Of a stretch of DNA of 64,000 nucleotides, positions 1-64,000 are shown piece by piece (the stretch's first letter is position 1; every line of letters begins with the position of its first letter). Both the position numbers and the translations under genes were made by a program. The DNA comes from Chromohalobacter marismortui. Lineage in GTDB: Bacteria; Pseudomonadota; Gammaproteobacteria; Pseudomonadales; Halomonadaceae. Below the pieces are notes generated by a model, which saw only the letters and a list, made by a program, of their open reading frames with translations, was not told where the DNA came from and searched no databases. The DNA is taken from NCBI RefSeq assembly GCF_004364315.1, contig NZ_SOBR01000002.1:496001-560000 (forward strand). The letters run 5' to 3'.

Positions 1-390
1 GCTACGCGGGATCGCACTGGTGTGCAGTACCAACAGCGCCAGCCCCACGTAGAATTCGAAGCCGACACCCGTGCCGTAAAGACGGATGGCCTCGACGATG
101 AGCACCAGCATCATGCCCCAAAGCAAGATCGCGCCCCACGCCATGTGCCCCCGGTGGTGCAGTCCGCGCGCGCCGCACGTCATCAATACGCTGAACAGGA
201 CGATCAATATCGGCCCGGGATGCCCCAGCCAGACGAACAACGGCAACATCAAACCGATATAGGCCACCAACGCCATGCCGTACAGTTGGGCGAAGGTATC
301 GAAATAGCGCCGGGACTCCGGCGGCAAGGGGCAATACGGAGGCAACGCTGTGCCTCGCCCTGCCCACGGGAAATAGGTACGTAACGGCAT
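1..390 (-). CDS. Membrane protein, N-terminal part (gene runs off the window edge)
   Basis: An open frame of 130 codons reads to the first base of the window without a stop, so only the N-terminus is seen. The ATG at 390 follows an AAAGGA ribosome site 11 bases upstream. The protein has an N-terminal soluble stretch of about 40 residues, then hydrophobic segments near 38-58, 60-75, 83-100 and 108-124. The layout, and a GVGFEFY stretch, resemble the GAGFEYYF region in the membrane part of the diguanylate cyclase just upstream (631-1725). I infer a paralogous membrane sensor, perhaps another GGDEF protein, but the catalytic part is outside the window. Confidence 0.6.
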   Translation of the reverse strand, partial: MPLRTYFPWAGRGTALPPYCPLPPESRRYFDTFAQLYGMALVAYIGLMLPLFVWLGHPGPILIVLFSVLMTCGARGLHHRGHMAWGAILLWGMMLVLIVEAIRLYGTGVGFEFYVGLALLVLHTSAIPRS

Positions 391-630
391 GATGAACGAA
401 TTCCTTTGTATCGCGTTAGGCCACGTCATGCGACGGGCCTTGCCCTGTATCGACTCTTAAGCAAGGTTAGCCGTACTCGGCGCATCGAAAGGACGATTCG
501 TGTATGAATTTAGCCGCTTCGCAGCATGAAATTCGTCAAACGCGAAATAAGCAAAATGCCATGTGATCGCTTCTCTGCGCTAGGGTATCCGCCTTAGATG
601 ACACGGCCCCACACGAGATTTCCGAACATC

Positions 631-1725
631 TCACAACGTCGCCGGTCCTACGATTTCCAGATCGCTCATGACCAATTGATCGCGCCCGGCGGACTTGGCG
701 CGATACAGGCGACGATCGGCCAGGGCGATCAGTTCCTGCACGGAGGCGACTTCGTCGGAGGCAGCCAGCCCCATGGAGAATGTCACCGGCAGGGTCAGCG
801 TTTCCAGACAACACGGCTGCTCCTCAAGGCATCGGCGAATACGCGATGCTACCGTTAACGCTTCATCCCGGGTACTGTCGGGAAACACGATCAGGAATTC
901 CTCGCCCCCCACCCGCCCGAGGCGGTCTTCTTCGCGCAAAGCACCGCGCACTATATACGCCAAATGGCGCAAGACCTCGTCGCCTACCGTATGGCCATAG
1001 GTATCGTTGACTTGCTTGAAATGGTCGGCATCGAGCAGCAGCAGCGTGAAGTGGCGCTGTTGATGCCAGAGCATGTCGGCTTCGTGGAAGATGGCGCGCC
1101 GATTAGGCACCTTGGTGAGATAGTCGTGAGTGGCATCACGCCGGAAATGGTGTTCGCAGCGTTCGGTGATCGCATGCAGTCGCCACATGATGCCCCCCAG
1201 GACCAGGAAGACCATCATCAGATTGATGACCTGCAGTGCACGAGACACGCTCGCATCGCGCGTTACCCATGGAATGCCATAGGAGGGCAGCATGATCGCC
1301 ATCAAGGCGACGCTACCGATCGCAACGCTCATGCCAACCTTGTAGCGCACGCTCAGGTCGCTGATCAGGATTTCACAAAGCAACAGGAAGAAATAATATT
1401 CGAAACCGGCGTCGGGGCCGACCCACCATATGCCTATCGACAACATCAGCAGCGTGACCGCCATCTTGACGGTCATCGCCTGCTTCAGTTGCAAACGCCG
1501 ATGCAAGACCAGTGCCACCAGGTTGGCCAGGATGCAAACGACGCTCAGGACGATCATTGCCGGGATCTGCATCGCCACCAGAATGCCGGCAAACACGACA
1601 TGTCCAAGGCTGGCAATCCAGAAGATCTGCGCCATTGCCTGGTAACCGCGTCGTCGCTCCAATGGTAACCCTGGCGGGGTATCACACGACCATGTCCAGA
1701 GCCGCTGCAAGGCTCTTGAAGTCAT
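631..1725 (-). CDS. Membrane-bound diguanylate cyclase (GGDEF protein)
   Basis: 364 residues. About six membrane segments (roughly 31-52, 56-74, 85-102, 108-122, 130-147, 163-182) precede a C-terminal GGDEF domain (about 200-360). The active-site motif is GGEEF at 273-277, which is compatible with activity. An RxxD inhibitory I-site (R264, D267) sits exactly five residues before it, so product inhibition by c-di-GMP is expected. It should make c-di-GMP from two GTP at the inner membrane, in response to an unknown signal sensed by the membrane domain. The start ATG at 1725 has an AAAGGGAC ribosome site; an in-frame start 14 codons upstream lacks one. The next gene downstream looks like a paralogous membrane sensor. 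Confidence 0.9.
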   Translation of the reverse strand: MTSRALQRLWTWSCDTPPGLPLERRRGYQAMAQIFWIASLGHVVFAGILVAMQIPAMIVLSVVCILANLVALVLHRRLQLKQAMTVKMAVTLLMLSIGIWWVGPDAGFEYYFFLLLCEILISDLSVRYKVGMSVAIGSVALMAIMLPSYGIPWVTRDASVSRALQVINLMMVFLVLGGIMWRLHAITERCEHHFRRDATHDYLTKVPNRRAIFHEADMLWHQQRHFTLLLLDADHFKQVNDTYGHTVGDEVLRHLAYIVRGALREEDRLGRVGGEEFLIVFPDSTRDEALTVASRIRRCLEEQPCCLETLTLPVTFSMGLAASDEVASVQELIALADRRLYRAKSAGRDQLVMSDLEIVGPATL

Positions 1726-2056
1726 CTTGAGTCCCTTTCTTCCCGCGCACCGTCGCGTAAATCGCAACGCAATGTCCCCGCCTCCGCTGCCGTTGCAAAT
1801 TGTCAGGGCAAGGATCGTTATATGTGTCTCCGGCCTATAGCGGCCTTATCCGCCAGTCTCGGTGCCAACGCCTGTACCAGGGTCCGCTTCCAGCGGTATG
1901 TCGAAGAAAGCTTAGCCAATACACGCTAAAGTGCGAACGAAACGTAAATAAATGTTAAGCAATGGCATGACTGGTGAGCAGCGAGTGAAAATGCGAGAGT
2001 TCACATACTTGGCCCGGCTAGACGCCGGTTCTTAATGCCGAAGGATGCCGACCTCC
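1726..2056. other. Divergent intergenic region, no gene seen
   Basis: 331 bases lie between the divergent diguanylate cyclase and DoxX genes. They should hold both promoters. I found no convincing paired -35/-10 boxes, no strong hairpin and no small reading frame with a ribosome site. Confidence 0.5.
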
Positions 2057-2461
2057 ATGCAACGCTTGCTGCATCATGACGACCTGGGAAAACTGATTCT
2101 ACGCCTGGCCGTGGGTGGGCTGATCCTGCTGCATGGCATCGACAAGCTCTTGTCTCCCGCCAGCATCACGAGCATCGGTAACATGCTCGACGCCATGGGC
2201 GTCCCGGTCTTCCTCGCGTATGGAGTACTCATCGGCGAGATCGTCGCGCCGTTGATGGCCATCGTGGGATGGCAAGCGCGCATCGGCGGCCTGCTGATGG
2301 CCGGCAACATGTTGGTGGCGTTTATACTCGTCCATCACGACGCGTTGCTGACACTCGATGCGCAAGGCGGCTGGACGCTGGAGTTGCAGGGCATGTTCCT
2401 GTGCGGCGCCCTGGCGATCATGTTCATGGGCAGTGGACGCTTGGCGATGCATCCCGACTGA
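2057..2461 (+). CDS. DoxX family membrane protein
   Basis: 134 residues with four predicted membrane segments and the family's early signature (LILRLAVGGLILLHGIDKL, about residues 12-30). DoxX proteins are small inner-membrane proteins, some linked to oxidative-stress defence; the substrate here is unknown. The start is uncertain: the ATG at 2057 lies 12 bases after an AAGGA, whereas the in-frame ATG at 2045 abuts that sequence and has no ribosome site of its own. It converges on the UDG-like gene, with a 23-base gap. Confidence 0.8.
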   Translation: MQRLLHHDDLGKLILRLAVGGLILLHGIDKLLSPASITSIGNMLDAMGVPVFLAYGVLIGEIVAPLMAIVGWQARIGGLLMAGNMLVAFILVHHDALLTLDAQGGWTLELQGMFLCGALAIMFMGSGRLAMHPD

Positions 2462-2484
2462 GTCGCCGTCTTCGGCCTGCTCCG

Positions 2485-3180
2485 TCAGGACTCGGATGCC
2501 CCCTCCAGAGCGGCCAGGCGCGCGGCCAGCAGTGCCGGAAAGCGCTTGAACCAGGTTTGATTGAGTGGCGAAGGGTGCGGCAACGGCGCCAGGCGAAACT
2601 CACCTCCGCGCCCGTCAGGCAGGAAGAGCGGCGTCGTATGCACCGCCTCGAAACGGTCCTCGCGGGCCCAGAAGGCCTCGAGTTCGCGTTTGATGTCGCG
2701 TGGCTGAGCAATGGCGAACCACAAAAACGCCTCCCGCCCCAGGGTAATCAGGGTGCGGCCTTGCCAGTGTGCGATCAAAAGTTCCGCCATCAAGGGCTGA
2801 AAGCGCTTCTTGACCGCCATCGACCACGCCTTGTTGCCGAGCGGCTTGTAGGGCACGGTATTGGCCCAGAAATACTGCCGCCCCACGTCGAGCGATGCCT
2901 GGAAATCGGGCAGTGTCTCCCCGTGCAGATGTTCATGTAGCCCGGCACGCACTTTCTGGCCACCGCTGCCCACGAAGGGCGCACCATATTCGACTTCACG
3001 GCGCCCGGGGTCGCGCCCGAAAAAACCGAGCGGCGCATTGCGTGGGCCCAGGCCGATGATCGGCTCTCGCGGATCGCGGCCATGCGCGCGATACACGTCG
3101 AGATCCACGCCCTCGAGCGCGTCGGCTTCACGGCGAAATACATCGCGCAGCGTCGGGGTGAGGGTCACGTCTTGTGACAT
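2485..3180 (-). CDS. Uracil-DNA glycosylase family protein
   Basis: 231 residues. Residues 55-71 carry a GRDPG...GAPFVG motif, matching the uracil-binding and water-activating motif of family 4/5-like glycosylases (GExPG..E...G.PFVG). A C-terminal PLPHPSPLN segment fits the second active-site motif (HPSP). Such enzymes excise uracil from deaminated DNA, but family members vary in substrate and this one has no obvious iron-sulfur cysteine set near the N-terminus. I chose the ATG at 3180 because an AAAGG lies about 10 bases upstream; the longer frame starting at 3264 has no ribosome site. Confidence 0.8.
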   Translation of the reverse strand: MSQDVTLTPTLRDVFRREADALEGVDLDVYRAHGRDPREPIIGLGPRNAPLGFFGRDPGRREVEYGAPFVGSGGQKVRAGLHEHLHGETLPDFQASLDVGRQYFWANTVPYKPLGNKAWSMAVKKRFQPLMAELLIAHWQGRTLITLGREAFLWFAIAQPRDIKRELEAFWAREDRFEAVHTTPLFLPDGRGGEFRLAPLPHPSPLNQTWFKRFPALLAARLAALEGASES

Positions 3181-3272
3181 GCTTGGCATCCTTTCCAGCT
3201 CAAGGTGGCATTCAGCCACCCACGGTAGTCGCGCCCCGCCCACCGCGGGAACGGGGCGCAACATGGGACGGC

Positions 3273-3713
3273 TTACCAGCTACCGGTGTTTTCCATCGAT
3301 GCCCAGGGCTCTTGGGCGGGCAGCGCATCACCTTTTTGCAGCAGTTCCACGGAGATGCCGTCCGGCGAGCGGACGAAGGCCATGTGGCCATCACGCGGCG
3401 GGCGGTTGATGGTCACGCCATTGTCCATCAGGTATTGGCACAGGGCGTAGATGTCATCGACACGATATGCCAGGTGGCCGAAGTTGCGTCCGCCCGTGTA
3501 GGTCTCGGGGTCCCAGTTGTAGGTGAGCTCCAGCTCGGGAGCCTTCAGCTCTTGCGAGCGCTGCTCGTCGTCGGGCGCGGCGAGGAACACCAGCGTGAAG
3601 CGGCCCTTTTCGTTCTCCTTGCGGCGAACCTCCTTGAGGCCCAGCAGGTCGCAATAGAAATGCAGCGACGCGTCGAGATCGGCGACACGCACCATCGTAT
3701 GCAGGTACTGCAT
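3273..3713 (-). CDS. gloA: Lactoylglutathione lyase (glyoxalase I)
   Basis: 146 residues, a single VOC domain of the bacterial GloA type. The metal ligands are visible: H5, E62, H80 and E123. It isomerises the hemithioacetal of methylglyoxal and glutathione to S-lactoylglutathione in the cytoplasm. The loop lengths fit the short bacterial (nickel-type) enzymes rather than the longer zinc-type ones. The start has an AGGGAG ribosome site. The gene stands alone, followed by the UDG-like gene on the same strand after 92 bases. Confidence 0.95.
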
Positions 3714-3826
3714 GGTAATCTCCCTCTGATGTTATGCAGGCTAAACGTCAATGGTAAACCAGCCCGGCGATCACCGCGAACGTTGGACCGCCGGATCGCT
3801 TTGTTCATGCTTTCGCGAGGCCCTCG

Positions 3827-4366
3827 ATGACGACGTATTGCGACCATGCTCCCGACCACCCGTTCCACGGCCCGTATCATGACCACGAATACGGGTTTCC
3901 CGTGCGCGACGATGATCGGTTGTTCGAGCGCCTGATCCTGGAAATCAACCAGGCGGGCCTTTCCTGGCTGACGGTGCTCAAGAAGCGCGAGGCGTTCTCG
4001 GCGGCGTTCGATGATTTCGTCGTGACACGCGTCGCCGCCTACGACGAGACACAAAGGGCGCGTCTACTCGCCGATGCAGGTATCATCCGCAATCGACGCA
4101 AGATCGACGCGGCGATTCACAATGCCAACGTGGTGCTCGCCTTGCAGGAATCTCACGGTAGCTTCGCCGCCTGGCTCGATGCGCATCATCCACGTTCGCT
4201 GGACGAGTGGGTGCGGCTTTTCAAACGGACCTTCCGTTTCACCGGCCCGGAGATCGTCAACGAGTTCTTGATGAGTACCGGCTACCTGCCCGGGGCACAT
4301 CGCGAGGACTGTCCGATTCAACAACGGGTACGCGCACAACGGCCGCCGTGGCTGACCGCCGAATGA
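3827..4366 (+). CDS. tag: DNA-3-methyladenine glycosylase I
   Basis: 179 residues, close to the family length. The N-terminal CDHAP...YHDHEYG stretch and the QAGLSWLTVLKKRE segment (about 42-55) are diagnostic of Tag. Its zinc-binding residues are recognisable: a cysteine at 5, a histidine near 18, and an H-x3-C pair near the C-terminus (in GAHREDCP). It removes 3-methyladenine from alkylated DNA. It is followed 44 bases later by a YdjM-like membrane protein on the same strand. Confidence 0.95.
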   Translation: MTTYCDHAPDHPFHGPYHDHEYGFPVRDDDRLFERLILEINQAGLSWLTVLKKREAFSAAFDDFVVTRVAAYDETQRARLLADAGIIRNRRKIDAAIHNANVVLALQESHGSFAAWLDAHHPRSLDEWVRLFKRTFRFTGPEIVNEFLMSTGYLPGAHREDCPIQQRVRAQRPPWLTAE

Positions 4367-4410
4367 ATGCCCCCCCGGAAACACGCTGCCGTCAAGGGAG
4401 ATCATAGCGC

Positions 4411-5484
4411 ATGGATTCACTGACGCAGGCCTGCCTCGGCGCCGCCATCGGCGGCACCGTGCTGGGCCGCCGCCTCGGCCGCAAGGCGATCATCGCCGGC
4501 GCCGCACTCGGCACGCTACCCGATCTCGATGTGGTCATCGATTATGGCGATGCCGTGGCGGACTATACCTATCATCGCGGTTTCAGCCATTCGCTGTTCA
4601 TACTGGCGGCGTTGGCATTGTCGCTGACCTTGCTGGCCAGGGCGGGAGAACGCTGGCGACGCGTCACGCCGCCCATCGGTACGCTGCGCTGGGGGTTGCT
4701 GTTCGGCGGCTGCCTGCTGACGCACCCCCTGCTGGACGCCTTCACTACCTATGGCACCCAGCTCTGGTGGCCATTGGCCACGCCCCCGGTGAGCTGGCAC
4801 AGCATCTTCATCATCGACCCGCTTTTCACGCTGCCGTTGCTGGTAGGCATCGTCGCGGCCCTGATCAAGGGCGATTCGCCACGCCTGTTGGGCTGGGGGC
4901 TGACGCTCGCCTGCTTTTATCTGACCTTCGCGGTCGCCGCACAGAACACGATCACCGCACGCATCGCCCCGAGTCTCGCCAGTCTGGGACTCGACGAGGC
5001 CCCGCGCCTGGTTCAGCCGACACCGTTCAACACCCTGCTGTGGCGCGTCACGGTGGTCGAGGATGGCACCTATTACGAGGGGGTCGTGAGCCTCTTCGAC
5101 GGCCAGACACCGCTGGCACTGACCCAACTGCCGCGGGGGGCCGAATGGGAAGACACGGCACTCGCCACGGCGGCCGGGCAACGCCTGCAATGGTTTGCCG
5201 GGCCTTTCCTGCGCTATCGCACCGAGGAACGCCAGGGCACCGCCAAGCTGATCGCCACCGACCTGCGGCTGGGCACTCCGGGCTACCACATGTTCAACTT
5301 CACCCTGGCCGAGCGCCGCGGCGATGATTGGTATCCCATCGACAGCGAACGTGTCGCCGGCGCACGTCCCGACAGGACCGCCTTCGTCTCACTCTTCCAG
5401 CGCCTGTTCGAACCGCAAGCCAGCACCTGCCTATCGCTGGAAGACCGCCAGGCGCAGTGCCTCGTCCCGAGAACCCCGCCCTGA
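4411..5484 (+). CDS. YdjM-type membrane-bound metal-dependent hydrolase
   Basis: 357 residues. The N-terminus MDSLTQACLGAAIGG, the LPDLDVV acidic site and the HRGFSHSLF histidine motif (about 52-62) are typical of PF04307. Several membrane helices fill residues 60-190, and a soluble C-terminal domain of about 150 residues follows. E. coli YdjM is LexA-regulated and its substrate is unknown; I saw no LexA box upstream here. The start has a GGGAG ribosome site. Confidence 0.85.
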   Translation: MDSLTQACLGAAIGGTVLGRRLGRKAIIAGAALGTLPDLDVVIDYGDAVADYTYHRGFSHSLFILAALALSLTLLARAGERWRRVTPPIGTLRWGLLFGGCLLTHPLLDAFTTYGTQLWWPLATPPVSWHSIFIIDPLFTLPLLVGIVAALIKGDSPRLLGWGLTLACFYLTFAVAAQNTITARIAPSLASLGLDEAPRLVQPTPFNTLLWRVTVVEDGTYYEGVVSLFDGQTPLALTQLPRGAEWEDTALATAAGQRLQWFAGPFLRYRTEERQGTAKLIATDLRLGTPGYHMFNFTLAERRGDDWYPIDSERVAGARPDRTAFVSLFQRLFEPQASTCLSLEDRQAQCLVPRTPP

Positions 5485-5493
5485 CACAAAGAA

Positions 5494-5514
5494 GGCGGCT
5501 CATCATGAGCCGCC
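5494..5514 (-). terminator. Intrinsic terminator of azoR
   Basis: Perfect 9-base arms GGCGGCTCA/TGAGCCGCC with a 3-base loop. Read on the minus strand, the stem is followed by TTCTTTGTG. It lies between the convergent YdjM-like gene and azoR, so it may also stop the plus-strand transcript. Confidence 0.75.
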
Positions 5515-5548
5515 CTCGGCGTGGTTTCGCTACTATCATGCCGCGGGC

Positions 5549-6163
5549 TCAGAGGCGTTCCACCGTGTAATTCGTCACCGCCTCACGCGCTTCGCCCATG
5601 GCCTGGTCTCGTACCGCTTCGCCCATGTTCAGACCTTCGGCATAGATCCAGTCGATGTCGCGAATGCCGATCAAGCCCAGCAGACTGCTGACGTGGCCGG
5701 TCTGGGTATCCATCGCGGTGCCGGCATACTGGCCGCCACGTGCCGCCAGTACCAGTGCACGCTTGCCCTCGACCAACCCCACCGGGCCGTTCTCCGTATA
5801 CTTGAACGTCTTGCCGGCACGCAGTACACGATCGAACCAGGCCTTGAGCTGACTCGGGATACCCAGGTTATAAAGCGGCACCGCCAGCACGATGAGATCG
5901 TGCGCCAGGAGTTCCTCGATCAGCGTGTCGGAGCGCGCCGCCAACTCCCGTTGGACCGCATCACGCGCGGCGGGCTCGGTCATCCAGCTCGCCATTTCGG
6001 CACCATCGAGATGCGGCAGGTCGAGCGCGACGACATCACGCTCGGTGAGTTGAATATCGTCGCGCGCACCGAGCTGCGCCTTGAAATGCGTCGCCAGCGC
6101 GCGTGACTGACCATGCTCGCCGAGGATGGAAGCGGTCACCAACAAAATATTGCGAACGGCCAT
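5549..6163 (-). CDS. azoR: FMN-dependent NADH-azoreductase
   Basis: 204 residues, the usual AzoR size. It has a flavodoxin-like fold with the FMN phosphate loop after strand 1 (LLVTASILGEHGQSRAL, about 7-23), the PLYNLGIPSQLKAWFDRVLRAGKTF block (about 95-120) that binds the flavin ring, and an ARGG motif near 140. It reduces quinones and azo compounds with NADH in the cytoplasm, mainly to protect against electrophilic quinones. The start has a GAGAGGAA ribosome site. Confidence 0.93.
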   Translation of the reverse strand: MAVRNILLVTASILGEHGQSRALATHFKAQLGARDDIQLTERDVVALDLPHLDGAEMASWMTEPAARDAVQRELAARSDTLIEELLAHDLIVLAVPLYNLGIPSQLKAWFDRVLRAGKTFKYTENGPVGLVEGKRALVLAARGGQYAGTAMDTQTGHVSSLLGLIGIRDIDWIYAEGLNMGEAVRDQAMGEAREAVTNYTVERL

Positions 6164-6317
6164 GCGAAATTCCTCTCATTGAATCAGGGCATATGCTGCG
6201 AATAGGGGTATTATTCGTTGCCCTTTTTGAAAAGAAAAACGCAAAAAAACCCATACATCGTTCTACAAAAACGAATGATCACGCATCTTCCTGATCGTCG
6301 CCTCGGTCACGCCGCTT

Positions 6318-7106
6318 TCAATGGCTGCGCTCCACGCCCTGGCCACAGCCCAACAGCGTTCGGCCATCCTCCTCCACACGCACGCGAACGGGGTATGGCT
6401 TGCCGCTCATGCTGTCGAAACAGGCGCGCGCCTCGAGCTCGATGATTATCGGCGAGCCGGCATCACCGGCCTCGAGCGTCATGGACGCCTGATGGCCGTT
6501 CTCGAGCTGGGTGACCCGATAATCCAGCGTACGCTGCTGCTCGCCATACTGCGTCACCAGGGTGAGTCGCGGTGCCTTCCGGGCGAGTGCGAGCGTCCAG
6601 CCCGGTTCATTGCCCTGTCCCTTGAAGATGACATTCGGAGCTTGCGCGCGCGTGGTCGCCTCGCGACGGGCCTCTTGCTGGCATGCCAGTTGGCCGTTGT
6701 CGCTTTCGACGTGCGCTTCATCGCCCTGCTGCGCAAACGTCAGAGTCCCCTTGCGGTAACGCTTGCCCTCGGCGACAACGCTACGTTCGAGCGCGTAGTA
6801 CCCCTGCCCCGACCACAACCGCAGGTTATCTCCGGGCGAGGCCGAAATGAGATCCTGTGCCGGTGTGCAACGCCAAGATACGAATGCCTCCGCACCGTCG
6901 GCAAAGAAGGCACTCGGCAGCAATGGCGATTCAGGCTCGCTGGAGGTTGCATCCGGTGCTTCAAGACGCGGCGGCGTAGTGAGGCTATCGCCCGACACAT
7001 CGCGTACCTGGGGTGGGCCATCGGAGCTCGCGCAACCACCCAGCACGGCCATGCATACCAAACCCGACAAGACGTGCCATGCACGCCGAGATACCTTGGG
7101 GAACAT
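6318..7106 (-). CDS. Lipoprotein with MliC-like and COG3650 domains
   Basis: 262 residues. A signal peptide ends in lipobox VLGGC (about 21-25), so it is a lipoprotein. Residues about 78-148 (SWRC..., GKRYRKG..., QGDEAHVESDNGQLAC) match the MliC/PliC lysozyme-inhibitor domain. Residues about 165-255 (FKGQGNEPGW..., ARACFDSMSGKPYPVRV...) match the COG3650 family. The first domain suggests protection of the wall from C-type lysozyme. The role of the second is unknown. The two are fused here. Confidence 0.8.
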   Translation of the reverse strand: MFPKVSRRAWHVLSGLVCMAVLGGCASSDGPPQVRDVSGDSLTTPPRLEAPDATSSEPESPLLPSAFFADGAEAFVSWRCTPAQDLISASPGDNLRLWSGQGYYALERSVVAEGKRYRKGTLTFAQQGDEAHVESDNGQLACQQEARREATTRAQAPNVIFKGQGNEPGWTLALARKAPRLTLVTQYGEQQRTLDYRVTQLENGHQASMTLEAGDAGSPIIIELEARACFDSMSGKPYPVRVRVEEDGRTLLGCGQGVERSH

Positions 7107-7242
7107 TCAGCTTCTCCTTGCGCCTTGCTGGCCAGAACACGACCCCACGTCAACGTGAGCCCTGTTCCATGCGATATCGTTCAATCAATGACGGCCGATA
7201 GCATAACAGCCCTCATGCCGAGAGAAACGCCCTTCCATGAGA

Positions 7243-7276
7243 AACGCGCCGCCGAGCATTGGCTCGACGGCGCGTT
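7243..7276 (-). terminator. Intrinsic terminator of metE
   Basis: Long stem AACGCGCCG...CGGCGCGTT with an inner CGAGC/GCTCG extension and one mismatch, about 20 bases past the metE stop on the minus strand. It is followed by only a short T run (TTTCTC). Confidence 0.65.
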
Positions 7277-7297
7277 CATGGCATCGACGCAACAGCC

Positions 7298-9583
7298 TTA
7301 TGCGTAGCGGCGACGCAGTTCCTTGGCCGCATCGACCATGTTGGCCAGCGCCGGCTCGACTTCCGCCCAGCCACGCGTCTTCAGGCCGCAGTCCGGGTTG
7401 ACCCAGAGCCGTTCGGCGGGAATCTTCTCGGCGGCTTTTTCCATCAGTTGCACCATCCAGTCCACCTCGGGAATGTTCGGGGAGTGGATGTCATACACGC
7501 CAGGGCCGATCTCGTTGGGGTAGGCGAAGTCTTGGAAGGCGTCGAGCAGCTCCATGTCCGAACGCGACGTCTCGATGGTGATCACATCGGCATCCAGCGC
7601 CGCGATCGCTGCGATGATGTCGTTGAACTCCGAGTAGCACATGTGGGTGTGGATCTGCGTCTCGTCGCGGGCCACCGCCGCACTCAGCTTGAAGCTTTCC
7701 ACTGCCCAGTCGAGGTAGCGCTGCCATTCACCCTGCCGCAGCGGCAGGCCTTCACGCAGTGCCGGCTCGTCGATCTGGATGATCTTGATGCCCGCCGCCT
7801 CGAGATCCGCGACTTCGTCACGCAGGGACAAGGCAATCTGCCGGCAGGTGGCATCGCGTGGTTGATCATCGCGCACGAAGGACCACTGCAGGATCGTCAC
7901 CGGCCCGGTGAGCATGCCCTTCATGGGCTTGTCGGTCAGCGATTGCGCGTACTCGCTCCAGCGCACCGTCATCGGTCCGGGACGGCTTACATCGCCGAAG
8001 ATCACCGGCGGTTTCACGCAGCGCGAGCCGTAACTCTGCACCCAGCCGAAACGTGTGAAGGCAAAGCCATCGAGCAGTTCGCCGAAATACTCGACCATAT
8101 CGTTACGTTCGGGTTCGCCGTGGACCGGCACGTCGATCTCCAGGGCTTGCTGGCGCTCGACGGCATGGACAATCTCCTCACGCATGCGGGTCTCGTAGGC
8201 ATCCCGGCTCAGCTCGCCATTCTTGAAGGCGCGGCGCGCGGCCCGGATGTCCTGCGTCTGCGGGAACGAACCGATGGTGGTGGTCGGAAACAGCGGCAGA
8301 TCCAGGTGACGGTGCTGCGCCTTGGCACGTGCAGCGTAAGGGCTCGTGCGTTCGGCATCGGCGGCGGAGATGCCCGCCAGACGCTCGCCCACGGCGGGCT
8401 TGTGGATGCGTGGGGAATGGCGGCGCGCCTCCAGCGCTTGCGTGGCGGCATCCAGGCGTGCCGTTTCCTCGGCAGTGGCACGCCCGTCGAGCAGGTGTGC
8501 CAAGGTGACGATTTCATCGAGCTTCTGGCGTGCGAAGGCCAGCCAACTCTTGAGTTCGGCATCGAGGTCGGTTTCCGCCTCGAGATCCACCGGCACGTGC
8601 AGCAACGAGCAGGACGCCGAGATCCATAGACGCTCACCGAGACGCGCACGAGCGACTTGCAAGCGCTCGCGCAGTGCCGCCAAGTCGGCGCGCCAGATGT
8701 TACGTCCATCGATGGCGCCGAGGGACAGCACCTTGTAGGTAGGCAGACGGTCGAGAACGGCGTCGAGCTGTTCGGGTCCGCGTACCGTATCGATATGCAG
8801 CCCGGCGACCGGCAAGCCGACGGCCAGGCCCAGGTTGTCACCCAGGGCGCCGAAATAGGTGGCCACCAGAAGCTTGACCCGCGCGGATTGCAACTTGTTG
8901 TAGGCAGCCTCGAAGGCCTGACGCCAGTCACGGGGCAAATCCTGTACCAGCGCCGGCTCGTCGAGCTGCACCCATGCCACGCCCTGCGCGGCCAGACGCT
9001 CGAGGATCTCGCCATACACCGGCAACAACGCATCGAGCAGGGTCAGACGGTCGAGGCCCTCGCTTTTTTCCTTGGCCAGCCACAACCAGCTCACCGGCCC
9101 CATCAGAGCCACCTTGACCGGGTGTCCTTCGGCCTGGGCTTCGGCGACCTCGTCGAACAATCGCGTAGAGGCTATCCGAAAACGTTGCCCGGTATGCAGC
9201 TCAGGGACCAGATAATGATAGTTGGTGTCGAAATACTTGGTCATCTCGCAAGCCGCCGCCGGCTCGCCGGTAGGCGCCCGGCCACGTGCCATGCGGAACG
9301 TCGTATCCAGGTCGACGTCGCCCTCGACGGCCCCGAAACGCGGCGGCACCGCCCCCACCAACGCGCTGACGTTGAGCACCTGGTCATAGAACGCGAAATC
9401 GCCCACGGTGACGAGATCGAGTCCTGCATCGCGACTGGCTTGCCAGTGTGCGGCACGCAACGCCTTGCCGCATTGCTCTAGCGAGGCCTGGTCGATATCG
9501 CCTTTCCAATAGGCCTCGACGGCCTTTTTCAACTCACGGTTAGCGCCAATGCGCGGATAGCCCAGAATGTGTGCCAGCGCCAT
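7298..9583 (-). CDS. metE: Cobalamin-independent methionine synthase
   Basis: 761 residues. It transfers the methyl group of 5-methyltetrahydropteroyl-triglutamate to homocysteine. The C-terminal half has the zinc ligands in HTHMCYSEF (His and Cys), in the following ITIETSRSD (Glu), and in [10 protein letters not shown] (Cys); the N-terminal duplicated barrel is also complete. I chose ATG 9583, seven bases after an AAGGAG site; the longer frame to 9691 has none. It is divergent from metR, the classic arrangement in which MetR with homocysteine activates metE. Confidence 0.97.
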
Positions 9584-9627
9584 CGTGTTCTCCTTGCAGT
9601 ATGCGGCTAGAATACGTGCCTTTACAT

Positions 9628-9649
9628 TCACGGCGTCGCGATGCCGTGA
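9628..9649. promoter_or_regulatory. Inverted repeat in the metE-metR intergenic region
   Basis: TCACGGC and GCCGTGA arms around an 8-base spacer, 45 bases upstream of the metE start and 85 upstream of metR. It does not match the E. coli MetR consensus (TGAA-N5-TTCA), which I did not find cleanly here. It is a candidate operator or a metE leader hairpin. Confidence 0.35.
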
Positions 9650-9733
9650 TGTGCTGGCGGGCAGTCTCGCTGGCAGTAGTGCGTGAATCAAACTAAATTA
9701 ACTAATCATTAAAATGAACGGCCCTCATACACC

Positions 9734-10648
9734 ATGATCGAGCTTCGCCATCTCCGCACTTTGATCGCACTACGTGACGCCGGCTCGCTCGTCGAGGCTG
9801 CCGAACGCGTGCACCTCACCCAATCGGCACTCTCGCATCAGATCAAGGATCTCGAGGAGCGCTTGGAGACGCCCCTTTTTCAGCGCAAGACACGTCCGGT
9901 CACCTTCACCCGGGCGGGCGAACGCCTGCTCGCGCTGGCCGAACAGATCCTGCCGCAGATTCGCATGGCGGAACGCGACCTGGCACGTCTGGCCGGCCAT
10001 GAACAAGGGCGTTTGCACATGGCCATCGAATGCCATAGCTGCTTTCAGTGGTTGATGCCGACCATCGATCACTTTCGCGATCACTGGCCGGAAGTCGAGG
10101 TCGATATCCCCAGCGGTTACAGCTTCGATGCCTTGCCGTCATTGGCTCGGGAATCGCTGGATCTGGTGATTACCGCCGACCCCCAGCCCTTGGCCGGCAT
10201 CCATTACGAGCCTCTGTTCCGCTATGAAGGGCTGCTCGCGGTGGGCAAGCAGCATTCGCTGGCACGACGCGACTGGGTGACGCCCGAGGAACTGGCGCGC
10301 GAAACGCTGATCACCTACCCGGTGGAACACACGCGCCTGGATGTCTTCACTCAGTTCCTGACGCCGGCGGGTCATGCACCGGCCGAGGTGCGCACCGCCG
10401 AGTTGACGATCATGATGATGCAATTGGTCGCCAGCGGGCGAGGCGTCTGTGCCCTGCCCAACTGGGCGCTCACCGAGTACCTGGAACGCGGCTATGTGCG
10501 CGCGCTGCATCTCGGCGAGCAAGGGGTATGGAGCACGCTGTTCGCGGCCATTCGCGAAGAGAGTCGTGACGCGCCGTGGATGGAGGACTTCCTGCGCACC
10601 GCACGCGAGACATCCTTTGCAGTGCTGGAAGGCATCAAACCGGCATAG
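9734..10648 (+). CDS. metR: LysR-type regulator MetR
   Basis: 304 residues: winged helix-turn-helix at about 1-60 and a co-inducer domain at about 90-295. The N-terminal MIELRHLRTLIALRDAGSL and the sequence around the effector site (AIECHSCFQWL) are MetR-like, and the divergent metE neighbour supports the name. MetR uses homocysteine as co-effector to control metE and other methionine genes, and usually represses itself. Confidence 0.93.
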   Translation: MIELRHLRTLIALRDAGSLVEAAERVHLTQSALSHQIKDLEERLETPLFQRKTRPVTFTRAGERLLALAEQILPQIRMAERDLARLAGHEQGRLHMAIECHSCFQWLMPTIDHFRDHWPEVEVDIPSGYSFDALPSLARESLDLVITADPQPLAGIHYEPLFRYEGLLAVGKQHSLARRDWVTPEELARETLITYPVEHTRLDVFTQFLTPAGHAPAEVRTAELTIMMMQLVASGRGVCALPNWALTEYLERGYVRALHLGEQGVWSTLFAAIREESRDAPWMEDFLRTARETSFAVLEGIKPA

Positions 10649-10704
10649 ACACGACACCCTGCCTGCGCTTGTGGCATGCAGGCGTCTGTCGCCCTCAAGG
10701 GCGA

Positions 10705-12351
10705 TCAGGCATCGCCGGGGTGGCGCGTTCGCGCATGTCGTGGCTCGCCCTGAAGCATATCCTGGGTCGGCAGCAATAGACTGAAGCGTGCGCCGCCGAG
10801 CCGCTGGCTGCGCTCGACCACCACGCTGCCGCCATGCCAGACCATGATTTTCTGGACGATGGAAAGTCCCAGGCCGTAACCGCCTGAGCGCCGCGTGCGG
10901 CTGTCGTCGAGGCGCGCGAAGGGCTTGAAGATCAGCAGGCGATCGGCTTCGGGCACTCCGGCGCCGTCGTCCTCGACGTCCAGCCGCACGGCGCGCGCTT
11001 CCCGCGTCACGCTCACCTGCACATGCCCTTCCGCATGGCGGCAGGCATTGGCCACGAGGTTGGAAAGCGCGCGTTGCAGATAGCGCGAGTCGGCCTCGAC
11101 GTCGACGTCATCGCCTTCCAGTACCTGCAGGCGCAAATGCGCGTGCAGCGGTGCCAGGGTATCGACCACGCGATGGGCCATGGCGCGACAGTCGGTGGTC
11201 TCGGTGGCGAGCTGGATGCCTTGGGCGGTGTCGCTGCCCAGGCGGGCATAGGTCAGGATCTCGTCGACGAGTTGATCGAGCTCCTCGATGTCGCCGTCGA
11301 TATCCTGCAACTGGCGCCTCACGACGGGTTCGTCGGTCATGTCCTCGACCATCTGCACCGCAAAGCGTATTCGTGCCACCGGGGTCCGCAATTCATGGGA
11401 CACGGCACGGATCATTTCCTGCTGCGTACGCAACAGCGATTGCACCTGGGCCGCCATGCCATTGAAGGCCATCCCCAGCCGCCCGAGGAAGTCGCTACTT
11501 TCGACCCTGACCCGGGTATCCAGGTGCCCTCCCGCGATGCGTGTGGCGGCACGCTCAAGGCGCTCCACGCGCCCTTCCACGCCGCGCACCACGAAGTAGA
11601 TGGTGCCCGCCAGTACCAGCAACATGATACTCAGCAACGCCAGTGCCAACGAGATCGGCATCGGCTCGAAGGACGGAATGGGACCGATAGTGAGCCAACG
11701 ATCCGCTCCCAGCCGCGCATGCACATACAGGACCCCGCGCCCCGGCTCGAGACGCACCACGACCTCGCCACCCTCGAGACGCGCTCGCTGGATGGGATCG
11801 ATGCCCGGGGGAAGCGTCAGCGATACCTCCAGGGGAATCTTGAAGGCATGCTGCAAACGGGCCAACCGTGCTGCGCTCTGATCTTCCGGAACGCCGCTGA
11901 GCCACGTTCGCAGTGCTTCGGTCGCACCGCGTAGCTGCATCTCCTGAAGTCCATCGACACGCACTTCCAGCAGCCTGGGGGCATTCGGCAAGCGTTGCAG
12001 CGCCAACCACTGCCCGTCGTGACGTTCAATCAATGGCCGGCCTTCAGCGAGCCGTGAGCGATCGAAGTAACTCAGCGACCCATCATCGAGGGGATGCAGC
12101 GTCATGGACACGCCCAGCGTCGCTGACATCGATGCCAGCCATTCATCGCACTTAGCGTCCGGTTGCTCGGCCACCAACTCCGCCAGCACCTGCATGGGGC
12201 CGCTGGCCAGACGCTCGCGATAATTCTCCTGGCGCACCTGGTCGACCACCAGGAAGCCCAGCAATGCGAGTCCGAATGTCAGCACCAGGGCCATCAGCAG
12301 CAAGACGTACACACGCAGGAAAGTGCTGTCCGACAGAGTTCGTCGCATCAA
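10705..12351 (-). CDS. rstB: RstB-like sensor histidine kinase
   Basis: 548 residues, longer than E. coli RstB (433) because of a larger periplasmic domain. Membrane helices lie at about 12-36 and 236-258, with a HAMP domain after the second. The H-box SHELRTPVARI, the N-box NLVANACRHA, and the G-boxes DDGAGVPE and GGYGLGLSIV are all intact. It should autophosphorylate and pass phosphate to the response regulator whose gene ends 2 bases upstream. The RstB name rests on the partner's RstA-like C-terminus; the signal is unknown. Confidence 0.85.
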   Translation of the reverse strand: MMRRTLSDSTFLRVYVLLLMALVLTFGLALLGFLVVDQVRQENYRERLASGPMQVLAELVAEQPDAKCDEWLASMSATLGVSMTLHPLDDGSLSYFDRSRLAEGRPLIERHDGQWLALQRLPNAPRLLEVRVDGLQEMQLRGATEALRTWLSGVPEDQSAARLARLQHAFKIPLEVSLTLPPGIDPIQRARLEGGEVVVRLEPGRGVLYVHARLGADRWLTIGPIPSFEPMPISLALALLSIMLLVLAGTIYFVVRGVEGRVERLERAATRIAGGHLDTRVRVESSDFLGRLGMAFNGMAAQVQSLLRTQQEMIRAVSHELRTPVARIRFAVQMVEDMTDEPVVRRQLQDIDGDIEELDQLVDEILTYARLGSDTAQGIQLATETTDCRAMAHRVVDTLAPLHAHLRLQVLEGDDVDVEADSRYLQRALSNLVANACRHAEGHVQVSVTREARAVRLDVEDDGAGVPEADRLLIFKPFARLDDSRTRRSGGYGLGLSIVQKIMVWHGGSVVVERSQRLGGARFSLLLPTQDMLQGEPRHARTRHPGDA

Positions 12352-12353
12352 CG

Positions 12354-13073
12354 TCAGCTGTCCTTGACGAACAGATACCCTTTACTGCGTACGGTCTTGA
12401 TGCGGTGCGGTTGATTGGGATCGTCGCCGATCTTGGGGCGGATCCGCGACACGCGCACATCGATGGAGCGATCCTGGCCGTCGTACTTGATCCCCCGCAA
12501 TTGCGAGAAGATTTCTTCGCGGGTCAGCACCCGGCCAGCATTGCCGGCCAACAGCCACAACAGGTCGAATTCGGCACTGGTCAAATCGATGCGCTCGTCA
12601 TTGAGCCAGGCCTCGCGCGTGGCGCTGTCGATGAGCAGGTCGCCGAAGTTCAACCGGGTAGCGCCGCTGGTCGCGTCCAAGGCATCGGCACGGCGCAGCA
12701 AGGCACGCATGCGCGCCAACAACACGCGCGGCTGCACCGGCTTGGGCACATAGTCGTCGGCGCCCATTTCGAGCCCCAACACCTGGTCCATGTCGTCGGT
12801 ACGCGCGGTCAACATGAGAATGGGGCCGGCATACTGGGCACGCACACGGCGGCAGATGGAAAGACCATCCTCACCGGGCAACATGAGATCGAGAATGACC
12901 ATGTCCGGTTGTTCATCCAGGATGCGTTCCACGGCACGTGCGCCGTCATATTCCAGGTCGACCTGAAACTCATTGGCCTCGAGGTATTCCCGCGTCAGAT
13001 GCGCGAGACGCTCGTCGTCCTCTATGATCAGGACACGATCGTGATGTCTGCTGCTGTCCAAGCTGTCATCCAT
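12354..13073 (-). CDS. rstA: RstA-like response regulator (OmpR family)
   Basis: 239 residues. The receiver domain has an acidic pair near 19-20 and phospho-acceptor D62 (in VILDLMLPGEDG). The C-terminal winged helix (about 135-235) contains LRGIKYDGQDRSIDVRVSR, almost the RstA signature, and ends with HRIKTVRSKGYLF. It is probably transcribed from 13.1 kb as rstA-rstB. Its targets here are unknown; RstA in enterics responds to PhoP and controls acid and iron genes. Confidence 0.88.
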   Translation of the reverse strand: MDDSLDSSRHHDRVLIIEDDERLAHLTREYLEANEFQVDLEYDGARAVERILDEQPDMVILDLMLPGEDGLSICRRVRAQYAGPILMLTARTDDMDQVLGLEMGADDYVPKPVQPRVLLARMRALLRRADALDATSGATRLNFGDLLIDSATREAWLNDERIDLTSAEFDLLWLLAGNAGRVLTREEIFSQLRGIKYDGQDRSIDVRVSRIRPKIGDDPNQPHRIKTVRSKGYLFVKDS

Positions 13074-13382
13074 CCCTTTACATTTAGTGCCATGAAGCCC
13101 TGCCTACCTTCGGCCATTTCGTGCGAGGTCCGTTCGTCTTTATTTTGTATTCGTTACGTCACGCCCGGTACTCGGGAAACCCCACCGGACTATGCAACGC
13201 GGCAAAGGGGTATGCGCTGCCACTCCCTACCATAGCGGATAGCGGGCAATGATACCCGAAATCACTCTCGCGTAGCTGTCGAGTATCATAGTCATCGCGA
13301 TGCTGATTGAAAAATCGTCGCGTAGCAGCGAGTTATAGGTTCCTTGACGAAGCGCAAGAACAACCCTCAGGAGAGACACAGA
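13074..13382. other. Upstream part of the rstA-nrdA intergenic region
   Basis: About 310 bases between the divergent rstA and the nrdA control sites. It must hold the rstA promoter. I saw no RstA box, no strong hairpin and no reading frame with a good ribosome site; short frames here lack any support. Confidence 0.5.
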
Positions 13383-13402
13383 CTATCCACACGTTATCCA
13401 CT
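13383..13402 (+). promoter_or_regulatory. Two DnaA boxes upstream of nrdA
   Basis: CTATCCACA (13383-13391) and TTATCCACT (13394-13402) each match the DnaA box TTATCCACA at 8 of 9 positions. They begin 11 bases apart, on one face of the helix, and lie immediately upstream of the predicted -35 box. In E. coli, nrdAB also has paired DnaA boxes just upstream of its promoter, which tie ribonucleotide reductase expression to replication. Confidence 0.7.
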
Positions 13403-13430
13403 TGCGACCCCTGAGAAACAGCTCTATCTT
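13402..13430 (+). promoter_or_regulatory. Predicted nrdA promoter
   Basis: TTGCGA (13402-13407), a 17-base spacer and TATCTT (13425-13430). The expected start is near 13437, which gives a leader of nearly 190 bases. One NrdR-like box overlaps the -10 and the other lies just downstream of the start, so NrdR binding would block polymerase. Confidence 0.6.
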
Positions 13431-13465
13431 GTGCTCATCATCAAGACCTCCCCCATATATAGGGA
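13419..13465 (+). promoter_or_regulatory. Pair of NrdR-like boxes
   Basis: Compared with the NrdR consensus acaCwAtATaTwGtgt, box 1 (13419-13434, core CTCTATCTTG) agrees at about 10 of 16 positions and box 2 (13450-13465, core CCATATATAG) at about 11. The cores begin 31 bases apart, which is the usual three-turn spacing of NrdR box pairs. Each box alone is moderate; the spacing, and the position over the nrdA promoter, raise the confidence. nrdR itself is outside the window. Confidence 0.65.
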
Positions 13466-13625
13466 TTGCCGTATTTCGCGTGCTTGTCCCGAGTGGGCTG
13501 CTTCAGGCACGGAAATGCCGAGACAAGACGGCTAATGCGGCCATCGTCGCCTTAAAGCTCGGTTACTCGCGATGCGACATGAGCGGCGACACTTTTCCCT
13601 TGGACCCGTAACGACAGGAAGGCGT

Positions 13626-16553
<2,928 letters not shown>

Positions 16554-16573
16554 ACGCTTAGCGCCAGCGACGG

Positions 16574-16606
16574 GCTTCGAGTCGCGAGCCACGAATCGCT
16601 CGAAGC
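16574..16606. repeat. Inverted repeat in the nrdA-nrdB gap
   Basis: GCTTCGAG (16574-16581) pairs with CTCGAAGC (16599-16606). It lies just past the nrdA stop and its right arm is the first unit of the heptamer array. In the mRNA it could form a stem between the two coding regions. Confidence 0.5.
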
Positions 16607-16636
16607 TCGAAGCTCGAAGCTCGAAGCTCGAAGCTC
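16598..16636 (+). repeat. Heptamer tandem repeat (GCTCGAA) x5
   Basis: Five exact copies of GCTCGAA at 16598-16632 plus a partial sixth (GCTC). The unit contains the palindromes AGCT and TCGA, so the array can fold back on itself. It sits 60 bases before the nrdB start, inside the nrdAB transcript. The copy number is likely to vary between strains by slippage. Confidence 0.9.
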
Positions 16637-16694
16637 ACCACAGTCTAGCCATTGGCGTCACACATAACGCCACTAGCAAGGAACGAGGAAGAAC

Positions 16695-17957
16695 ATGCTG
16701 AACTGGGACGAATTCCACGAAGACACGGTTGATGACGAGAGTGCCGCCGCCAAGCCTCGAAAGCCCGCGCCGGCCACCACGCCGACGCCGCAGGCCACGC
16801 CCGAGGCGCCGGCACCCGAGCAGGTACGCGAAAGCGCGTCACACTACCAGGTGGCCGATGAAGACCGGCTGGCGCGCGCCCGCAAGTCCCTGGACGAGCT
16901 CGATGTCGCCGCCGGCCTGGAAGAGCTGGAAATGGGCGCGGCGCGTATCGAGGTCGACGACAAGAAGATGATCAACGCCCGTGCCGACCTCAACCAGCTG
17001 GTGCCCTTCAAGTACGAGTGGGCGTGGCAGAAATACCTGGATGGCAGCGCCAATCACTGGATGCCGCAGGAAGTGAACATGAACGCCGACATTGCGCTGT
17101 GGAAAAGCAATGACGGCCTGACCGAGGACGAGCGCCGCATCGTCGAGCGTAGCCTGGGCTATTTCTCGACCGCCGACTCGCTGGTCGCCAACAACCTGGT
17201 GCTGGCGCTGTACCGCCTGATCACCAATCCCGAGTGCCGTCAGTACCTGCTGCGCCAGGCGTTCGAGGAAGCGATTCACACCCACGCTTATCAGTACTGC
17301 GTGGAATCGCTGGGCATGGACGAAGGCGAAGTCTTCAACATGTATCGCGAGGTGCCCTCGGTCGCCGCCAAGTCGGCGTGGAGCCTCAAGCACACCCAGT
17401 CGCTGGCGCGACCGGACTTCCACACCGGCACCCCGGAAACCGACCAGGAGCTGCTGCGCAACCTGATCGCCTTCTACTGCGTGACCGAAGGCATCTTCTT
17501 CTACTGCGGCTTCAGCCAGATTCTCTCCATGGGTCGGCGCAACAAGATGACCGGCGTCGCCGAGCAGTTCCAGTACATCCTGCGCGATGAGTCGATGCAT
17601 CTGAACTTCGGCGTCGACATGATCAATCAGATCAAGATCGAGAACCCGCACCTCTGGACGCCGGCATTCCAGGACGAGGTCACGCAGATGATCATCGAGG
17701 GCACCGAGCTGGAAATCGCCTATGCGCGCGATTCCATGCCGCGCGGCGTGCTGGGCATGAACGCGGCGATCATGGAGGAGTACCTGCACTTCATCTGCAA
17801 CCGCCGCCTGGCGCAGATCGGCCTGAAGGAGCAGTATCCCGGCGCGGAGAACCCCTTCCCGTGGATGAGCGAGATCATCGACCTGCGCAAGGAGAAGAAC
17901 TTCTTCGAGACCCGCGTCACCGAATACCAGGTCGGCGGCGCGCTGAGCTGGGATTGA
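16695..17957 (+). CDS. nrdB: Class Ia ribonucleotide reductase, beta subunit
   Basis: 420 residues. The di-iron ligands are present in order: Asp in NMNADIALW, Glu and His in EEAIHTHAY, Glu in VTEGIFFY, and Glu and His in RDESMHLNF. The radical tyrosine is the Y four residues after the first His (HTHAY). An N-terminal Pro/Ala-rich stretch (about 18-45) precedes the ferritin-like core. The ribosome site is GAGGAAGAAC. It supplies the tyrosyl radical to NrdA. No yfaE-like ferredoxin gene follows. Confidence 0.96.
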
Positions 17958-17982
17958 TCTCTCACATGTGAGGTTGCGAGGT

Positions 17983-18006
17983 GGGCCGTGTCATACGACA
18001 TGGCCC
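17983..18006 (+). terminator. Terminator after nrdB
   Basis: GGGCC-G-TGTC paired with GACA-T-GGCCC around loop ATAC, 26 bases past the nrdB stop. The T run is weak (GCTTTGC). Confidence 0.55.
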
Positions 18007-18083
18007 GCTTTGCGTCATGCACTCGGTATCGGTAGGCTTGCCGCCGTTCCCACTCCCTACCCGACATCGCGAAAGGTACGAAC

Positions 18084-19061
18084 ATGCAACTCGGTATCAT
18101 CGGACTCGGCCGCATGGGCGGCAACATTGCCCGACGCTTGATGCGCGGCGGCCACGACGTCGTCGCCCATGACCGCGATCAATCCATCGCCTCGGCGTTG
18201 ATCGAGGACGGTGCCGCCCCGGCCGACTCCCTGGCTGCGCTGGTGGATCAACTGCAAACGCCGCGCGTGGTATGGGTCATGCTGCCTGCCGGCGATCCCA
18301 CCGAAGATACCATCAACGCTCTCGCCGAGCGGATGGCTGCCGGCGACATCATCATCGACGGTGGCAATACCTTCTACAAGGACGACATTCGGCGCGCCAA
18401 GGCGCTGGCGCTCAAGGGCATCCACTACGTAGACGTGGGCACCTCGGGTGGCGTCTGGGGCTTGGAGCGCGGCTACTGCATGATGGTCGGCGCCGAACGC
18501 GATGTCTTCGAGCACCTCGATCCACTGTTCGATACCCTGGCCCCCGGTCACGGCAACCTGGAGCGCACCCACGGCCGTAACGCACCGCACGACAGCGCCG
18601 AGCGCGGTTACATCCATGCCGGGCCGGTGGGCGCCGGGCATTACGTGAAGATGGTGCACAACGGCATCGAGTACGGCCTCATGCAAGCCTACGCCGAAGG
18701 TTTCGAGCTGATGCAGAGCAAGTCGTCGCCGGACCTGCCGGAAGACGAGCGCTTCGATCTCAACCTCGCCGACGTGGCCGAAGTCTGGCGTCGCGGCAGC
18801 GTGGTCTCGTCCTGGCTGCTCGACCTCACCGCCCAGGCCCTGACCGGCGACCCCAAGCTCGATCATTACTCCGGCGCCGTCGCCGACAGCGGCGAGGGAC
18901 GCTGGACCATCGACGCCGCCGTCGAGCAAGGCGTCGCCACCCCGGTACTGGCCAACGCCCTGTTCGCGCGTTTCAACTCGCGCAAGGACAGCACCTACGC
19001 CAACCGGCTGCTCTCCGCCATGCGCTTCGGTTTCGGCGGCCACGTCGAACCGCCGAAGTGA
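18084..19061 (+). CDS. gnd: 6-phosphogluconate dehydrogenase, short NAD-type
   Basis: 325 residues, the short form (COG1023, YqeC/GntZ-like), against about 470 for the long NADP enzyme. The Rossmann motif is [10 protein letters not shown] (about 7-16). Strand 2 ends in an acidic HDRD, where NADP enzymes have NRT, which points to NAD. The GTSGG...G substrate loop and the catalytic Lys/Asn ([10 protein letters not shown]) are intact. It oxidatively decarboxylates 6-phosphogluconate to ribulose 5-phosphate. It stands alone, without zwf or gluconate kinase beside it. Confidence 0.9.
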
Positions 19062-19084
19062 GCGCTGATTGAAAGCCGTGGCGC

Positions 19085-19109
19085 CTGCCGCCGGAAGCGT
19101 CGGCGGCAG
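19085..19109. terminator. Hairpin between convergent gnd and LysR gene
   Basis: Perfect 9-base arms CTGCCGCCG/CGGCGGCAG with a 7-base loop, filling most of the 50-base gap between two converging genes. There is no T run on either strand, so termination here is inferred from position and stability. Confidence 0.5.
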
Positions 19110-19111
19110 CA

Positions 19112-20026
19112 CTAGCGCGACGCCCCGGCTGGCGCATCCACCTCGGCACACGTCAGCACATGAGTGACGAAACGGCGCACACGCATGAGCTCGCCGAGAT
19201 GCTCGGGGTGCACCAGGTAGTAGGCGTCGGGTCCCTTGAGGACGTGCGGCCAGGCCAGGGACAGGCGGCCTTCGGCCAGCTCGGTGTCGACGAAGAAACG
19301 CGGTACCAGGGCGAGACCACCGCCGCTCATCGCCGTGCGGATCAGCATCTGGAAGGTCTCGAAGCGAGTGCCATGGTAACTGCGCTCGGTGGTGATGCCC
19401 TGGTCGGCGAACCAGCGGTGCCAGGCATCCGGGCGCGTGGAGAGGTGCAGCAGGCGACACTCGGCCAGGTCGGCGGCGCTCGTCGGTTGCCGTCTGGCCA
19501 GGTAGTCCGGTGCACCGACCGCGACCACCTCCTCGTCGAACAAGTTGTGGCACTCCAGTTTCGGCCAGCGACCATGCCCGTGGAAGACGGCTACGTCGAT
19601 ACCTGCCTGATCCAGGTCGAAGGGCTCGACATGGTCGCTAACGCTGAGGTCGATGTGCGGATTGGCGTTCAGGAAGTCGGGCAACTGGCGGGCCAGCCAG
19701 CGGGCCCCGAAGGTCGGCAGGCAGGCCACCCGCAGCACCTCGTCCTGCCCGCTGTAGCTCATGATCGCGTTCGCTGACATCTCGATCCGGGCCAGAATCT
19801 TGCGTACTTCAGTAAGGTACAGCGCGCCCTCTGGCGTCAGCACCAGGGTGCGGCGCACACGCCGGAACAGCTTGTGCTGCAGGTACGCTTCGAGTTGCGC
19901 CACTTGCTTGCTGATGGCGCTCTGGGTAATGCTCAGTTCGTCGGCGGCACGTGTGAAACTCATATGCCGTGCAGCCGCCTCGAAGCACTGCATGGTGATG
20001 GTCGAGGGCAGGTGGCGTGCCGTCAT
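19112..20026 (-). CDS. LysR-type regulator, divergent from the HglS-like gene
   Basis: 304 residues. The N-terminus (LPSTITMQCFEAAARHMSFTRAADEL) is of the GcvA-like subgroup, with the helix-turn-helix at about 20-50 and an effector domain at about 95-295. ATG 20026 has a GGAGAAG ribosome site; the long upstream extension to 20329 has none and overlaps the shared promoter region. The position suggests that it controls the 2-oxoadipate dioxygenase gene at 20248, possibly in response to a lysine-catabolism intermediate. That is inference. Confidence 0.88.
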   Translation of the reverse strand: MTARHLPSTITMQCFEAAARHMSFTRAADELSITQSAISKQVAQLEAYLQHKLFRRVRRTLVLTPEGALYLTEVRKILARIEMSANAIMSYSGQDEVLRVACLPTFGARWLARQLPDFLNANPHIDLSVSDHVEPFDLDQAGIDVAVFHGHGRWPKLECHNLFDEEVVAVGAPDYLARRQPTSAADLAECRLLHLSTRPDAWHRWFADQGITTERSYHGTRFETFQMLIRTAMSGGGLALVPRFFVDTELAEGRLSLAWPHVLKGPDAYYLVHPEHLGELMRVRRFVTHVLTCAEVDAPAGASR

Positions 20027-20084
20027 GCGTCTTCTCCGCGACGGAATGAATTCGCAACGCTCATGCTGAAATCTCATGCCCCAG

Positions 20085-20098
20085 GCTTTATTTAAAGC
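20085..20098. promoter_or_regulatory. Palindrome in the LysR-hglS intergenic region
   Basis: GCTTTA-TT-TAAAGC, an AT-rich near-palindrome 59 bases upstream of the LysR start and about 150 bases upstream of the HglS-like gene. Its shape suits a LysR-type recognition site, but nothing else supports it. Confidence 0.3.
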
Positions 20099-20247
20099 AC
20101 TCAAGCGTAATACATGAGTCAAAGGAATGGGTAGCGCGCTTTTTTTCGTTTGCCGATGCGATGGGAGCTCTGGTCTCATCACCTCCATGATGGACACCGC
20201 GCTCACGAACGGCGCTGGGCCCTTGTTCGACTTGAGAGGTACCTCCG

Positions 20248-21621
20248 ATGACAACCCTCGTTTCCCATCACGAGATTCGTGACCGTTTTTCCAAGGCCAT
20301 GTCGGCCATGTATCAGGACGAGGTGCCACAGTACGAAACCCTGCTCGACCTGGTGGCGGAAGTGAACCGCGAGACCCTCGAGCGCGACCCCGAACTGGCC
20401 GAGCGACTCGCGACCCACGACGAACTGAATCGTCTCGGCGTCGAGCGGCACGGTGCCATTCGTGTCGGCAGCGCCGAGGAACTCGCCATGCTGCGCCGGT
20501 TGTTCGCGGTGATGGGCATGGTCCCGGTGGGCTACTACGATCTCTCCGAAGCCGGCGTGCCGGTACATTCCACCGCCTTCCGTCCCATCGACGACGAAGC
20601 CCTGGCGCGCAATCCCTTCCGTGTCTTCACGTCCCTGCTGCGCCTGGAACTGATCGAAAGCCCCGAGCTGCGCGAGCGTGCCGCCGGCATTCTTGCCGCG
20701 CGCGACATCTTCACATCCGGCGCACGCGAGCTGATCGCGCTCAATGAAACACAGGGGGGACTGAGCGACGAGCAGGCCGAGCGCTTCGTGAAAGAGGCGC
20801 TGGAGACCTTTCGCTGGCACCGAGACGCCACGGTGGATCTGGACACCTACGAGGCGCTGCATGCCGAGCACCGGCTGATCGCCGACGTGGTCTGCTTCCG
20901 CGGGCCGCACATCAATCACCTGACGCCGCGCACCCTGGACATCGACGAGGTCCAGCGGCGGATGCCGGCGGCGGGGATGAACCCCAAGGAAGTCATCGAA
21001 GGCCCCCCGCGTCGCGCCTGCCCGATCCTGCTGCGCCAGACCAGCTTCAAGGCCCTGGAGGAGCCGATCCGCTTCGCCGGCGATCGCCAGGGCACCCATA
21101 CCGCACGCTTCGGCGAGATCGAACAGCGCGGCGTGGCGCTGACGGCCAAGGGACGCGCTCTCTACGACCGGCTGCTCGGCGAGTCGCGCCGACGCACCGC
21201 CGGCCTGACCAACGAGGCGCACCAGCGCGTGCTGGCCGAGGTCTTCGCCGATTTCCCGGATACCGAGGCCGAACTGCGCCGTCAGGGCCTGGCCTTCTTC
21301 GAATACCGGACGACCGAAGCGGGACGCGAGGCCGGCGCGATCGCCGAGACCGAGGTCGAGGTCGAGCGGTTGATCGAGCAGGGGCTGATCACGGCCCGGC
21401 CGATCACCTACGAGGATTTCCTGCCGGTCAGCGCGGCCGGCATCTTTCAATCGAACCTCGGCGGTGACGGCAGCGAGGCCTATGCCGGCCACGCCAACCG
21501 CGAAGCCTTCGAGGAGGCACTGGGCGCGCCGGTGACCGACGAGCTGACGCTCTATGCCGAACGCGAGCGGAGTTCTCTGGATGCCGCTCTGACGTCTCTG
21601 GGCATCCCGCCAGTCCGCTAG
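20248..21621 (+). CDS. hglS: 2-oxoadipate dioxygenase/decarboxylase (HglS-like)
   Basis: 457 residues of the former DUF1338/YdcJ family. Putative metal ligands are H68 (in VERHGAIR, with R72 four residues on, the spacing known from the Pseudomonas enzyme), a histidine in RGPHINHLTPR, and a glutamate in FGEIEQRG. HglS converts 2-oxoadipate, from the D-lysine pathway, to D-2-hydroxyglutarate with O2. No other lysine-catabolism gene is adjacent. The stop codon overlaps that of the convergent dipeptidase gene. Confidence 0.88.
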   Translation: MTTLVSHHEIRDRFSKAMSAMYQDEVPQYETLLDLVAEVNRETLERDPELAERLATHDELNRLGVERHGAIRVGSAEELAMLRRLFAVMGMVPVGYYDLSEAGVPVHSTAFRPIDDEALARNPFRVFTSLLRLELIESPELRERAAGILAARDIFTSGARELIALNETQGGLSDEQAERFVKEALETFRWHRDATVDLDTYEALHAEHRLIADVVCFRGPHINHLTPRTLDIDEVQRRMPAAGMNPKEVIEGPPRRACPILLRQTSFKALEEPIRFAGDRQGTHTARFGEIEQRGVALTAKGRALYDRLLGESRRRTAGLTNEAHQRVLAEVFADFPDTEAELRRQGLAFFEYRTTEAGREAGAIAETEVEVERLIEQGLITARPITYEDFLPVSAAGIFQSNLGGDGSEAYAGHANREAFEEALGAPVTDELTLYAERERSSLDAALTSLGIPPVR

Positions 21622-22400
21622 GCATCTTGCCCCAGCGATCGCCGCCAACGCGCCTCCAGGCTATCGGGGCTGGTCGCTCCAAAGACTGCCCGCGCCGAAC
21701 CCCGATACCAGGCCCACATCTGATCGCCATAGCTATAGTGCCACCACTCGCAGGGCAGGTTGGCAAAGCCGGCATCATGCATGGCGTGGTAGAGGATGCG
21801 CCGACGGTCGCGGTAGAGTCGCGACTCGGCATTATCGGCATGATGCTCGAAGTAGACGGTATGCGAGGCGGGCCGCGCTTCATCGAATGCCGAGCCCATT
21901 TCCAGCAGCATCCCATCAGCATCGCAGAGTGCTACATCCACCGCCCCGCCGGTGAGATGCGGGCTCGGGCACTCTGACCGATCGCTTGGCGGCGAGACGA
22001 ATGCCCGCGTCATCGCACGCAAATCCGATTCGTCGAGATCCGCGTAGCGCGCTTCCACCATTCCCAGCAAAGTGTCATACAGGTAACGCTGCACGGCATA
22101 GGGCCGCCAGGCATCCAGCACCACCAAGCCCAGGCCGTCCGGCAGGCGCCTAGCCACCGTGAGAAGCCGTCGATAGACCGCCTCCCGCGCCCAGCACTCG
22201 GGTACCGCTCCAGGCACGCCAAGCGCATGGTAGATGGGGTGCACGCGCAAGGCCGGCGCCGCGAGGCTAAACGCATGCAGCATCGACCCATCGTCGACGA
22301 TGGGTATGCTGGCGATAGTCTCCCATTGCGGCTCGGCGATGGGTTCGATGGGACAAAGCGTCGAATCAGTCACGTTCAAGGGGTTCGTTTCCAAGGTCAT
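21618..22400 (-). CDS. VanX/DdpX-type D-alanyl-D-alanine dipeptidase (M15D)
   Basis: 260 residues. The zinc site of peptidase M15D is present: SPHLTGGAVDVAL gives the SxHxxGxAxD motif, and PCEWWHYSYG supplies the catalytic Glu and last His. The LDAWRPYAVQ segment contains the family arginine. It hydrolyses D-Ala-D-Ala or related D-dipeptides. Its ATG begins one base after the stop of the TRAP large permease, so it is the last gene of that operon. There is no VanH or VanA homologue nearby, so a nutritional or wall-recycling role is more likely than resistance. Confidence 0.88.
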   Translation of the reverse strand: MTLETNPLNVTDSTLCPIEPIAEPQWETIASIPIVDDGSMLHAFSLAAPALRVHPIYHALGVPGAVPECWAREAVYRRLLTVARRLPDGLGLVVLDAWRPYAVQRYLYDTLLGMVEARYADLDESDLRAMTRAFVSPPSDRSECPSPHLTGGAVDVALCDADGMLLEMGSAFDEARPASHTVYFEHHADNAESRLYRDRRRILYHAMHDAGFANLPCEWWHYSYGDQMWAWYRGSARAVFGATSPDSLEARWRRSLGQDA

Positions 22401-22401
22401 G

Positions 22402-23682
22402 TCAGCCCAGAGTGTTGGGTAGCCAGGTAATCAGGCCGGGAAAAGCGATCAGTACCAGCAAGACCGCTATCGCCGTCAGAATGAACGGCCAGATGGTGCG
22501 GAAAAGCACGGTGATATCCAACCGACTGACCGCCGCGGCGATGAACAGACAAGCGCCCATGGGGGGCGTTATCAAGGCGATGGTGATATTCAGCGTGATG
22601 ATGATGCCAAGCGCCACGGGGTCGATGCCGGCCGCCAACGCCACCGGTGTAAACACTGGCGAGAGCAGCATCAGCGCCGAGACCTCTTCCATGAACATGC
22701 CGGTGACGAAGGTGATCGCGCTGAGCAACAGCAATACAATCACCGGCGAGCCGATGAACGGCTCGAGCAGTCCAGCGAAGCGCTCTGGCGCCTGGGCATA
22801 GGCCAGCTCCCAGCTGATCACCGAGGAGATGCCGATGATCATGAAGATCGCGGCAGCCAACCGAGTGGTCTCGACCACCGCTCGCCAGAAAGCCGTCGGA
22901 CGTAGCTCACCCATGAGCCATCCACATACCGCGACGTAGAGGACAGTCAAGGCCGCGGACTCGGTCGGCGTGACGATCCCCAGTACGATCCCAGCGACGA
23001 TGATGAACGGGGCGACGAGGGCCGGTAGCGCGCCACGCACCGCATCGTAGACCTCGCTTCTCGCCGGCAAGGTGGTACGCCGCTCGAAGCCCGCACGCCT
23101 GGCATGCACGGCATTCATGGTCATGAATGCCAGCGCCAGCAGCAGGCCCGGCACCACGCCGCCCAGGAACAATTGCCCGACCGAGGTGTTGGTCTGCGCA
23201 CTATAGAGAATCATGAAGATGCTCGGCGGAATGATCGGGCCGATCAGTGAACTACCGGCGGTCAACCCGGCAGCGAAGGCAGTGGAATAGCCCTCGCGCG
23301 TCATCGCCGGTACCAGCAACGCCCCCATCGCCGACGCATCGGCAGCTGCCGAGCCGTTGATACCGGACATGAACACGCTTCCCACCACGTTGACGTGCCC
23401 GATACCACCGCGCAGATGGCCGACCAAAAGGCGCGCAACGCGCATCAGTCGCTCGGTCAAACCACAGGCGTTCATCAGATTACCGGCGAGGATGAACAAC
23501 GGAATCGCCATCAGCGAAAAGCTATTGAGACCACCGAAGAACTGCTGCGGCATCATCCGCGCAATCATCCCAGGATCGACGAACGCGAACCCCATCAGGG
23601 CGGTCACGGTCAGCGTCAAGAAAAGTGGAATACCCAGTAAGGTATTGACCAGCAAGGTCGCGAACATCGCGGCAACCATCAT
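22402..23682 (-). CDS. TRAP transporter large permease (DctM)
   Basis: 426 residues with about twelve membrane helices and the DctM pattern (LGIPLFLTL near the start, GINGSAAADASAMGALLVP near 110, PPSIFMILY near 155). It couples sodium flow to uptake of the ligand handed over by the binding protein. It overlaps the small permease gene by 4 bases (ATGA) and is followed directly by the dipeptidase gene. Confidence 0.93.
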   Translation of the reverse strand: MMVAAMFATLLVNTLLGIPLFLTLTVTALMGFAFVDPGMIARMMPQQFFGGLNSFSLMAIPLFILAGNLMNACGLTERLMRVARLLVGHLRGGIGHVNVVGSVFMSGINGSAAADASAMGALLVPAMTREGYSTAFAAGLTAGSSLIGPIIPPSIFMILYSAQTNTSVGQLFLGGVVPGLLLALAFMTMNAVHARRAGFERRTTLPARSEVYDAVRGALPALVAPFIIVAGIVLGIVTPTESAALTVLYVAVCGWLMGELRPTAFWRAVVETTRLAAAIFMIIGISSVISWELAYAQAPERFAGLLEPFIGSPVIVLLLLSAITFVTGMFMEEVSALMLLSPVFTPVALAAGIDPVALGIIITLNITIALITPPMGACLFIAAAVSRLDITVLFRTIWPFILTAIAVLLVLIAFPGLITWLPNTLG

Positions 23683-24194
23683 GATGACGCCTCCGACACC
23701 GTGTCCGCATCATCGATACCAGGCTGCGGCAGCGGGCGTGGTCCGTAGATCAGCACCTGCAGTGCCAGCAACCCGAAGCCAATGGGCATGGCCAGCATGG
23801 GGATGGTACGGCTGATGCCCAGCCCCTGGGAGGTGAAATAACTCACCGACAAAGCGTAGTGCCAGCTCCACCAGGTCATCGCCAACGCCAGGCCCAGGGT
23901 CAGCAGCCACTGGTAGGCCAGCAGCACGCGCCGGGCGGTCGCGCCGAGATGCCGCTCGAGCAGCGCCACGCGCATGTGTTCGCCGCGCACCCAGACGTTG
24001 CCGGCAATCAGCAACGCCGAGGCGATCAAGCAGTAACGCGCAAGTTCATCGCTCCAGATCGGCGCCTGCCCGACCAGGTAGCGGGTAACGACGCCGTAGA
24101 GGATGTCGATCAGGGTCATCATGAGCGCCAGGCCGCCGAGGCCGGTGGTAAGCCGCCCCAGCAGCGTCAACAGGGTATCTCGAAACATGGACAT
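23679..24194 (-). CDS. TRAP transporter small permease (DctQ)
   Basis: 171 residues with four membrane helices (about 12-32, 47-63, 86-105, 128-148). The PIWSDELARYCLI segment (about 38-50) is the DctQ signature. It partners the large permease next to it. The start is not certain; the ATGs at 24194 and 24188 are both close to weak ribosome sites, and the longer frame to 24233 has none. Confidence 0.87.
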   Translation of the reverse strand: MSMFRDTLLTLLGRLTTGLGGLALMMTLIDILYGVVTRYLVGQAPIWSDELARYCLIASALLIAGNVWVRGEHMRVALLERHLGATARRVLLAYQWLLTLGLALAMTWWSWHYALSVSYFTSQGLGISRTIPMLAMPIGFGLLALQVLIYGPRPLPQPGIDDADTVSEASS

Positions 24195-24258
24195 ATCATG
24201 CTCATGGCCGACTGCATGCCGGCCATGAAACACGCCTCGTCAAGTGAATGAAGAGCGC

Positions 24259-25293
24259 TCAATCGGCGAGCAGATCGCTCTGTCCGGCATCTTCGAGGGC
24301 CATCTTTATCCACTCGTCGCCGATGCCCTGTTCGCGCAACCAGTCGATATACGCCGGCTGTCCCTGCTCACGAAAAGCGGCCATGTCCTCGCTGGAGGGT
24401 TCGATCACCTGCATGCCATTATCGGCAAGGAACTGGATACGCTCGTCGACCCGCTTTTCGACACTCTCACGATTGAGTTCACTGGCCTTCTTCACGGCCG
24501 CATCAAGCGCCTGGCGGTTCTCCTCGGAAAGCCCCTCATACCAATCGCCGTTGGCGATCAGGAACTGATCCGAGTACTGCACATTGGCCAGTGTCAGATA
24601 CTTCTGCACCTCGTAGAGGCTACCCATGATGATGTACATCGGTGGGTTCATCTGACCATCGGCGACGTTGGTCTTGAGTGCCATGTAGGTATCGGTCCAG
24701 GGGATCGGCGTGCCGGAGGCGCCGAAAGCCTCGTAGAGCGCCACCTGGCTGGGGTCCATGGCGCGAAAGCGCAACCCCTCGAAATCTTCCGGGTTACTGA
24801 TGGGACGCTTCGAGTTGGTGAAATCCAGGAAACCACCCTCTTCGACCACCCCGAGCAGCTCGGCGCCGGTACGCTTCTTGAGAGTATCCTCGACCTTGTT
24901 CCAATAATCGCCCTCGTCGAAAAACTGATGGGCGGCTTCATAGTCGTCGAACAGGAAGGGGATCGCGCTGACGTAGATTTCAGGCACGATCGGCGACAAG
25001 CCGGCGAACGAAGCGATGTTCAAACTCGGCGTATTGATCACCTGCTCCATACGCGCCTGTTCTTCGCCGAGCATGGAGTTGGGATACAGCTTGAGCTGGA
25101 TATCGCCGTCGGTTTTCTGCTCGACGAGCCGCTTGAGATTGGACGCAAACAGATGGACCGCGTTCTTGTCGGCATCAGGCGGTCCGTTATAGCTCAGATT
25201 CACGGTGGTGGCGGCATTCGCCAGGCTTGTCATTGCCAGCAAGCCACTCGCGACGGTGGCCAGCAAGACGGGACGCAACATTGAAGTACGCAT
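24259..25293 (-). CDS. TRAP transporter substrate-binding protein (DctP)
   Basis: 344 residues. A signal peptide is cleaved near residue 27 (SLANA-ATT). The DctP fold shows AIPFLFDD near 110 and the arginine-bearing GLRFRAMDP near 175, which usually grips a ligand carboxylate. It therefore should bind a carboxylate-containing solute in the periplasm. It is the first gene of the operon dctP-dctQ-dctM-dipeptidase, so the solute may be a D-dipeptide or a product of one. The start has an AAGGAG site. Confidence 0.92.
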   Translation of the reverse strand: MRTSMLRPVLLATVASGLLAMTSLANAATTVNLSYNGPPDADKNAVHLFASNLKRLVEQKTDGDIQLKLYPNSMLGEEQARMEQVINTPSLNIASFAGLSPIVPEIYVSAIPFLFDDYEAAHQFFDEGDYWNKVEDTLKKRTGAELLGVVEEGGFLDFTNSKRPISNPEDFEGLRFRAMDPSQVALYEAFGASGTPIPWTDTYMALKTNVADGQMNPPMYIIMGSLYEVQKYLTLANVQYSDQFLIANGDWYEGLSEENRQALDAAVKKASELNRESVEKRVDERIQFLADNGMQVIEPSSEDMAAFREQGQPAYIDWLREQGIGDEWIKMALEDAGQSDLLAD

Positions 25294-25435
25294 GAAAGGC
25301 TCCTTGTTGTTATCGGCACGCGAGACGAGTCGCGCAAGGATCAGCCGTTGTTACTCGATCGCAAGTTTCCCTGGTCACAAGTTTCAAGCGGCGTCCCATG
25401 ACGCTAATCGTTGCGCTGTTGACCTTTCAAGCGCA

Positions 25436-26392
25436 CTAGCGTTGCCTTAAAGGCAACGTCCGTGCATCCAAGACGCGCGGTGCGTCGGCGCTGAAGAAAC
25501 GCATGCTGTATCGCAAATGCTTGATGAAAGCTTGAGCAGCCACCGTCAAAGGCCGTTCGGCCTGACTGACGATGCGTGCCTGCGCCTGACACAGTACCTC
25601 GGCATCCACCTCACGCGTGACGATGCTCCCTTCATGGATTTCTTCCAGAACACTGAGCTCAGGCATGAACGTCACCCCCAACCCGGAGCGCACGAAATTC
25701 TTGAGCACCGATACCGAATTGGTCTTCATGCGCGGTCGGTAAGACAGCGTGGCCGTCCGCAATGCCATATCGACCAACTGCCCCATGCCGGTTTGTCCAT
25801 CGATCAGCGCCAAGGAGTGCGCACCGATCTCGGTCAGCGTCAGCGGTGCCGTCGCACGCGCCAACGCATGTTCGGCAGGCACGATCAGATCCAGCGGTTG
25901 GCAGCGATCGACGTGCGATACCAATTGCTGATCGTCGGGTGGCGCATACAGCAGTGCCAGGTCGACCGTACCGTCCTTGACCAGTGCCATCGCATCGGTG
26001 AGCCCAGCCATGTGCACTTCGATTTCCAACCCCGGATAGGTGGCCAGAAAATTCTGCAAGGGCGCCGAGACCAGATCCGCGATGAACCCCTCGCCGACGG
26101 CGATGTGTACCTCGCCGTGTTCGAGGTTCTGCATGGCCTGCAACTGAGACAGTGTCGCCCGCTCGGCGGCACGCCGATCGCGATAGTGGCGCAGCATCAA
26201 TTCACCGGCAGGGGTCAAACCGACCCGCGGTGAACGCACCAGCAGCGTGACACCCAGCTCTTCCTCGAGCGCGCGTAGTTGTCTGCTAAGTGCCGACGGA
26301 TTGACCTCCAGGTGCGAGGCGGCTCGACGCAGCGAGCCATAGCATACGACAGCATCGAGATATTCAAGCGCGCGGGATTTGAATGGCGTCAT
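25436..26392 (-). CDS. LysR-type regulator upstream of the TRAP operon
   Basis: 318 residues, helix-turn-helix at about 20-50 (GSLRRAASHLEVNPSALSRQL), effector domain at about 90-295. It points in the same direction as the TRAP-dipeptidase operon, 142 bases upstream, so it is its likely regulator. A 19-base near-palindrome covers its last codons. The effector is unknown. Confidence 0.88.
   Translation of the reverse strand: MTPFKSRALEYLDAVVCYGSLRRAASHLEVNPSALSRQLRALEEELGVTLLVRSPRVGLTPAGELMLRHYRDRRAAERATLSQLQAMQNLEHGEVHIAVGEGFIADLVSAPLQNFLATYPGLEIEVHMAGLTDAMALVKDGTVDLALLYAPPDDQQLVSHVDRCQPLDLIVPAEHALARATAPLTLTEIGAHSLALIDGQTGMGQLVDMALRTATLSYRPRMKTNSVSVLKNFVRSGLGVTFMPELSVLEEIHEGSIVTREVDAEVLCQAQARIVSQAERPLTVAAQAFIKHLRYSMRFFSADAPRVLDARTLPLRQR
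25440..25458. repeat. Near-palindrome over the end of the LysR gene
   Basis: CGTTGCCTT-A-AAGGCAACG, 9-base arms around one base, encoding part of the C-terminal LPLRQR of the regulator. It lies about 150 bases before the dctP start. The single-base centre makes an RNA hairpin poor and a DNA-binding site more plausible. Confidence 0.45.
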
Positions 26393-26513
26393 GGCAAGCT
26401 CGATCAGTAGTCCGGTAAAGAGGCATCATCATACGAAAGGCCATGGGGATAGGATTGATTCCAATCCGCAACCGGCGTAGCGTGGAAGCGTCGAATTCAT
26501 AGGAGACTGGATC

Positions 26514-26636
26514 ATGGCGGAAGCCAAGAGTGTCATCAAACGTGTCTACGTTCCGACCTACGTCCGCGATCTGCCCAATGGCGAGCGCGTGACGGTGCCT
26601 GGACATTACAAGAAGACACCCACGCACTCACGCTGA
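26514..26636 (+). CDS. Small basic protein, 40 residues, unknown function
   Basis: ATG 26514 follows AGGAG by eight bases. The 40-residue product starts MAEAKSVIKRVYVPTYVRD and ends in a GHYKKT... tail, rich in Lys, Arg, Tyr and Val. The pattern of a YVR-type motif, then GERV, then a His/Lys tail, recalls small conserved proteins with a YxRxxGxxVxxHxR core, but I cannot name a family. It sits alone between the LysR gene and a lipoprotein gene. The strong ribosome site and clean stop make a real gene likely. Confidence 0.6.
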   Translation: MAEAKSVIKRVYVPTYVRDLPNGERVTVPGHYKKTPTHSR

Positions 26637-26739
26637 CGCTGGTGATTGGGTCGCGCCCGCCCGCTTGGCGGGTCATGCAAGAAACCGTGAACGCTCTGCA
26701 ATCGGCAGGGCGTTTGTCATGGTACGCATACATCACGCG

Positions 26740-27276
26740 TCAACGGCTCAGATTGACTTCTCGCGTCTGGCCGGCGCCGATCTCGATCTGCTTGAGGATC
26801 AGCGGGCTGCGCGAGCCATCCGGCAAGCGCACGCTTCCGGCCACATAGAAGACGCCTGCAGGGAGGCCGGTAGCCTCGAAATACCCGTTGTCGTCGGTCT
26901 GGGCATAATGCGTGTATGCTCGGGCCCGTGGATCCGCCGGCTCGATACGCTTACCCGCCAATGCAACCTCGGCGGCTTCGGCGGAATAGCGCGTCGCCGG
27001 CGCGATCGACACGGTCTCCCCTTTGCCCGCCACCATGCCATATTGCGATGAGTCATATCGTAGCCGTCCCTTGACGACAGCGGTGCCGTGCTTGTTCAGC
27101 TTGGCATATTCTTCGGCAGGAAACGCGACCTGGCGCTCGACGGCGCCTACCGAGGCATCTTGGCCGGCTTCCTCGATCTCGACGGACTGCGTCGGCCCTC
27201 CCGTAGGAAACATCTCGCAGCCACTCAGCATCAGCCCCACCAGGGCCAGCCACCATCCCATGCGTTTATGTCTCAT
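26740..27276 (-). CDS. Lipoprotein with carboxypeptidase-regulatory-like fold
   Basis: 178 residues. A signal peptide ends in lipobox LMLSGC. The C-terminal part (DDNGYFEATGLPAGVFYVAGSV) looks like the beta-sandwich of carboxypeptidase regulatory-like or DUF4198-type domains, often structural. I chose the ATG eight codons into the longest frame because an AAGGTGG lies nine bases upstream. No specific role can be given. It lies just downstream of the PEBP gene on the same strand, 25 bases away, so the two may be cotranscribed. Confidence 0.7.
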   Translation of the reverse strand: MRHKRMGWWLALVGLMLSGCEMFPTGGPTQSVEIEEAGQDASVGAVERQVAFPAEEYAKLNKHGTAVVKGRLRYDSSQYGMVAGKGETVSIAPATRYSAEAAEVALAGKRIEPADPRARAYTHYAQTDDNGYFEATGLPAGVFYVAGSVRLPDGSRSPLILKQIEIGAGQTREVNLSR

Positions 27277-27301
27277 TCCATGCGCCACCTTATGCATGAA
27301 C

Positions 27302-27928
27302 TTACCGCGTAAGTTCTGGATTGAGCGTGTAGGTCCCCATCACGCTGGCTTGCTCGATGATATGCCCCTGCATGGCGTCGAGCACCTCATCGCCGGTGAA
27401 CTCGCCCTGCAAACCCAGTGACGCGATATCCAGCGCATAGACGGTGAAGTGGTAGCGATGTATCAAGGCATCGTTCCACGGTGGGCATGGCCCATCATAG
27501 CCCCCGTAGATACCTTCGAGTTGCTCGTCGTCGACGAAGAAGTCCGTGTAGCTATTGATGCCGCGTACTCCCTTGCCGGTTTCACCCGGTGCCTTGCCCA
27601 TGAGCACGACACCGTCAGCATCTTCACCTTCGTCGATGCCGTTCACGTCCGCCGGGATATCGATCAATACCCAGTGATAGAAATCGGCGCGCGGCAGGTC
27701 GGCGGGCACGCTGCGGCCTTCCTGATTGACGTCGCTGGGGTCCGTGGGTGCATCCACATCGACCACCAACAGCGCAAGGCTGCGCGTCCCGACGGGGACA
27801 TCATTCCACCGCACACACGGATTACGGTTGTCGCTGAAACGCAGATGTTGCTGGGAATCGGAAACGGCGAACGCAAAGCGTTCGGGGATGGGGCCCCCCT
27901 CGATGACGTCCTGCACGTCGATGCGCAT
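27302..27928 (-). CDS. YbhB/YbcL family PEBP-like protein
   Basis: 208 residues, one phosphatidylethanolamine-binding-protein fold. The ligand pocket motifs are visible: CVRWNDVPVGTRSLALLVVDVDAP (about 38-61) and FYHWVLIDIP (about 83-92), followed by GYDGPCPPWNDALIHRYHFTVYALD (about 143-167). There is no signal peptide. Bacterial members are of uncertain function, and some inhibit serine proteases. The start has an AGGAGAAA site; the upstream extension to 28036 is unsupported. Confidence 0.88.
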   Translation of the reverse strand: MRIDVQDVIEGGPIPERFAFAVSDSQQHLRFSDNRNPCVRWNDVPVGTRSLALLVVDVDAPTDPSDVNQEGRSVPADLPRADFYHWVLIDIPADVNGIDEGEDADGVVLMGKAPGETGKGVRGINSYTDFFVDDEQLEGIYGGYDGPCPPWNDALIHRYHFTVYALDIASLGLQGEFTGDEVLDAMQGHIIEQASVMGTYTLNPELTR

Positions 27929-28119
27929 GCGGCTTTCTCCTGATAAAACGTAGTGAAGATGGCACGTTCCTGAGTTTGGCACATTCATGAGCCGATGCGC
28001 ATAGGACCAACGGCGTCCAGCATCGGTCGCGAACATCAGCCGTGAAGGGCCGATCCTCCTGTGAGGAATGTGAATTTGACCGATACTGTACGCACCCTCG
28101 ATCCGAAAGGAGAATCATC

Positions 28120-28560
28120 ATGCCACGCTGGATCCCGCTCGCCTTCATCGCTGGCTTCTTCGCCGTCCTGTGCTTTCATCAACCCATGGCGGGCTTGCTG
28201 CATGCCTACGCCATCATCCCGTTCGCCCCCTATGGCACGTCACCCGTTCCCCCCCTGGGGGTCCCTCAGTGGCTGTCGGCAAGCTTCTGGGGGGGTGTAT
28301 GGGGGATCGTCATGCTGTGGGTATTCACACGTTTCCACGTCACGACCGGGCTATGGTGGAAAAGCATAGTGTTCGGCGGTATCGCCTTGACACTCGTGGC
28401 ACTGTTCATCGTTTTTCCGCTCAAGGGACGCGGCCTCAACCTCGCCGGGTTTCCCATCGGCTTCCTGGTCAATGGCGCCTGGGGGATCGGTTTCTGGGTC
28501 TTCGCACGCTGCTTCGGGCTCTGGAAGACCGCGTCGCGACCGACGTCATCAACCCCATAG
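28120..28560 (+). CDS. Four-helix membrane protein, unknown function
   Basis: 146 residues with hydrophobic segments at about 5-24, 55-71, 82-102 and 112-132, so an integral membrane protein with little outside the bilayer. I do not recognise a named family beyond general uncharacterised proteobacterial membrane proteins. ATG 28120 has an AAAGGAG site. Its end overlaps the end of a small convergent gene by 12 bases. Confidence 0.7.
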   Translation: MPRWIPLAFIAGFFAVLCFHQPMAGLLHAYAIIPFAPYGTSPVPPLGVPQWLSASFWGGVWGIVMLWVFTRFHVTTGLWWKSIVFGGIALTLVALFIVFPLKGRGLNLAGFPIGFLVNGAWGIGFWVFARCFGLWKTASRPTSSTP

Positions 28561-28734
28561 CAGGGTCACCAGCAAGGCCAAGGCCCCTACGCTCAAGGCG
28601 GTGAGCACAGCGACACTCACCAGCCGATCCAGCCAGATATCGACACGGCGTCTGGAGCGGCTCGCAGGGGCCGCTCTCCGGCGACGCGTGGCACCTTGAC
28701 GTTGTCGTCTGATGGCTTTGGCCACTTGGGGCAT
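28549..28734 (-). CDS. Small basic single-pass membrane protein
   Basis: 61 residues: a strongly basic first half (RRQRQGATRRRRAAPASRSRRR) and one C-terminal hydrophobic helix (about 36-60). The start follows a GAGTGAGGA site. Basic N-terminus and C-terminal helix suggest a tail-anchored or N-in inner-membrane protein. Its 3' end overlaps the convergent membrane protein gene. High-GC frames can mimic basic tails, so this is only probable. Confidence 0.45.
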   Translation of the reverse strand: MPQVAKAIRRQRQGATRRRRAAPASRSRRRVDIWLDRLVSVAVLTALSVGALALLVTLLWG

Positions 28735-28804
28735 TCCTCACTCCCGTGCATGCAATATCGCTTACCATAAGGGGTGACGCGCATTTCCACCAGCGTCAAC
28801 GCAA

Positions 28805-28828
28805 AACGCCCGGCCGAGACCGGGCGTT
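28805..28828 (-). terminator. Intrinsic terminator of the BCCT gene
   Basis: Perfect 9-base arms AACGCCCGG/CCGGGCGTT with a 6-base loop, followed on the minus strand by TTTTGC. A second hairpin (28834-28853, TAGCGTC/GACGCTA) overlaps the stop codon just before it. Confidence 0.8.
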
Positions 28829-28850
28829 ACACCTAGCGTCACGTGAGACG

Positions 28851-30485
28851 CTATCCGCCTTCACGTGTATTGATGCGCCGGTTGACCACGTTCGGGGCAC
28901 GCCGATAACGCTCGGCTTCTGCCAGCGTTTCCGCTTCGAAGGCGTCGGCACCGACCGGGGTTTCACCATGACGGTGATAAAGCGACGTCAGCATGGCCTT
29001 GCGGTCCGCCCGTAATTCCTTCACCAGCACGATGATCATGCCGTAGAGAATGAAGGTGAACGGCAATGCCGACAGCACTGCAGCGGATTGCAACCCGTTC
29101 AAACCTCCGGCAACCAGCAAGGTGAGACAGATCGCGGCGATCAACACACCCCAGATGATCCGTTTTAACAGCGGCGGGTTCAACGAGCCGCCATCGGTCA
29201 TCTGTGACACGATGTACGTCGCCGAGTCCGCGGACGTCACCAGGAAGATGAAAATCAGAAACAGCGCCACCACCGACAGCACATTGGAGAATGGCATCAG
29301 ATTGAACATCTGGAACAGTGCACCGGTGATGTTATCGGCCGTCGCCTGGGCCAGGCCGACATCGCCGGTCAGCTCCATATTGAGCGCCGCGCCGCCGAAC
29401 ACGCCGATCCACAGGCAGGCCAGTAACGGGGGCACGATCAGCACCCCGAACACGTATTCCTTGATCGTGCGGCCACGCGAGACACGTGCCACGAAGGTCC
29501 CCACGAACGGCGACCAGGCGATGACCCAGGCCCAGTAGAAGATCGTCCAGTTGCTGGCCCAGGTGCTGTCGCTATAGGGCGCGACCCGCAGGCTCATGCC
29601 CACGATATTCTGCAGATAATCGCCGATGCCCAAGGTGATGGTTTCGAGAATGGCAATGGTGGGCCCCGTGAACAGCACGTAAAACATCAGCGCGAAGCAT
29701 AGCACCATGTTGAGATTGGAAAGGCGCTTGATGCCCTTGTCCAGTCCCGACCAGGTGGAGGCCATGTAACACAGGAACATGGCGCCCATGATGATGAATT
29801 GCCACTTGACGCCTTTCTCGACGCCGAACACCTCATGCAGGCCGCCATTGATCTGCAAGACCGCCAAACCGATGGACGTCGCCACCCCCATCACGGTAGC
29901 GACCACGGCGAACACATCCAGCGCCGGCCCCACCTTGCGCAACTTGGGCCGCTTGGCGGTCATGCTCGACAACACATTGGAAACCAATCCCGCCTGGCCC
30001 TTGCGAAACTGGTAATAGGCGATGATCAGACCGACCACGGAGAACGCCGCCCACTGGTGGATTCCCCAGTTGAAGAAACTGTATTGGATGGCGTAGCGTG
30101 CCGCCTCTTCGGTGCCGCCTTCAATATCACCGTAAGGCGGTTTCAAGAAGTGCGTCATGGGCTCGGCCATGCCATAGAACACCAGACCGACGCCAAACCC
30201 CGCCGCCAGCAACATACTGACCCACGAGAAGAAACTGTAGGAGGGTGAACTATCTTGGGGCCCCAGACGAATCTTGCCGTACTTGCTAAAGGCTAGCGTC
30301 AGCAAGAACACGACGAATCCGAAGACCGAGAATAGGTAGAACCACCCAAAGTAGTGTGAAATGGTGGATAATGCCGCCGATGCCGCCTCACCGAACTGAT
30401 TGGGGAAGGCCGCGCCAATGGCGACCAGAACCGCAACGATCAGGGCGGAGACGATAAATACGTATTGCCTTCCAATATTGGCCAT
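28851..30485 (-). CDS. BCCT family transporter (betaine/choline/carnitine type)
   Basis: 544 residues with twelve expected membrane helices. Family marks are AAGFGVGLVFYGMAEPMTHF (about 92-112), INWGxH-like FFNWGIHQWAAF (about 137-148) and the WAWVIAWSPFVGTFVARVSRGRTIKE block (about 318-345), the BCCT signature. It imports a quaternary ammonium compound, probably with sodium. Such carriers are common osmolyte importers in halophiles. The C-terminal tail of about 70 residues is charged, a feature that carries osmosensing in some members. The exact substrate cannot be read from sequence. Confidence 0.92.
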   Translation of the reverse strand: MANIGRQYVFIVSALIVAVLVAIGAAFPNQFGEAASAALSTISHYFGWFYLFSVFGFVVFLLTLAFSKYGKIRLGPQDSSPSYSFFSWVSMLLAAGFGVGLVFYGMAEPMTHFLKPPYGDIEGGTEEAARYAIQYSFFNWGIHQWAAFSVVGLIIAYYQFRKGQAGLVSNVLSSMTAKRPKLRKVGPALDVFAVVATVMGVATSIGLAVLQINGGLHEVFGVEKGVKWQFIIMGAMFLCYMASTWSGLDKGIKRLSNLNMVLCFALMFYVLFTGPTIAILETITLGIGDYLQNIVGMSLRVAPYSDSTWASNWTIFYWAWVIAWSPFVGTFVARVSRGRTIKEYVFGVLIVPPLLACLWIGVFGGAALNMELTGDVGLAQATADNITGALFQMFNLMPFSNVLSVVALFLIFIFLVTSADSATYIVSQMTDGGSLNPPLLKRIIWGVLIAAICLTLLVAGGLNGLQSAAVLSALPFTFILYGMIIVLVKELRADRKAMLTSLYHRHGETPVGADAFEAETLAEAERYRRAPNVVNRRINTREGG

Positions 30486-30693
30486 GCAGCTATCCCTCTT
30501 AGTCTCCGACGATACGGTGCCTCATGCACCTCCCGGGTTCTTATCACCGAGCTCGGCATGTCTGCAATGATCCAGGGAACCAAAGCCCGTGACATGAGAC
30601 CAATCGATAACAGTGACAGAATCATGCCCGCATGGCTATAACCGTGTTTTATATTTAAGCAGTTCAATCATTAAATTTCACAAAGATCCCTCT

Positions 30694-31287
30694 ATGCCAC
30701 CACCAACCCGCCTGGCATCCGCCACCGCTTGGCTCGAGCGACTTTCGCATTCGCGACACGCCCTGACGCTTTTGTTTTTCGCCTCGGTGATGGAAACGCT
30801 ACTGGTACCCATTCCCATCGAAACCATCCTGATTCCCTGGATGCTGGCTCAGCCGCGTCGCAAATGGCGACTGGCAGGGGTGGCGCTAGCCGGTAACCTG
30901 GCTGCTGCCTGCCTCGGCTACGTACTGGGTGCATGGGCGTTGAATACCTGGGGGACGACGCTCATTCCCTTGTTCGGTGGCCAGGACGCCTATAACGCCT
31001 TTCAGGCACGCATGGCCAGCGACGGTTTCATGGCGGTACTCGCGGTGGGCATCATCCCCATTCCCTTTCAGATCGCCATGCTCGCTGCCGGATCGACGGG
31101 GTATCCTTTTCCCTTGTTTCTACTGGCGTCCTTTTTTGCACGCAGCGTGCGCTATTTCGGCCTTGCTGTACTGGTGCATCTCGCCGGCGACGCGGCCCTG
31201 TCTCTATGGCAACGCCATGCGCGCCCCATCGGCTTGCTGGGGGTGGCGCTCTTCGGCGTCTGGGCCTTCCTGCAGGTCGCGGCATAA
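30694..31287 (+). CDS. VTT/DedA-like membrane protein (YqaA type)
   Basis: 197 residues with about five membrane segments. FASVMETLLVPIPIETILIPWML (about 24-46) and the later GIIPIPFQIAMLAAGSTGYPF (about 116-136) form the two re-entrant-loop signatures of the SNARE-associated/VTT family. These proteins take part in lipid or small-solute movement across the inner membrane. The start ATG 30694 has only a weak ribosome site. It is 99 bases upstream of the thermostable-hemolysin cluster on the same strand. Confidence 0.8.
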   Translation: MPPPTRLASATAWLERLSHSRHALTLLFFASVMETLLVPIPIETILIPWMLAQPRRKWRLAGVALAGNLAAACLGYVLGAWALNTWGTTLIPLFGGQDAYNAFQARMASDGFMAVLAVGIIPIPFQIAMLAAGSTGYPFPLFLLASFFARSVRYFGLAVLVHLAGDAALSLWQRHARPIGLLGVALFGVWAFLQVAA

Positions 31288-31318
31288 ATGCCCTTCGATG
31301 CCGGAAAATCGTACATGG

Positions 31319-31335
31319 TGTTAAGCAAGCGTTAA
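31319..31335 (+). promoter_or_regulatory. 11-bp-spaced direct repeat upstream of the acyl cluster
   Basis: TGTTAA, five bases, then CGTTAA; the two repeats begin 11 bases apart. The spacing is that of PhoP/OmpR-class sites (PhoP box GTTTA-N5-GTTTA), though the sequence match is partial. Confidence 0.3.
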
Positions 31336-31351
31336 GCGTGACGATGCAACG

Positions 31352-31380
31352 CTACCCTCGACTTCCTTCGTCGAGGGTAG
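31352..31380 (+). promoter_or_regulatory. Hairpin that covers the ribosome site of the hemolysin-family gene
   Basis: Perfect 11-base arms CTACCCTCGAC/GTCGAGGGTAG with a 7-base loop, ending seven bases before the ATG at 31387. The 3' arm contains GAGGG, the only Shine-Dalgarno-like sequence for this gene. No T run follows on the plus strand. It may set translation of the whole cluster, or mark the end of the upstream transcript. Confidence 0.6.
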
Positions 31381-31386
31381 AAAGTG

Positions 31387-32079
31387 ATGCACGAACCACG
31401 CAGCCCCCGTTTCACCAGCGTCGCGCGACCGCCCCACGTCTGGCGCGAGGCCGATATCGCCGAGCGCACCACGCTGGAGGCCTTCATCGCCGATGGCTAT
31501 GCCCGCCAGCATGGCGCCACCCTGACCCACTTTCAGCCGCGCCTTTTCGGCCTCTGGTGCGACGAGGAGCTCCAGGCCGCACTGGGGCTCTGCCATGCCG
31601 GCCATGCCTCGCTCTTCCTGGAGCGCTACCTCGAGGCCCCCATCGAACGGCGCCTCGCCGAGGTAGCGGGCGTCCCCTGCATCGCACGTCACCAAGTGAT
31701 CGAAGTCGGCAACCTCGTCACGCTACGCCCCGGCCTGCTGCGTCCGCTGATCGTCATGCTGATCGGCACCCTGATCGACGAAGGGATGCAGTGGCTGACC
31801 TTTACCGCCACCATACAAGTCCGCAATGCGTTTCACCGGCTCGGCCTGGAAGCGTGGCCGCTGGCCGAGGCCGACCCGGCGCGACTGGGCCAGCAACGTC
31901 ACGCCTGGGGCCGTTATTACACCCACGCACCGCAGGTCATGGGCGGTGATCTGCGTCGGGCCTGGCAACTGCTCGGCAGTGGCGCGCCCAACCAGGCCAT
32001 CGTGACGCCACCCCCGGCACGCTGGACAGGCATGCGCTCGGGCGAGACGTCCGTCTCCATCGCGCAGGCACGGGGATGA
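31387..32079 (+). CDS. Thermostable-hemolysin family protein (GNAT-like fold)
   Basis: 230 residues of PF12261. Typical features are FQPRLFG near the start, SLFLERYLEAPIE near 75, RHQVIEVGNLVTLRPG near 100 and FTATIQVRNAFHRLGL near 140. The family name comes from a Vibrio haemolytic factor, but the fold is related to GNAT and acyl-homoserine-lactone synthases, so an acyltransferase role is the better guess. An in-frame GTG one codon earlier is possible. It is the first of five tightly packed genes with an acid-activating enzyme, an iron oxidase and a reductase. Confidence 0.85.
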   Translation: MHEPRSPRFTSVARPPHVWREADIAERTTLEAFIADGYARQHGATLTHFQPRLFGLWCDEELQAALGLCHAGHASLFLERYLEAPIERRLAEVAGVPCIARHQVIEVGNLVTLRPGLLRPLIVMLIGTLIDEGMQWLTFTATIQVRNAFHRLGLEAWPLAEADPARLGQQRHAWGRYYTHAPQVMGGDLRRAWQLLGSGAPNQAIVTPPPARWTGMRSGETSVSIAQARG

Positions 32080-33578
32080 ACGCGACCATGACGGAACGCT
32101 TTCATCGTCACCTGGCGACCCTGGCGCACTCATGGCCGTCACCAGTGGCCCTGGAAAACGCACAACAACGACTCACCTATGCCGACTTGCATGATGCAGT
32201 CGAGAGCCGTGCCAGCCGACTGCGTGCCGTGGGCGCCAGGCGCGTCGGCCTGGCGCTGGACAACGGTATCGACTGGGCGCTGTGGGACTTGGCACTGCTG
32301 TTCGCCGGCAGCATCAACGTCCCGCTACCCGGGTTCTTCTCGGCATCGCAACAGGCACACATCGTCGAGCGCGCCGGGCTTGATGCGCTGATCGGCCCCC
32401 CCGAACTCGGTCAGGCGCTGGGCTTTGATCGCGGGCCGGACGCGACGCTGTGGCACCGACGCATCGACAGCGCACCGCCGGTGCCAGACGGCACCGCCAA
32501 GATCACCTTCACTTCGGGGACCAGTGGTACCCCCAAGGGCGTCTGCCTGAACGCCGAGGTGCAACTGCGTACCGCCGAAAGTCTGGCCGAGGTCGCCGCC
32601 GGATGCGGTGTGACGCGCCATCTCGCCATACTGCCGCTGGCCACCCTGCTGGAAAACATCGGCGGTCTCTACGCGCCGCTGTGGCTGGGCGGGCACAGCG
32701 TACTGCCCGGGCTGACCGCGCTCGGCTGGCAGGGCGCCAGCGGTTTCGATGTCGCCCGGGCCCGATGCCAGCTCGAGGCATACCGGCCCCACAGTCTGAT
32801 CCTGGTGCCACGGTTGCTGGAAGCGCTGCTCGCCACCTCACGCCTTTCCCCGCCTCCAGAGGCGCGTTTCATCGCCGTGGGCGGCGCCCGGGTCTCGCCG
32901 CATCTTCTCGAGGCCTCGCACGACGCCGGCTGGCCGGTCTACGAAGGGTACGGCCTCTCCGAGTGCGCCTCGGTGGTGACCCTCAATCGCCCCGGCGACA
33001 ACCGCCCCGGCAGTGTGGGCCGACCGCTGCCCCATGCGCGCCTGACGCTCGACGCGGATGGCGAGATCCATGTCGCCGGCACAACGATGCTCGGTTATCT
33101 CGGCGATGCCGCGCCGCCCCCCACGCTCTGGCCCACCGGCGACCTGGGGCGCTGGGAAGACGGACGTCTGGTCCTGACCGGGCGACGCCATCAACGCTTC
33201 ATTACCGCCTATGGGCGCAACGTCGACCCCGCCTGGGTCGAGGCTGAACTCACCGCCGAGCCGGCCATCGCCCAGGCCTGGGTCCACGGCGAGGCACTGC
33301 CCGCCAACCGCGCCCTGCTGGTGCCGGCGCATGCCGATAGCGACGCTGCGCAACTCGAGGATGCCGTCGCCGCCGCCAATGCCCGCTTGCCCGACTACGC
33401 GCGCATCACGCACTGGCGCCGTGCCGCCCCCTTCACTGCCCCCGAGGGCCTGACCACCGCCAATGGCCGGCTGCGTCGCGAGGCGCTGGCGGCGCGCCAT
33501 CGCGACTGGCTCGAGGCCCCGCTCGACAGTATCGCCACCCCCGTTCCCATCCATCACTCCCCGAAGGAGACACCATGA
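32076..33578 (+). CDS. AMP-binding acyl ligase of the hemolysin-family cluster
   Basis: 500 residues of the acyl-CoA synthetase/NRPS adenylation superfamily. Core motifs are intact: FTSGTSGTPKGV (about 147-158), YEGYGLSECAS (about 289-299), TGDLGRWEDG (about 351-360) and GRRHQRFITAYGRNVDP (about 368-384). It should activate a carboxylic acid, probably fatty, as an acyl-adenylate. The A10 motif reads TANGRLRR, so the usual catalytic lysine (NGK) is arginine. It overlaps the previous gene by ATGA; a second ATG lies four codons in. Confidence 0.88.
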   Translation: MNATMTERFHRHLATLAHSWPSPVALENAQQRLTYADLHDAVESRASRLRAVGARRVGLALDNGIDWALWDLALLFAGSINVPLPGFFSASQQAHIVERAGLDALIGPPELGQALGFDRGPDATLWHRRIDSAPPVPDGTAKITFTSGTSGTPKGVCLNAEVQLRTAESLAEVAAGCGVTRHLAILPLATLLENIGGLYAPLWLGGHSVLPGLTALGWQGASGFDVARARCQLEAYRPHSLILVPRLLEALLATSRLSPPPEARFIAVGGARVSPHLLEASHDAGWPVYEGYGLSECASVVTLNRPGDNRPGSVGRPLPHARLTLDADGEIHVAGTTMLGYLGDAAPPPTLWPTGDLGRWEDGRLVLTGRRHQRFITAYGRNVDPAWVEAELTAEPAIAQAWVHGEALPANRALLVPAHADSDAAQLEDAVAAANARLPDYARITHWRRAAPFTAPEGLTTANGRLRREALAARHRDWLEAPLDSIATPVPIHHSPKETP

Positions 33579-34264
33579 GCGCCTATCGCCATCTCCAGCA
33601 GGCCACCGCCGAGTCGCGCACCTGGCTGCTCGACACCCCGATCATCCAGCGCGCCCTGGACGGGCGCATCAGTCGCGACGAATACCTGGCCTTTCTCGGT
33701 CAGGCGTACCACCACGTCAAGCACACCGTGCCGCTGATGATGGCCTGCGGTGCGCGGCTTCCCGAGCGCCTTGAGTGGCTGCGCGGCGCCCTGGTCGAGT
33801 ACATCGAAGAGGAGTACGGCCATCAGCGCTGGATCCTCGACGACATTCACGCCGCCGGCGGCGATCCCGAACGCGCCGCCGCCAGCCGACCGGCGCCGGC
33901 CACCGAGCTGATGGTGCGTTACGTGCGCGATGTCATCGGCCACGACAATCCGGTGGGGTTCTTCGGCATGGTCTTCGTTCTCGAGGGCACCAGCACCGCA
34001 CTGGCCACCCGCGCCGCAGGGGCGATCCGCGAAGGCCTCGGGCTGTCCCAGGACGCGTTTCATTATCTCGAGTCCCACGGCGATCTCGATATCGGCCATC
34101 TGGCGTTCTTCGAGGGCCTGATCGATCGTCTCGACGACGAGGCCGATCTGCAGGCGGTGATCGACACCGCCCACATGGTCTACCAGCTTTACGGGGCGAT
34201 GTTTCGCGGGCTGGAGACCAGCGAAGGCCCTGCCACGGAGGCATTCGCCCATGCACTGGTCTGA
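33575..34264 (+). CDS. Haem-oxygenase-like iron oxidase (TenA/UndA/HDO superfamily)
   Basis: 229 residues, all-helical. The metal ligands of haem-oxygenase-like diiron oxidases can be picked out: E80 and H83 (in EEEYGH), E137 (FVLEGTS), and H168, D172, H175 (HGDLDIGH). The H-x3-D-x2-H set matches N-oxygenase members such as SznF, and E-x-x-H matches UndA, which makes a terminal alkene from a fatty acid. It overlaps the ligase gene by ATGA. An oxidation of an acyl or acyl-amine intermediate is likely; the product is unknown. Confidence 0.82.
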   Translation: MSAYRHLQQATAESRTWLLDTPIIQRALDGRISRDEYLAFLGQAYHHVKHTVPLMMACGARLPERLEWLRGALVEYIEEEYGHQRWILDDIHAAGGDPERAAASRPAPATELMVRYVRDVIGHDNPVGFFGMVFVLEGTSTALATRAAGAIREGLGLSQDAFHYLESHGDLDIGHLAFFEGLIDRLDDEADLQAVIDTAHMVYQLYGAMFRGLETSEGPATEAFAHALV

Positions 34265-35036
34265 ACGGCGCATCCTTCTCACGGGAGCCAGCGGCGGGAT
34301 CGGCCGTGCCCTGGCGCTGGCCCTGGCGCGCCGGGGCGCGCGACTGCTGCTGGCAGGTCGCAAGCCGGTGGCACTGCAGGCACTGGCCGACGCGCTGCCG
34401 GTGCCCGCCGAGTGGCGAGCCATCGACCTGTGCGATACCGACGCCCGCCAGCGCCTGGTCGAAGCCGCCCGCGAGCTCGACATCGACATGCTGATCAACG
34501 CCGCCGGCGTCAATCACTTCGGATTGTTCGACGCTCAGTCTCCAGAGAGCGTGAGCGAGCTGATCGCGCTCAACGTGACCGCCACCCTGCAGCTCACCCA
34601 GGCCATGCTGCCGTTGCTCAAGGTCGCCGACGAGGCTTGGATCGTCAATCTCGGCTCGACCTTCGGCGCCATCGGCTACCCCGGCTACGCAAGCTACTGC
34701 ACCAGCAAGGCCGCACTGCGCGGTTTCTCGCAGGCCCTGCGTCGCGAGCTCGCCGACACACGGGTCCACGTGCACTACGTCGCTCCGCGGGCCACCCGCA
34801 CGGCGATGAACGACGTCACGGTCGATGCCCTCAACGCCGAACTGGGCAACGCCATGGACAGCCCGGCGCAGGTCGCCGACGCAGTCCTCCGCGCGGTCGA
34901 GCGGCGTGCCGTCGAGCGCCACCTGGGCTGGCCGGAGCGACTCTTCGTGCGTCTCAATGCCGTGGTACCCGGCGTCGTCGACCGGGCACTGCGGCGCCAG
35001 CTTGCCACCATCCAACGCTTCGCCGACCGCGCCTGA
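34251..35036 (+). CDS. SDR family oxidoreductase of the hemolysin-family cluster
   Basis: 261 residues, classical short-chain dehydrogenase. The cofactor loop TGASGGIG is at 11-18, NAAG near 84-87, the catalytic Ser about 13 residues before YASYCTSK (Tyr-x3-Lys, near 150), and an AGRK motif after strand 2 suggests NADP. It overlaps the iron oxidase gene by 14 bases, so the two are coupled. The C-terminal region is longer than usual and basic. It probably reduces or oxidises the product of the preceding enzymes. Confidence 0.87.
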   Translation: MHWSERRILLTGASGGIGRALALALARRGARLLLAGRKPVALQALADALPVPAEWRAIDLCDTDARQRLVEAARELDIDMLINAAGVNHFGLFDAQSPESVSELIALNVTATLQLTQAMLPLLKVADEAWIVNLGSTFGAIGYPGYASYCTSKAALRGFSQALRRELADTRVHVHYVAPRATRTAMNDVTVDALNAELGNAMDSPAQVADAVLRAVERRAVERHLGWPERLFVRLNAVVPGVVDRALRRQLATIQRFADRA

Positions 35037-35065
35037 CGCGCGGCAACAACTCCCGGAGACCGCTC

Positions 35066-35740
35066 ATGTCCGCGACTTCCCGAATGGCCCGTCACGCGCG
35101 TCGCTATGCGACCATCATCTTCCTCATCGGCCTGACATCGACGCTCTCGTCCACCGCGTCGGCGATGAGCGGTGCCGTCGCCGGCGGTGTCCACGAACTG
35201 CAGAGCCGCTGGGCGCAGATCCAGTACCAGACGCCGGAGCGCCGACGTGCCGACGGCTTCGACCAGCTCTACCAACGCGCCCGGGCGTTGATCGACGCCC
35301 ACCCCGAGGCCGCCGAACTCTACATCTGGGCGGGGATCATCCGCAGCAGCGAAGCCGGCGCCAAGGGCGGACTGGGCGCGCTGTCACTGGCCAAGGAGGC
35401 CAAGAGCGACCTGGAGAAGGCATTGGCAATGGACGATACCGCCCTCGACGGCTCGGCCTATACCAGTCTCGGGGCGCTCTACTATCAGGTCCCCGGCTGG
35501 CCGATCGGCTTCGGTGACGACGACAAGGCGAGAGCCATGCTGCAAAAGGCCCTGACCATCGACCCCGACGGCATCGACCCGCTCTATTTGTGGGGCGACT
35601 TCCTGCACGCGCAGGGCCACGACGCCGCAGCCCGCCAGGCGCTGGAGAAGGCCATGAAAGCCCCGTCCCGACCCGGCCGGGAGACCGCCGACCAGGGACG
35701 GCGCGAGCAGATCCGTCAACGTCTCGACGCGCTGGAATGA
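35066..35740 (+). CDS. Exported TPR protein of the hemolysin-family cluster
   Basis: 224 residues. A signal peptide is cleaved near residue 33 (STASA-MSG). TPR-like repeats fill about 60-215, with the last ones clearest (KARAMLQKALTIDPDGIDPLYLWGDFL). It resembles the TatT-like TPR proteins of some transport systems, but no transporter is adjacent. ATG 35066 has a GGAG site 29 bases after the SDR stop, so it probably closes the operon. A periplasmic scaffold or chaperone role is inference. Confidence 0.8.
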   Translation: MSATSRMARHARRYATIIFLIGLTSTLSSTASAMSGAVAGGVHELQSRWAQIQYQTPERRRADGFDQLYQRARALIDAHPEAAELYIWAGIIRSSEAGAKGGLGALSLAKEAKSDLEKALAMDDTALDGSAYTSLGALYYQVPGWPIGFGDDDKARAMLQKALTIDPDGIDPLYLWGDFLHAQGHDAAARQALEKAMKAPSRPGRETADQGRREQIRQRLDALE

Positions 35741-35838
35741 CCGCAGTGTGGCCGGGGTTGAGTTGTCTCGTCCGTGCCCCAAGAGTGGATGAATATTGAG
35801 CCGACTAACGACTCACTCATTTCTCCCTCGAGGTTCCC

Positions 35839-36834
35839 ATGAGCCGACTCTCGCAAATCCCTCTCTCCGTTCTCGATCTGGCGCCGATCACCCGCGACGG
35901 TACCGCCGCCGAGACGTTCGAGCGCACGGTCGATCTCGCCCAGCTCGCCGATACCCTGGGCTACAATCGCTACTGGCTGGCCGAGCATCACAACATCGAC
36001 GGCATCGCCAGTGCCGCCACCTCGTTGCTGATCGGTCATGTCGCCGGGAAGACACAGCGCATCCGCGTGGGCTCCGGCGGCATCATGCTGCCCAACCATC
36101 CACCGCTGGTGGTTGCCGAACAGTTCGGCACCCTGGAAACGCTCTATCCCGGACGCATCGATCTCGGCCTGGGACGTGCCCCCGGTTCCGACGGCGTGAC
36201 CATGCAGGCCATGCGTCGCAACCCACGTGCCGGGGTCAACGACTTTCCCGACCGCCTGGCCGAACTGCGTGGCTACCTCGCCGACGCCCTGCCCGATCAG
36301 CGTGTCAAGGCGATTCCCGGCCAGGGAACGCACGTGCCGATCTGGCTGCTGGGCTCCAGCGACTTCAGCGCCCGGCTCGCCGCGCAGCTGGGGCTGCCGT
36401 TCGCCTTCGCCGGCCAGTTCGCCCCCGGCTACATGTTGGAAGCCGTGAACCTCTATCGGCAGACGTTCCAGCCTTCCGAGGTACTGGACGCCCCCTACGT
36501 GATGCTCGGCATCCCCCTGGTCGCCGCCGACAACGACGCCCATGCGCACTACCTGGCCACCACCCAGCAGCAGAAGTTCCTCAACCTGATACGCGGCAAG
36601 AGCACGCGCACCCTGCCGCCTGTCGAGTCGCTCGACTGGTCGCCGCAGGAACGCGCCATGGTCAGCCAGAATCTCGGCGCCTCAATCGTCGGCGGTCCCG
36701 AGACGATCCGGGACGAACTCGAGAACCTGCTCGCGCACACCCAGGCCGACGAATTGATGATCAACGGCGATTTCTACGACCATGAAGACCGTCGCCGTTC
36801 GTATGAAATTCTCGCCGATGTCTGGAAAGGCTGA
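35839..36834 (+). CDS. Luciferase-like FMN-dependent monooxygenase (YhbW type)
   Basis: 331 residues, bacterial luciferase-like TIM barrel. The pattern [40 protein letters not shown] (about 42-73), then [24 protein letters not shown], is that of the MsnO8/YhbW LLM subfamily. It would use reduced flavin and O2; the substrate is unknown. It starts 98 bases after the TPR gene with its own GAGG site, so membership of the preceding cluster is uncertain. Confidence 0.88.
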
Positions 36835-36860
36835 ATCTCACGTCCCCGCCTCCCCAAACG

Positions 36861-36888
36861 CCAAAGGCCGGCATTCGCCGGCCTTTGG
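36861..36888. terminator. Bidirectional terminator between the monooxygenase and tal
   Basis: Perfect 12-base arms CCAAAGGCCGGC/GCCGGCCTTTGG with a 4-base loop, between convergent genes. The stem carries its own T/A runs rather than a long tail. Confidence 0.75.
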
Positions 36889-36918
36889 CATTCACGCGCT
36901 GTGAAGGTATTTTGATGC

Positions 36919-37869
36919 TCACCCCAGCCGTGCGGCGAGTTTTTCCTCCAGCGTCGCCTGATCGTCGGCGAAACGGCGAATACCTTCGGCGAGCTTCTCG
37001 GTGGCCATGGCGTCCTGATTGAGCCCCCAACGGAACTCGGCTTCATCGATCGGCGCGAGGCGCTCACGGGCGTCCCCGACATCGCTGATCTTGCGTTCGA
37101 TGTCGCCTTCCTGGCTCTCGAGTTCCTCGAGCAGCGCCGGTGAAATGGTCAGGCGGTTGCAGCCGGCCAGTCCCAGGATCTGCCCTTGGGTACGGAAGCT
37201 GGCGCCCATGACCACCGTGTCGTAGCGGTAGCGGCTGGCGATGTCGCATACCTCACGCACGAACACCACGCCCGGATCTTCCTCCGGTGCGTACTCCTGC
37301 CCGGTTTTCTGCTTGTACCAGTCGGTGACGCGGCCCACGAAGGGCGAGATGAGATACACCCCGGCGTCGAAACAGGCCCGGGCCTGCGCCTTGGAGAACA
37401 ACAGCGTCAGATTACACTGAATGCCTTCTTGCTCGAGCTGTTCGGCGGCACGGATGCCCTCCCAGGTGGAGGCCAGCTTGATCAGCACGCGTTCACGGCC
37501 GATCCCGTGCTGCTCGTAAAGCTCGATGAGACGATGCGCCTTCTTGATGCTCGCCTCGCGATCGAAGGACAGCTTGGCAGCCACTTCCGTGGACACGCGC
37601 CCGGGGATCAGTTGCGTGATCTCGCTACCAATGGCGACGGATAACCGATCCACCGCTTCGTCGACACGGGCCTGGGGGTCGGCGATATCGGCCTTGACCT
37701 GCGCCAGCGTCTCGTCGATCAGCGTTTGATAGCCGGGCAGCTCGAAGGCCTTGAGGATCAGTGAAGGATTGGTCGTGGCATCGTGCGGCTGATAGCGCCT
37801 GATCGCCTCGAGATCGCCGGTATCGGCGACCACCATCGAAAGTTGCTTGAGAGCCTCGAGTTGCGTCAT
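36919..37869 (-). CDS. tal: Transaldolase
   Basis: 316 residues, class I transaldolase of the TalB type. The Schiff-base lysine is K131 (in [12 protein letters not shown]); D16 and the TTNPSL motif (32-37) complete the active site, and [11 protein letters not shown] near 150 is diagnostic. It moves dihydroxyacetone between pentose-phosphate intermediates. As the last gene of the polyol operon it links xylulose 5-phosphate to glycolysis. Confidence 0.95.
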
Positions 37870-37908
37870 GGCAAATATCCTGTAACGAAAAGGGTCATGG
37901 GTCGCGGC

Positions 37909-39405
37909 TCATGGCGCGACGTCGTAGCGTTCGGCCAGCGCCTGACGGTAACGCTGGTAGAGTTCCTGGTAACGGCGCACCGGCTCACCACGGGGGCGAG
38001 TCAGGGTGTCGAGATCCACTTCGACGAGCCGTTCGGTCAATGCCGCCAACGATTCACCCCGCCCACGCGTCTGGGTATCGCACCAGGCAGCCTGAATCGC
38101 CCCGCCCAGAGCGGCGGCTTCGGTGAGCCGTGGGCAGATCACATCGACATCCAGCACATCGGCAACGATCTGTCGCCATACCGAGCTCTTGGCGCCACCG
38201 CCGACCAGACGAACCTGACTCGCCTGTGATGCCAGCTCGCCCAAGCGTTCGAACCCATAGCGTAGCCCGAACGTCGTCCCTTCGACTACCGCGCGACACA
38301 GATTGTCCGCGGTCGTGTTGAGGCTCGTCATGCCCTCGAAGCTGGCCGTCGCATGCGGCAGCGCCGGCACCCGCTCGCCATTGAAAAAAGGCAACGCCAT
38401 GATGCCCTCGGCGCCCAGCGGGGCGCTGGCCACTCGCTCGCCGAAAGTCGTCAGATCGAAACCGAACAACTCGCGCACCTTGGTCGTCGCCGAGGTCACG
38501 TTCATGGTGCAGATGAGCGGCAACCACCCGCCGTGACTGGCGCAGAAATTGGCGACCTGAGCGTCTTCAGCCTCCATCGGGACGTCTGAATGTGCGTATA
38601 CAGTGCCCGAGGTGCCCAGGCTCAGAGTCACCATGCCGGGCGCGATGTTGCCGGTGCCGATGGCCGCCATCATATTGTCGCCACCACCGCTGGACACTAG
38701 CACGTCATCGCCGAGACCCAGCAGGCGTGCGACGTCGGAGCGTACCGTGCCCACCGGCGCATGAGAGTCGATCAAACGCGGCAATACCGCCTCCGGCGAG
38801 AGTTCGGGCGCCATGGCTTGGAACACGTCATGACGCCAGCTGCGCGTACGGGTATCGAAATACCCGGTGCCGGAAGCATCGCCACATTCGGCGACGCGCT
38901 CCCCGGTCAGCCAGAAATTCAGATAATCGTGAGGCAGCAGCAACGTGGCGATACGCTGGTAGGCGTCCGGGTGCGTATCACGCAACCAGGCAACCTTCGA
39001 CGCCGTATAGCCGGTTTGCAGCACCAGGCCCAGCTTGTCCAGGCAGCCTACCCGACCGCCCAGGCGCTCGATCAACGCCTCGTTGTGCAGCGCCGTTTCG
39101 GTATCGCACCACAGCTTGGCGGGATGCAGCGGCTGGCCGTCGGCATCCAGCGCGACCATGCCGTGCTGTTGCCCCGAGACGCCAATCGCGCGAATCTCGC
39201 GCGCATCGATGCGTGCCTCGCCTACCGCCTCATGGAACGCCTCGGTCAACGCCGCGATCCATTCACTCACGTCCTGCTCTCGTTTGCCGTTGTCGCCTTC
39301 GATCAAATGATGCGGGCGACTCGCCTCACCCAGAATCGCCGCCTGATCGATATCGACCACCACGACCTTGGTGCTCTGCGTTCCACAATCCACGCCAACG
39401 TACAT
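37909..39405 (-). CDS. xylB: Xylulokinase
   Basis: 498 residues of the FGGY kinase family. The N-terminal phosphate loop is VGVDCGTQSTKVVVVD (3-18). SGQQHGMVALD (about 75-85) is the xylulokinase signature, with the catalytic Asp in SSGGGDNMMAAIG (about 240). It phosphorylates D-xylulose, the product of D-arabitol or xylitol oxidation. It lies 39 bases upstream of tal in the same operon. Confidence 0.94.
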   Translation of the reverse strand: MYVGVDCGTQSTKVVVVDIDQAAILGEASRPHHLIEGDNGKREQDVSEWIAALTEAFHEAVGEARIDAREIRAIGVSGQQHGMVALDADGQPLHPAKLWCDTETALHNEALIERLGGRVGCLDKLGLVLQTGYTASKVAWLRDTHPDAYQRIATLLLPHDYLNFWLTGERVAECGDASGTGYFDTRTRSWRHDVFQAMAPELSPEAVLPRLIDSHAPVGTVRSDVARLLGLGDDVLVSSGGGDNMMAAIGTGNIAPGMVTLSLGTSGTVYAHSDVPMEAEDAQVANFCASHGGWLPLICTMNVTSATTKVRELFGFDLTTFGERVASAPLGAEGIMALPFFNGERVPALPHATASFEGMTSLNTTADNLCRAVVEGTTFGLRYGFERLGELASQASQVRLVGGGAKSSVWRQIVADVLDVDVICPRLTEAAALGGAIQAAWCDTQTRGRGESLAALTERLVEVDLDTLTRPRGEPVRRYQELYQRYRQALAERYDVAP

Positions 39406-39467
39406 GCTCTCTCCTTCGGCTGCACCGCATTCTCCGACGGGGGATCGCGTATCTCCCCTTGGTCATG

Positions 39468-40952
39468 TCATGACATACGCCCCTCGACCAAGGCATGCAA
39501 GGTCGCGCGTGCTCCATCGGCATGCAAGGACGCCAGCGCCTGGAGATAAGCGTCGCGGAAACGTGCCTCTTTCGCCAGATCGCCGAACAGGGCGTGCTGC
39601 TCGATGAACGCCGCTGGATGGTCGCGATGGTTGCCGGCGACCGCCATCAAACGCTCCTTGAGCCGATCGACGATCTCGATCGGCTGGCCCTGCTCGTCGA
39701 CGCCTTCTGCATAGCGCGCCCAGCTGGCCACTACGGCAGCACTACGCTGGATCTCACCGCCTCGCTCGAGTTGTTCGCGAATCACCGGCAGCAGCCACTT
39801 GGGAATGCGGTCCGAGCTTTCCGCACACAGCCGCGCCAGGGTGTCCTTGATCTCGGGATTGGCGAAGCGCTCGATCAGCGTGTGCTTGTAAGCGGCAAGG
39901 TCTACCCCCGGTACCGGCGCCAGCGTCGGCGTGGCCTCACGGTTCATGTAAGCGAGCAGAAAGTCGACGAACAGCGGGTCCTGGCATACCTCATGGGCGT
40001 AACGATAGCCGGCGAGGTAACCGAAATAGGTCAGCGCCTGATGGCTGGCGTTGAGCAAGCGCAGCTTCATCAGTTCATAGGGCACCACGTCGTCGACCAT
40101 CTGCACGTCGACGCGTTCGTAGGGCGGACGTCCTTCCGGGAAGCGATCCTCAAGCACCCATTGAGTGAAGGGCTCGCAGACTACCGGCCATTGGTCCTCG
40201 ACACCGAAACGTGTAGCGAGCGCGGCGATATCACCGGGGGTCGTCACCGGCGTGATGCGATCGACCATGGCATTGGGGAAGCATACGTCGGTCTCGACCC
40301 AGTTGCCCAGCTCGCTATCCAGGGCACGCGCATGGGCCGTGAACATCTTGCGGGCGACATCGCCATTGCCTTCGATGTTATCGCAGGACATCACCGTGAA
40401 CGGCGCGATACCGCGCTCGCGACGTCGCTTGAGTGCCGCGACGACCAGCCCGAACGTGGTGCGTGGCACCTCGGGGGTCGCCAGATCCTGGCGTACCTCG
40501 GGGGTCGTCAGATCATACTCGCCGGTGACGTGATCGACGTTGTAACCGCCTTCGGTCACCGTCAACGAGACAATGCGAATCGCCGGGTCACTCATGGCCT
40601 CGATGACCACGTCAGGGGCCTCGGGCGCGTACAGATAATCGATGAGCGAGCCGATCACCCGCGCATCGTACTGCCCGTCGGGGTGCTTGACCATCAGCGT
40701 GTAGAGGTGGTCCTGCGCCGCCAGCGCATCGCGCATACGCACATCGCCCGGCATCAAACCCACGCCGATGATCCCCCAGTCCAGTGCCTCGCCACGGTTC
40801 ATGAGCGTATCGAGATACATGGCCTGATGAGCACGGTGGAACCCGCCGACACCGATGTGCACGATGCCCGGCGTCACGCTATCGCGATCATAGGCGGGCA
40901 CGGCAATATCGGATGTCAAGTGGTGCAGGGTGTCGTTATTGAGTCGCGTCAT
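39468..40952 (-). CDS. mtlK: Mannitol 2-dehydrogenase
   Basis: 494 residues of the long-chain polyol dehydrogenase family. The Rossmann loop is HIGVGGFHRAHQ (about 32-43). The catalytic block KLRLLNASHQAL, with Lys, Asn and His in the spacing of the Pseudomonas fluorescens enzyme, is near residue 300. It oxidises D-mannitol to D-fructose with NAD and usually also D-arabitol to D-xylulose, which explains the xylulokinase next to it. Cytoplasmic. Confidence 0.94.
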   Translation of the reverse strand: MTRLNNDTLHHLTSDIAVPAYDRDSVTPGIVHIGVGGFHRAHQAMYLDTLMNRGEALDWGIIGVGLMPGDVRMRDALAAQDHLYTLMVKHPDGQYDARVIGSLIDYLYAPEAPDVVIEAMSDPAIRIVSLTVTEGGYNVDHVTGEYDLTTPEVRQDLATPEVPRTTFGLVVAALKRRRERGIAPFTVMSCDNIEGNGDVARKMFTAHARALDSELGNWVETDVCFPNAMVDRITPVTTPGDIAALATRFGVEDQWPVVCEPFTQWVLEDRFPEGRPPYERVDVQMVDDVVPYELMKLRLLNASHQALTYFGYLAGYRYAHEVCQDPLFVDFLLAYMNREATPTLAPVPGVDLAAYKHTLIERFANPEIKDTLARLCAESSDRIPKWLLPVIREQLERGGEIQRSAAVVASWARYAEGVDEQGQPIEIVDRLKERLMAVAGNHRDHPAAFIEQHALFGDLAKEARFRDAYLQALASLHADGARATLHALVEGRMS

Positions 40953-41004
40953 GGGTCTCTCCTGCCGTAGACGGCGAGTGCTTCGCCTGAAGGTCTTGAA
41001 AGGG

Positions 41005-41640
41005 TCAGTCGCTTACGGACCAGCGCAGATCGGCAGCGACGGAGTCGGTCTTGATCAAGCGGGCATTGAGCATGTCCTTGTTGCGCGCACGATCGAACGC
41101 ACCGGCAGGATCCCACCCCATCTCTCCCCAGCGTTGGATGAGACGTGCTTCGAGCACCTCATCGGGCACCTCGATGAACAGCGTCATATCGAACAAGGGG
41201 CGCAACTCATGCCACGGTGACCGATCCAGCAAGAGGTAGTTGCCCTCGACGATGATCAGCCGGTGCTGCGGCGTCACCATTCGCCCCCCGGCGCGGGCCA
41301 GGTCGAGCGGGCGGTCGAATACCGGCACTGCGACGCTGCGCTCAGCGCGGCGTATACGCCTCAGGTCGTGCTTGAGGCCATCGCAATCGAAGGTCTCAGG
41401 AGCCCCTTTCGTGGCGAGCAGTCCCCGAGGCTCGAGCACCGCGTTGTCGTAGTGGTAGCCGTCCATCGGGACCACTACGGCCCCACCTTCCCGGCGCGCG
41501 TTGAGCTCGTGACACAACGCCTCCGAGAGAAAGGATTTGCCGGCCGCCGGCGGTCCCGCCAGCGCCACGATGAAGCGTTGGCGGTGTTGATCCGCCGCCG
41601 CGAGCAACCGCGTCGTCATCTCGTCGATAGTCGGCGTCAC
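41005..41640 (-). CDS. Uridine-kinase-like sugar kinase (FrcK-like)
   Basis: 211 residues, P-loop kinase. The Walker A motif is GPPAAGKS (about 29-36), the PMDGYHYDN segment near 60 binds substrate, and a VEGNYLLLD Walker B-like stretch is near 135. Proteins of this family occur with fructose ABC importers as FrcK, so it could phosphorylate the fructose made from mannitol or sorbitol. I chose the GTG at 41640, with an AGGAC site seven bases upstream; ATG at 41619 is the alternative. Confidence 0.75.
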   Translation of the reverse strand: MTPTIDEMTTRLLAAADQHRQRFIVALAGPPAAGKSFLSEALCHELNARREGGAVVVPMDGYHYDNAVLEPRGLLATKGAPETFDCDGLKHDLRRIRRAERSVAVPVFDRPLDLARAGGRMVTPQHRLIIVEGNYLLLDRSPWHELRPLFDMTLFIEVPDEVLEARLIQRWGEMGWDPAGAFDRARNKDMLNARLIKTDSVAADLRWSVSD

Positions 41641-41723
41641 TGTTGTCCTCGCTTGGTCAAAAATTCGCCGCACGGCCTCGGCATCCCAGACGACGCGCAA
41701 GAGGCACGGCGCATGGGCATCTT

Positions 41724-42509
41724 TCAGCTCATCCAGTTGCCACCGTCGACATTCAACGTCTGCGCCACGACGTAGTCGCTGTCATCGGACGCCAGGAAGA
41801 CCGCCGCTCCCGTGTGATCCTCGGGTCGCCCCATGCGGCCATAGGGCACCGCCTCGCCGACCAGGCGCTTCTTCTCGCCGGTGGGACGGTTCTCGTAGCG
41901 CGCGAACAAGGCATCGACCTCCTCCCACATCGGTGTGTCCACCACGCCAGGCGCGATGCCGTTGACATTGATACGATGCTTGATCAGGTCGAGGCCGCAG
42001 GACTGGGTGAGGCTGATCACCGCGGCCTTGGAGGCACAGTACATGCTGACCAGCGCCTCGCCGCGACGCCCGGCCTGCGAGGCCATGTTGATGATCTTGC
42101 CGCCCTCACCGCGCGCGACCATGTGTGCGGCGACCGCCTGCAAGGTAAAGAAGGTGCCTTTGACGTTGATGCCGAACTGCGTGTCATAGCTCGCTTCGCT
42201 GACCTCGAGTACCGGCGCCATGTCGAATATCGCCGCGTTGTTGACCAGGATGTCGATGCCGCCGAAACGCGCCTCGACGGTCGCGATCATCGCCTGCCGC
42301 GAGACGGCATCGGCCACGTCGAGCCGTACCGCCATGACCGGCGCCGCCTCGATCTCGGCTTGAATCTCGGCGACCGCCTGTTCCGCCGCGACGATGTCGA
42401 TGTCGGCGATCGCCACGCGCGCGCCTTCCTGCACATAGCGCTTGACGATCGCCAAGCCGATGCCGCGTGCCCCACCGGTCACCACGGCCGTGCGTTTGTC
42501 GAGTTTCAT
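41724..42509 (-). CDS. Sorbitol dehydrogenase, SDR type (SmoS/PolS-like)
   Basis: 261 residues. The cofactor loop is TGGARGIG (about 11-18), with D after strand 2 (IADIDI), so NAD is likely. NNAA, a catalytic serine in MASQAGRRG and YCASK are intact. The sequence between (SQAGRRGEALVSMYCASKAAVISLTQS) is that of SmoS-type sorbitol (L-iditol) dehydrogenases. It oxidises D-sorbitol to D-fructose. The start has an AAGGAG site; the extension to 42665 has none. Confidence 0.88.
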   Translation of the reverse strand: MKLDKRTAVVTGGARGIGLAIVKRYVQEGARVAIADIDIVAAEQAVAEIQAEIEAAPVMAVRLDVADAVSRQAMIATVEARFGGIDILVNNAAIFDMAPVLEVSEASYDTQFGINVKGTFFTLQAVAAHMVARGEGGKIINMASQAGRRGEALVSMYCASKAAVISLTQSCGLDLIKHRINVNGIAPGVVDTPMWEEVDALFARYENRPTGEKKRLVGEAVPYGRMGRPEDHTGAAVFLASDDSDYVVAQTLNVDGGNWMS

Positions 42510-42558
42510 CACTGAGGCTCCTTGTCCGGGTGAAATCGTCAGCAAGAGGCACGCACCT

Positions 42559-43247
42559 TCAGCGCATGGCGTGCCGCTCGCTGCGCCAGCGCTGTACCAA
42601 GGCCCCGAGTTCCGCCATATGCGCGATGACCTGCCAGGCGCCAGCGTCACGCAGTCGGGCCCCATGACCGGGGCCGATATGGCTAGCGCCGGTGAAACCG
42701 ATCACTGTCATGCCGGCGGCACAGGCCGCACTGACGCCGGAGACGCTATCCTCGACCACCAGACAGTCGCTAGGCGCGATCTCCAGGCTCTCCGCCGCCA
42801 GCCGATAGACATCCGGCGCCGGCTTGGGATGCGCCACCTGCTCGGCGGTAAACATCGGCGCCTTGCCGAATTGCGCATCGAGCCCGGTATTGGCCAGTGA
42901 CGCAATGACGCGTCGCCGGCTACTGTTGGACACGATCGCCAGTGGCAACTCGAGCGCTTCGATGGCTTCCTCCACGCCGGCCATGGCCTCGAGCTCCTCG
43001 CCCAGGCGCCGCTCGATCGCCGCCTCGATGTGGGTCAGGGCAGCGTCGGGCAAGGCGTTGGCACTACGGGCGCAGAGGTGATCGAGAATCGCCTGGGTGG
43101 TCATGCCCAGCGCGCGGTGTAACTCGTCACCGATCGCCAGATCGGGTAGCCAAGCCGCCAGCCGTTCACGCAGCACCAGCTCGGCGATCACTTCGCTATC
43201 GACCAGCACGCCGTCGCAATCGAAGATCAGCAACTCCTTGGGCGACG

Positions 43248-43251
<4 letters not shown>
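42559..43251 (-). CDS. HAD family phosphatase of the polyol operon
   Basis: 230 residues, HAD subfamily IA. Motif I is [10 protein letters not shown] (10-19), motif II is SNSS near 108, the motif III Lys is in HPKPAPD near 140, and motif IV is VVEDSVSG near 163. Such enzymes dephosphorylate small sugar or polyol phosphates. Similar HAD genes accompany smo/mtl ABC operons and may clear dead-end phosphates such as mannitol 1-phosphate. It overlaps the smoK stop by 4 bases. Confidence 0.85.
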
Positions 43252-44393
<1,142 letters not shown>

Positions 44394-44403
44394 GACGGTT
44401 TCC

Positions 44404-45222
44404 TTATTTGACGGCGCCGAAGGTGAGACCGCGAACCATCTGTTTCTGGGTCATCCAGCCGAAGATCAGGATCGGCGCGATGGCCAGCGTCGAGGCAGCG
44501 GAGAGCTTGGCCCAGAACAGCCCTTCGGGACTCGAGAAGGAGGCGATGAACGTCGTCAGCGGAGCAGCATCCGAGGTCGTCAGGTTGAGGCTCCAGAACG
44601 CCTCGTTCCAACTCAGGATGACCGCCAGCAGCCCGGTGGAGGCGATCCCCGGCAAGGTCAGCGGCAGCAGCAGATAGACGACTTCCTGGAACGTCCTGGC
44701 GCCATCCATGCGACCCGCTTCGAGGATGTCCTTGGGCACGTCCTTGAAGAAGGTGTAGAGCATCCACACCACGATCGGCAGGTTCATCAGCATGTAGATG
44801 ATGATCAGGCCAGTACGTGTGTCGAGCAGTCCCAGATCGCGGGAAAGCAAGTAGATCGGCATCAGCACGCCCACCGGCGGCAGCATCTTGGTGGAGAGCA
44901 TCCACAGCAATGTACCGCGGGTACGCTTGGTGGGCAGGAACGCCATCGAATAGGCCGCGGGAATCGCCACCAGCAACGCCAGCAGCGTCGAACCGAACGC
45001 GATCACGATGCTGTTCAGGGCAAACTTCAAGTAATCGGCACGCTCTATGACGGTGTTATAACCCGCCAGGGTCGGATCGAAAATCAGCGTCGGCGGCGCA
45101 ATGGCCTGGACCTCGGTCTTGAAGCCGGTCACCACCATCCAGAAGATCGGAAAGAACACGATCACCGCGATGCCCCAGGCGAGCAGCGTGAGCAGCAGTT
45201 TCTTGGTCGTCGTAGGGTTCAT
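44404..45222 (-). CDS. smoG: Polyol ABC importer, inner membrane permease (MalG type)
   Basis: 272 residues, six membrane helices. The EAA loop [24 protein letters not shown] (about 183-206) docks the ATPase. The start ATG 45222 has a GAGGCG site; the longer frame to 45309 runs into smoF and is unsupported. It forms the channel with the smoF product. Confidence 0.92.
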
Positions 45223-45232
45223 GCAATGCGCC

Positions 45233-46132
45233 TCAGGTTTCGAGATTCTTGGCCACGGTGCGAACCAGGAAGATCGCCACGATATTGGCGAGGATGATGG
45301 CAATGACACCCCCCGCCGACGCCGCGCCCACGTCGAAATCCAGCAACGCGCGGATATAGATGAAGTAAGCCAGATTGGTCGAGGCCAATCCCGGACCGCC
45401 GGAGGTCGTCACGAAGATCTCGGCGAACACGGTGAGCAGGAAGATCATCTCGATCATGATCACCACGCTGATCGCCCGCTTCAGGTGCGGCAGGGTGATG
45501 AACCAGAAGATGGCCAGCGGGCCGGCGCCGTCCATGCGTGCCGCTTCGACCTGGTCGTCATCCAGGGACTGGATGGCGGTAAGCAGGATCAGCAGAGCAA
45601 AAGGCATCCAGTGCCAGGCCACGATGATGATGATCGAGATCAATGGCATGGCCGAGAACCAGTCGATCACCGGCAGACCGAGCAACTTGCTCAGCCAGGC
45701 GAACACCCCATAGACCGGGTGCATCATCATGTTCTGCCAGATCAGTGCACTGACCGTCGGCATGACGAAGAACGGCGCAATGACCAATAACCGAGCGATT
45801 CCTCGCCCGAAGAATTCCTGCTGGAACAGCACCGCCAACAAGGTGCCGCCGATCACGCTGATCGCCAGTACCGACCCGACCAGCAGCAGGGTGTTGCCCA
45901 TCGCCGTCCACAGCGCCGGGTCGGTGACCAGATAGTAGTAATTTTCCCAACCCGCGAAGCCCGAGACGCTGGGCATCATCAGGTTGTAACGCTGGAAAGA
46001 GAACCAGATGGTCATGCCCAGCGGTACGAGCATCCATAGCAGTAATAACGTGACCGCCGGGCCCTGCAGGAACAGGTTGCGGAAACCGCCGACGGTTCGT
46101 CCGGACGTTCTTTCGCGCATGGGGATACCCAT
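45233..46132 (-). CDS. smoF: Polyol ABC importer, inner membrane permease (MalF type)
   Basis: 299 residues, six membrane helices. The EAA loop is EAARMDGAGPLAIFWFITLPHLK (about 199-221). The ATG at 46132 and another at 46120 are both possible; neither has a strong ribosome site. It lies 63 bases after the binding-protein gene and 10 before smoG. Confidence 0.9.
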   Translation of the reverse strand: MGIPMRERTSGRTVGGFRNLFLQGPAVTLLLLWMLVPLGMTIWFSFQRYNLMMPSVSGFAGWENYYYLVTDPALWTAMGNTLLLVGSVLAISVIGGTLLAVLFQQEFFGRGIARLLVIAPFFVMPTVSALIWQNMMMHPVYGVFAWLSKLLGLPVIDWFSAMPLISIIIIVAWHWMPFALLILLTAIQSLDDDQVEAARMDGAGPLAIFWFITLPHLKRAISVVIMIEMIFLLTVFAEIFVTTSGGPGLASTNLAYFIYIRALLDFDVGAASAGGVIAIILANIVAIFLVRTVAKNLET

Positions 46133-46195
46133 TCAGATCGGAGGAGTCGGTCGAAGCGGCCGGATCATGACGACCCGGCCGTCGCGAGACGCGTC

Positions 46196-47506
46196 TCAGT
46201 CGTAGTAACCGGCCTGACGCATGGTGCGCTCGGCGGCGCGTTGGGCGGCACTGAGGGCTTGATCGACGCTGCGCTGCCCGGCAAGAGCGGCGGCGATCAT
46301 CTGTCCCACCTGGGTGCCGATGGCCTGGAACTCGGGAATGCCGACATACTGCACCCCGGTATAGGGGACCGGCTTGGCGCTGGGATCGTTGGGATCCGCC
46401 GTCTGAATGGCATTGAGCACGAAATCAGCGAATGGTGCGGCCTGCTGATAATTGGGGTTCTCATAGGTGGAGTGACGCGTTCCCGGCGGCACGTTGGTCC
46501 AGCCTTCTTGTTGCCCCACCAGCTTCACGTAGTCTTTGGAAGTGGCCCAGGTAATGAACGTCTTGGCGGCCGGCTTGGCATCGGAGGAAGACGGAACGGC
46601 CAGCGACCAGGCCCACAGCCAATTCGCGCCTTTCGGTGTCTCGGCGACCGGCGCCGGCGCAAAGCCTACCGTGTCGGCCACCTGTGACTGGTCGGTATCG
46701 TATAGCTTACCGGCCGCGGACGTGGCATCCACCCACATGCCGCACTTGCCACCGGCGAACAGCGCCAGGTTCTCGTTGAAACCGTTGGAGGTCGCGCCCG
46801 GCGGGCCATACTGGTTCATCAGATCGACATAGAAATTGATCGCCTTGTGCCAGGCCGGCGAGTCGATCGTCGGTTTCCAGTCTTCATCGAACCAACGGCC
46901 GCCATAGGTATTGACCAGCGTCGACACGAAAGCCATGTTCTCGCCCCACCCCGGCTTGCCACGCAGGCAAATGCCATAGACACCATTGTCGGGATCGTTG
47001 AGCTTGCTCGCCCACGCCTCGACCTGCTGCCAACTCGGCTGCTCGGGCATGGTGATGCCCGCTTTCTTGAACAAGTCCTTACGGTAATAGAGCATCGAAC
47101 TCTCACCGTAGAACGGCAACGCATAGAGAGAATCCTTGTAGCTCAGCGCCTGACGAATCGGCTTGAGCAGATCATCCTTGTCGTAGGACGCGGGCAGATC
47201 ATCGAGCGGCGTCAGCCAGCCATATTCCGCCCAGATGGGCACTTCATAGGTGCCGACGGTCATGACATCGAACTGACCGCCCTGCGTCGCGACATCGGTG
47301 GTCAGGCGCTGACGCAAGACATTCTCTTCCAAGACCACCCATTCCAGGTTGATATCGGGATGCGACTTTTCGAATGCCTCGGTCAGACTTTGCATGATGA
47401 TCATGTCATCGTTGTTCACCGTGGCCACGGTGACGGTCTCGGCTTGAGCGGCGAACGAGGCCAGCGTTGCGGCCCCGGCCAGGGGTAAAACGTGGGTGAG
47501 ACGCAT
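46196..47506 (-). CDS. smoE: Polyol ABC importer, substrate-binding protein
   Basis: 436 residues, family 1 solute-binding protein. A signal peptide is cleaved near residue 22 (SFAAQA-ETV). The body resembles SmoE/MtlE proteins that bind sorbitol and mannitol in the periplasm (YGESSMLYYRKDLF near 130; WLWAWSLAVPSSS near 295). I chose ATG 47506, preceded by GGAG. It is the first structural gene of the operon, 58 bases downstream of an 18-base palindrome. Confidence 0.92.
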   Translation of the reverse strand: MRLTHVLPLAGAATLASFAAQAETVTVATVNNDDMIIMQSLTEAFEKSHPDINLEWVVLEENVLRQRLTTDVATQGGQFDVMTVGTYEVPIWAEYGWLTPLDDLPASYDKDDLLKPIRQALSYKDSLYALPFYGESSMLYYRKDLFKKAGITMPEQPSWQQVEAWASKLNDPDNGVYGICLRGKPGWGENMAFVSTLVNTYGGRWFDEDWKPTIDSPAWHKAINFYVDLMNQYGPPGATSNGFNENLALFAGGKCGMWVDATSAAGKLYDTDQSQVADTVGFAPAPVAETPKGANWLWAWSLAVPSSSDAKPAAKTFITWATSKDYVKLVGQQEGWTNVPPGTRHSTYENPNYQQAAPFADFVLNAIQTADPNDPSAKPVPYTGVQYVGIPEFQAIGTQVGQMIAAALAGQRSVDQALSAAQRAAERTMRQAGYYD

Positions 47507-47540
47507 GGCGAGCTCCTGGAAGAAGATCATTGAATTTGTT

Positions 47541-47548
47541 TTGATCAA
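47541..47548. promoter_or_regulatory. Second TGATCA-centred half-operator upstream of smoE
   Basis: TTGATCAA, an 8-base palindrome with the same TGATCA core as the larger site at 47564-47581. The spacing of the two centres is about 28 bases. It lies 35 bases before the smoE start and may be an auxiliary site for the same regulator. Confidence 0.4.
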
Positions 47549-47563
47549 TCTACTCATTGAGTA

Positions 47564-47581
47564 TTCAAATGATCATTTGAA
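47564..47581. promoter_or_regulatory. Candidate operator of the polyol operon
   Basis: TTCAAATGATCATTTGAA, a perfect 18-base palindrome between the SorC-type regulator gene and smoE. The position, just upstream of the first structural gene and just downstream of its probable regulator gene, makes it the likely SorC-type binding site. Confidence 0.65.
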
Positions 47582-47620
47582 GCGCCAAAAAAAGCAAACC
47601 TTGCAGGCTTATACTTTGGC

Positions 47621-48580
47621 CTAACCATGCGCCAGATTCGCCACCACATAGCGTGCCGCCGCTTCGTCGGTGACCAGCCCTCTGAGCCAGTTGCCCCGCA
47701 GCGCGCTCAAAATCGCGGGCCCCTTGTCGCGCCCGCCCGCCAACCCCATCAGGCGCTGTCCCCCCAATGCCGACAGCGGCAAGCTGGTGATACGGCGCGT
47801 GATGGGACAATCGATGAGCCGTCCTTCAGCATCCAGTGGCCAGCCGAGCAGCTCCCCCACCGCGCCGGCCTCGAGCAGCTCATTGAGCTCGGCTTCGCTG
47901 ATGAAATGATCCTGAAACAGGGTCGCACGCGGATCGATACGCCCAATGCCGATGACGCCGACCTCGGCTTCTCGCGCGACACGAAACACCGCCTGCACAA
48001 GCTGCTGGCCAAGCAGCGCTTCCTTTTCGGCCACCGAGGCGGCCACCACCGGTGCCGGCAGCAAGAAACGCTCCGCCCCGGTCTTGTCGGCCAGGACCAT
48101 CACCCCATCGTAACGGTTGGCGGAGCCGTCGCGGGCCACATTACCCACCAGCGAGACGATACGATGCTGCGAACGATCCAAACGACTCAGCGCCTCCACC
48201 GTGGCGCGCACCGATCGCCCGGTGCCCAACGAGAGCGTCAGCGCTTGCTGACGATCGAGGACCCCGCTCAGACGCTCTGCCCCCGCCTGGGCGAGAAAGC
48301 GTGGACTGCTCTCCGGCATCTCGGGGTCACTGGGCACCACATCGCAATAATCCAGCCCAAAATGCGTGAGGATCGCCTCGCCCATCGCCATGCAATTGGA
48401 AATGGGATGATCGACATGCACTTTGACCAACCCCTCCTGACGCGCCAGGGCCAACAAGCGCTGGACGCCAGGACGCGAGACACCCAGCAGGCGTGCGATA
48501 TCGTCCTGGGTACGCCCGCCCACATAGGATAGCCAAGCCGCGCGTGCCGCCTGCTCGCGCTTGAGTTCGTACTTGTCCAT
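47621..48580 (-). CDS. SorC/DeoR-type sugar-binding transcription regulator
   Basis: 319 residues. The N-terminal helix-turn-helix is at about 18-50 (YVGGRTQDDIARLLGVSRPGVQRLLA). A C-terminal sugar-phosphate-isomerase-like effector domain runs from about 60 to 315, with LSLGTGRSVRATVEAL and LVGNVARDGSANRYD typical of SorC/SmoC regulators. ATG 48580 follows AGGAG. It probably senses a polyol or its phosphate and controls the adjacent operon. Confidence 0.9.
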   Translation of the reverse strand: MDKYELKREQAARAAWLSYVGGRTQDDIARLLGVSRPGVQRLLALARQEGLVKVHVDHPISNCMAMGEAILTHFGLDYCDVVPSDPEMPESSPRFLAQAGAERLSGVLDRQQALTLSLGTGRSVRATVEALSRLDRSQHRIVSLVGNVARDGSANRYDGVMVLADKTGAERFLLPAPVVAASVAEKEALLGQQLVQAVFRVAREAEVGVIGIGRIDPRATLFQDHFISEAELNELLEAGAVGELLGWPLDAEGRLIDCPITRRITSLPLSALGGQRLMGLAGGRDKGPAILSALRGNWLRGLVTDEAAARYVVANLAHG

Positions 48581-48682
48581 CACCGCAACTCCTGACCGGA
48601 AGGGGAAATCTCGTCATCATCGCAATCGCCCGCGACGCGCACAATACGCCCCCGGCGATGCCATTATCGCCACGCACGACGA

Positions 48683-50065
48683 TCAGGCCTCGGCGTCACT
48701 GGGGGCCAGCGGAGATCCAGGCAACCAGACACGCGCGGCAAGACCGCCAAGCGAGGCACGTGACAGCGAGAGCCGACCGCCGTACAAGGTCATCAGGTCC
48801 TCGACAATGGATAACCCCAGGCCGGCGCCGGAACGCTGCTCATCGAGACGCATGCCGCGGGTCAGGGCGGCATCACGCTGCTGCTCACTCATGCCCGGGC
48901 CGTCATCCTCGATCAGCAGCTCGGCGCCGCCGGCCTGCGGATAAAAGCGCAGCGTGACCCGACGGTCGGCCCAGCGCATCGCATTCTCCAGCAGGTTGCC
49001 GACCACTTCCTGCAAGTCTTGTGCTTCCATGCGCACCTTGAGGTCGTCGGACACCGATTGCGTCAACTGGATACCCCGCCGCTGTCCCATACGCGTCAAG
49101 CCTTCGAGCACCGGCGTCAGGGCTTGCGCGGCATCGATCTTATAGGTAAGCACGCCACCCCCGGCCGCCGAGGCACGGGCGAGATGATGGCGCACGGCAT
49201 CATCGATGCGCCCCAACTCACCACGCACCCGATCCCGTGTATCCGGCGGAAAGCGCTCAGCGAGGGTAGTGAGCACGCTGACCGGCGTCTTGAGCGCATG
49301 CGCCAGGTTGCCGGCCGCGTGACGCCCACGCTCCATCAAGTGCTTGTCGCGTTCCAGCACCCCGTTCATCGCACGCGCTAGGCGGGCCAGCTCGTCGGGC
49401 AGAAAATGCGTCTCGAGGCCATCGGCGTCACCGGATTCGACCGCACGCAGATTGGCGTGCATGCGGCGCAATGGCGCCAGTCCCCAGCGAACCTGAATCG
49501 CCAGCCCCATGAGCAGCAACGCCCCAAGCGCGAGCAGCGACAATCCCAGCAGCCACTCGAAACGCGCCACTTCCGTATTCAGTTCCTCGCGAGGGGCCGC
49601 CACACTGACATGCAATGGCGCGGCATGCCCCGGTAGACGAATGTCACGTTCGATGACACGCAAGTGCTTGCCCCGCGGCCCTTCCACGTTCCTGACGTTG
49701 AGTCCCGAGACGTTATCCACCGCGAGTCGTTGATCCCACAACGAGCGCGAGGTCAGCGTGTTACCGGTCCCGTCGCGAACCTGCCAGTACCAGCCCGAAA
49801 AAACACGCTCGAAGCGTGGATCACCCAGCGAGCGCGTCATGCGCAGGTCGTTGTTCTGAGCGTCGAGCTGCACCCCCGCCAGCAAGACATTGAGCCATGA
49901 TTCGAGACGGGCATCGAAGGCAGTGGTGACGGCATCGCGGAAGTTATAAGCCAGCCCCGCACCCGCCAGCGGCAGCGCCACCATGACCAGCAATAGTGAC
50001 GTGATCAGTAGCCGGGCACGGATCGAGGTACGGGCAAGACGTTGGCGCCAGGCGCGTCGCCTCAT
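48683..50065 (-). CDS. PhoQ-like sensor histidine kinase
   Basis: 460 residues. Membrane helices at about 18-40 and 172-192 flank a periplasmic domain of about 130 residues. The H-box NLAHALKTPVSVL is of the PhoQ type; N-box NLLENAMRWA and G-boxes DDGPGMS and GAGLGLSIV follow. It overlaps the response regulator gene by 4 bases and is the last gene of the PepSY-regulator-kinase operon. Whether it senses magnesium, as in enterics, or another signal cannot be read here. Confidence 0.88.
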   Translation of the reverse strand: MRRRAWRQRLARTSIRARLLITSLLLVMVALPLAGAGLAYNFRDAVTTAFDARLESWLNVLLAGVQLDAQNNDLRMTRSLGDPRFERVFSGWYWQVRDGTGNTLTSRSLWDQRLAVDNVSGLNVRNVEGPRGKHLRVIERDIRLPGHAAPLHVSVAAPREELNTEVARFEWLLGLSLLALGALLLMGLAIQVRWGLAPLRRMHANLRAVESGDADGLETHFLPDELARLARAMNGVLERDKHLMERGRHAAGNLAHALKTPVSVLTTLAERFPPDTRDRVRGELGRIDDAVRHHLARASAAGGGVLTYKIDAAQALTPVLEGLTRMGQRRGIQLTQSVSDDLKVRMEAQDLQEVVGNLLENAMRWADRRVTLRFYPQAGGAELLIEDDGPGMSEQQRDAALTRGMRLDEQRSGAGLGLSIVEDLMTLYGGRLSLSRASLGGLAARVWLPGSPLAPSDAEA

Positions 50066-50733
50066 TGCTCACCCTCGGGTGCCACGAGCCGATAACCTTG
50101 CCCGCGCAAGGTCACGATGCGCTGGTTGCCGAGCTTGCGGCGCAAACGGCTGACTTGCACGTCGATGACGTTGGAATCGGGCTCGTGATCGCGATCATAG
50201 ACATGTTCGGACAGTTCGGTGCGGGTCACGATGCGCGGCGCGGCGTGCAACAGGTACGCCAGCAATCGCGATTCCTGGGCCGTCAGCGTGATCGGGCGTC
50301 CTGCCAGCGTGACACTGCCGGCATGCGTGTCCAGCGCCAACTCGCCCAGCCGGAGAATGGGATGAGCGTGTCCATGGCTACGTCGCACCAGGGCACGCAG
50401 ACGAAACAACACCTCGGCAGTCTCGAAGGGTTTGGTGACGTAGTCATCGGCGCCGGCGGAAAAACCGGCGGCCTTGTCCGACCAGCGCTCGCGCGCCGTG
50501 AGCACCAACACCGGCAGATCGATGCCATCCTCGCGCCAGGCTGAGAGCCAACGCGTACCGTCACCATCGGGCAGCCCCAGGTCGAGTATCACGGCGTCAT
50601 AGGATTCGACACGCACCAGATAATCAGCGTTTTCGCCGGTCGCAGCATGCTCCCACAGCAACCCCGCTTCACCGAGTGCCTCACCGAGCGCCTGCGCGAG
50701 CGCCGTATCATCCTCGATCAGCAACACTTTCAT
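50062..50733 (-). CDS. PhoP-like response regulator (OmpR family)
   Basis: 223 residues. Acidic pair D8, D9 (in IEDD), phospho-acceptor near D51 (VILDLGLPDGDG) and K near 101 (VTKPFE) form the receiver. The C-terminal winged helix contains RTELSEHVYDRDHEPDSNVIDVQVSRLRRKLG, the PhoP/QseB-type recognition region. It overlaps genes on both sides by 4 bases. Two sets of 11-base-spaced ATGAA repeats in the divergent promoter region are its likely sites. Confidence 0.9.
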   Translation of the reverse strand: MKVLLIEDDTALAQALGEALGEAGLLWEHAATGENADYLVRVESYDAVILDLGLPDGDGTRWLSAWREDGIDLPVLVLTARERWSDKAAGFSAGADDYVTKPFETAEVLFRLRALVRRSHGHAHPILRLGELALDTHAGSVTLAGRPITLTAQESRLLAYLLHAAPRIVTRTELSEHVYDRDHEPDSNVIDVQVSRLRRKLGNQRIVTLRGQGYRLVAPEGEQ

Positions 50734-51071
50734 GGACGCGTCATCCCATCGATGTTGACCCCTTCGATGCCCAACATCTCGCCGGTCGTGGCATCGAATT
50801 CGAACGCCACCACCTGCCCTTGCGGGCCGATCATCTCGATTTCATAGCGCGGGAGATCAGCGTCGCGCGCAAGCTCCACTTCCAGCACCTGGCCGATGTA
50901 GTGGCGCTCGAGCCAGTCGAGCACCTCGGACAACGCCACCACGTGCCCCTGTTCCACCTCACGGTGCAGAGAGCGCCATTCGTCATCGTCTGCCGCCACC
51001 AGCGACTGGCAGGCCATGAGCCCCACTGCCACCAGCGTCAGCGCTTTGATACAGCGATTGAAGCGTTTCAT
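50730..51071 (-). CDS. Periplasmic PepSY domain protein, first gene of the PhoPQ-like operon
   Basis: 113 residues. A signal peptide is cleaved near residue 26 (SLVA-ADD). One PepSY domain fills the rest (ALSEVLDWLERHYIGQVLEVELARD..., ending FEFDATTGEMLGIEG). PepSY proteins bind or inhibit periplasmic partners and are often co-expressed with envelope two-component systems. Start ATG 51071; a GTG two codons upstream is also possible. Confidence 0.85.
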   Translation of the reverse strand: MKRFNRCIKALTLVAVGLMACQSLVAADDDEWRSLHREVEQGHVVALSEVLDWLERHYIGQVLEVELARDADLPRYEIEMIGPQGQVVAFEFDATTGEMLGIEGVNIDGMTRP

Positions 51072-51095
51072 GGGCACAAGTTTGCCTCAGCCGAC

Positions 51096-51189
51096 ATGAA
51101 TGCAGCATGAATAATTCACGGACTCGGCGCCGGATGCCTTTTAACCGTCGAACATGCCCGGCACTCGGTAACATGAATGAAAGATGAAC
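51096..51189. promoter_or_regulatory. Two pairs of 11-base-spaced ATGAA repeats
   Basis: Pair 1 is ATGAAT at 51096 and 51107. Pair 2 is ATGAAT at 51173 and ATGAAC at 51184. Within each pair the repeats begin 11 bases apart, and the pairs are 77 bases apart, which is seven times 11. OmpR/PhoB-type regulators bind such direct repeats. They lie between the divergent PepSY genes, so the PhoP-like regulator is the obvious candidate. Confidence 0.65.
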
Positions 51190-51288
51190 ATCGTTTTCAG
51201 GTGACTGCAAGGTAGACGGCGTTAGCGTACCTCTGAGCGCAATCGCGGTATCGACATACCGGCTTTGAGACGACAGTGAGGAGTGATC

Positions 51289-51762
51289 ATGAAAACGATG
51301 CATATGCTGATGATGCCGATGGTTCTCACGGGCGGCCTATCCACCGCCGCATTCGCCAATGATGGCAGCCTAACGCCCAGCGAGCTCGAGTCACTGCTCA
51401 ACGATGCCGACGCCTATGGCGTCACCCATTACGACGAAATCGCCATCGATGACAATAATCGTCTCGAGGTGGAAGGCTGGCGTGACGATGGCTGGCAGCT
51501 CGATATCGACATGCTGGTCAAGGACGGCAGTCTGGTGCACGAGAAACGTCACCAGGACACCATTCCCGACTGGAGCCTGAACAGCGCCGAATTGCGCCAG
51601 GCACTGGACAATGCCCGGGACGCCGGCATGAAACGCTTTGCCGAATTGGATGTCGATGGGAGAGGGCATGTGGATATAGAAGGCTACGACACCCAGAATA
51701 GTGAGCTGGACCTTCGCCTCGAACGCGACGGCCTCACCATCACCGGAGTGGAACATGACTGA
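51289..51762 (+). CDS. Exported PepSY-like protein, duplicated domain
   Basis: 157 residues. A signal peptide is cleaved near residue 24 (AAFA-NDG). Two related halves follow (about 30-85 and 95-150), each with LxxALxxAxxxG then a beta hairpin; compare the endings VEGWRDDGWQLDID and IEGYDTQNSELDLR. That fits paired PepSY or BLIP-like repeats of exported proteins. ATG 51289 follows AGGAG. It is divergent from the PhoPQ-like operon and shares its control region. Confidence 0.75.
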   Translation: MKTMHMLMMPMVLTGGLSTAAFANDGSLTPSELESLLNDADAYGVTHYDEIAIDDNNRLEVEGWRDDGWQLDIDMLVKDGSLVHEKRHQDTIPDWSLNSAELRQALDNARDAGMKRFAELDVDGRGHVDIEGYDTQNSELDLRLERDGLTITGVEHD

Positions 51763-52105
51763 TCGACAGCACAATGCCGCCTGGCAGGCGGCGCAGCAAT
51801 GGCGAGAACGGGCGCGTCAGTCGCGTCCCTCACAGGGGGCGGGAGGGCTCAAGTTGCTCGCCACCTGGTTAGTGGTCGGCGTCATGATGATCGTCGGCAC
51901 TCTGCTCGGCCTGTTTTTCCTGATCGTCGGCTGGGCGATGCTACCGTTTCTGCGCCACCGCATGAAAAAGCGTGCCGAGACCTTTCGCGCCGAGCATGCG
52001 CGCCCGGTCGGTGGCAGCGGCGCGCAGGACGGCACACAGACGCGAGACGACGCACATTCGTCTCATGTGCTCGAAGGCGATTATCGGGTCAAGTCCGACG
52101 ACTGA
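51755..52105 (+). CDS. Small membrane protein downstream of the PepSY-like gene
   Basis: 116 residues. A polar N-terminus of about 35 residues, a double hydrophobic segment (about 34-65) and a charged C-terminal tail suggest a hairpin or two-pass membrane protein. It overlaps the upstream gene by 8 bases, so the two are coupled. I do not recognise a family. Confidence 0.7.
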   Translation: MTDRQHNAAWQAAQQWRERARQSRPSQGAGGLKLLATWLVVGVMMIVGTLLGLFFLIVGWAMLPFLRHRMKKRAETFRAEHARPVGGSGAQDGTQTRDDAHSSHVLEGDYRVKSDD

Positions 52106-52170
52106 GCGTGTGTTCCAAAGCGGCGTCTCTCGTCGCCTGCGAACATTCAGGCGTCACGGGACAAAAAAAT

Positions 52171-52187
52171 GGCACGCCAGGCGTGCC
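52171..52187 (-). terminator. Second minus-strand terminator after the tRNA operon
   Basis: GGCACGC-CAG-GCGTGCC hairpin, followed on the minus strand by ATTTTTTT. It may back up the terminator at 52261-52289 or end a separate short RNA. On the plus strand it also lies about 65 bases after the small membrane protein gene. Confidence 0.65.
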
Positions 52188-52260
52188 AGAAACGACTGCT
52201 TGCCTGTCGACACGCACAGGTATAGCCGTCAAGGAAGGGAAAACATGCACCGAGACGAAA

Positions 52261-52289
52261 AAGCCCGCCCCCGTATGAGGGGCGGGCTT
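52261..52289 (-). terminator. Terminator of the tRNA operon
   Basis: Perfect 11-base arms AAGCCCGCCCC/GGGGCGGGCTT with a 7-base loop, followed on the minus strand by a TTTTTC tract. It begins seven bases after the 3' end of the last tRNA-Arg. Confidence 0.88.
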
Positions 52290-52295
52290 GGAATT

Positions 52296-52372
52296 TGGCG
52301 CGCCCGGGAGGATTCGAACCTCCGACCACCTGATTCGTAGTCAGGTACTCTATCCAGCTGAGCTACGGGCGC
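52296..52372 (-). tRNA. tRNA-Arg (anticodon ACG), second copy
   Basis: 77 nucleotides including an encoded CCA. The acceptor arms are GCGCCCG/CGGGCGC with discriminator G. The anticodon loop CTACGAA sits on stem CCTGA/TCAGG, giving ACG, whose first base should be modified to inosine. The T-arm GGAGGTTCGAATCCTCC is normal. It is identical to the copy at 52460-52536. Confidence 0.97.
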
Positions 52373-52459
52373 TAAACGCGATGACGGTCGACGACCGTTG
52401 TTTCGCATAGAGAGCGACTTGCTCTCGCATTGCTGTGTGACGATTCCGCCAACATAAAG

Positions 52460-52536
52460 TGGCGCGCCCGGGAGGATTCGAACCTCCGACCACCTGATTC
52501 GTAGTCAGGTACTCTATCCAGCTGAGCTACGGGCGC
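52460..52536 (-). tRNA. tRNA-Arg (anticodon ACG), first copy
   Basis: 77 nucleotides, same sequence as the downstream copy, with encoded CCA at 52460-52462. The two are 87 bases apart and follow tRNA-Ser, so all three are probably cut from one precursor. Confidence 0.97.
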
Positions 52537-52565
52537 GAAACTTCGATGCAATGCATCGGGTTGAA

Positions 52566-52658
52566 TGGCGGAGAGAGAGGGATTCGAACCCTCGATGGGG
52601 CTACAAACCCCATACTCCCTTAGCAGGGGAGCGCCTTCAGCCACTCGGCCATCTCTCC
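52566..52658 (-). tRNA. tRNA-Ser (anticodon GCT)
   Basis: 93 nucleotides with a long variable arm and encoded CCA. Acceptor arms are GGAGAGA/TCTCTCC. The loop CTGCTAA on stem CTCCC/GGGAG gives anticodon GCT, which reads AGC and AGU. A tRNA-Ser then tRNA-Arg block downstream of csrA is common in gammaproteobacteria. Confidence 0.97.
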
Positions 52659-52685
52659 CTCATCAACACGGCGCGTATGTTACCG

Positions 52686-52691
52686 ATTATA
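52686..52691 (-). promoter_or_regulatory. -10 box of the tRNA operon promoter
   Basis: Read on the minus strand this is a perfect TATAAT, about 28 bases before the tRNA-Ser 5' end. The stretch after it is fairly GC-rich, as in stringently controlled stable-RNA promoters. No good -35 hexamer was found at 16-18 bases. Confidence 0.6.
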
Positions 52692-52888
52692 CTGGGGTCT
52701 TGTCTAGAGAGGATTGAAAATCTTTTGATATCAATCCATACCGCAACTGCTTGCTTGGCGAGCGGCTCGCTGATCGCGCTGGGCGAGTGACAAACTGCTC
52801 AATCTAGAAGGCATGCCTGACATACATAAGCCCGAGCCGATAAAGGGGACGACTTCACCAGCTCAGACGGTCTCACGCATGCACCACT

Positions 52889-53086
52889 TCAAACGCTTGA
52901 ACCGCCGTCTTCACCATCGGTTTTCTCGCGCTGAATGCGCTGGTAAATCTCTTCGCGATGTACGGCTACGTCCTTGGGTGCATTGACACCGATACGGACC
53001 TGATTTCCTTTCACTCCTAGGACCGTAACGGTAATGTCGTCGCCAATCATCAGTGTTTCACCGACGCGACGGGTCAGGATGAGCAT
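52889..53086 (-). CDS. csrA: Carbon storage regulator CsrA/RsmA
   Basis: 65 residues. [20 protein letters not shown] is the invariant N-terminus, with R44 (in [13 protein letters not shown]), the key RNA-contact residue, present. The dimer binds GGA motifs in mRNA leaders, usually blocking translation. The start 53086 has an AAGGAG site that itself contains GGA, and another GGA is upstream, consistent with autoregulation. A CsrB-like antagonist RNA lies at 62975-63214 in this window. Confidence 0.97.
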
Positions 53087-53154
53087 GTCTGATCTCCTTC
53101 TCAGGCTTTCTTCCAACGGGATGCATGCACCGCCAAGCGACAGTACGGGGGTAA

Positions 53155-53184
53155 ATTATGCTTCATAGACGCCCCGAGAGCCAA
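53155..53184 (-). promoter_or_regulatory. Predicted csrA promoter
   Basis: On the minus strand, TTGGCT (53179-53184), an 18-base spacer and CATAAT (53155-53160). The leader would be about 60 bases and contains two GGA motifs, one within the ribosome site. Confidence 0.5.
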
Positions 53185-53303
53185 TCACGCGAGCACGCAT
53201 CCAAGAGCGCACTGAACGGAAGATGCCATATGGCCTTCCGGCGTCGTCCTGACGCAACTCTCAGCGTAGAAGCCGATGAGCCGAGAAGGCCAAATTTCTT
53301 TTT

Positions 53304-54548
53304 TTATTCGCCCTGTATGCTGTCTTTATCGAGCCCGAAAGCAGTGTGTAGCGCGCGCACGGCCAGTTCCATCTGCTTCTCATCGATCACCACGGAAATC
53401 TTGATCTCCGAGGTGGAGACCATGCGGATATTGATGTTTTCCTCGGCCAGCACACGGAACATCTTGGACGCCACACCGGCATGCGAGCGCATGCCCACGC
53501 CGACCAGCGAGACCTTGGCGATATTCTCGTCGCCACGCAACTCGCCACCGCCCAGCGCCGGGATCACCTGATCTTGCAGGATGCTGTGCGTCTGTTTGAA
53601 ATCGCTTTTGGCCACGGTAAACGTGAAGTCGGTGTAGTCACCGGCCGGGGCCACGTTCTGCACGATCATGTCGATTTCGATGTTGGCATCGGCAATGGGC
53701 CCCAGGATCTTGGACGCCACGCCCGGCACATCGGGGGTGTTGAGCAACGTCAGCTTGGCTTCACTGGAGGTGAAGGCAATACCGGAGATCAGCGGTTCTT
53801 CCATGGAGGCCTCTTCTTCTTCAGCGACGATCAGGGTACCGGGGCCGTCCTCGAAACTGGACAGCACACGCAACGGTACATTGTATTTACCTGCAAACTC
53901 GACGGCGCGAATCTGCAATACCTTGGAGCCCAGGCTGGCCAGCTCGAGCATTTCCTCGACGGTGATGGAGGACAAGCGCCGAGCCTTGGAGCAGACCCGC
54001 GGGTCGGTGGTATAAACGCCGTCCACATCGGTGTAGATCTGGCATTCATCGGCCTTGAGCGCCGCCGCCAGGGCCACACCCGTGGTATCCGAACCGCCGC
54101 GCCCCAACGTGGTGATGTTGCCCTCGTCGTCGACACCCTGGAAGCCGGCCACGACCACGACCTGACCGTCGTCGAGATCGGCCTGAATGTCGTCGGTCTC
54201 GATACGCTGGATACGCGCCCTGGTGTAGGCACTGTCGGTCTGGATGCCGACCTGACCGCCGGTATAGGACGTCGCCGCCACCTCCAGCTTATGCAAGGCC
54301 ATGGCCAGCAGCGAGCTGGTGACCTGCTCGCCGGTGGACACCAGCATATCCATCTCGCGCGGCGTGGGCTCATCATTGATCTGGCTCGCCAGATCGATCA
54401 GCCGGTTGGTTTCCCCGCTCATTGCCGACACCACGACGACCACTTGGTGGCCCTCGTCGCGGAATCGCTTCACTTTTTCGGCGACGGCCTTGATGCGCTC
54501 CACCGAGCCCACCGAGGTCCCCCCGAACTTCTGTACGTATAGCGCCAT
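53304..54548 (-). CDS. lysC: Aspartate kinase
   Basis: 414 residues, monofunctional aspartokinase. The N-terminus [14 protein letters not shown] holds the ATP-binding motif. Two ACT domains are at about 265-410 ([30 protein letters not shown] and [22 protein letters not shown]), the site of feedback control by lysine and threonine. It makes aspartyl phosphate for Lys, Thr, Met and, in halophiles, ectoine. The alaS-lysC-csrA order is conserved in many gammaproteobacteria. Confidence 0.96.
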
Positions 54549-54629
54549 GGCTGCCTATCCGTGGTGGTTTTCCCAAGCATGAATGAAGAAAAGGGCCGGC
54601 GCCATGCGCACGACCCTTTTCACACGATC

Positions 54630-57236
54630 TTACTCGCCGAGCCGAGCCTCGACCCAACGCGGCACACTCGCCAGGGCATCGGGCAATGCCTGTGGCCGCG
54701 AGCCGCCCGCCTGGGCCATGTCGGCCCGGCCACCGCCCTTGCCGCCGACCTGCTCGGCGACATGCTTGACCAGATCGCCGGCCTTGAGGCGCGCGGTCAG
54801 ATCATCGGTGATGCCGGCGATCAGGCTGACCTTCTCGTCGCCGGCCACGCCCAGCACGATGACGCCCGAGCCCAGCTTGTTCTTGAGCTGATCGAGCAGG
54901 CCGCGCAGTTCCTTGCCACCGATACCTTCGACCTGCTTGGCGAGCACCTTGACGCCCGCCACCTCGCGCACCTCGGCCAGCATATCGCCGCTCGCGGCAC
55001 TCGCCAGCTTGGCCTTGAGCCGCTCGAGTTCCTTTTCCAGGCTGCGATTGCGCTCGAGCGTGGCGTCGAGACGCGCCTCCACCTGCTCGGGTTTTGCCTT
55101 GAGCTGCTCGGCGACACGCAGGACCTTGGCTTCCTGATCGCGGAAATACGCCAGCGCGCCTTCGCCGGTCACGGCTTCGACGCGGCGCACGCCCGCGGCG
55201 ACCCCCGCCTCGCTGAGAATGTGGAAACACCCTATATCGCCGCTGCGTGCCACGTGTGTGCCGCCACACAGCTCGATGGAGAAATCGTCGGCCCCGATGG
55301 TCAGCACGCGCACATTATCGGCATATTTGGCCTCGAAGAGCGCTGCAGCGCCCTTCGCCTTGGCCTCGTCGAGGGTCATTTGCTCGATACGCGTGTCGGC
55401 GTTGGCGAGGATCTGGGCATTGACGATACGCTCGACCTCCTCGAGCTGTGTCGGCGTCATCGCCTCGAAGTGGCTGAAGTCGAAGCGCAGGCGCTCCGCC
55501 GTCACCAACGAGCCCTTCTGCTGTACGTGCTCGCCCAATACTTGCTTGAGCGCCTCGTGCAGCAAGTGCGTCGCCGAATGATTGCGCATGGTCGCCGCCC
55601 GCAGATCGGCATCGACCTGCGGCGTGACGCTGTCGCCCACTTCGAGGCATCCCTCGACGAGCACCCCATGATGCAAATGATGACCGCCCTGCTTCTGGGT
55701 ATCGGTCACCTGGAAACGCGTGCCGTTGGCGTTCAAGTAACCGGTGTCGCCGGCCTGTCCACCCGACTCGCCATAGAACGGCGTACGATCCAGCACCACG
55801 ACACCCTGCTGCCCAGCTTCGAGCGCCGCCAGGGCATTGCCTTGGCGATCCACCAGGGCGGTGACACGGGCCTCGTCTTCCAGCCGCTCATAGCCGGTGA
55901 ACGCCGTCTCACCCTCCAGGTCGAGCGCCGCCGTATAGTCGGCGCCGAACTGGCTGGCTGCACGGGCACGCTCGCGTTGCGCCTCGAGCTCACGCTGAAA
56001 GCCGACTTCATCCGGCGTCACGCCACGCTCACGGCAGACATCCGCCGTCAGGTCGAACGGAAATCCATAGGTATCGTAGAGTTTGAAGACGGTTTCGCCC
56101 GGCAGCACGTCGCCTTCGAGCGTATCCAACGCATCCGTCAACAGGCCCATGCCGTGATCCAGTGTCCGCGCGAACTGCTCTTCTTCCTTGAGCAGTACCT
56201 TCTCGATCTGTACGCGGGTCTTGCGCAGTTCCGGGTAGGCATCGCCCATTTCGGCATCCAGCGCTGCCACCAGCTTATGGAAGAACGGCGCGCGCGTACC
56301 GAGCTTATGGCCATGGCGGATGGCGCGACGGATGATGCGCCGCAACACGTAACCGCGCCCTTCGTTGGACGGCAATACGTCGTCGGTGATCAAGAAAGCA
56401 CAGGAACGGATATGATCGGCGATCACGCGCAGTGACGGCGCACTGGTGTCCGCATAGCCCGTGGCTTGTGCCGCGGCATCGAGCAGATTCTGGAACAGGT
56501 CGATCTCGTAATTGGAATGCACGCCCTGCATCACCGCCGCGACACGTTCCAGGCCCATGCCGGTGTCGATGGACGGCTTGGGCAACGGATTCAGCGTGCC
56601 CGCACTATCGCGGTCGAACTGCATGAACACCAGATTCCAGATCTCGATGTAGCGATCGCCGTCCTCGTCGGGGCTTCCCGGCGGGCCACCCGCAACCTCG
56701 GGCCCATGATCGTAGAAGATCTCCGAGGACGGGCCACAGGGGCCGGTATCGCCCATCTGCCAGAAGTTGTCCTCGTCGAGCTTGGAGAAGCGCGCCGGAT
56801 CGACGCCGATTTCCTCTTTCCAGATGTTCTCGGCTTCGTCGTCACTGACGTGAACGGTGACCCAAAGCTTCTCGGCCGGCAGCCCCAGACGCTCGGTCAG
56901 AAATGTCCAGGCAAAGCGAATGGCGTCACGCTTGAAGTAATCCCCGAAGCTGAAGTTCCCCAGCATTTCGAAGAAGGTGTGGTGACGCGCGGTGTAGCCG
57001 ACGTTATCCAAGTCGTTGTGCTTGCCCCCGGCACGCACGCAACGCTGCGGCGAGGTGGCGCGTACGTAGGGGCGCGGATCGCGTCCCAGGAAGACGTCCT
57101 TGAACGGCACCATGCCGGCATTGGTGAACAGCAACGTCGGGTCGTTGCTGGGCACGAGTGAACTCGACGGCACGATGGTATGGCCGTGCTCCTCGAAGAA
57201 CGTCAGAAAGGCTTGTCTGATGTCTGCGCTTTTCAT
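54630..57236 (-). CDS. alaS: Alanyl-tRNA synthetase
   Basis: 868 residues. Class II catalytic core at about 1-240 ([14 protein letters not shown], then [22 protein letters not shown]), tRNA-recognition region to about 455, editing domain at about 550-710 with HxxxH (HSATHLLH) and CxxxH (CGGTH) zinc ligands, and a C-terminal dimerisation domain. It charges tRNA-Ala and clears Ser/Gly errors. ATG 57236 starts [11 protein letters not shown], the usual N-terminus; the longer frame is spurious. Confidence 0.97.
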
Positions 57237-57366
57237 AGAAATTCCGTGGCGGTGTGCGTTAGGCGCTGCGGGCACGCGCGGCCCGACCGGACAAGCGGTG
57301 GGCGAGAAACGCGAAAGTCGGCGAATGACGGAAAACGAGTCGCCCCGAACCATCGCAAGGCGCACT

Positions 57367-57394
57367 AGTATAACGCGTTCGACGGGGGACTAAA
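57367..57394 (-). promoter_or_regulatory. Possible alaS promoter
   Basis: On the minus strand, TTTAGT (57389-57394), a 16-base spacer and TATACT (57367-57372). The -10 is good and the -35 poor. The leader would be about 120 bases. Confidence 0.4.
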
Positions 57395-57452
57395 GAGGTG
57401 CCGCGACAGCAGCAGGAAGGGAGGTCATGCATGGCGTGCGCCCCGCGAAGGC

Positions 57453-57911
57453 CTAGCGAGTATCCTCCCAAGCATGCGCCATGGCATGACGCACCTGATC
57501 GAAACCGAACCCGCGTGACGCCAGAAACCGCTCGCGCTTGGCGCGTTCTCGCGGCTCGCGGCCGGGTGAGTCGAAGCGTTTGGCCAAGGCTTCGCGTGCC
57601 AGGCGATGCCAATCGGGGGACTCGCTTTCGAGCGCCTCGCGCGCCATCTCGTCGCTGACACCCCGCGCGCTCAACTCGGCGCGAATCTTCATTTCCCCTT
57701 GGCCACGAAACAAACGCGAGCGGACGAACTGCTCGGCGAAGCGCGCATCGGACTGCAAACCCTCCTCGGCCAGCGCATCCAGCGCCAACGCGATGTCGGC
57801 ACGCTCATGCCCACGCGCCGCCAGTCGCGACACCAGCTCAGCCCGCGAATAGTCGCGACGAGCCAACAAGCGGATGGCATCGTCGCGAGGTGTCGTCTCG
57901 TGCTTATCCAT
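57453..57911 (-). CDS. recX: Recombination regulator RecX
   Basis: 152 residues, three-helix repeats. The pattern AIRLLARRDYSRAELVSRLAARGH, then FAEQFVRSRLFRGQGEMKIRAELSARGV and a C-terminal RFLASRGFGFDQVRHAM, is that of RecX. It caps RecA filaments and blocks their growth. It begins 2 bases after the recA stop, so it is cotranscribed and shares the SOS control of recA. Confidence 0.95.
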   Translation of the reverse strand: MDKHETTPRDDAIRLLARRDYSRAELVSRLAARGHERADIALALDALAEEGLQSDARFAEQFVRSRLFRGQGEMKIRAELSARGVSDEMAREALESESPDWHRLAREALAKRFDSPGREPRERAKRERFLASRGFGFDQVRHAMAHAWEDTR

Positions 57912-57913
57912 GG

Positions 57914-58990
57914 TTACAGCAGGCTATCGTCGTCCTGAGTCGCCGCGGCCTTATCCTTGCTTGCGTCTTCCGCCGGCTTGTCGTCCTCTGTCTTGGGCGT
58001 GGACAACAACCGCGCGCGAATCTCGCTTTCGATCTCGTCCATGATCGCCGGATTGTCCTCGAGGAACTGCGCCGCATTGGCCTTGCCCTGACCGATCTTG
58101 TTGCCCTGATAGCTGTACCAGGCGCCGGCCTTGTCGACCAAGCCTTGCTGCACCCCAAGGTCAATGACCTCACCCGCATGATAGATCCCCTTGCCATAGA
58201 GGATCTGGAACTCTGCCTGGCGAAACGGCGGGGCCACCTTGTTCTTGACCACCTTGACGCGGGTCTCGTTACCGGTCACCTCGTCGCCCTGCTTGACCGA
58301 GCCAGTCCGGCGGATATCGAGGCGCACACTGGAGTAGAATTTCAGTGCGTTGCCGCCGGTGGTGGTTTCGGGGCTACCGAACATCACGCCGATCTTCATG
58401 CGAATCTGGTTGACGAACATCACCATGCAGTTGGCGTTCTTGATGTTGCCGGTCACCTTGCGCAGCGCCTGAGACATCAACCGAGCTTGCAGGCCGACGT
58501 GGGAGTCTCCCATCTCGCCTTCGATCTCGGCGCGCGGCGTGAGCGCCGCGACCGAGTCGACAACGATGACATCGACACCGCCCGAACGGACCAGCATGTC
58601 GCAGATTTCCAGTGCCTGTTCGCCGGTATCCGGCTGCGAGACCAACAAATCATCGAGATTGATGCCCAACTTTTCGGCGTAACTCGGATCCAGCGCGTGC
58701 TCGGCATCGATGAAGGCACAGGTCTTGCCCTGTTTCTGCGCCTGGGCGATGACCGACAGTGTCATCGTGGTCTTGCCCGAGGACTCGGGGCCGAAGATCT
58801 CGACCACGCGGCCCATCGGCAGGCCGCCCACGCCAAGCGCGATATCCAGCCCCAGCGACCCCGTGGACACGGCGGGAATAGCCACGCGCGGCGTATCGCC
58901 AAGACGCATCACGGCGCCCTTGCCGAACTGGCGCTCGATCTGGGAAAGCGCTGCGTTGAGCGCCTTGGAACGGTTGTCGTCCTGTGCCAT
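57914..58990 (-). CDS. recA: Recombinase RecA
   Basis: 358 residues. Walker A GPESSGKT at 67-74, the Walker B-like [11 protein letters not shown] near 140, loop 2 with [16 protein letters not shown] near 205, and an acidic C-terminal tail ([15 protein letters not shown], then DDDSLL). It drives strand exchange and LexA cleavage. A perfect SOS box lies 71 bases upstream of the start. Confidence 0.98.
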
Positions 58991-59060
58991 GAAGATCTCC
59001 TATCGAAGGACGTCGAAGCTCGCACGGCGGTGCCGACGCATGTCGGCACCGACCGCAAAA

Positions 59061-59080
59061 TACTGTATGACCAGACAGTA
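59061..59080. promoter_or_regulatory. LexA (SOS) box of recA
   Basis: TACTGTATGACCAGACAGTA: an exact CTGT-N8-ACAG core inside TA flanks, between recA and pncC. It should place recA-recX under LexA control. Confidence 0.9.
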
Positions 59081-59128
59081 GTATGACGAAAAAATTTCTC
59101 GCCGCCTACCTCTGTTTACGACCCGGTC

Positions 59129-59653
59129 TCACGTCGGCGATAGTGTCTTTTCAAGCCTCTCGATCAGCCCGATCAGGGCCACGCGCACCGCTTTCTCACG
59201 CACGATGTCACGTCTGCCCGTCAAAGAATGACACTCGCTTTCCTGCGTTTGCGCATCGCCCCAGGCGAACCAGACCGTGCCCACGGGCTTGGCGGGACTG
59301 CCGCCGTCAGGCCCCGCGATACCGCTGATCGCCACCCCCAGCGTGGCGCCGCTATCGCGACACGCCCCGGCGACCATCTCGCGCACGGTCTCGGCGCTGA
59401 CCGCGCCATGCTCGGCAAGGGTTGCATCGCGCACCCCGAGTAGACGCTGCTTGGCGCCATTGGCATAGGTCACGTAGCCGGTCTCGAAATACGCGGAGCT
59501 ACCCGCGATCTCGGTAATGGCACTGGCCACACCGCCTCCGGTGCAGGACTCCGCCGCCGTCACGCTGGCATGCACCGCCAGGCATGCGTGCCCCAGGCGC
59601 TCGGCCAATGCCGCGAGTGAAAAGGCTTGCCATGCTGTCAGCGTCACCGCCAT
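59129..59653 (-). CDS. pncC: Nicotinamide-nucleotide amidohydrolase (CinA C-terminal type)
   Basis: 174 residues, the stand-alone CinA_C domain. TAAESCTGGGVASAITEIAGSSAYFETGYVTYANGAKQ (about 32-70) holds the catalytic serine and lysine, and GIAGPDGGSPAKPVGTVWFAW (about 110-130) is diagnostic. It deamidates nicotinamide mononucleotide in NAD recycling. ATG 59653 has a GGGAG site. It lies upstream of recA on the same strand, as in many gammaproteobacteria. Confidence 0.93.
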   Translation of the reverse strand: MAVTLTAWQAFSLAALAERLGHACLAVHASVTAAESCTGGGVASAITEIAGSSAYFETGYVTYANGAKQRLLGVRDATLAEHGAVSAETVREMVAGACRDSGATLGVAISGIAGPDGGSPAKPVGTVWFAWGDAQTQESECHSLTGRRDIVREKAVRVALIGLIERLEKTLSPT

Positions 59654-59690
59654 GTCGCATCTCCCAGTCGTCATGGTGAGTAGCATAACG

Positions 59691-59719
59691 CTGACGCCAC
59701 CCACCCGAATGCGTAGAAT
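59691..59719 (+). promoter_or_regulatory. Predicted mutS promoter
   Basis: CTGACG (59691-59696), an exact 17-base spacer and TAGAAT (59714-59719), 93 bases before the mutS start. It runs divergent from pncC. Confidence 0.6.
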
Positions 59720-59811
59720 AGAGGCTTTGGCGAACGTTTGCAGGCACATCCAACGCTGCGTCGTCTCACTCCCATTTGGCAACATCAGCCACCGGCACGA
59801 CAAGGATTCGC

Positions 59812-62391
59812 ATGAGCCAGGCGTCTGCCCAACATACCCCGATGATGGTCCAGTACCTGAAGATCAAGCGCGAGCATCCCGAGGTGCTGCTCTTCTATCG
59901 CATGGGCGATTTCTACGAGCTGTTCTACGACGACGCCAAGCGCGCCGCGCAATTGCTCGACATCACTCTGACCCAGCGCGGTCAATCCGCCGGCCAGCCG
60001 ATTCCCATGGCCGGCGTGCCCTATCATAGCGCCGAGAGTTACCTGGCACGACTGGTCAAGTCGGGAGAGTCGGTGGCCATCTGCGAGCAGATGAGCGATC
60101 CCAGTACCGCCAAGGGCCCCGTGGATCGCCAGGTCGTGCGCATCGTCACGCCCGGCACCCTGCATGACGAAGCCTTGCTCGACGCACGCCGTGACAATCT
60201 CGTGCTGGCCGTGCATCCCCACGGAGAACGCTGGGGCATGGCCTGGCTAGAGCTTTCCAGCGGCCATTTCAGCGTGCTCGAAGTCGATGGCGAGAGCGAT
60301 ATGCTCTCCGAGATACAGCGCCTCGATCCCGCCGAACTGCTCGCCGCGGAAAGTCTGTCACTACCGCCCAGCCTGGTGGAGCGTCCCGGTTTTCGCCGCC
60401 AAGGCGACTGGCTGTTCGATCTGGAGAGCGCTCAGCGCTTGTTGTGCGATCAATTCGGCGTAGCCGACTTGCGCGGCTTCGGTTGCGCACATCTCACCAC
60501 CGCGCTGACCGCTGCCGGCGTGCTCATCGACTATGCCCGCGACACCCAGCGCTCGCGCTTGCCACATGTCACCGGCATCGCCGTGGAGACACGCGACGAA
60601 GCCGTGGTGATCGATGCCGCCAGCCGCCGCAACCTCGAGATCGACATCAATCTCGGTGGCGGCTTCGAGAATACGCTGGCCAGTGTGCTGGATACCACCG
60701 CCACCGCCATGGGCTCGCGTCAGTTGAAGCGCTGGCTCAACCGGCCGCTGCGCGATACCGTTCAGATTCAGGCGCGCCAGGCAGCGGTACAATGTCTCAT
60801 CGACGGCGAGCGTCATGCCGCCCTGCGCGACCCCCTCAAGGCCATCGGTGACATCGAACGCATTCTCGCCCGGGTAGCGCTCTACAGCGCCCGGCCGCGC
60901 GACCTGGCCCGTCTGCGCGATGCCCTCAACGCCCTGCCCGCGCTGGAGCGCGACTTGGCCGAGCTCGACGACGGCACCGCCATCGACGAACTCAAGCGCC
61001 ACATCCAGCCGTACCCCGAACTCGCCGAGACGCTGACCCAGGCGCTGGTCGACAATCCGCCCGTGGTGATCCGCGACGGCGGCGTCATCGCCACCGGCTT
61101 CGACGAGGAACTCGACGAATATCGTGGCCTGGCCGAGCACGCCGGGGACTATCTGGTCGAGCTCGAGACCCGTGAGCGCGAACGCACCGGCCTGGCCGGT
61201 CTCAAGGTCGGCTACAACCGGGTGCATGGCTACTACATCGAGATTCCGCGTGCCCAGGCCCGCGAGGCCCCAGCCGAGTACATCCGCCGCCAGACGTTGA
61301 AAAACGCCGAGCGCTTCATCATCCCCGAGCTCAAGGAGTTCGAGGACAAGGCACTGTCGGCCAAGTCGCGCGCACTGGCCCGCGAAAAGCTGCTCTACGA
61401 CGGCTTGCTGGAAACGCTCAACGTCGACCTCCAAGCACTCCAAGGCACCGCACGCGCCCTGGCGACCCTCGACGTGCTGGCATGTTTCGCCGAACGTGCC
61501 TTGGCGCTGGATTTCGTACGCCCCCGCCTGAGCGATCAGCCCGGGCTGCGCATTCGCGGAGGGCGTCATCCGGTGGTCGAACATGTCAGCGATCACCCGT
61601 TCGTGCCCAACGACCTGATGCTCGATGAAACGCGGCGCCTGTTGGTCATCACCGGGCCCAACATGGGCGGCAAGTCCACCTACATGCGCCAGGCGGCCTT
61701 GATCGCGCTGCTCGCGCATACCGGCAGTTGCGTGCCCGCCGACGAGGCAGAGATCGGTCCCGTGGACCGGATCTTCACGCGCATCGGTTCCAGCGACGAT
61801 CTCGCCGGCGGCCGCTCGACCTTCATGGTGGAGATGACCGAGACCGCCACCATCCTGCACAATGCCACCGAACATAGCCTGGTGCTGATGGACGAGATCG
61901 GGCGCGGCACCAGTACCTTCGACGGCCTCTCGCTGGCCTGGGCCAGCGCCGAGCATCTGGTCGAACGGCGCGCCTTCACGCTCTTCGCCACGCACTACTT
62001 CGAAATGACCGCGTTGACGGAGCCCTATGACGGCGTGGCCAACGTGCATTTGACCGCCGCCGAGCACCGCGATGGCATCGTCTTCATGCACCGCGTCGAG
62101 GAAGGGCCGGCGAGCCAGAGCTACGGGCTGCAGGTGGCACAGCTCGCCGGCGTGCCGCCTCGGGTCGTCGCCCGGGCACGTGAAAAACTCGCCACCCTGG
62201 AACAACAGGAAGTGCATCAAGCCGGCACGCGTGGCGGCATGGGTGACAGCGACGCTGCCACGCCACAGCAGGCGGACCTGTTCGCCAGCGCGCCACATCC
62301 GGTCGTCGAGGCACTGGAAAAGCTCGACCTCGACGAGATATCCCCGCGTCAGGCCATGGCCTTGCTCTATGAGTGGCGCGAACAATGCTGA
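59812..62391 (+). CDS. mutS: DNA mismatch repair protein MutS
   Basis: 859 residues. The mismatch-reading F34-x-E36 is in [16 protein letters not shown]. Connector, lever and clamp domains follow. The ATPase has Walker [10 protein letters not shown] near 620, [11 protein letters not shown] near 695 and THYFEM near 735. A C-terminal tetramerisation region ends [17 protein letters not shown]. It finds mispairs and recruits MutL. ATG 59812 has an AAGGA site. Confidence 0.98.
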
Positions 62392-62566
62392 GGGGGCGTT
62401 TGGCTATGAGGCCATTCCAAAACGTTTGCGGCACCGGCTTGCCCGCACGCCGGGCGCGCGACTAAAATGTGGCGCCATTAGAATATGCCATTATAAATCG
62501 CTGCCTCGTTTATAACCTTGCTGTCAGTTCCGGGCACCGCCGCGACCGAGATTCAGGAGACCCCCC

Positions 62567-62890
62567 ATGACATTCGTCGTCACCGAAAACTGCATTCGCT
62601 GTAAATACACCGACTGCGTCGAAGTCTGTCCGGTGGACTGCTTCTACGAAGGCCCCAATTTTCTGGTGATCCACCCCGACGAGTGCATCGACTGCGCACT
62701 GTGCGAGCCGGAATGCCCCGCCGAAGCGATCTATTCGGAAGACGAATTACCCGACGACCAGACGTCTTTTATCGAGCTCAACGCCGAACTTTCCGAAGTC
62801 TGGCCCAATATCAGCGAGAAGAAGGACCCGCTTCCCGACGCTGAGCAATGGGACGGTAGCGCTGACAAGCTGCAATACCTCGAACGCTGA
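62567..62890 (+). CDS. fdxA: 7Fe ferredoxin (FdxA)
   Basis: 107 residues. Cysteines at 9, 17 and 50 fit the [3Fe-4S] cluster, and those at 21, 40, 43 and 46 the [4Fe-4S] cluster (Azotobacter FdI layout). C12 and C25 are extra. The C-terminal tail (LSEVWPNI..., [12 protein letters not shown]) is typical of FdxA. It is a small soluble electron carrier. It follows mutS, as in Pseudomonas. Confidence 0.95.
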
Positions 62891-62920
62891 TCGGGTCGCA
62901 ACATCCTCGGCGCGCCACGC

Positions 62921-62952
62921 AACGCCGGCCTCTCGACGAGGCCGGCGTTTTT
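62921..62952 (+). terminator. Intrinsic terminator of fdxA
   Basis: Perfect 12-base arms AACGCCGGCCTC/GAGGCCGGCGTT with a 5-base loop and a TTTTT tail, 31 bases past the fdxA stop. Confidence 0.92.
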
Positions 62953-62974
62953 CGACCCGTCAGAAAAGCACACA

Positions 62975-63214
62975 CAAAAAAAGCGGCCCGAAGGCCGCTG
63001 CATCCCATTCATCCCTGAGCGGGTCCCTCCGCTCGACTCTCTGAGTGCGCTCCATGCCTGCCATGGGCTCCCTCCACGACAGGCGCACCCTGCTGCATCC
63101 CAATCTGCCTCCAGGTAAGCAATGCCTTTGCTCATCCTGTGCAGACGCATTGTTGCGGAAGCCGTGGCAGGCCTCAACCGGGCCCATCCCCTGACGTTTC
63201 CCCGAGAGCGTCGG
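62975..63214 (-). ncRNA. CsrB/RsmZ-class regulatory RNA (antagonist of CsrA)
   Basis: A minus-strand stretch of about 235-240 bases holds twelve GGA motifs, several in the CsrA-preferred context: CAGGATG, CAGGGATG, TTGGGATG, ATGGGATG. The first stem (CCCTG...GACG / CGTC...CAGGG) puts a GGGGA in its loop. It ends in AGCGGCC-TTCG-GGCCGCT followed by seven T. A TATATT -10 box lies just upstream, and a GacA-type site about 110 bases upstream. Its place beside fdxA matches rsmZ of Pseudomonas. It should sequester CsrA. The reading frame across it has no ribosome site or family resemblance. Confidence 0.85.
62982..62999 (-). terminator. Intrinsic terminator of the CsrB-like RNA
   Basis: AGCGGCC/GGCCGCT arms with a four-base loop, read TTCG on the minus strand, then TTTTTTTGTG. 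It faces the fdxA terminator across about 30 bases. Confidence 0.9.
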
Positions 63215-63220
63215 GCAGGG

Positions 63221-63226
63221 AATATA
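63221..63226 (-). promoter_or_regulatory. -10 box of the CsrB-like RNA
   Basis: TATATT on the minus strand, 7 bases before the presumed 5' end. No proper -35 is present at 16-18 bases, as expected for a promoter that depends on an activator. Confidence 0.55.
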
Positions 63227-63314
63227 AAAACCTTTTAAAAACAACGAACTAAAATAAACAAGGAACGTTTATCGCACCTATTGCTCTTGTTTATCGCCGA
63301 TGGATGGCATTCTT

Positions 63315-63332
63315 TGTACGAAATGTCTTACA
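63315..63332 (-). promoter_or_regulatory. GacA/UvrY-type upstream activating site
   Basis: On the minus strand TGTAAG-N6-CGTACA, which matches the GacA consensus TGTAAG-N6-CTTACA at 11 of 12 fixed positions. A second TGTAAG half-site lies at 63349-63354, 22 bases (two turns) further upstream. The gacA gene is not in the window. Confidence 0.7.
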
Positions 63333-63397
63333 AACAAAGAATCCCAAACTTACACACTTCCCGCAGAGCACCGCCCGCACGAGGCATCAAACAAAAC

Positions 63398-63415
63398 GGC
63401 GGCCCTGTGGCCGCC
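63398..63415 (-). terminator. Intrinsic terminator of eno
   Basis: GGCGGCC/GGCCGCC arms with a four-base loop; the minus strand continues GTTTTGTTTG. It lies 47 bases past the eno stop and separates eno from the small RNA region. Confidence 0.8.
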
Positions 63416-63461
63416 GCGAAGCTGCAAACGTCATGTCATAAGGACGAGTAGTGTACCGGTA

Positions 63462-64000
<539 letters not shown>

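Follow-up and report, generated by a model that had tools for sequence, protein, structure and literature searches.

The DNA between fdxA and eno raises the question of whether it encodes a small RNA that antagonizes CsrA and, if so, where this RNA begins, to which class it belongs and how widely it occurs. In the window, by which we mean the whole 64-kb stretch of DNA analyzed, mutS and fdxA (ending at 62890) lie on the plus strand and are followed by a GGA-rich block on the minus strand and by eno, also on the minus strand, from 63462. A sequence-only reading had proposed an RNA of the CsrB/RsmZ class here, with twelve GGA motifs, and we obtained the same count for the 246 minus-strand bases from 63220 to 62975. 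Dinucleotide shuffles of this stretch contained 7.7 GGA on average (36 of 2000 attained 12) and mononucleotide shuffles 6.3 (16 of 2000); taken alone, the count is only moderately unusual. Over all 246-base segments of the 64 kb, the maximum was 12 GGA on the minus strand and 11 on the plus strand, and all 48 minus-strand segments with 12 fall at the fdxA-eno locus. The "several" CAGGATG-like sites of that reading proved too loose a description, one true CAGGATG being present (one AGGA counted). Our preferred reading, to which we assign a probability of about 92%, is that the minus strand from 63142 to 62975 encodes a conserved GGA-hairpin RNA in the rsmZ position, about 167 nt long, predicted to be controlled by GacS/GacA (BarA/UvrY) and likely to act as a CsrA sponge. 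The features on which this reading is built are listed in Table 1.

Table 1. Positions of known and predicted features of the fdxA-eno locus, and of csrA, in the window.
Feature	Position	Strand	Remarks
csrA, presumed target of the RNA	52889..53086	-	NCBIfam NF002469, 121.5 bits (cut-off 73)
fdxA	62567..62890	+	convergent neighbour; NCBIfam FdxA_Protbact, 179.4 bits (cut-off 135)
Predicted CsrA-sponge RNA, RsmZ-type, about 167 nt, 10 GGA	62975..63142	-	genus identity, covarying structure, covariance-model matches
Intrinsic terminator	62976..62999	-	7-bp stem, TTCG loop, T run (AGCGGCC-TTCG-GGCCGCT)
Hairpin GAGCGG-AGGGAC-CCGCTC	63017..63034	-	ANGGAN hexaloop (shape of a CsrA/RsmE site); 6 of 6 pairs change on both sides
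Central double stem	63044..63089	-	63089-63086 with 63047-63044, 63084-63079 with 63061-63056; GGA at 63075, 63071, 63053
Stem with two GGA, 5′ part in the sequence-only reading	63143..63214	-	predicted upstream DNA, not RNA; 59.6% identity in 10 genus genomes
Predicted -10 element AACAAT	63149..63154	-	often CACAAT in other genera; 17-nt gap to TTGAGG
Predicted -35 element TTGAGG	63172..63177	-	promoter form in family loci
GacA/UvrY box TGTAAGACATTTCGTACA	63315..63332		one mismatch to TGTAAG-N6-CTTACA
Terminator-like hairpin 3′ of eno	63396..63417	-	between eno and the predicted RNA promoter
eno (3′ part, leaves the window)	63462..64000	-	next gene upstream, on the same strand as the RNA; TIGR01060, 268.6 bits for the partial protein (cut-off 300)

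To delimit the RNA, we compared ten genomes of the genus. Mean pairwise identity was 97.5% over 62975-63142, the conserved block beginning in the genus alignment at GCACAGG (63142), whereas it was 59.6% over 63143-63214. The interval between the GacA box and the -35 element was 65.4% identical, and the last part of the eno coding sequence 82.9%. Based on this difference between the block and the DNA 5′ to it, together with the box spacing described below, we predict an RNA running from 63142 to about 62976, and thus of about 167 nt with 10 GGA rather than 240 nt with 12. An RNA "nearer CsrC in size", as proposed earlier, does not agree with this prediction, and the 5′ stem with GGA in its loop would fall in the poorly conserved DNA, upstream of the better-supported promoter.

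The sequence-only reading had overlooked the GacA/UvrY box. In Pseudomonas, both rsmY and rsmZ have such sequences as their upstream activating sequences, according to a legend in PMC4353343. In the 64 kb, the box at 63332-63315 is the sole match with at most one mismatch (0.01 expected; 1 of 100 shuffles gave any), 0.43 boxes being expected per window when two mismatches are allowed, and its mean identity in the ten genus genomes is 92.3%. It lies 172 nt from the predicted RNA 5′ end at 63142; in four Pseudomonas controls, the 5′ ends of RsmZ called by Rfam lie 162-174 nt past the box. Outside the genus, 56 of the 100 family slots contained a box with two mismatches or fewer; within it, a search limited to 260 nt upstream of the conserved block found one in all ten genomes. 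We then asked where GGA motifs fall relative to the box in 56 non-giant loci, that is, the box-bearing family loci, genus included, with the g4 genomes and Cobetia set apart. A GGA occurs 160-185 nt past the box in 54 of these (the exceptions being G099 and G023) and in 8 of 8 Pseudomonas loci, drawn from 20 that show a box, while six other bands of equal width, from 20 to 160 nt past the box, contain GGA in 5-18 of the 56 loci. A reversed control pattern of the box matches in 6 of 41 genomes; the box alone is therefore weak evidence and it is the spacing that carries weight. An exact GacA box found at G000:C13:15786 (L120) was rejected as a further candidate, no GGA-rich RNA being visible beside it.

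A promoter of the form TTG-N3-N16-18-NANA[AC]T was found just upstream of the block in 55 of 66 box-bearing family loci, compared to a mean of 0.6 and a maximum of 5 in 200 mononucleotide shuffles, and in none of the 66 loci in the two adjoining stretches. The predicted TTGAGG and AACAAT elements of the window take this form. The TATATT previously taken for the -10 box occurs in only 2 of the 10 genus genomes and lies upstream of this better-supported promoter.

Support for a structured RNA came from an alignment (A1) of 31 sequences from 10 genera, hand-picked to spread the genera from the 50 of 56 non-giant box loci that passed length and start filters. RNAalifold returned a consensus of 23 pairs, 17 of which change on both sides. 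In this consensus 97.5% of cells are paired, versus 83.5% in shuffled alignments, which ignore relatedness, and 36-52% in slid versions, which are the fairer control. Double changes were seen in 111 cells versus 30.5 after shuffling, and none of 500 such relatedness-blind shuffles attained any of five structure measures. Nine of the ten pairs of the central double stem change on both sides and the tenth is invariant. Of the 31 sequences, 28 have an ANGGAN loop in the last hairpin ahead of the terminator; a hexaloop hairpin of this type is bound by RsmE according to a review (PMC7652899), which also credits CsrB with 22 GGA. The strong terminator with seven T noted from the sequence was recovered as a hairpin with a T run, the first of the seven T sitting within the stem.

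GGA motifs recur in the relatives, a comparison that the sequence-only reading had left to be made. The GGA at 63053 is present in all 31 aligned sequences, and those at 63026 and 63005 (30/31 each), 63100 (28/31), 63137 (26/31) and 63014 (12/31) are found in the same alignment column. Exact columns are shared less by the GGA at 63112, 63075 and 63071 (4/31 each) and 63030 (6/31); within three columns, the figures become 29/31 for 63112, 25/31 for both 63075 and 63071, and 6/31 for 63030. Folded as a single sequence, the RNA has four GGA that are unpaired at 0.97 or above; for the other six the value is 0.33-0.60. The partial pairing modelled for these six would be a point against ten free CsrA sites.

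How far the RNA extends in the family was examined with a covariance model, R1, built from the alignment. FdxA is present in 119 of 121 family genomes, and we analyzed a stretch of up to 1.7 kb downstream of fdxA from each of 100 genomes that do not belong to the genus, plus the ten genus genomes; second fdxA copies were left out, as were G028, G050, G072, G090, G108 and four genomes with fdxA near contig ends (G044, G076, G118 and G120). The eno gene was found in 80 of the 100 stretches. The family set could be assigned to Halomonadaceae, and its Cobetia, Larsenimonas, Modicisalibacter and Salinicola members to their genera, from four species-labelled loci whose sequence is the same as in four of its genomes. 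R1 matched with E<1e-10 in 87 of the 121 genomes, from 16 of 24 genera, 56 of the 87 not having been used to build the model; the other 34 gave no match at this level. In a set of 80 fdxA loci, R1 finds the RNA at fdxA in Halomonas lysinitropha, Halomonas sp. M20, Modicisalibacter tunisiensis, Vreelandella jeotgali, Cobetia amphilecti and Larsenimonas suaedae, with no match in the two Salinicola loci of the set or in Modicisalibacter ilicicola. In G007, G038 and G018 the slot is either short or poor in GGA. In genus g16, R1 matches with E of about 1e-12 occur 16-22 kb from fdxA (G016:C7:19838-19955 and G037:C1:1469693-1469810), and the RNA there seems to have parted from fdxA.

To which class does this RNA belong? 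At gathering thresholds, where Rfam called RsmZ in each of four Pseudomonas fdxA loci (72-129 bits) and E. coli csrB (380.4 bits), no family matched at the locus. A permissive search returned RF00166 (PrrB_RsmZ) over 63134-62974 with 15.1 bits (threshold 44, E 0.55) and seven further weak matches, mostly to nearby terminator hairpins, and RF00018 (CsrB, gathering threshold 71) had no match at the locus. Gathering scores were not reached in any of 14 fdxA-side loci (nine from Halomonadaceae, two from Marinomonas and three from the window's genus, including the window's own), nor in two regions elsewhere in the genome of the window. In nine of the 14 (L021, L027, L029, L032, L033, L063, L088, L091 and L094), the RNA is located by R1 or by the alignment. 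Since the RsmZ score was under threshold, Rfam alone could not decide the class.

The RNA can be compared with known CsrA antagonists. Like RsmZ of Pseudomonas (PrrB, RF00166), the RNA lies beside fdxA on the opposite strand and convergent with it, at the box spacing of rsmZ, and carries GGA motifs; it also ends in an intrinsic terminator. The statement that Pseudomonas rsmZ lies next to fdxA was borne out: the two are neighbours on opposite strands in each of the four control loci, and a legend in PMC4353343 places both fdxA and mutS in the rsmZ region. Unlike RsmZ, for which the Rfam matches in the four controls measure 125-135 nt, the RNA is about 167 nt long, and its other flank is eno, where the same legend lists rpoS and nlpD. 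With CsrB of Escherichia coli (RF00018) it shares many GGA sites and a genome encoding UvrY and BarA homologues, but E. coli CsrB has 369 nt with 22 GGA. It can also be likened, by description rather than by sequence, to CsrR2 of Alcanivorax dieselolei, which the part of PMC9788540 considered here presents as a CsrA-related RNA beside a ferredoxin gene, its authors drawing the fdxA-rsmZ parallel; CsrR2 differs in being reported there with six unpaired GGA.

The RNA is thus best called a positional counterpart of RsmZ, not filed in RF00166. Many GGA, an ANGGAN loop, an upstream box, and CsrA and two-component homologues in the genome are all found, and both the assignment to CsrA antagonists of the CsrB/RsmZ type and the link to fdxA appear well supported, the class call of the sequence-only reading being likely right. 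Position, orientation, box spacing, covarying GGA hairpins and conservation in the family speak for that call; the size, promoter and 5′ stem given with it, and the idea of a sole antagonist, were not supported.

Other explanations of the locus can be weighed against these data. A longer RNA of 240 nt, starting after the TATATT near 63226 and including the 5′ stem in the sponge, would make use of a TATATT and a foldable 5′ segment that do exist, and the 246-nt form has a folding z-score of -1.98 against shuffles. The shorter form folds better against its own shuffles (-2.79), however, and the rarity of TATATT in the genus, the low identity of the 5′ part and the family-wide spacing from box to GGA, which fits the short form, make the longer one improbable. 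Still less probable is that the block is a fragment processed from the 3′ UTR of the eno mRNA, with no gene of its own: it does lie downstream of eno on the same strand, but a terminator-like hairpin follows eno at 63417-63396, and the conserved promoter form and the GacA box stand between eno and the block. We give almost no credence to a small open frame at 63244-62960, which would encode a protein of 94 residues. This frame is open in the window, and the frame through the block is open in 7 of 9 relatives, one of them frame-shifted; it nevertheless meets stop codons within the block in two relatives (L092 and L093) and is shifted by a one-base deletion in L089, and base changes follow the base pairs. 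With the frame broken in 3 of 9 relatives, the coding reading was rejected.

A different question is whether the RNA is an RsmZ orthologue or has an independent origin and converged on the role of CsrA sponge, in which case it would still work alike. Cross-scores are weak in both directions, RF00166 against the locus RNA as given above and R1 against Pseudomonas rsmZ loci, where its best score was 18 bits; a Moraxellaceae locus scored 19.5, and a plus-strand match came close at 14.8. The case for common descent with RsmZ is therefore one of position and promoter rather than of sequence. Against convergence, the neighbour, the strand, the box and the box spacing are all as for Pseudomonas rsmZ, and we consider an independent origin unlikely, though distinctly less so than the explanations above.

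The partners that an RsmZ-type sponge would need were searched for with E. coli proteins as queries. The csrA gene at 53086-52889 is the one CsrA match in the genome and lies beside genes for aspartate kinase and tRNAs. The best UvrY match is 52% identical, with uvrC directly after it; its best NCBIfam family is UvrY/SirA/GacA, at 258 bits for a cut-off of 280, scored on a frame that lacked about 20 residues at its start. For BarA, the best match shows 37% identity across 728 residues. We propose that phosphorylated UvrY/GacA would bind the box at 63332-63315 and thereby switch on a sigma-70-type promoter, with transcription starting about 172 nt beyond the box. The resulting RNA could present several CsrA dimers with as many as ten GGA sites, and the target mRNAs would no longer be repressed once CsrA is sequestered.

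A second GGA-rich candidate RNA was seen elsewhere in the window's genome, at G000:C1:559005-559124 on the minus strand (L006 3125-3006; L242). It scores 32.3 with RF00166, below the threshold of 44 but above the 15.1 of the fdxA-eno RNA. Nine of the ten genus genomes contain it, and a search with a shorter core added 7 of the 121 family genomes. It looks RsmY-like, and it would be a second CsrA antagonist; the fdxA-eno RNA, earlier presented as "the" antagonist of this organism, is probably not the sole one.

The same slot varies widely in content between relatives. In Salinicola, the RNA and the box are absent from the slot in 13 of 13 genomes (g3; slot of 90-402 nt), weak R1 matches occurring elsewhere in 4 of the 13 (E 9e-7 to 3e-3). 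In all six Cobetia genomes (G006, G030, G045, G057, G068 and G079), a box is followed after 168-187 nt by a stretch that measures 692-729 nt and contains 34-40 GGA, the start of the stretch having been set at 8 nt before the first GGA; E. coli csrB has 369 nt and 22 GGA by the same measure. The Cobetia stretch ends in the sole terminator-like site found in it, one genome having two internal T runs, and that of Cobetia amphilecti (L027, 3745-3020 minus) folds at a z-score of -6.4 against 20 shuffles. R1 matches four times in a row in Larsenimonas suaedae (G031; L063, 2992-3721 minus) and three times in a row in G046, while G007, of the Larsenimonas genus group, has no R1 match in the slot. These rows measure 661-699 nt with 25-26 GGA, and no box with two mismatches or fewer was found for them. 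A terminator-like site is present in their last module only, the inner hairpins being without the T run that closes it. The stretches of about 0.7 kb in Cobetia and the fused modules of Larsenimonas may each be one transcript. The g4 genomes have 26-50 GGA in the 1.7 kb past fdxA and one or two boxes. In one of them, G004 (L221), the 1.7 kb downstream of fdxA contain GacA boxes and GGA clusters, two of each, an arrangement that suggests duplication of the sponge gene; no eno was found in these 1.7 kb.

One idea, on which we are evenly divided, is that the fdxA-eno slot is a site where the sponge grows and shrinks by GGA modules, from loss in Salinicola, through 10 sites in 167 nt in the window's genus and four fused modules in Larsenimonas, to one RNA of about 0.7 kb in Cobetia with 34-40 sites, nearly double those of E. 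coli CsrB, the length of the RNA tuning the buffering of CsrA.

These data bear on a gap in the description of the Gac/Csr system in halomonads. In Halomonas anticariensis, GacS-GacA controls quorum sensing, exopolysaccharide and biofilm, and the CsrA-mimic sRNA is given as "Unknown" in the corresponding table of a 2020 review (both from the section of PMC7366521 cited here). CsrA of Halomonas hydrothermalis has been modelled, with its pathways listed as uncharacterized in the pertinent part of PMC12889724. No such RNA is described for Halomonas in the sections consulted of PMC7366521, PMC12889724, PMC13414033, PMC9049629 and PMC4465626, a sample of the open-access literature that does not prove absence. 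The RNA predicted here, likely a CsrA sponge of the RsmZ type, is ordinary in kind and useful in place, and the size range in its relatives was unexpected. The locus provides a concrete sponge candidate for much of the Halomonadaceae, below the Rfam threshold, and because it comes with a predicted promoter and GacA box, the missing mimic-sRNA step becomes directly testable. The range of sizes in one syntenic slot, in turn, offers a natural series on the number of CsrA sites versus sponge capacity.
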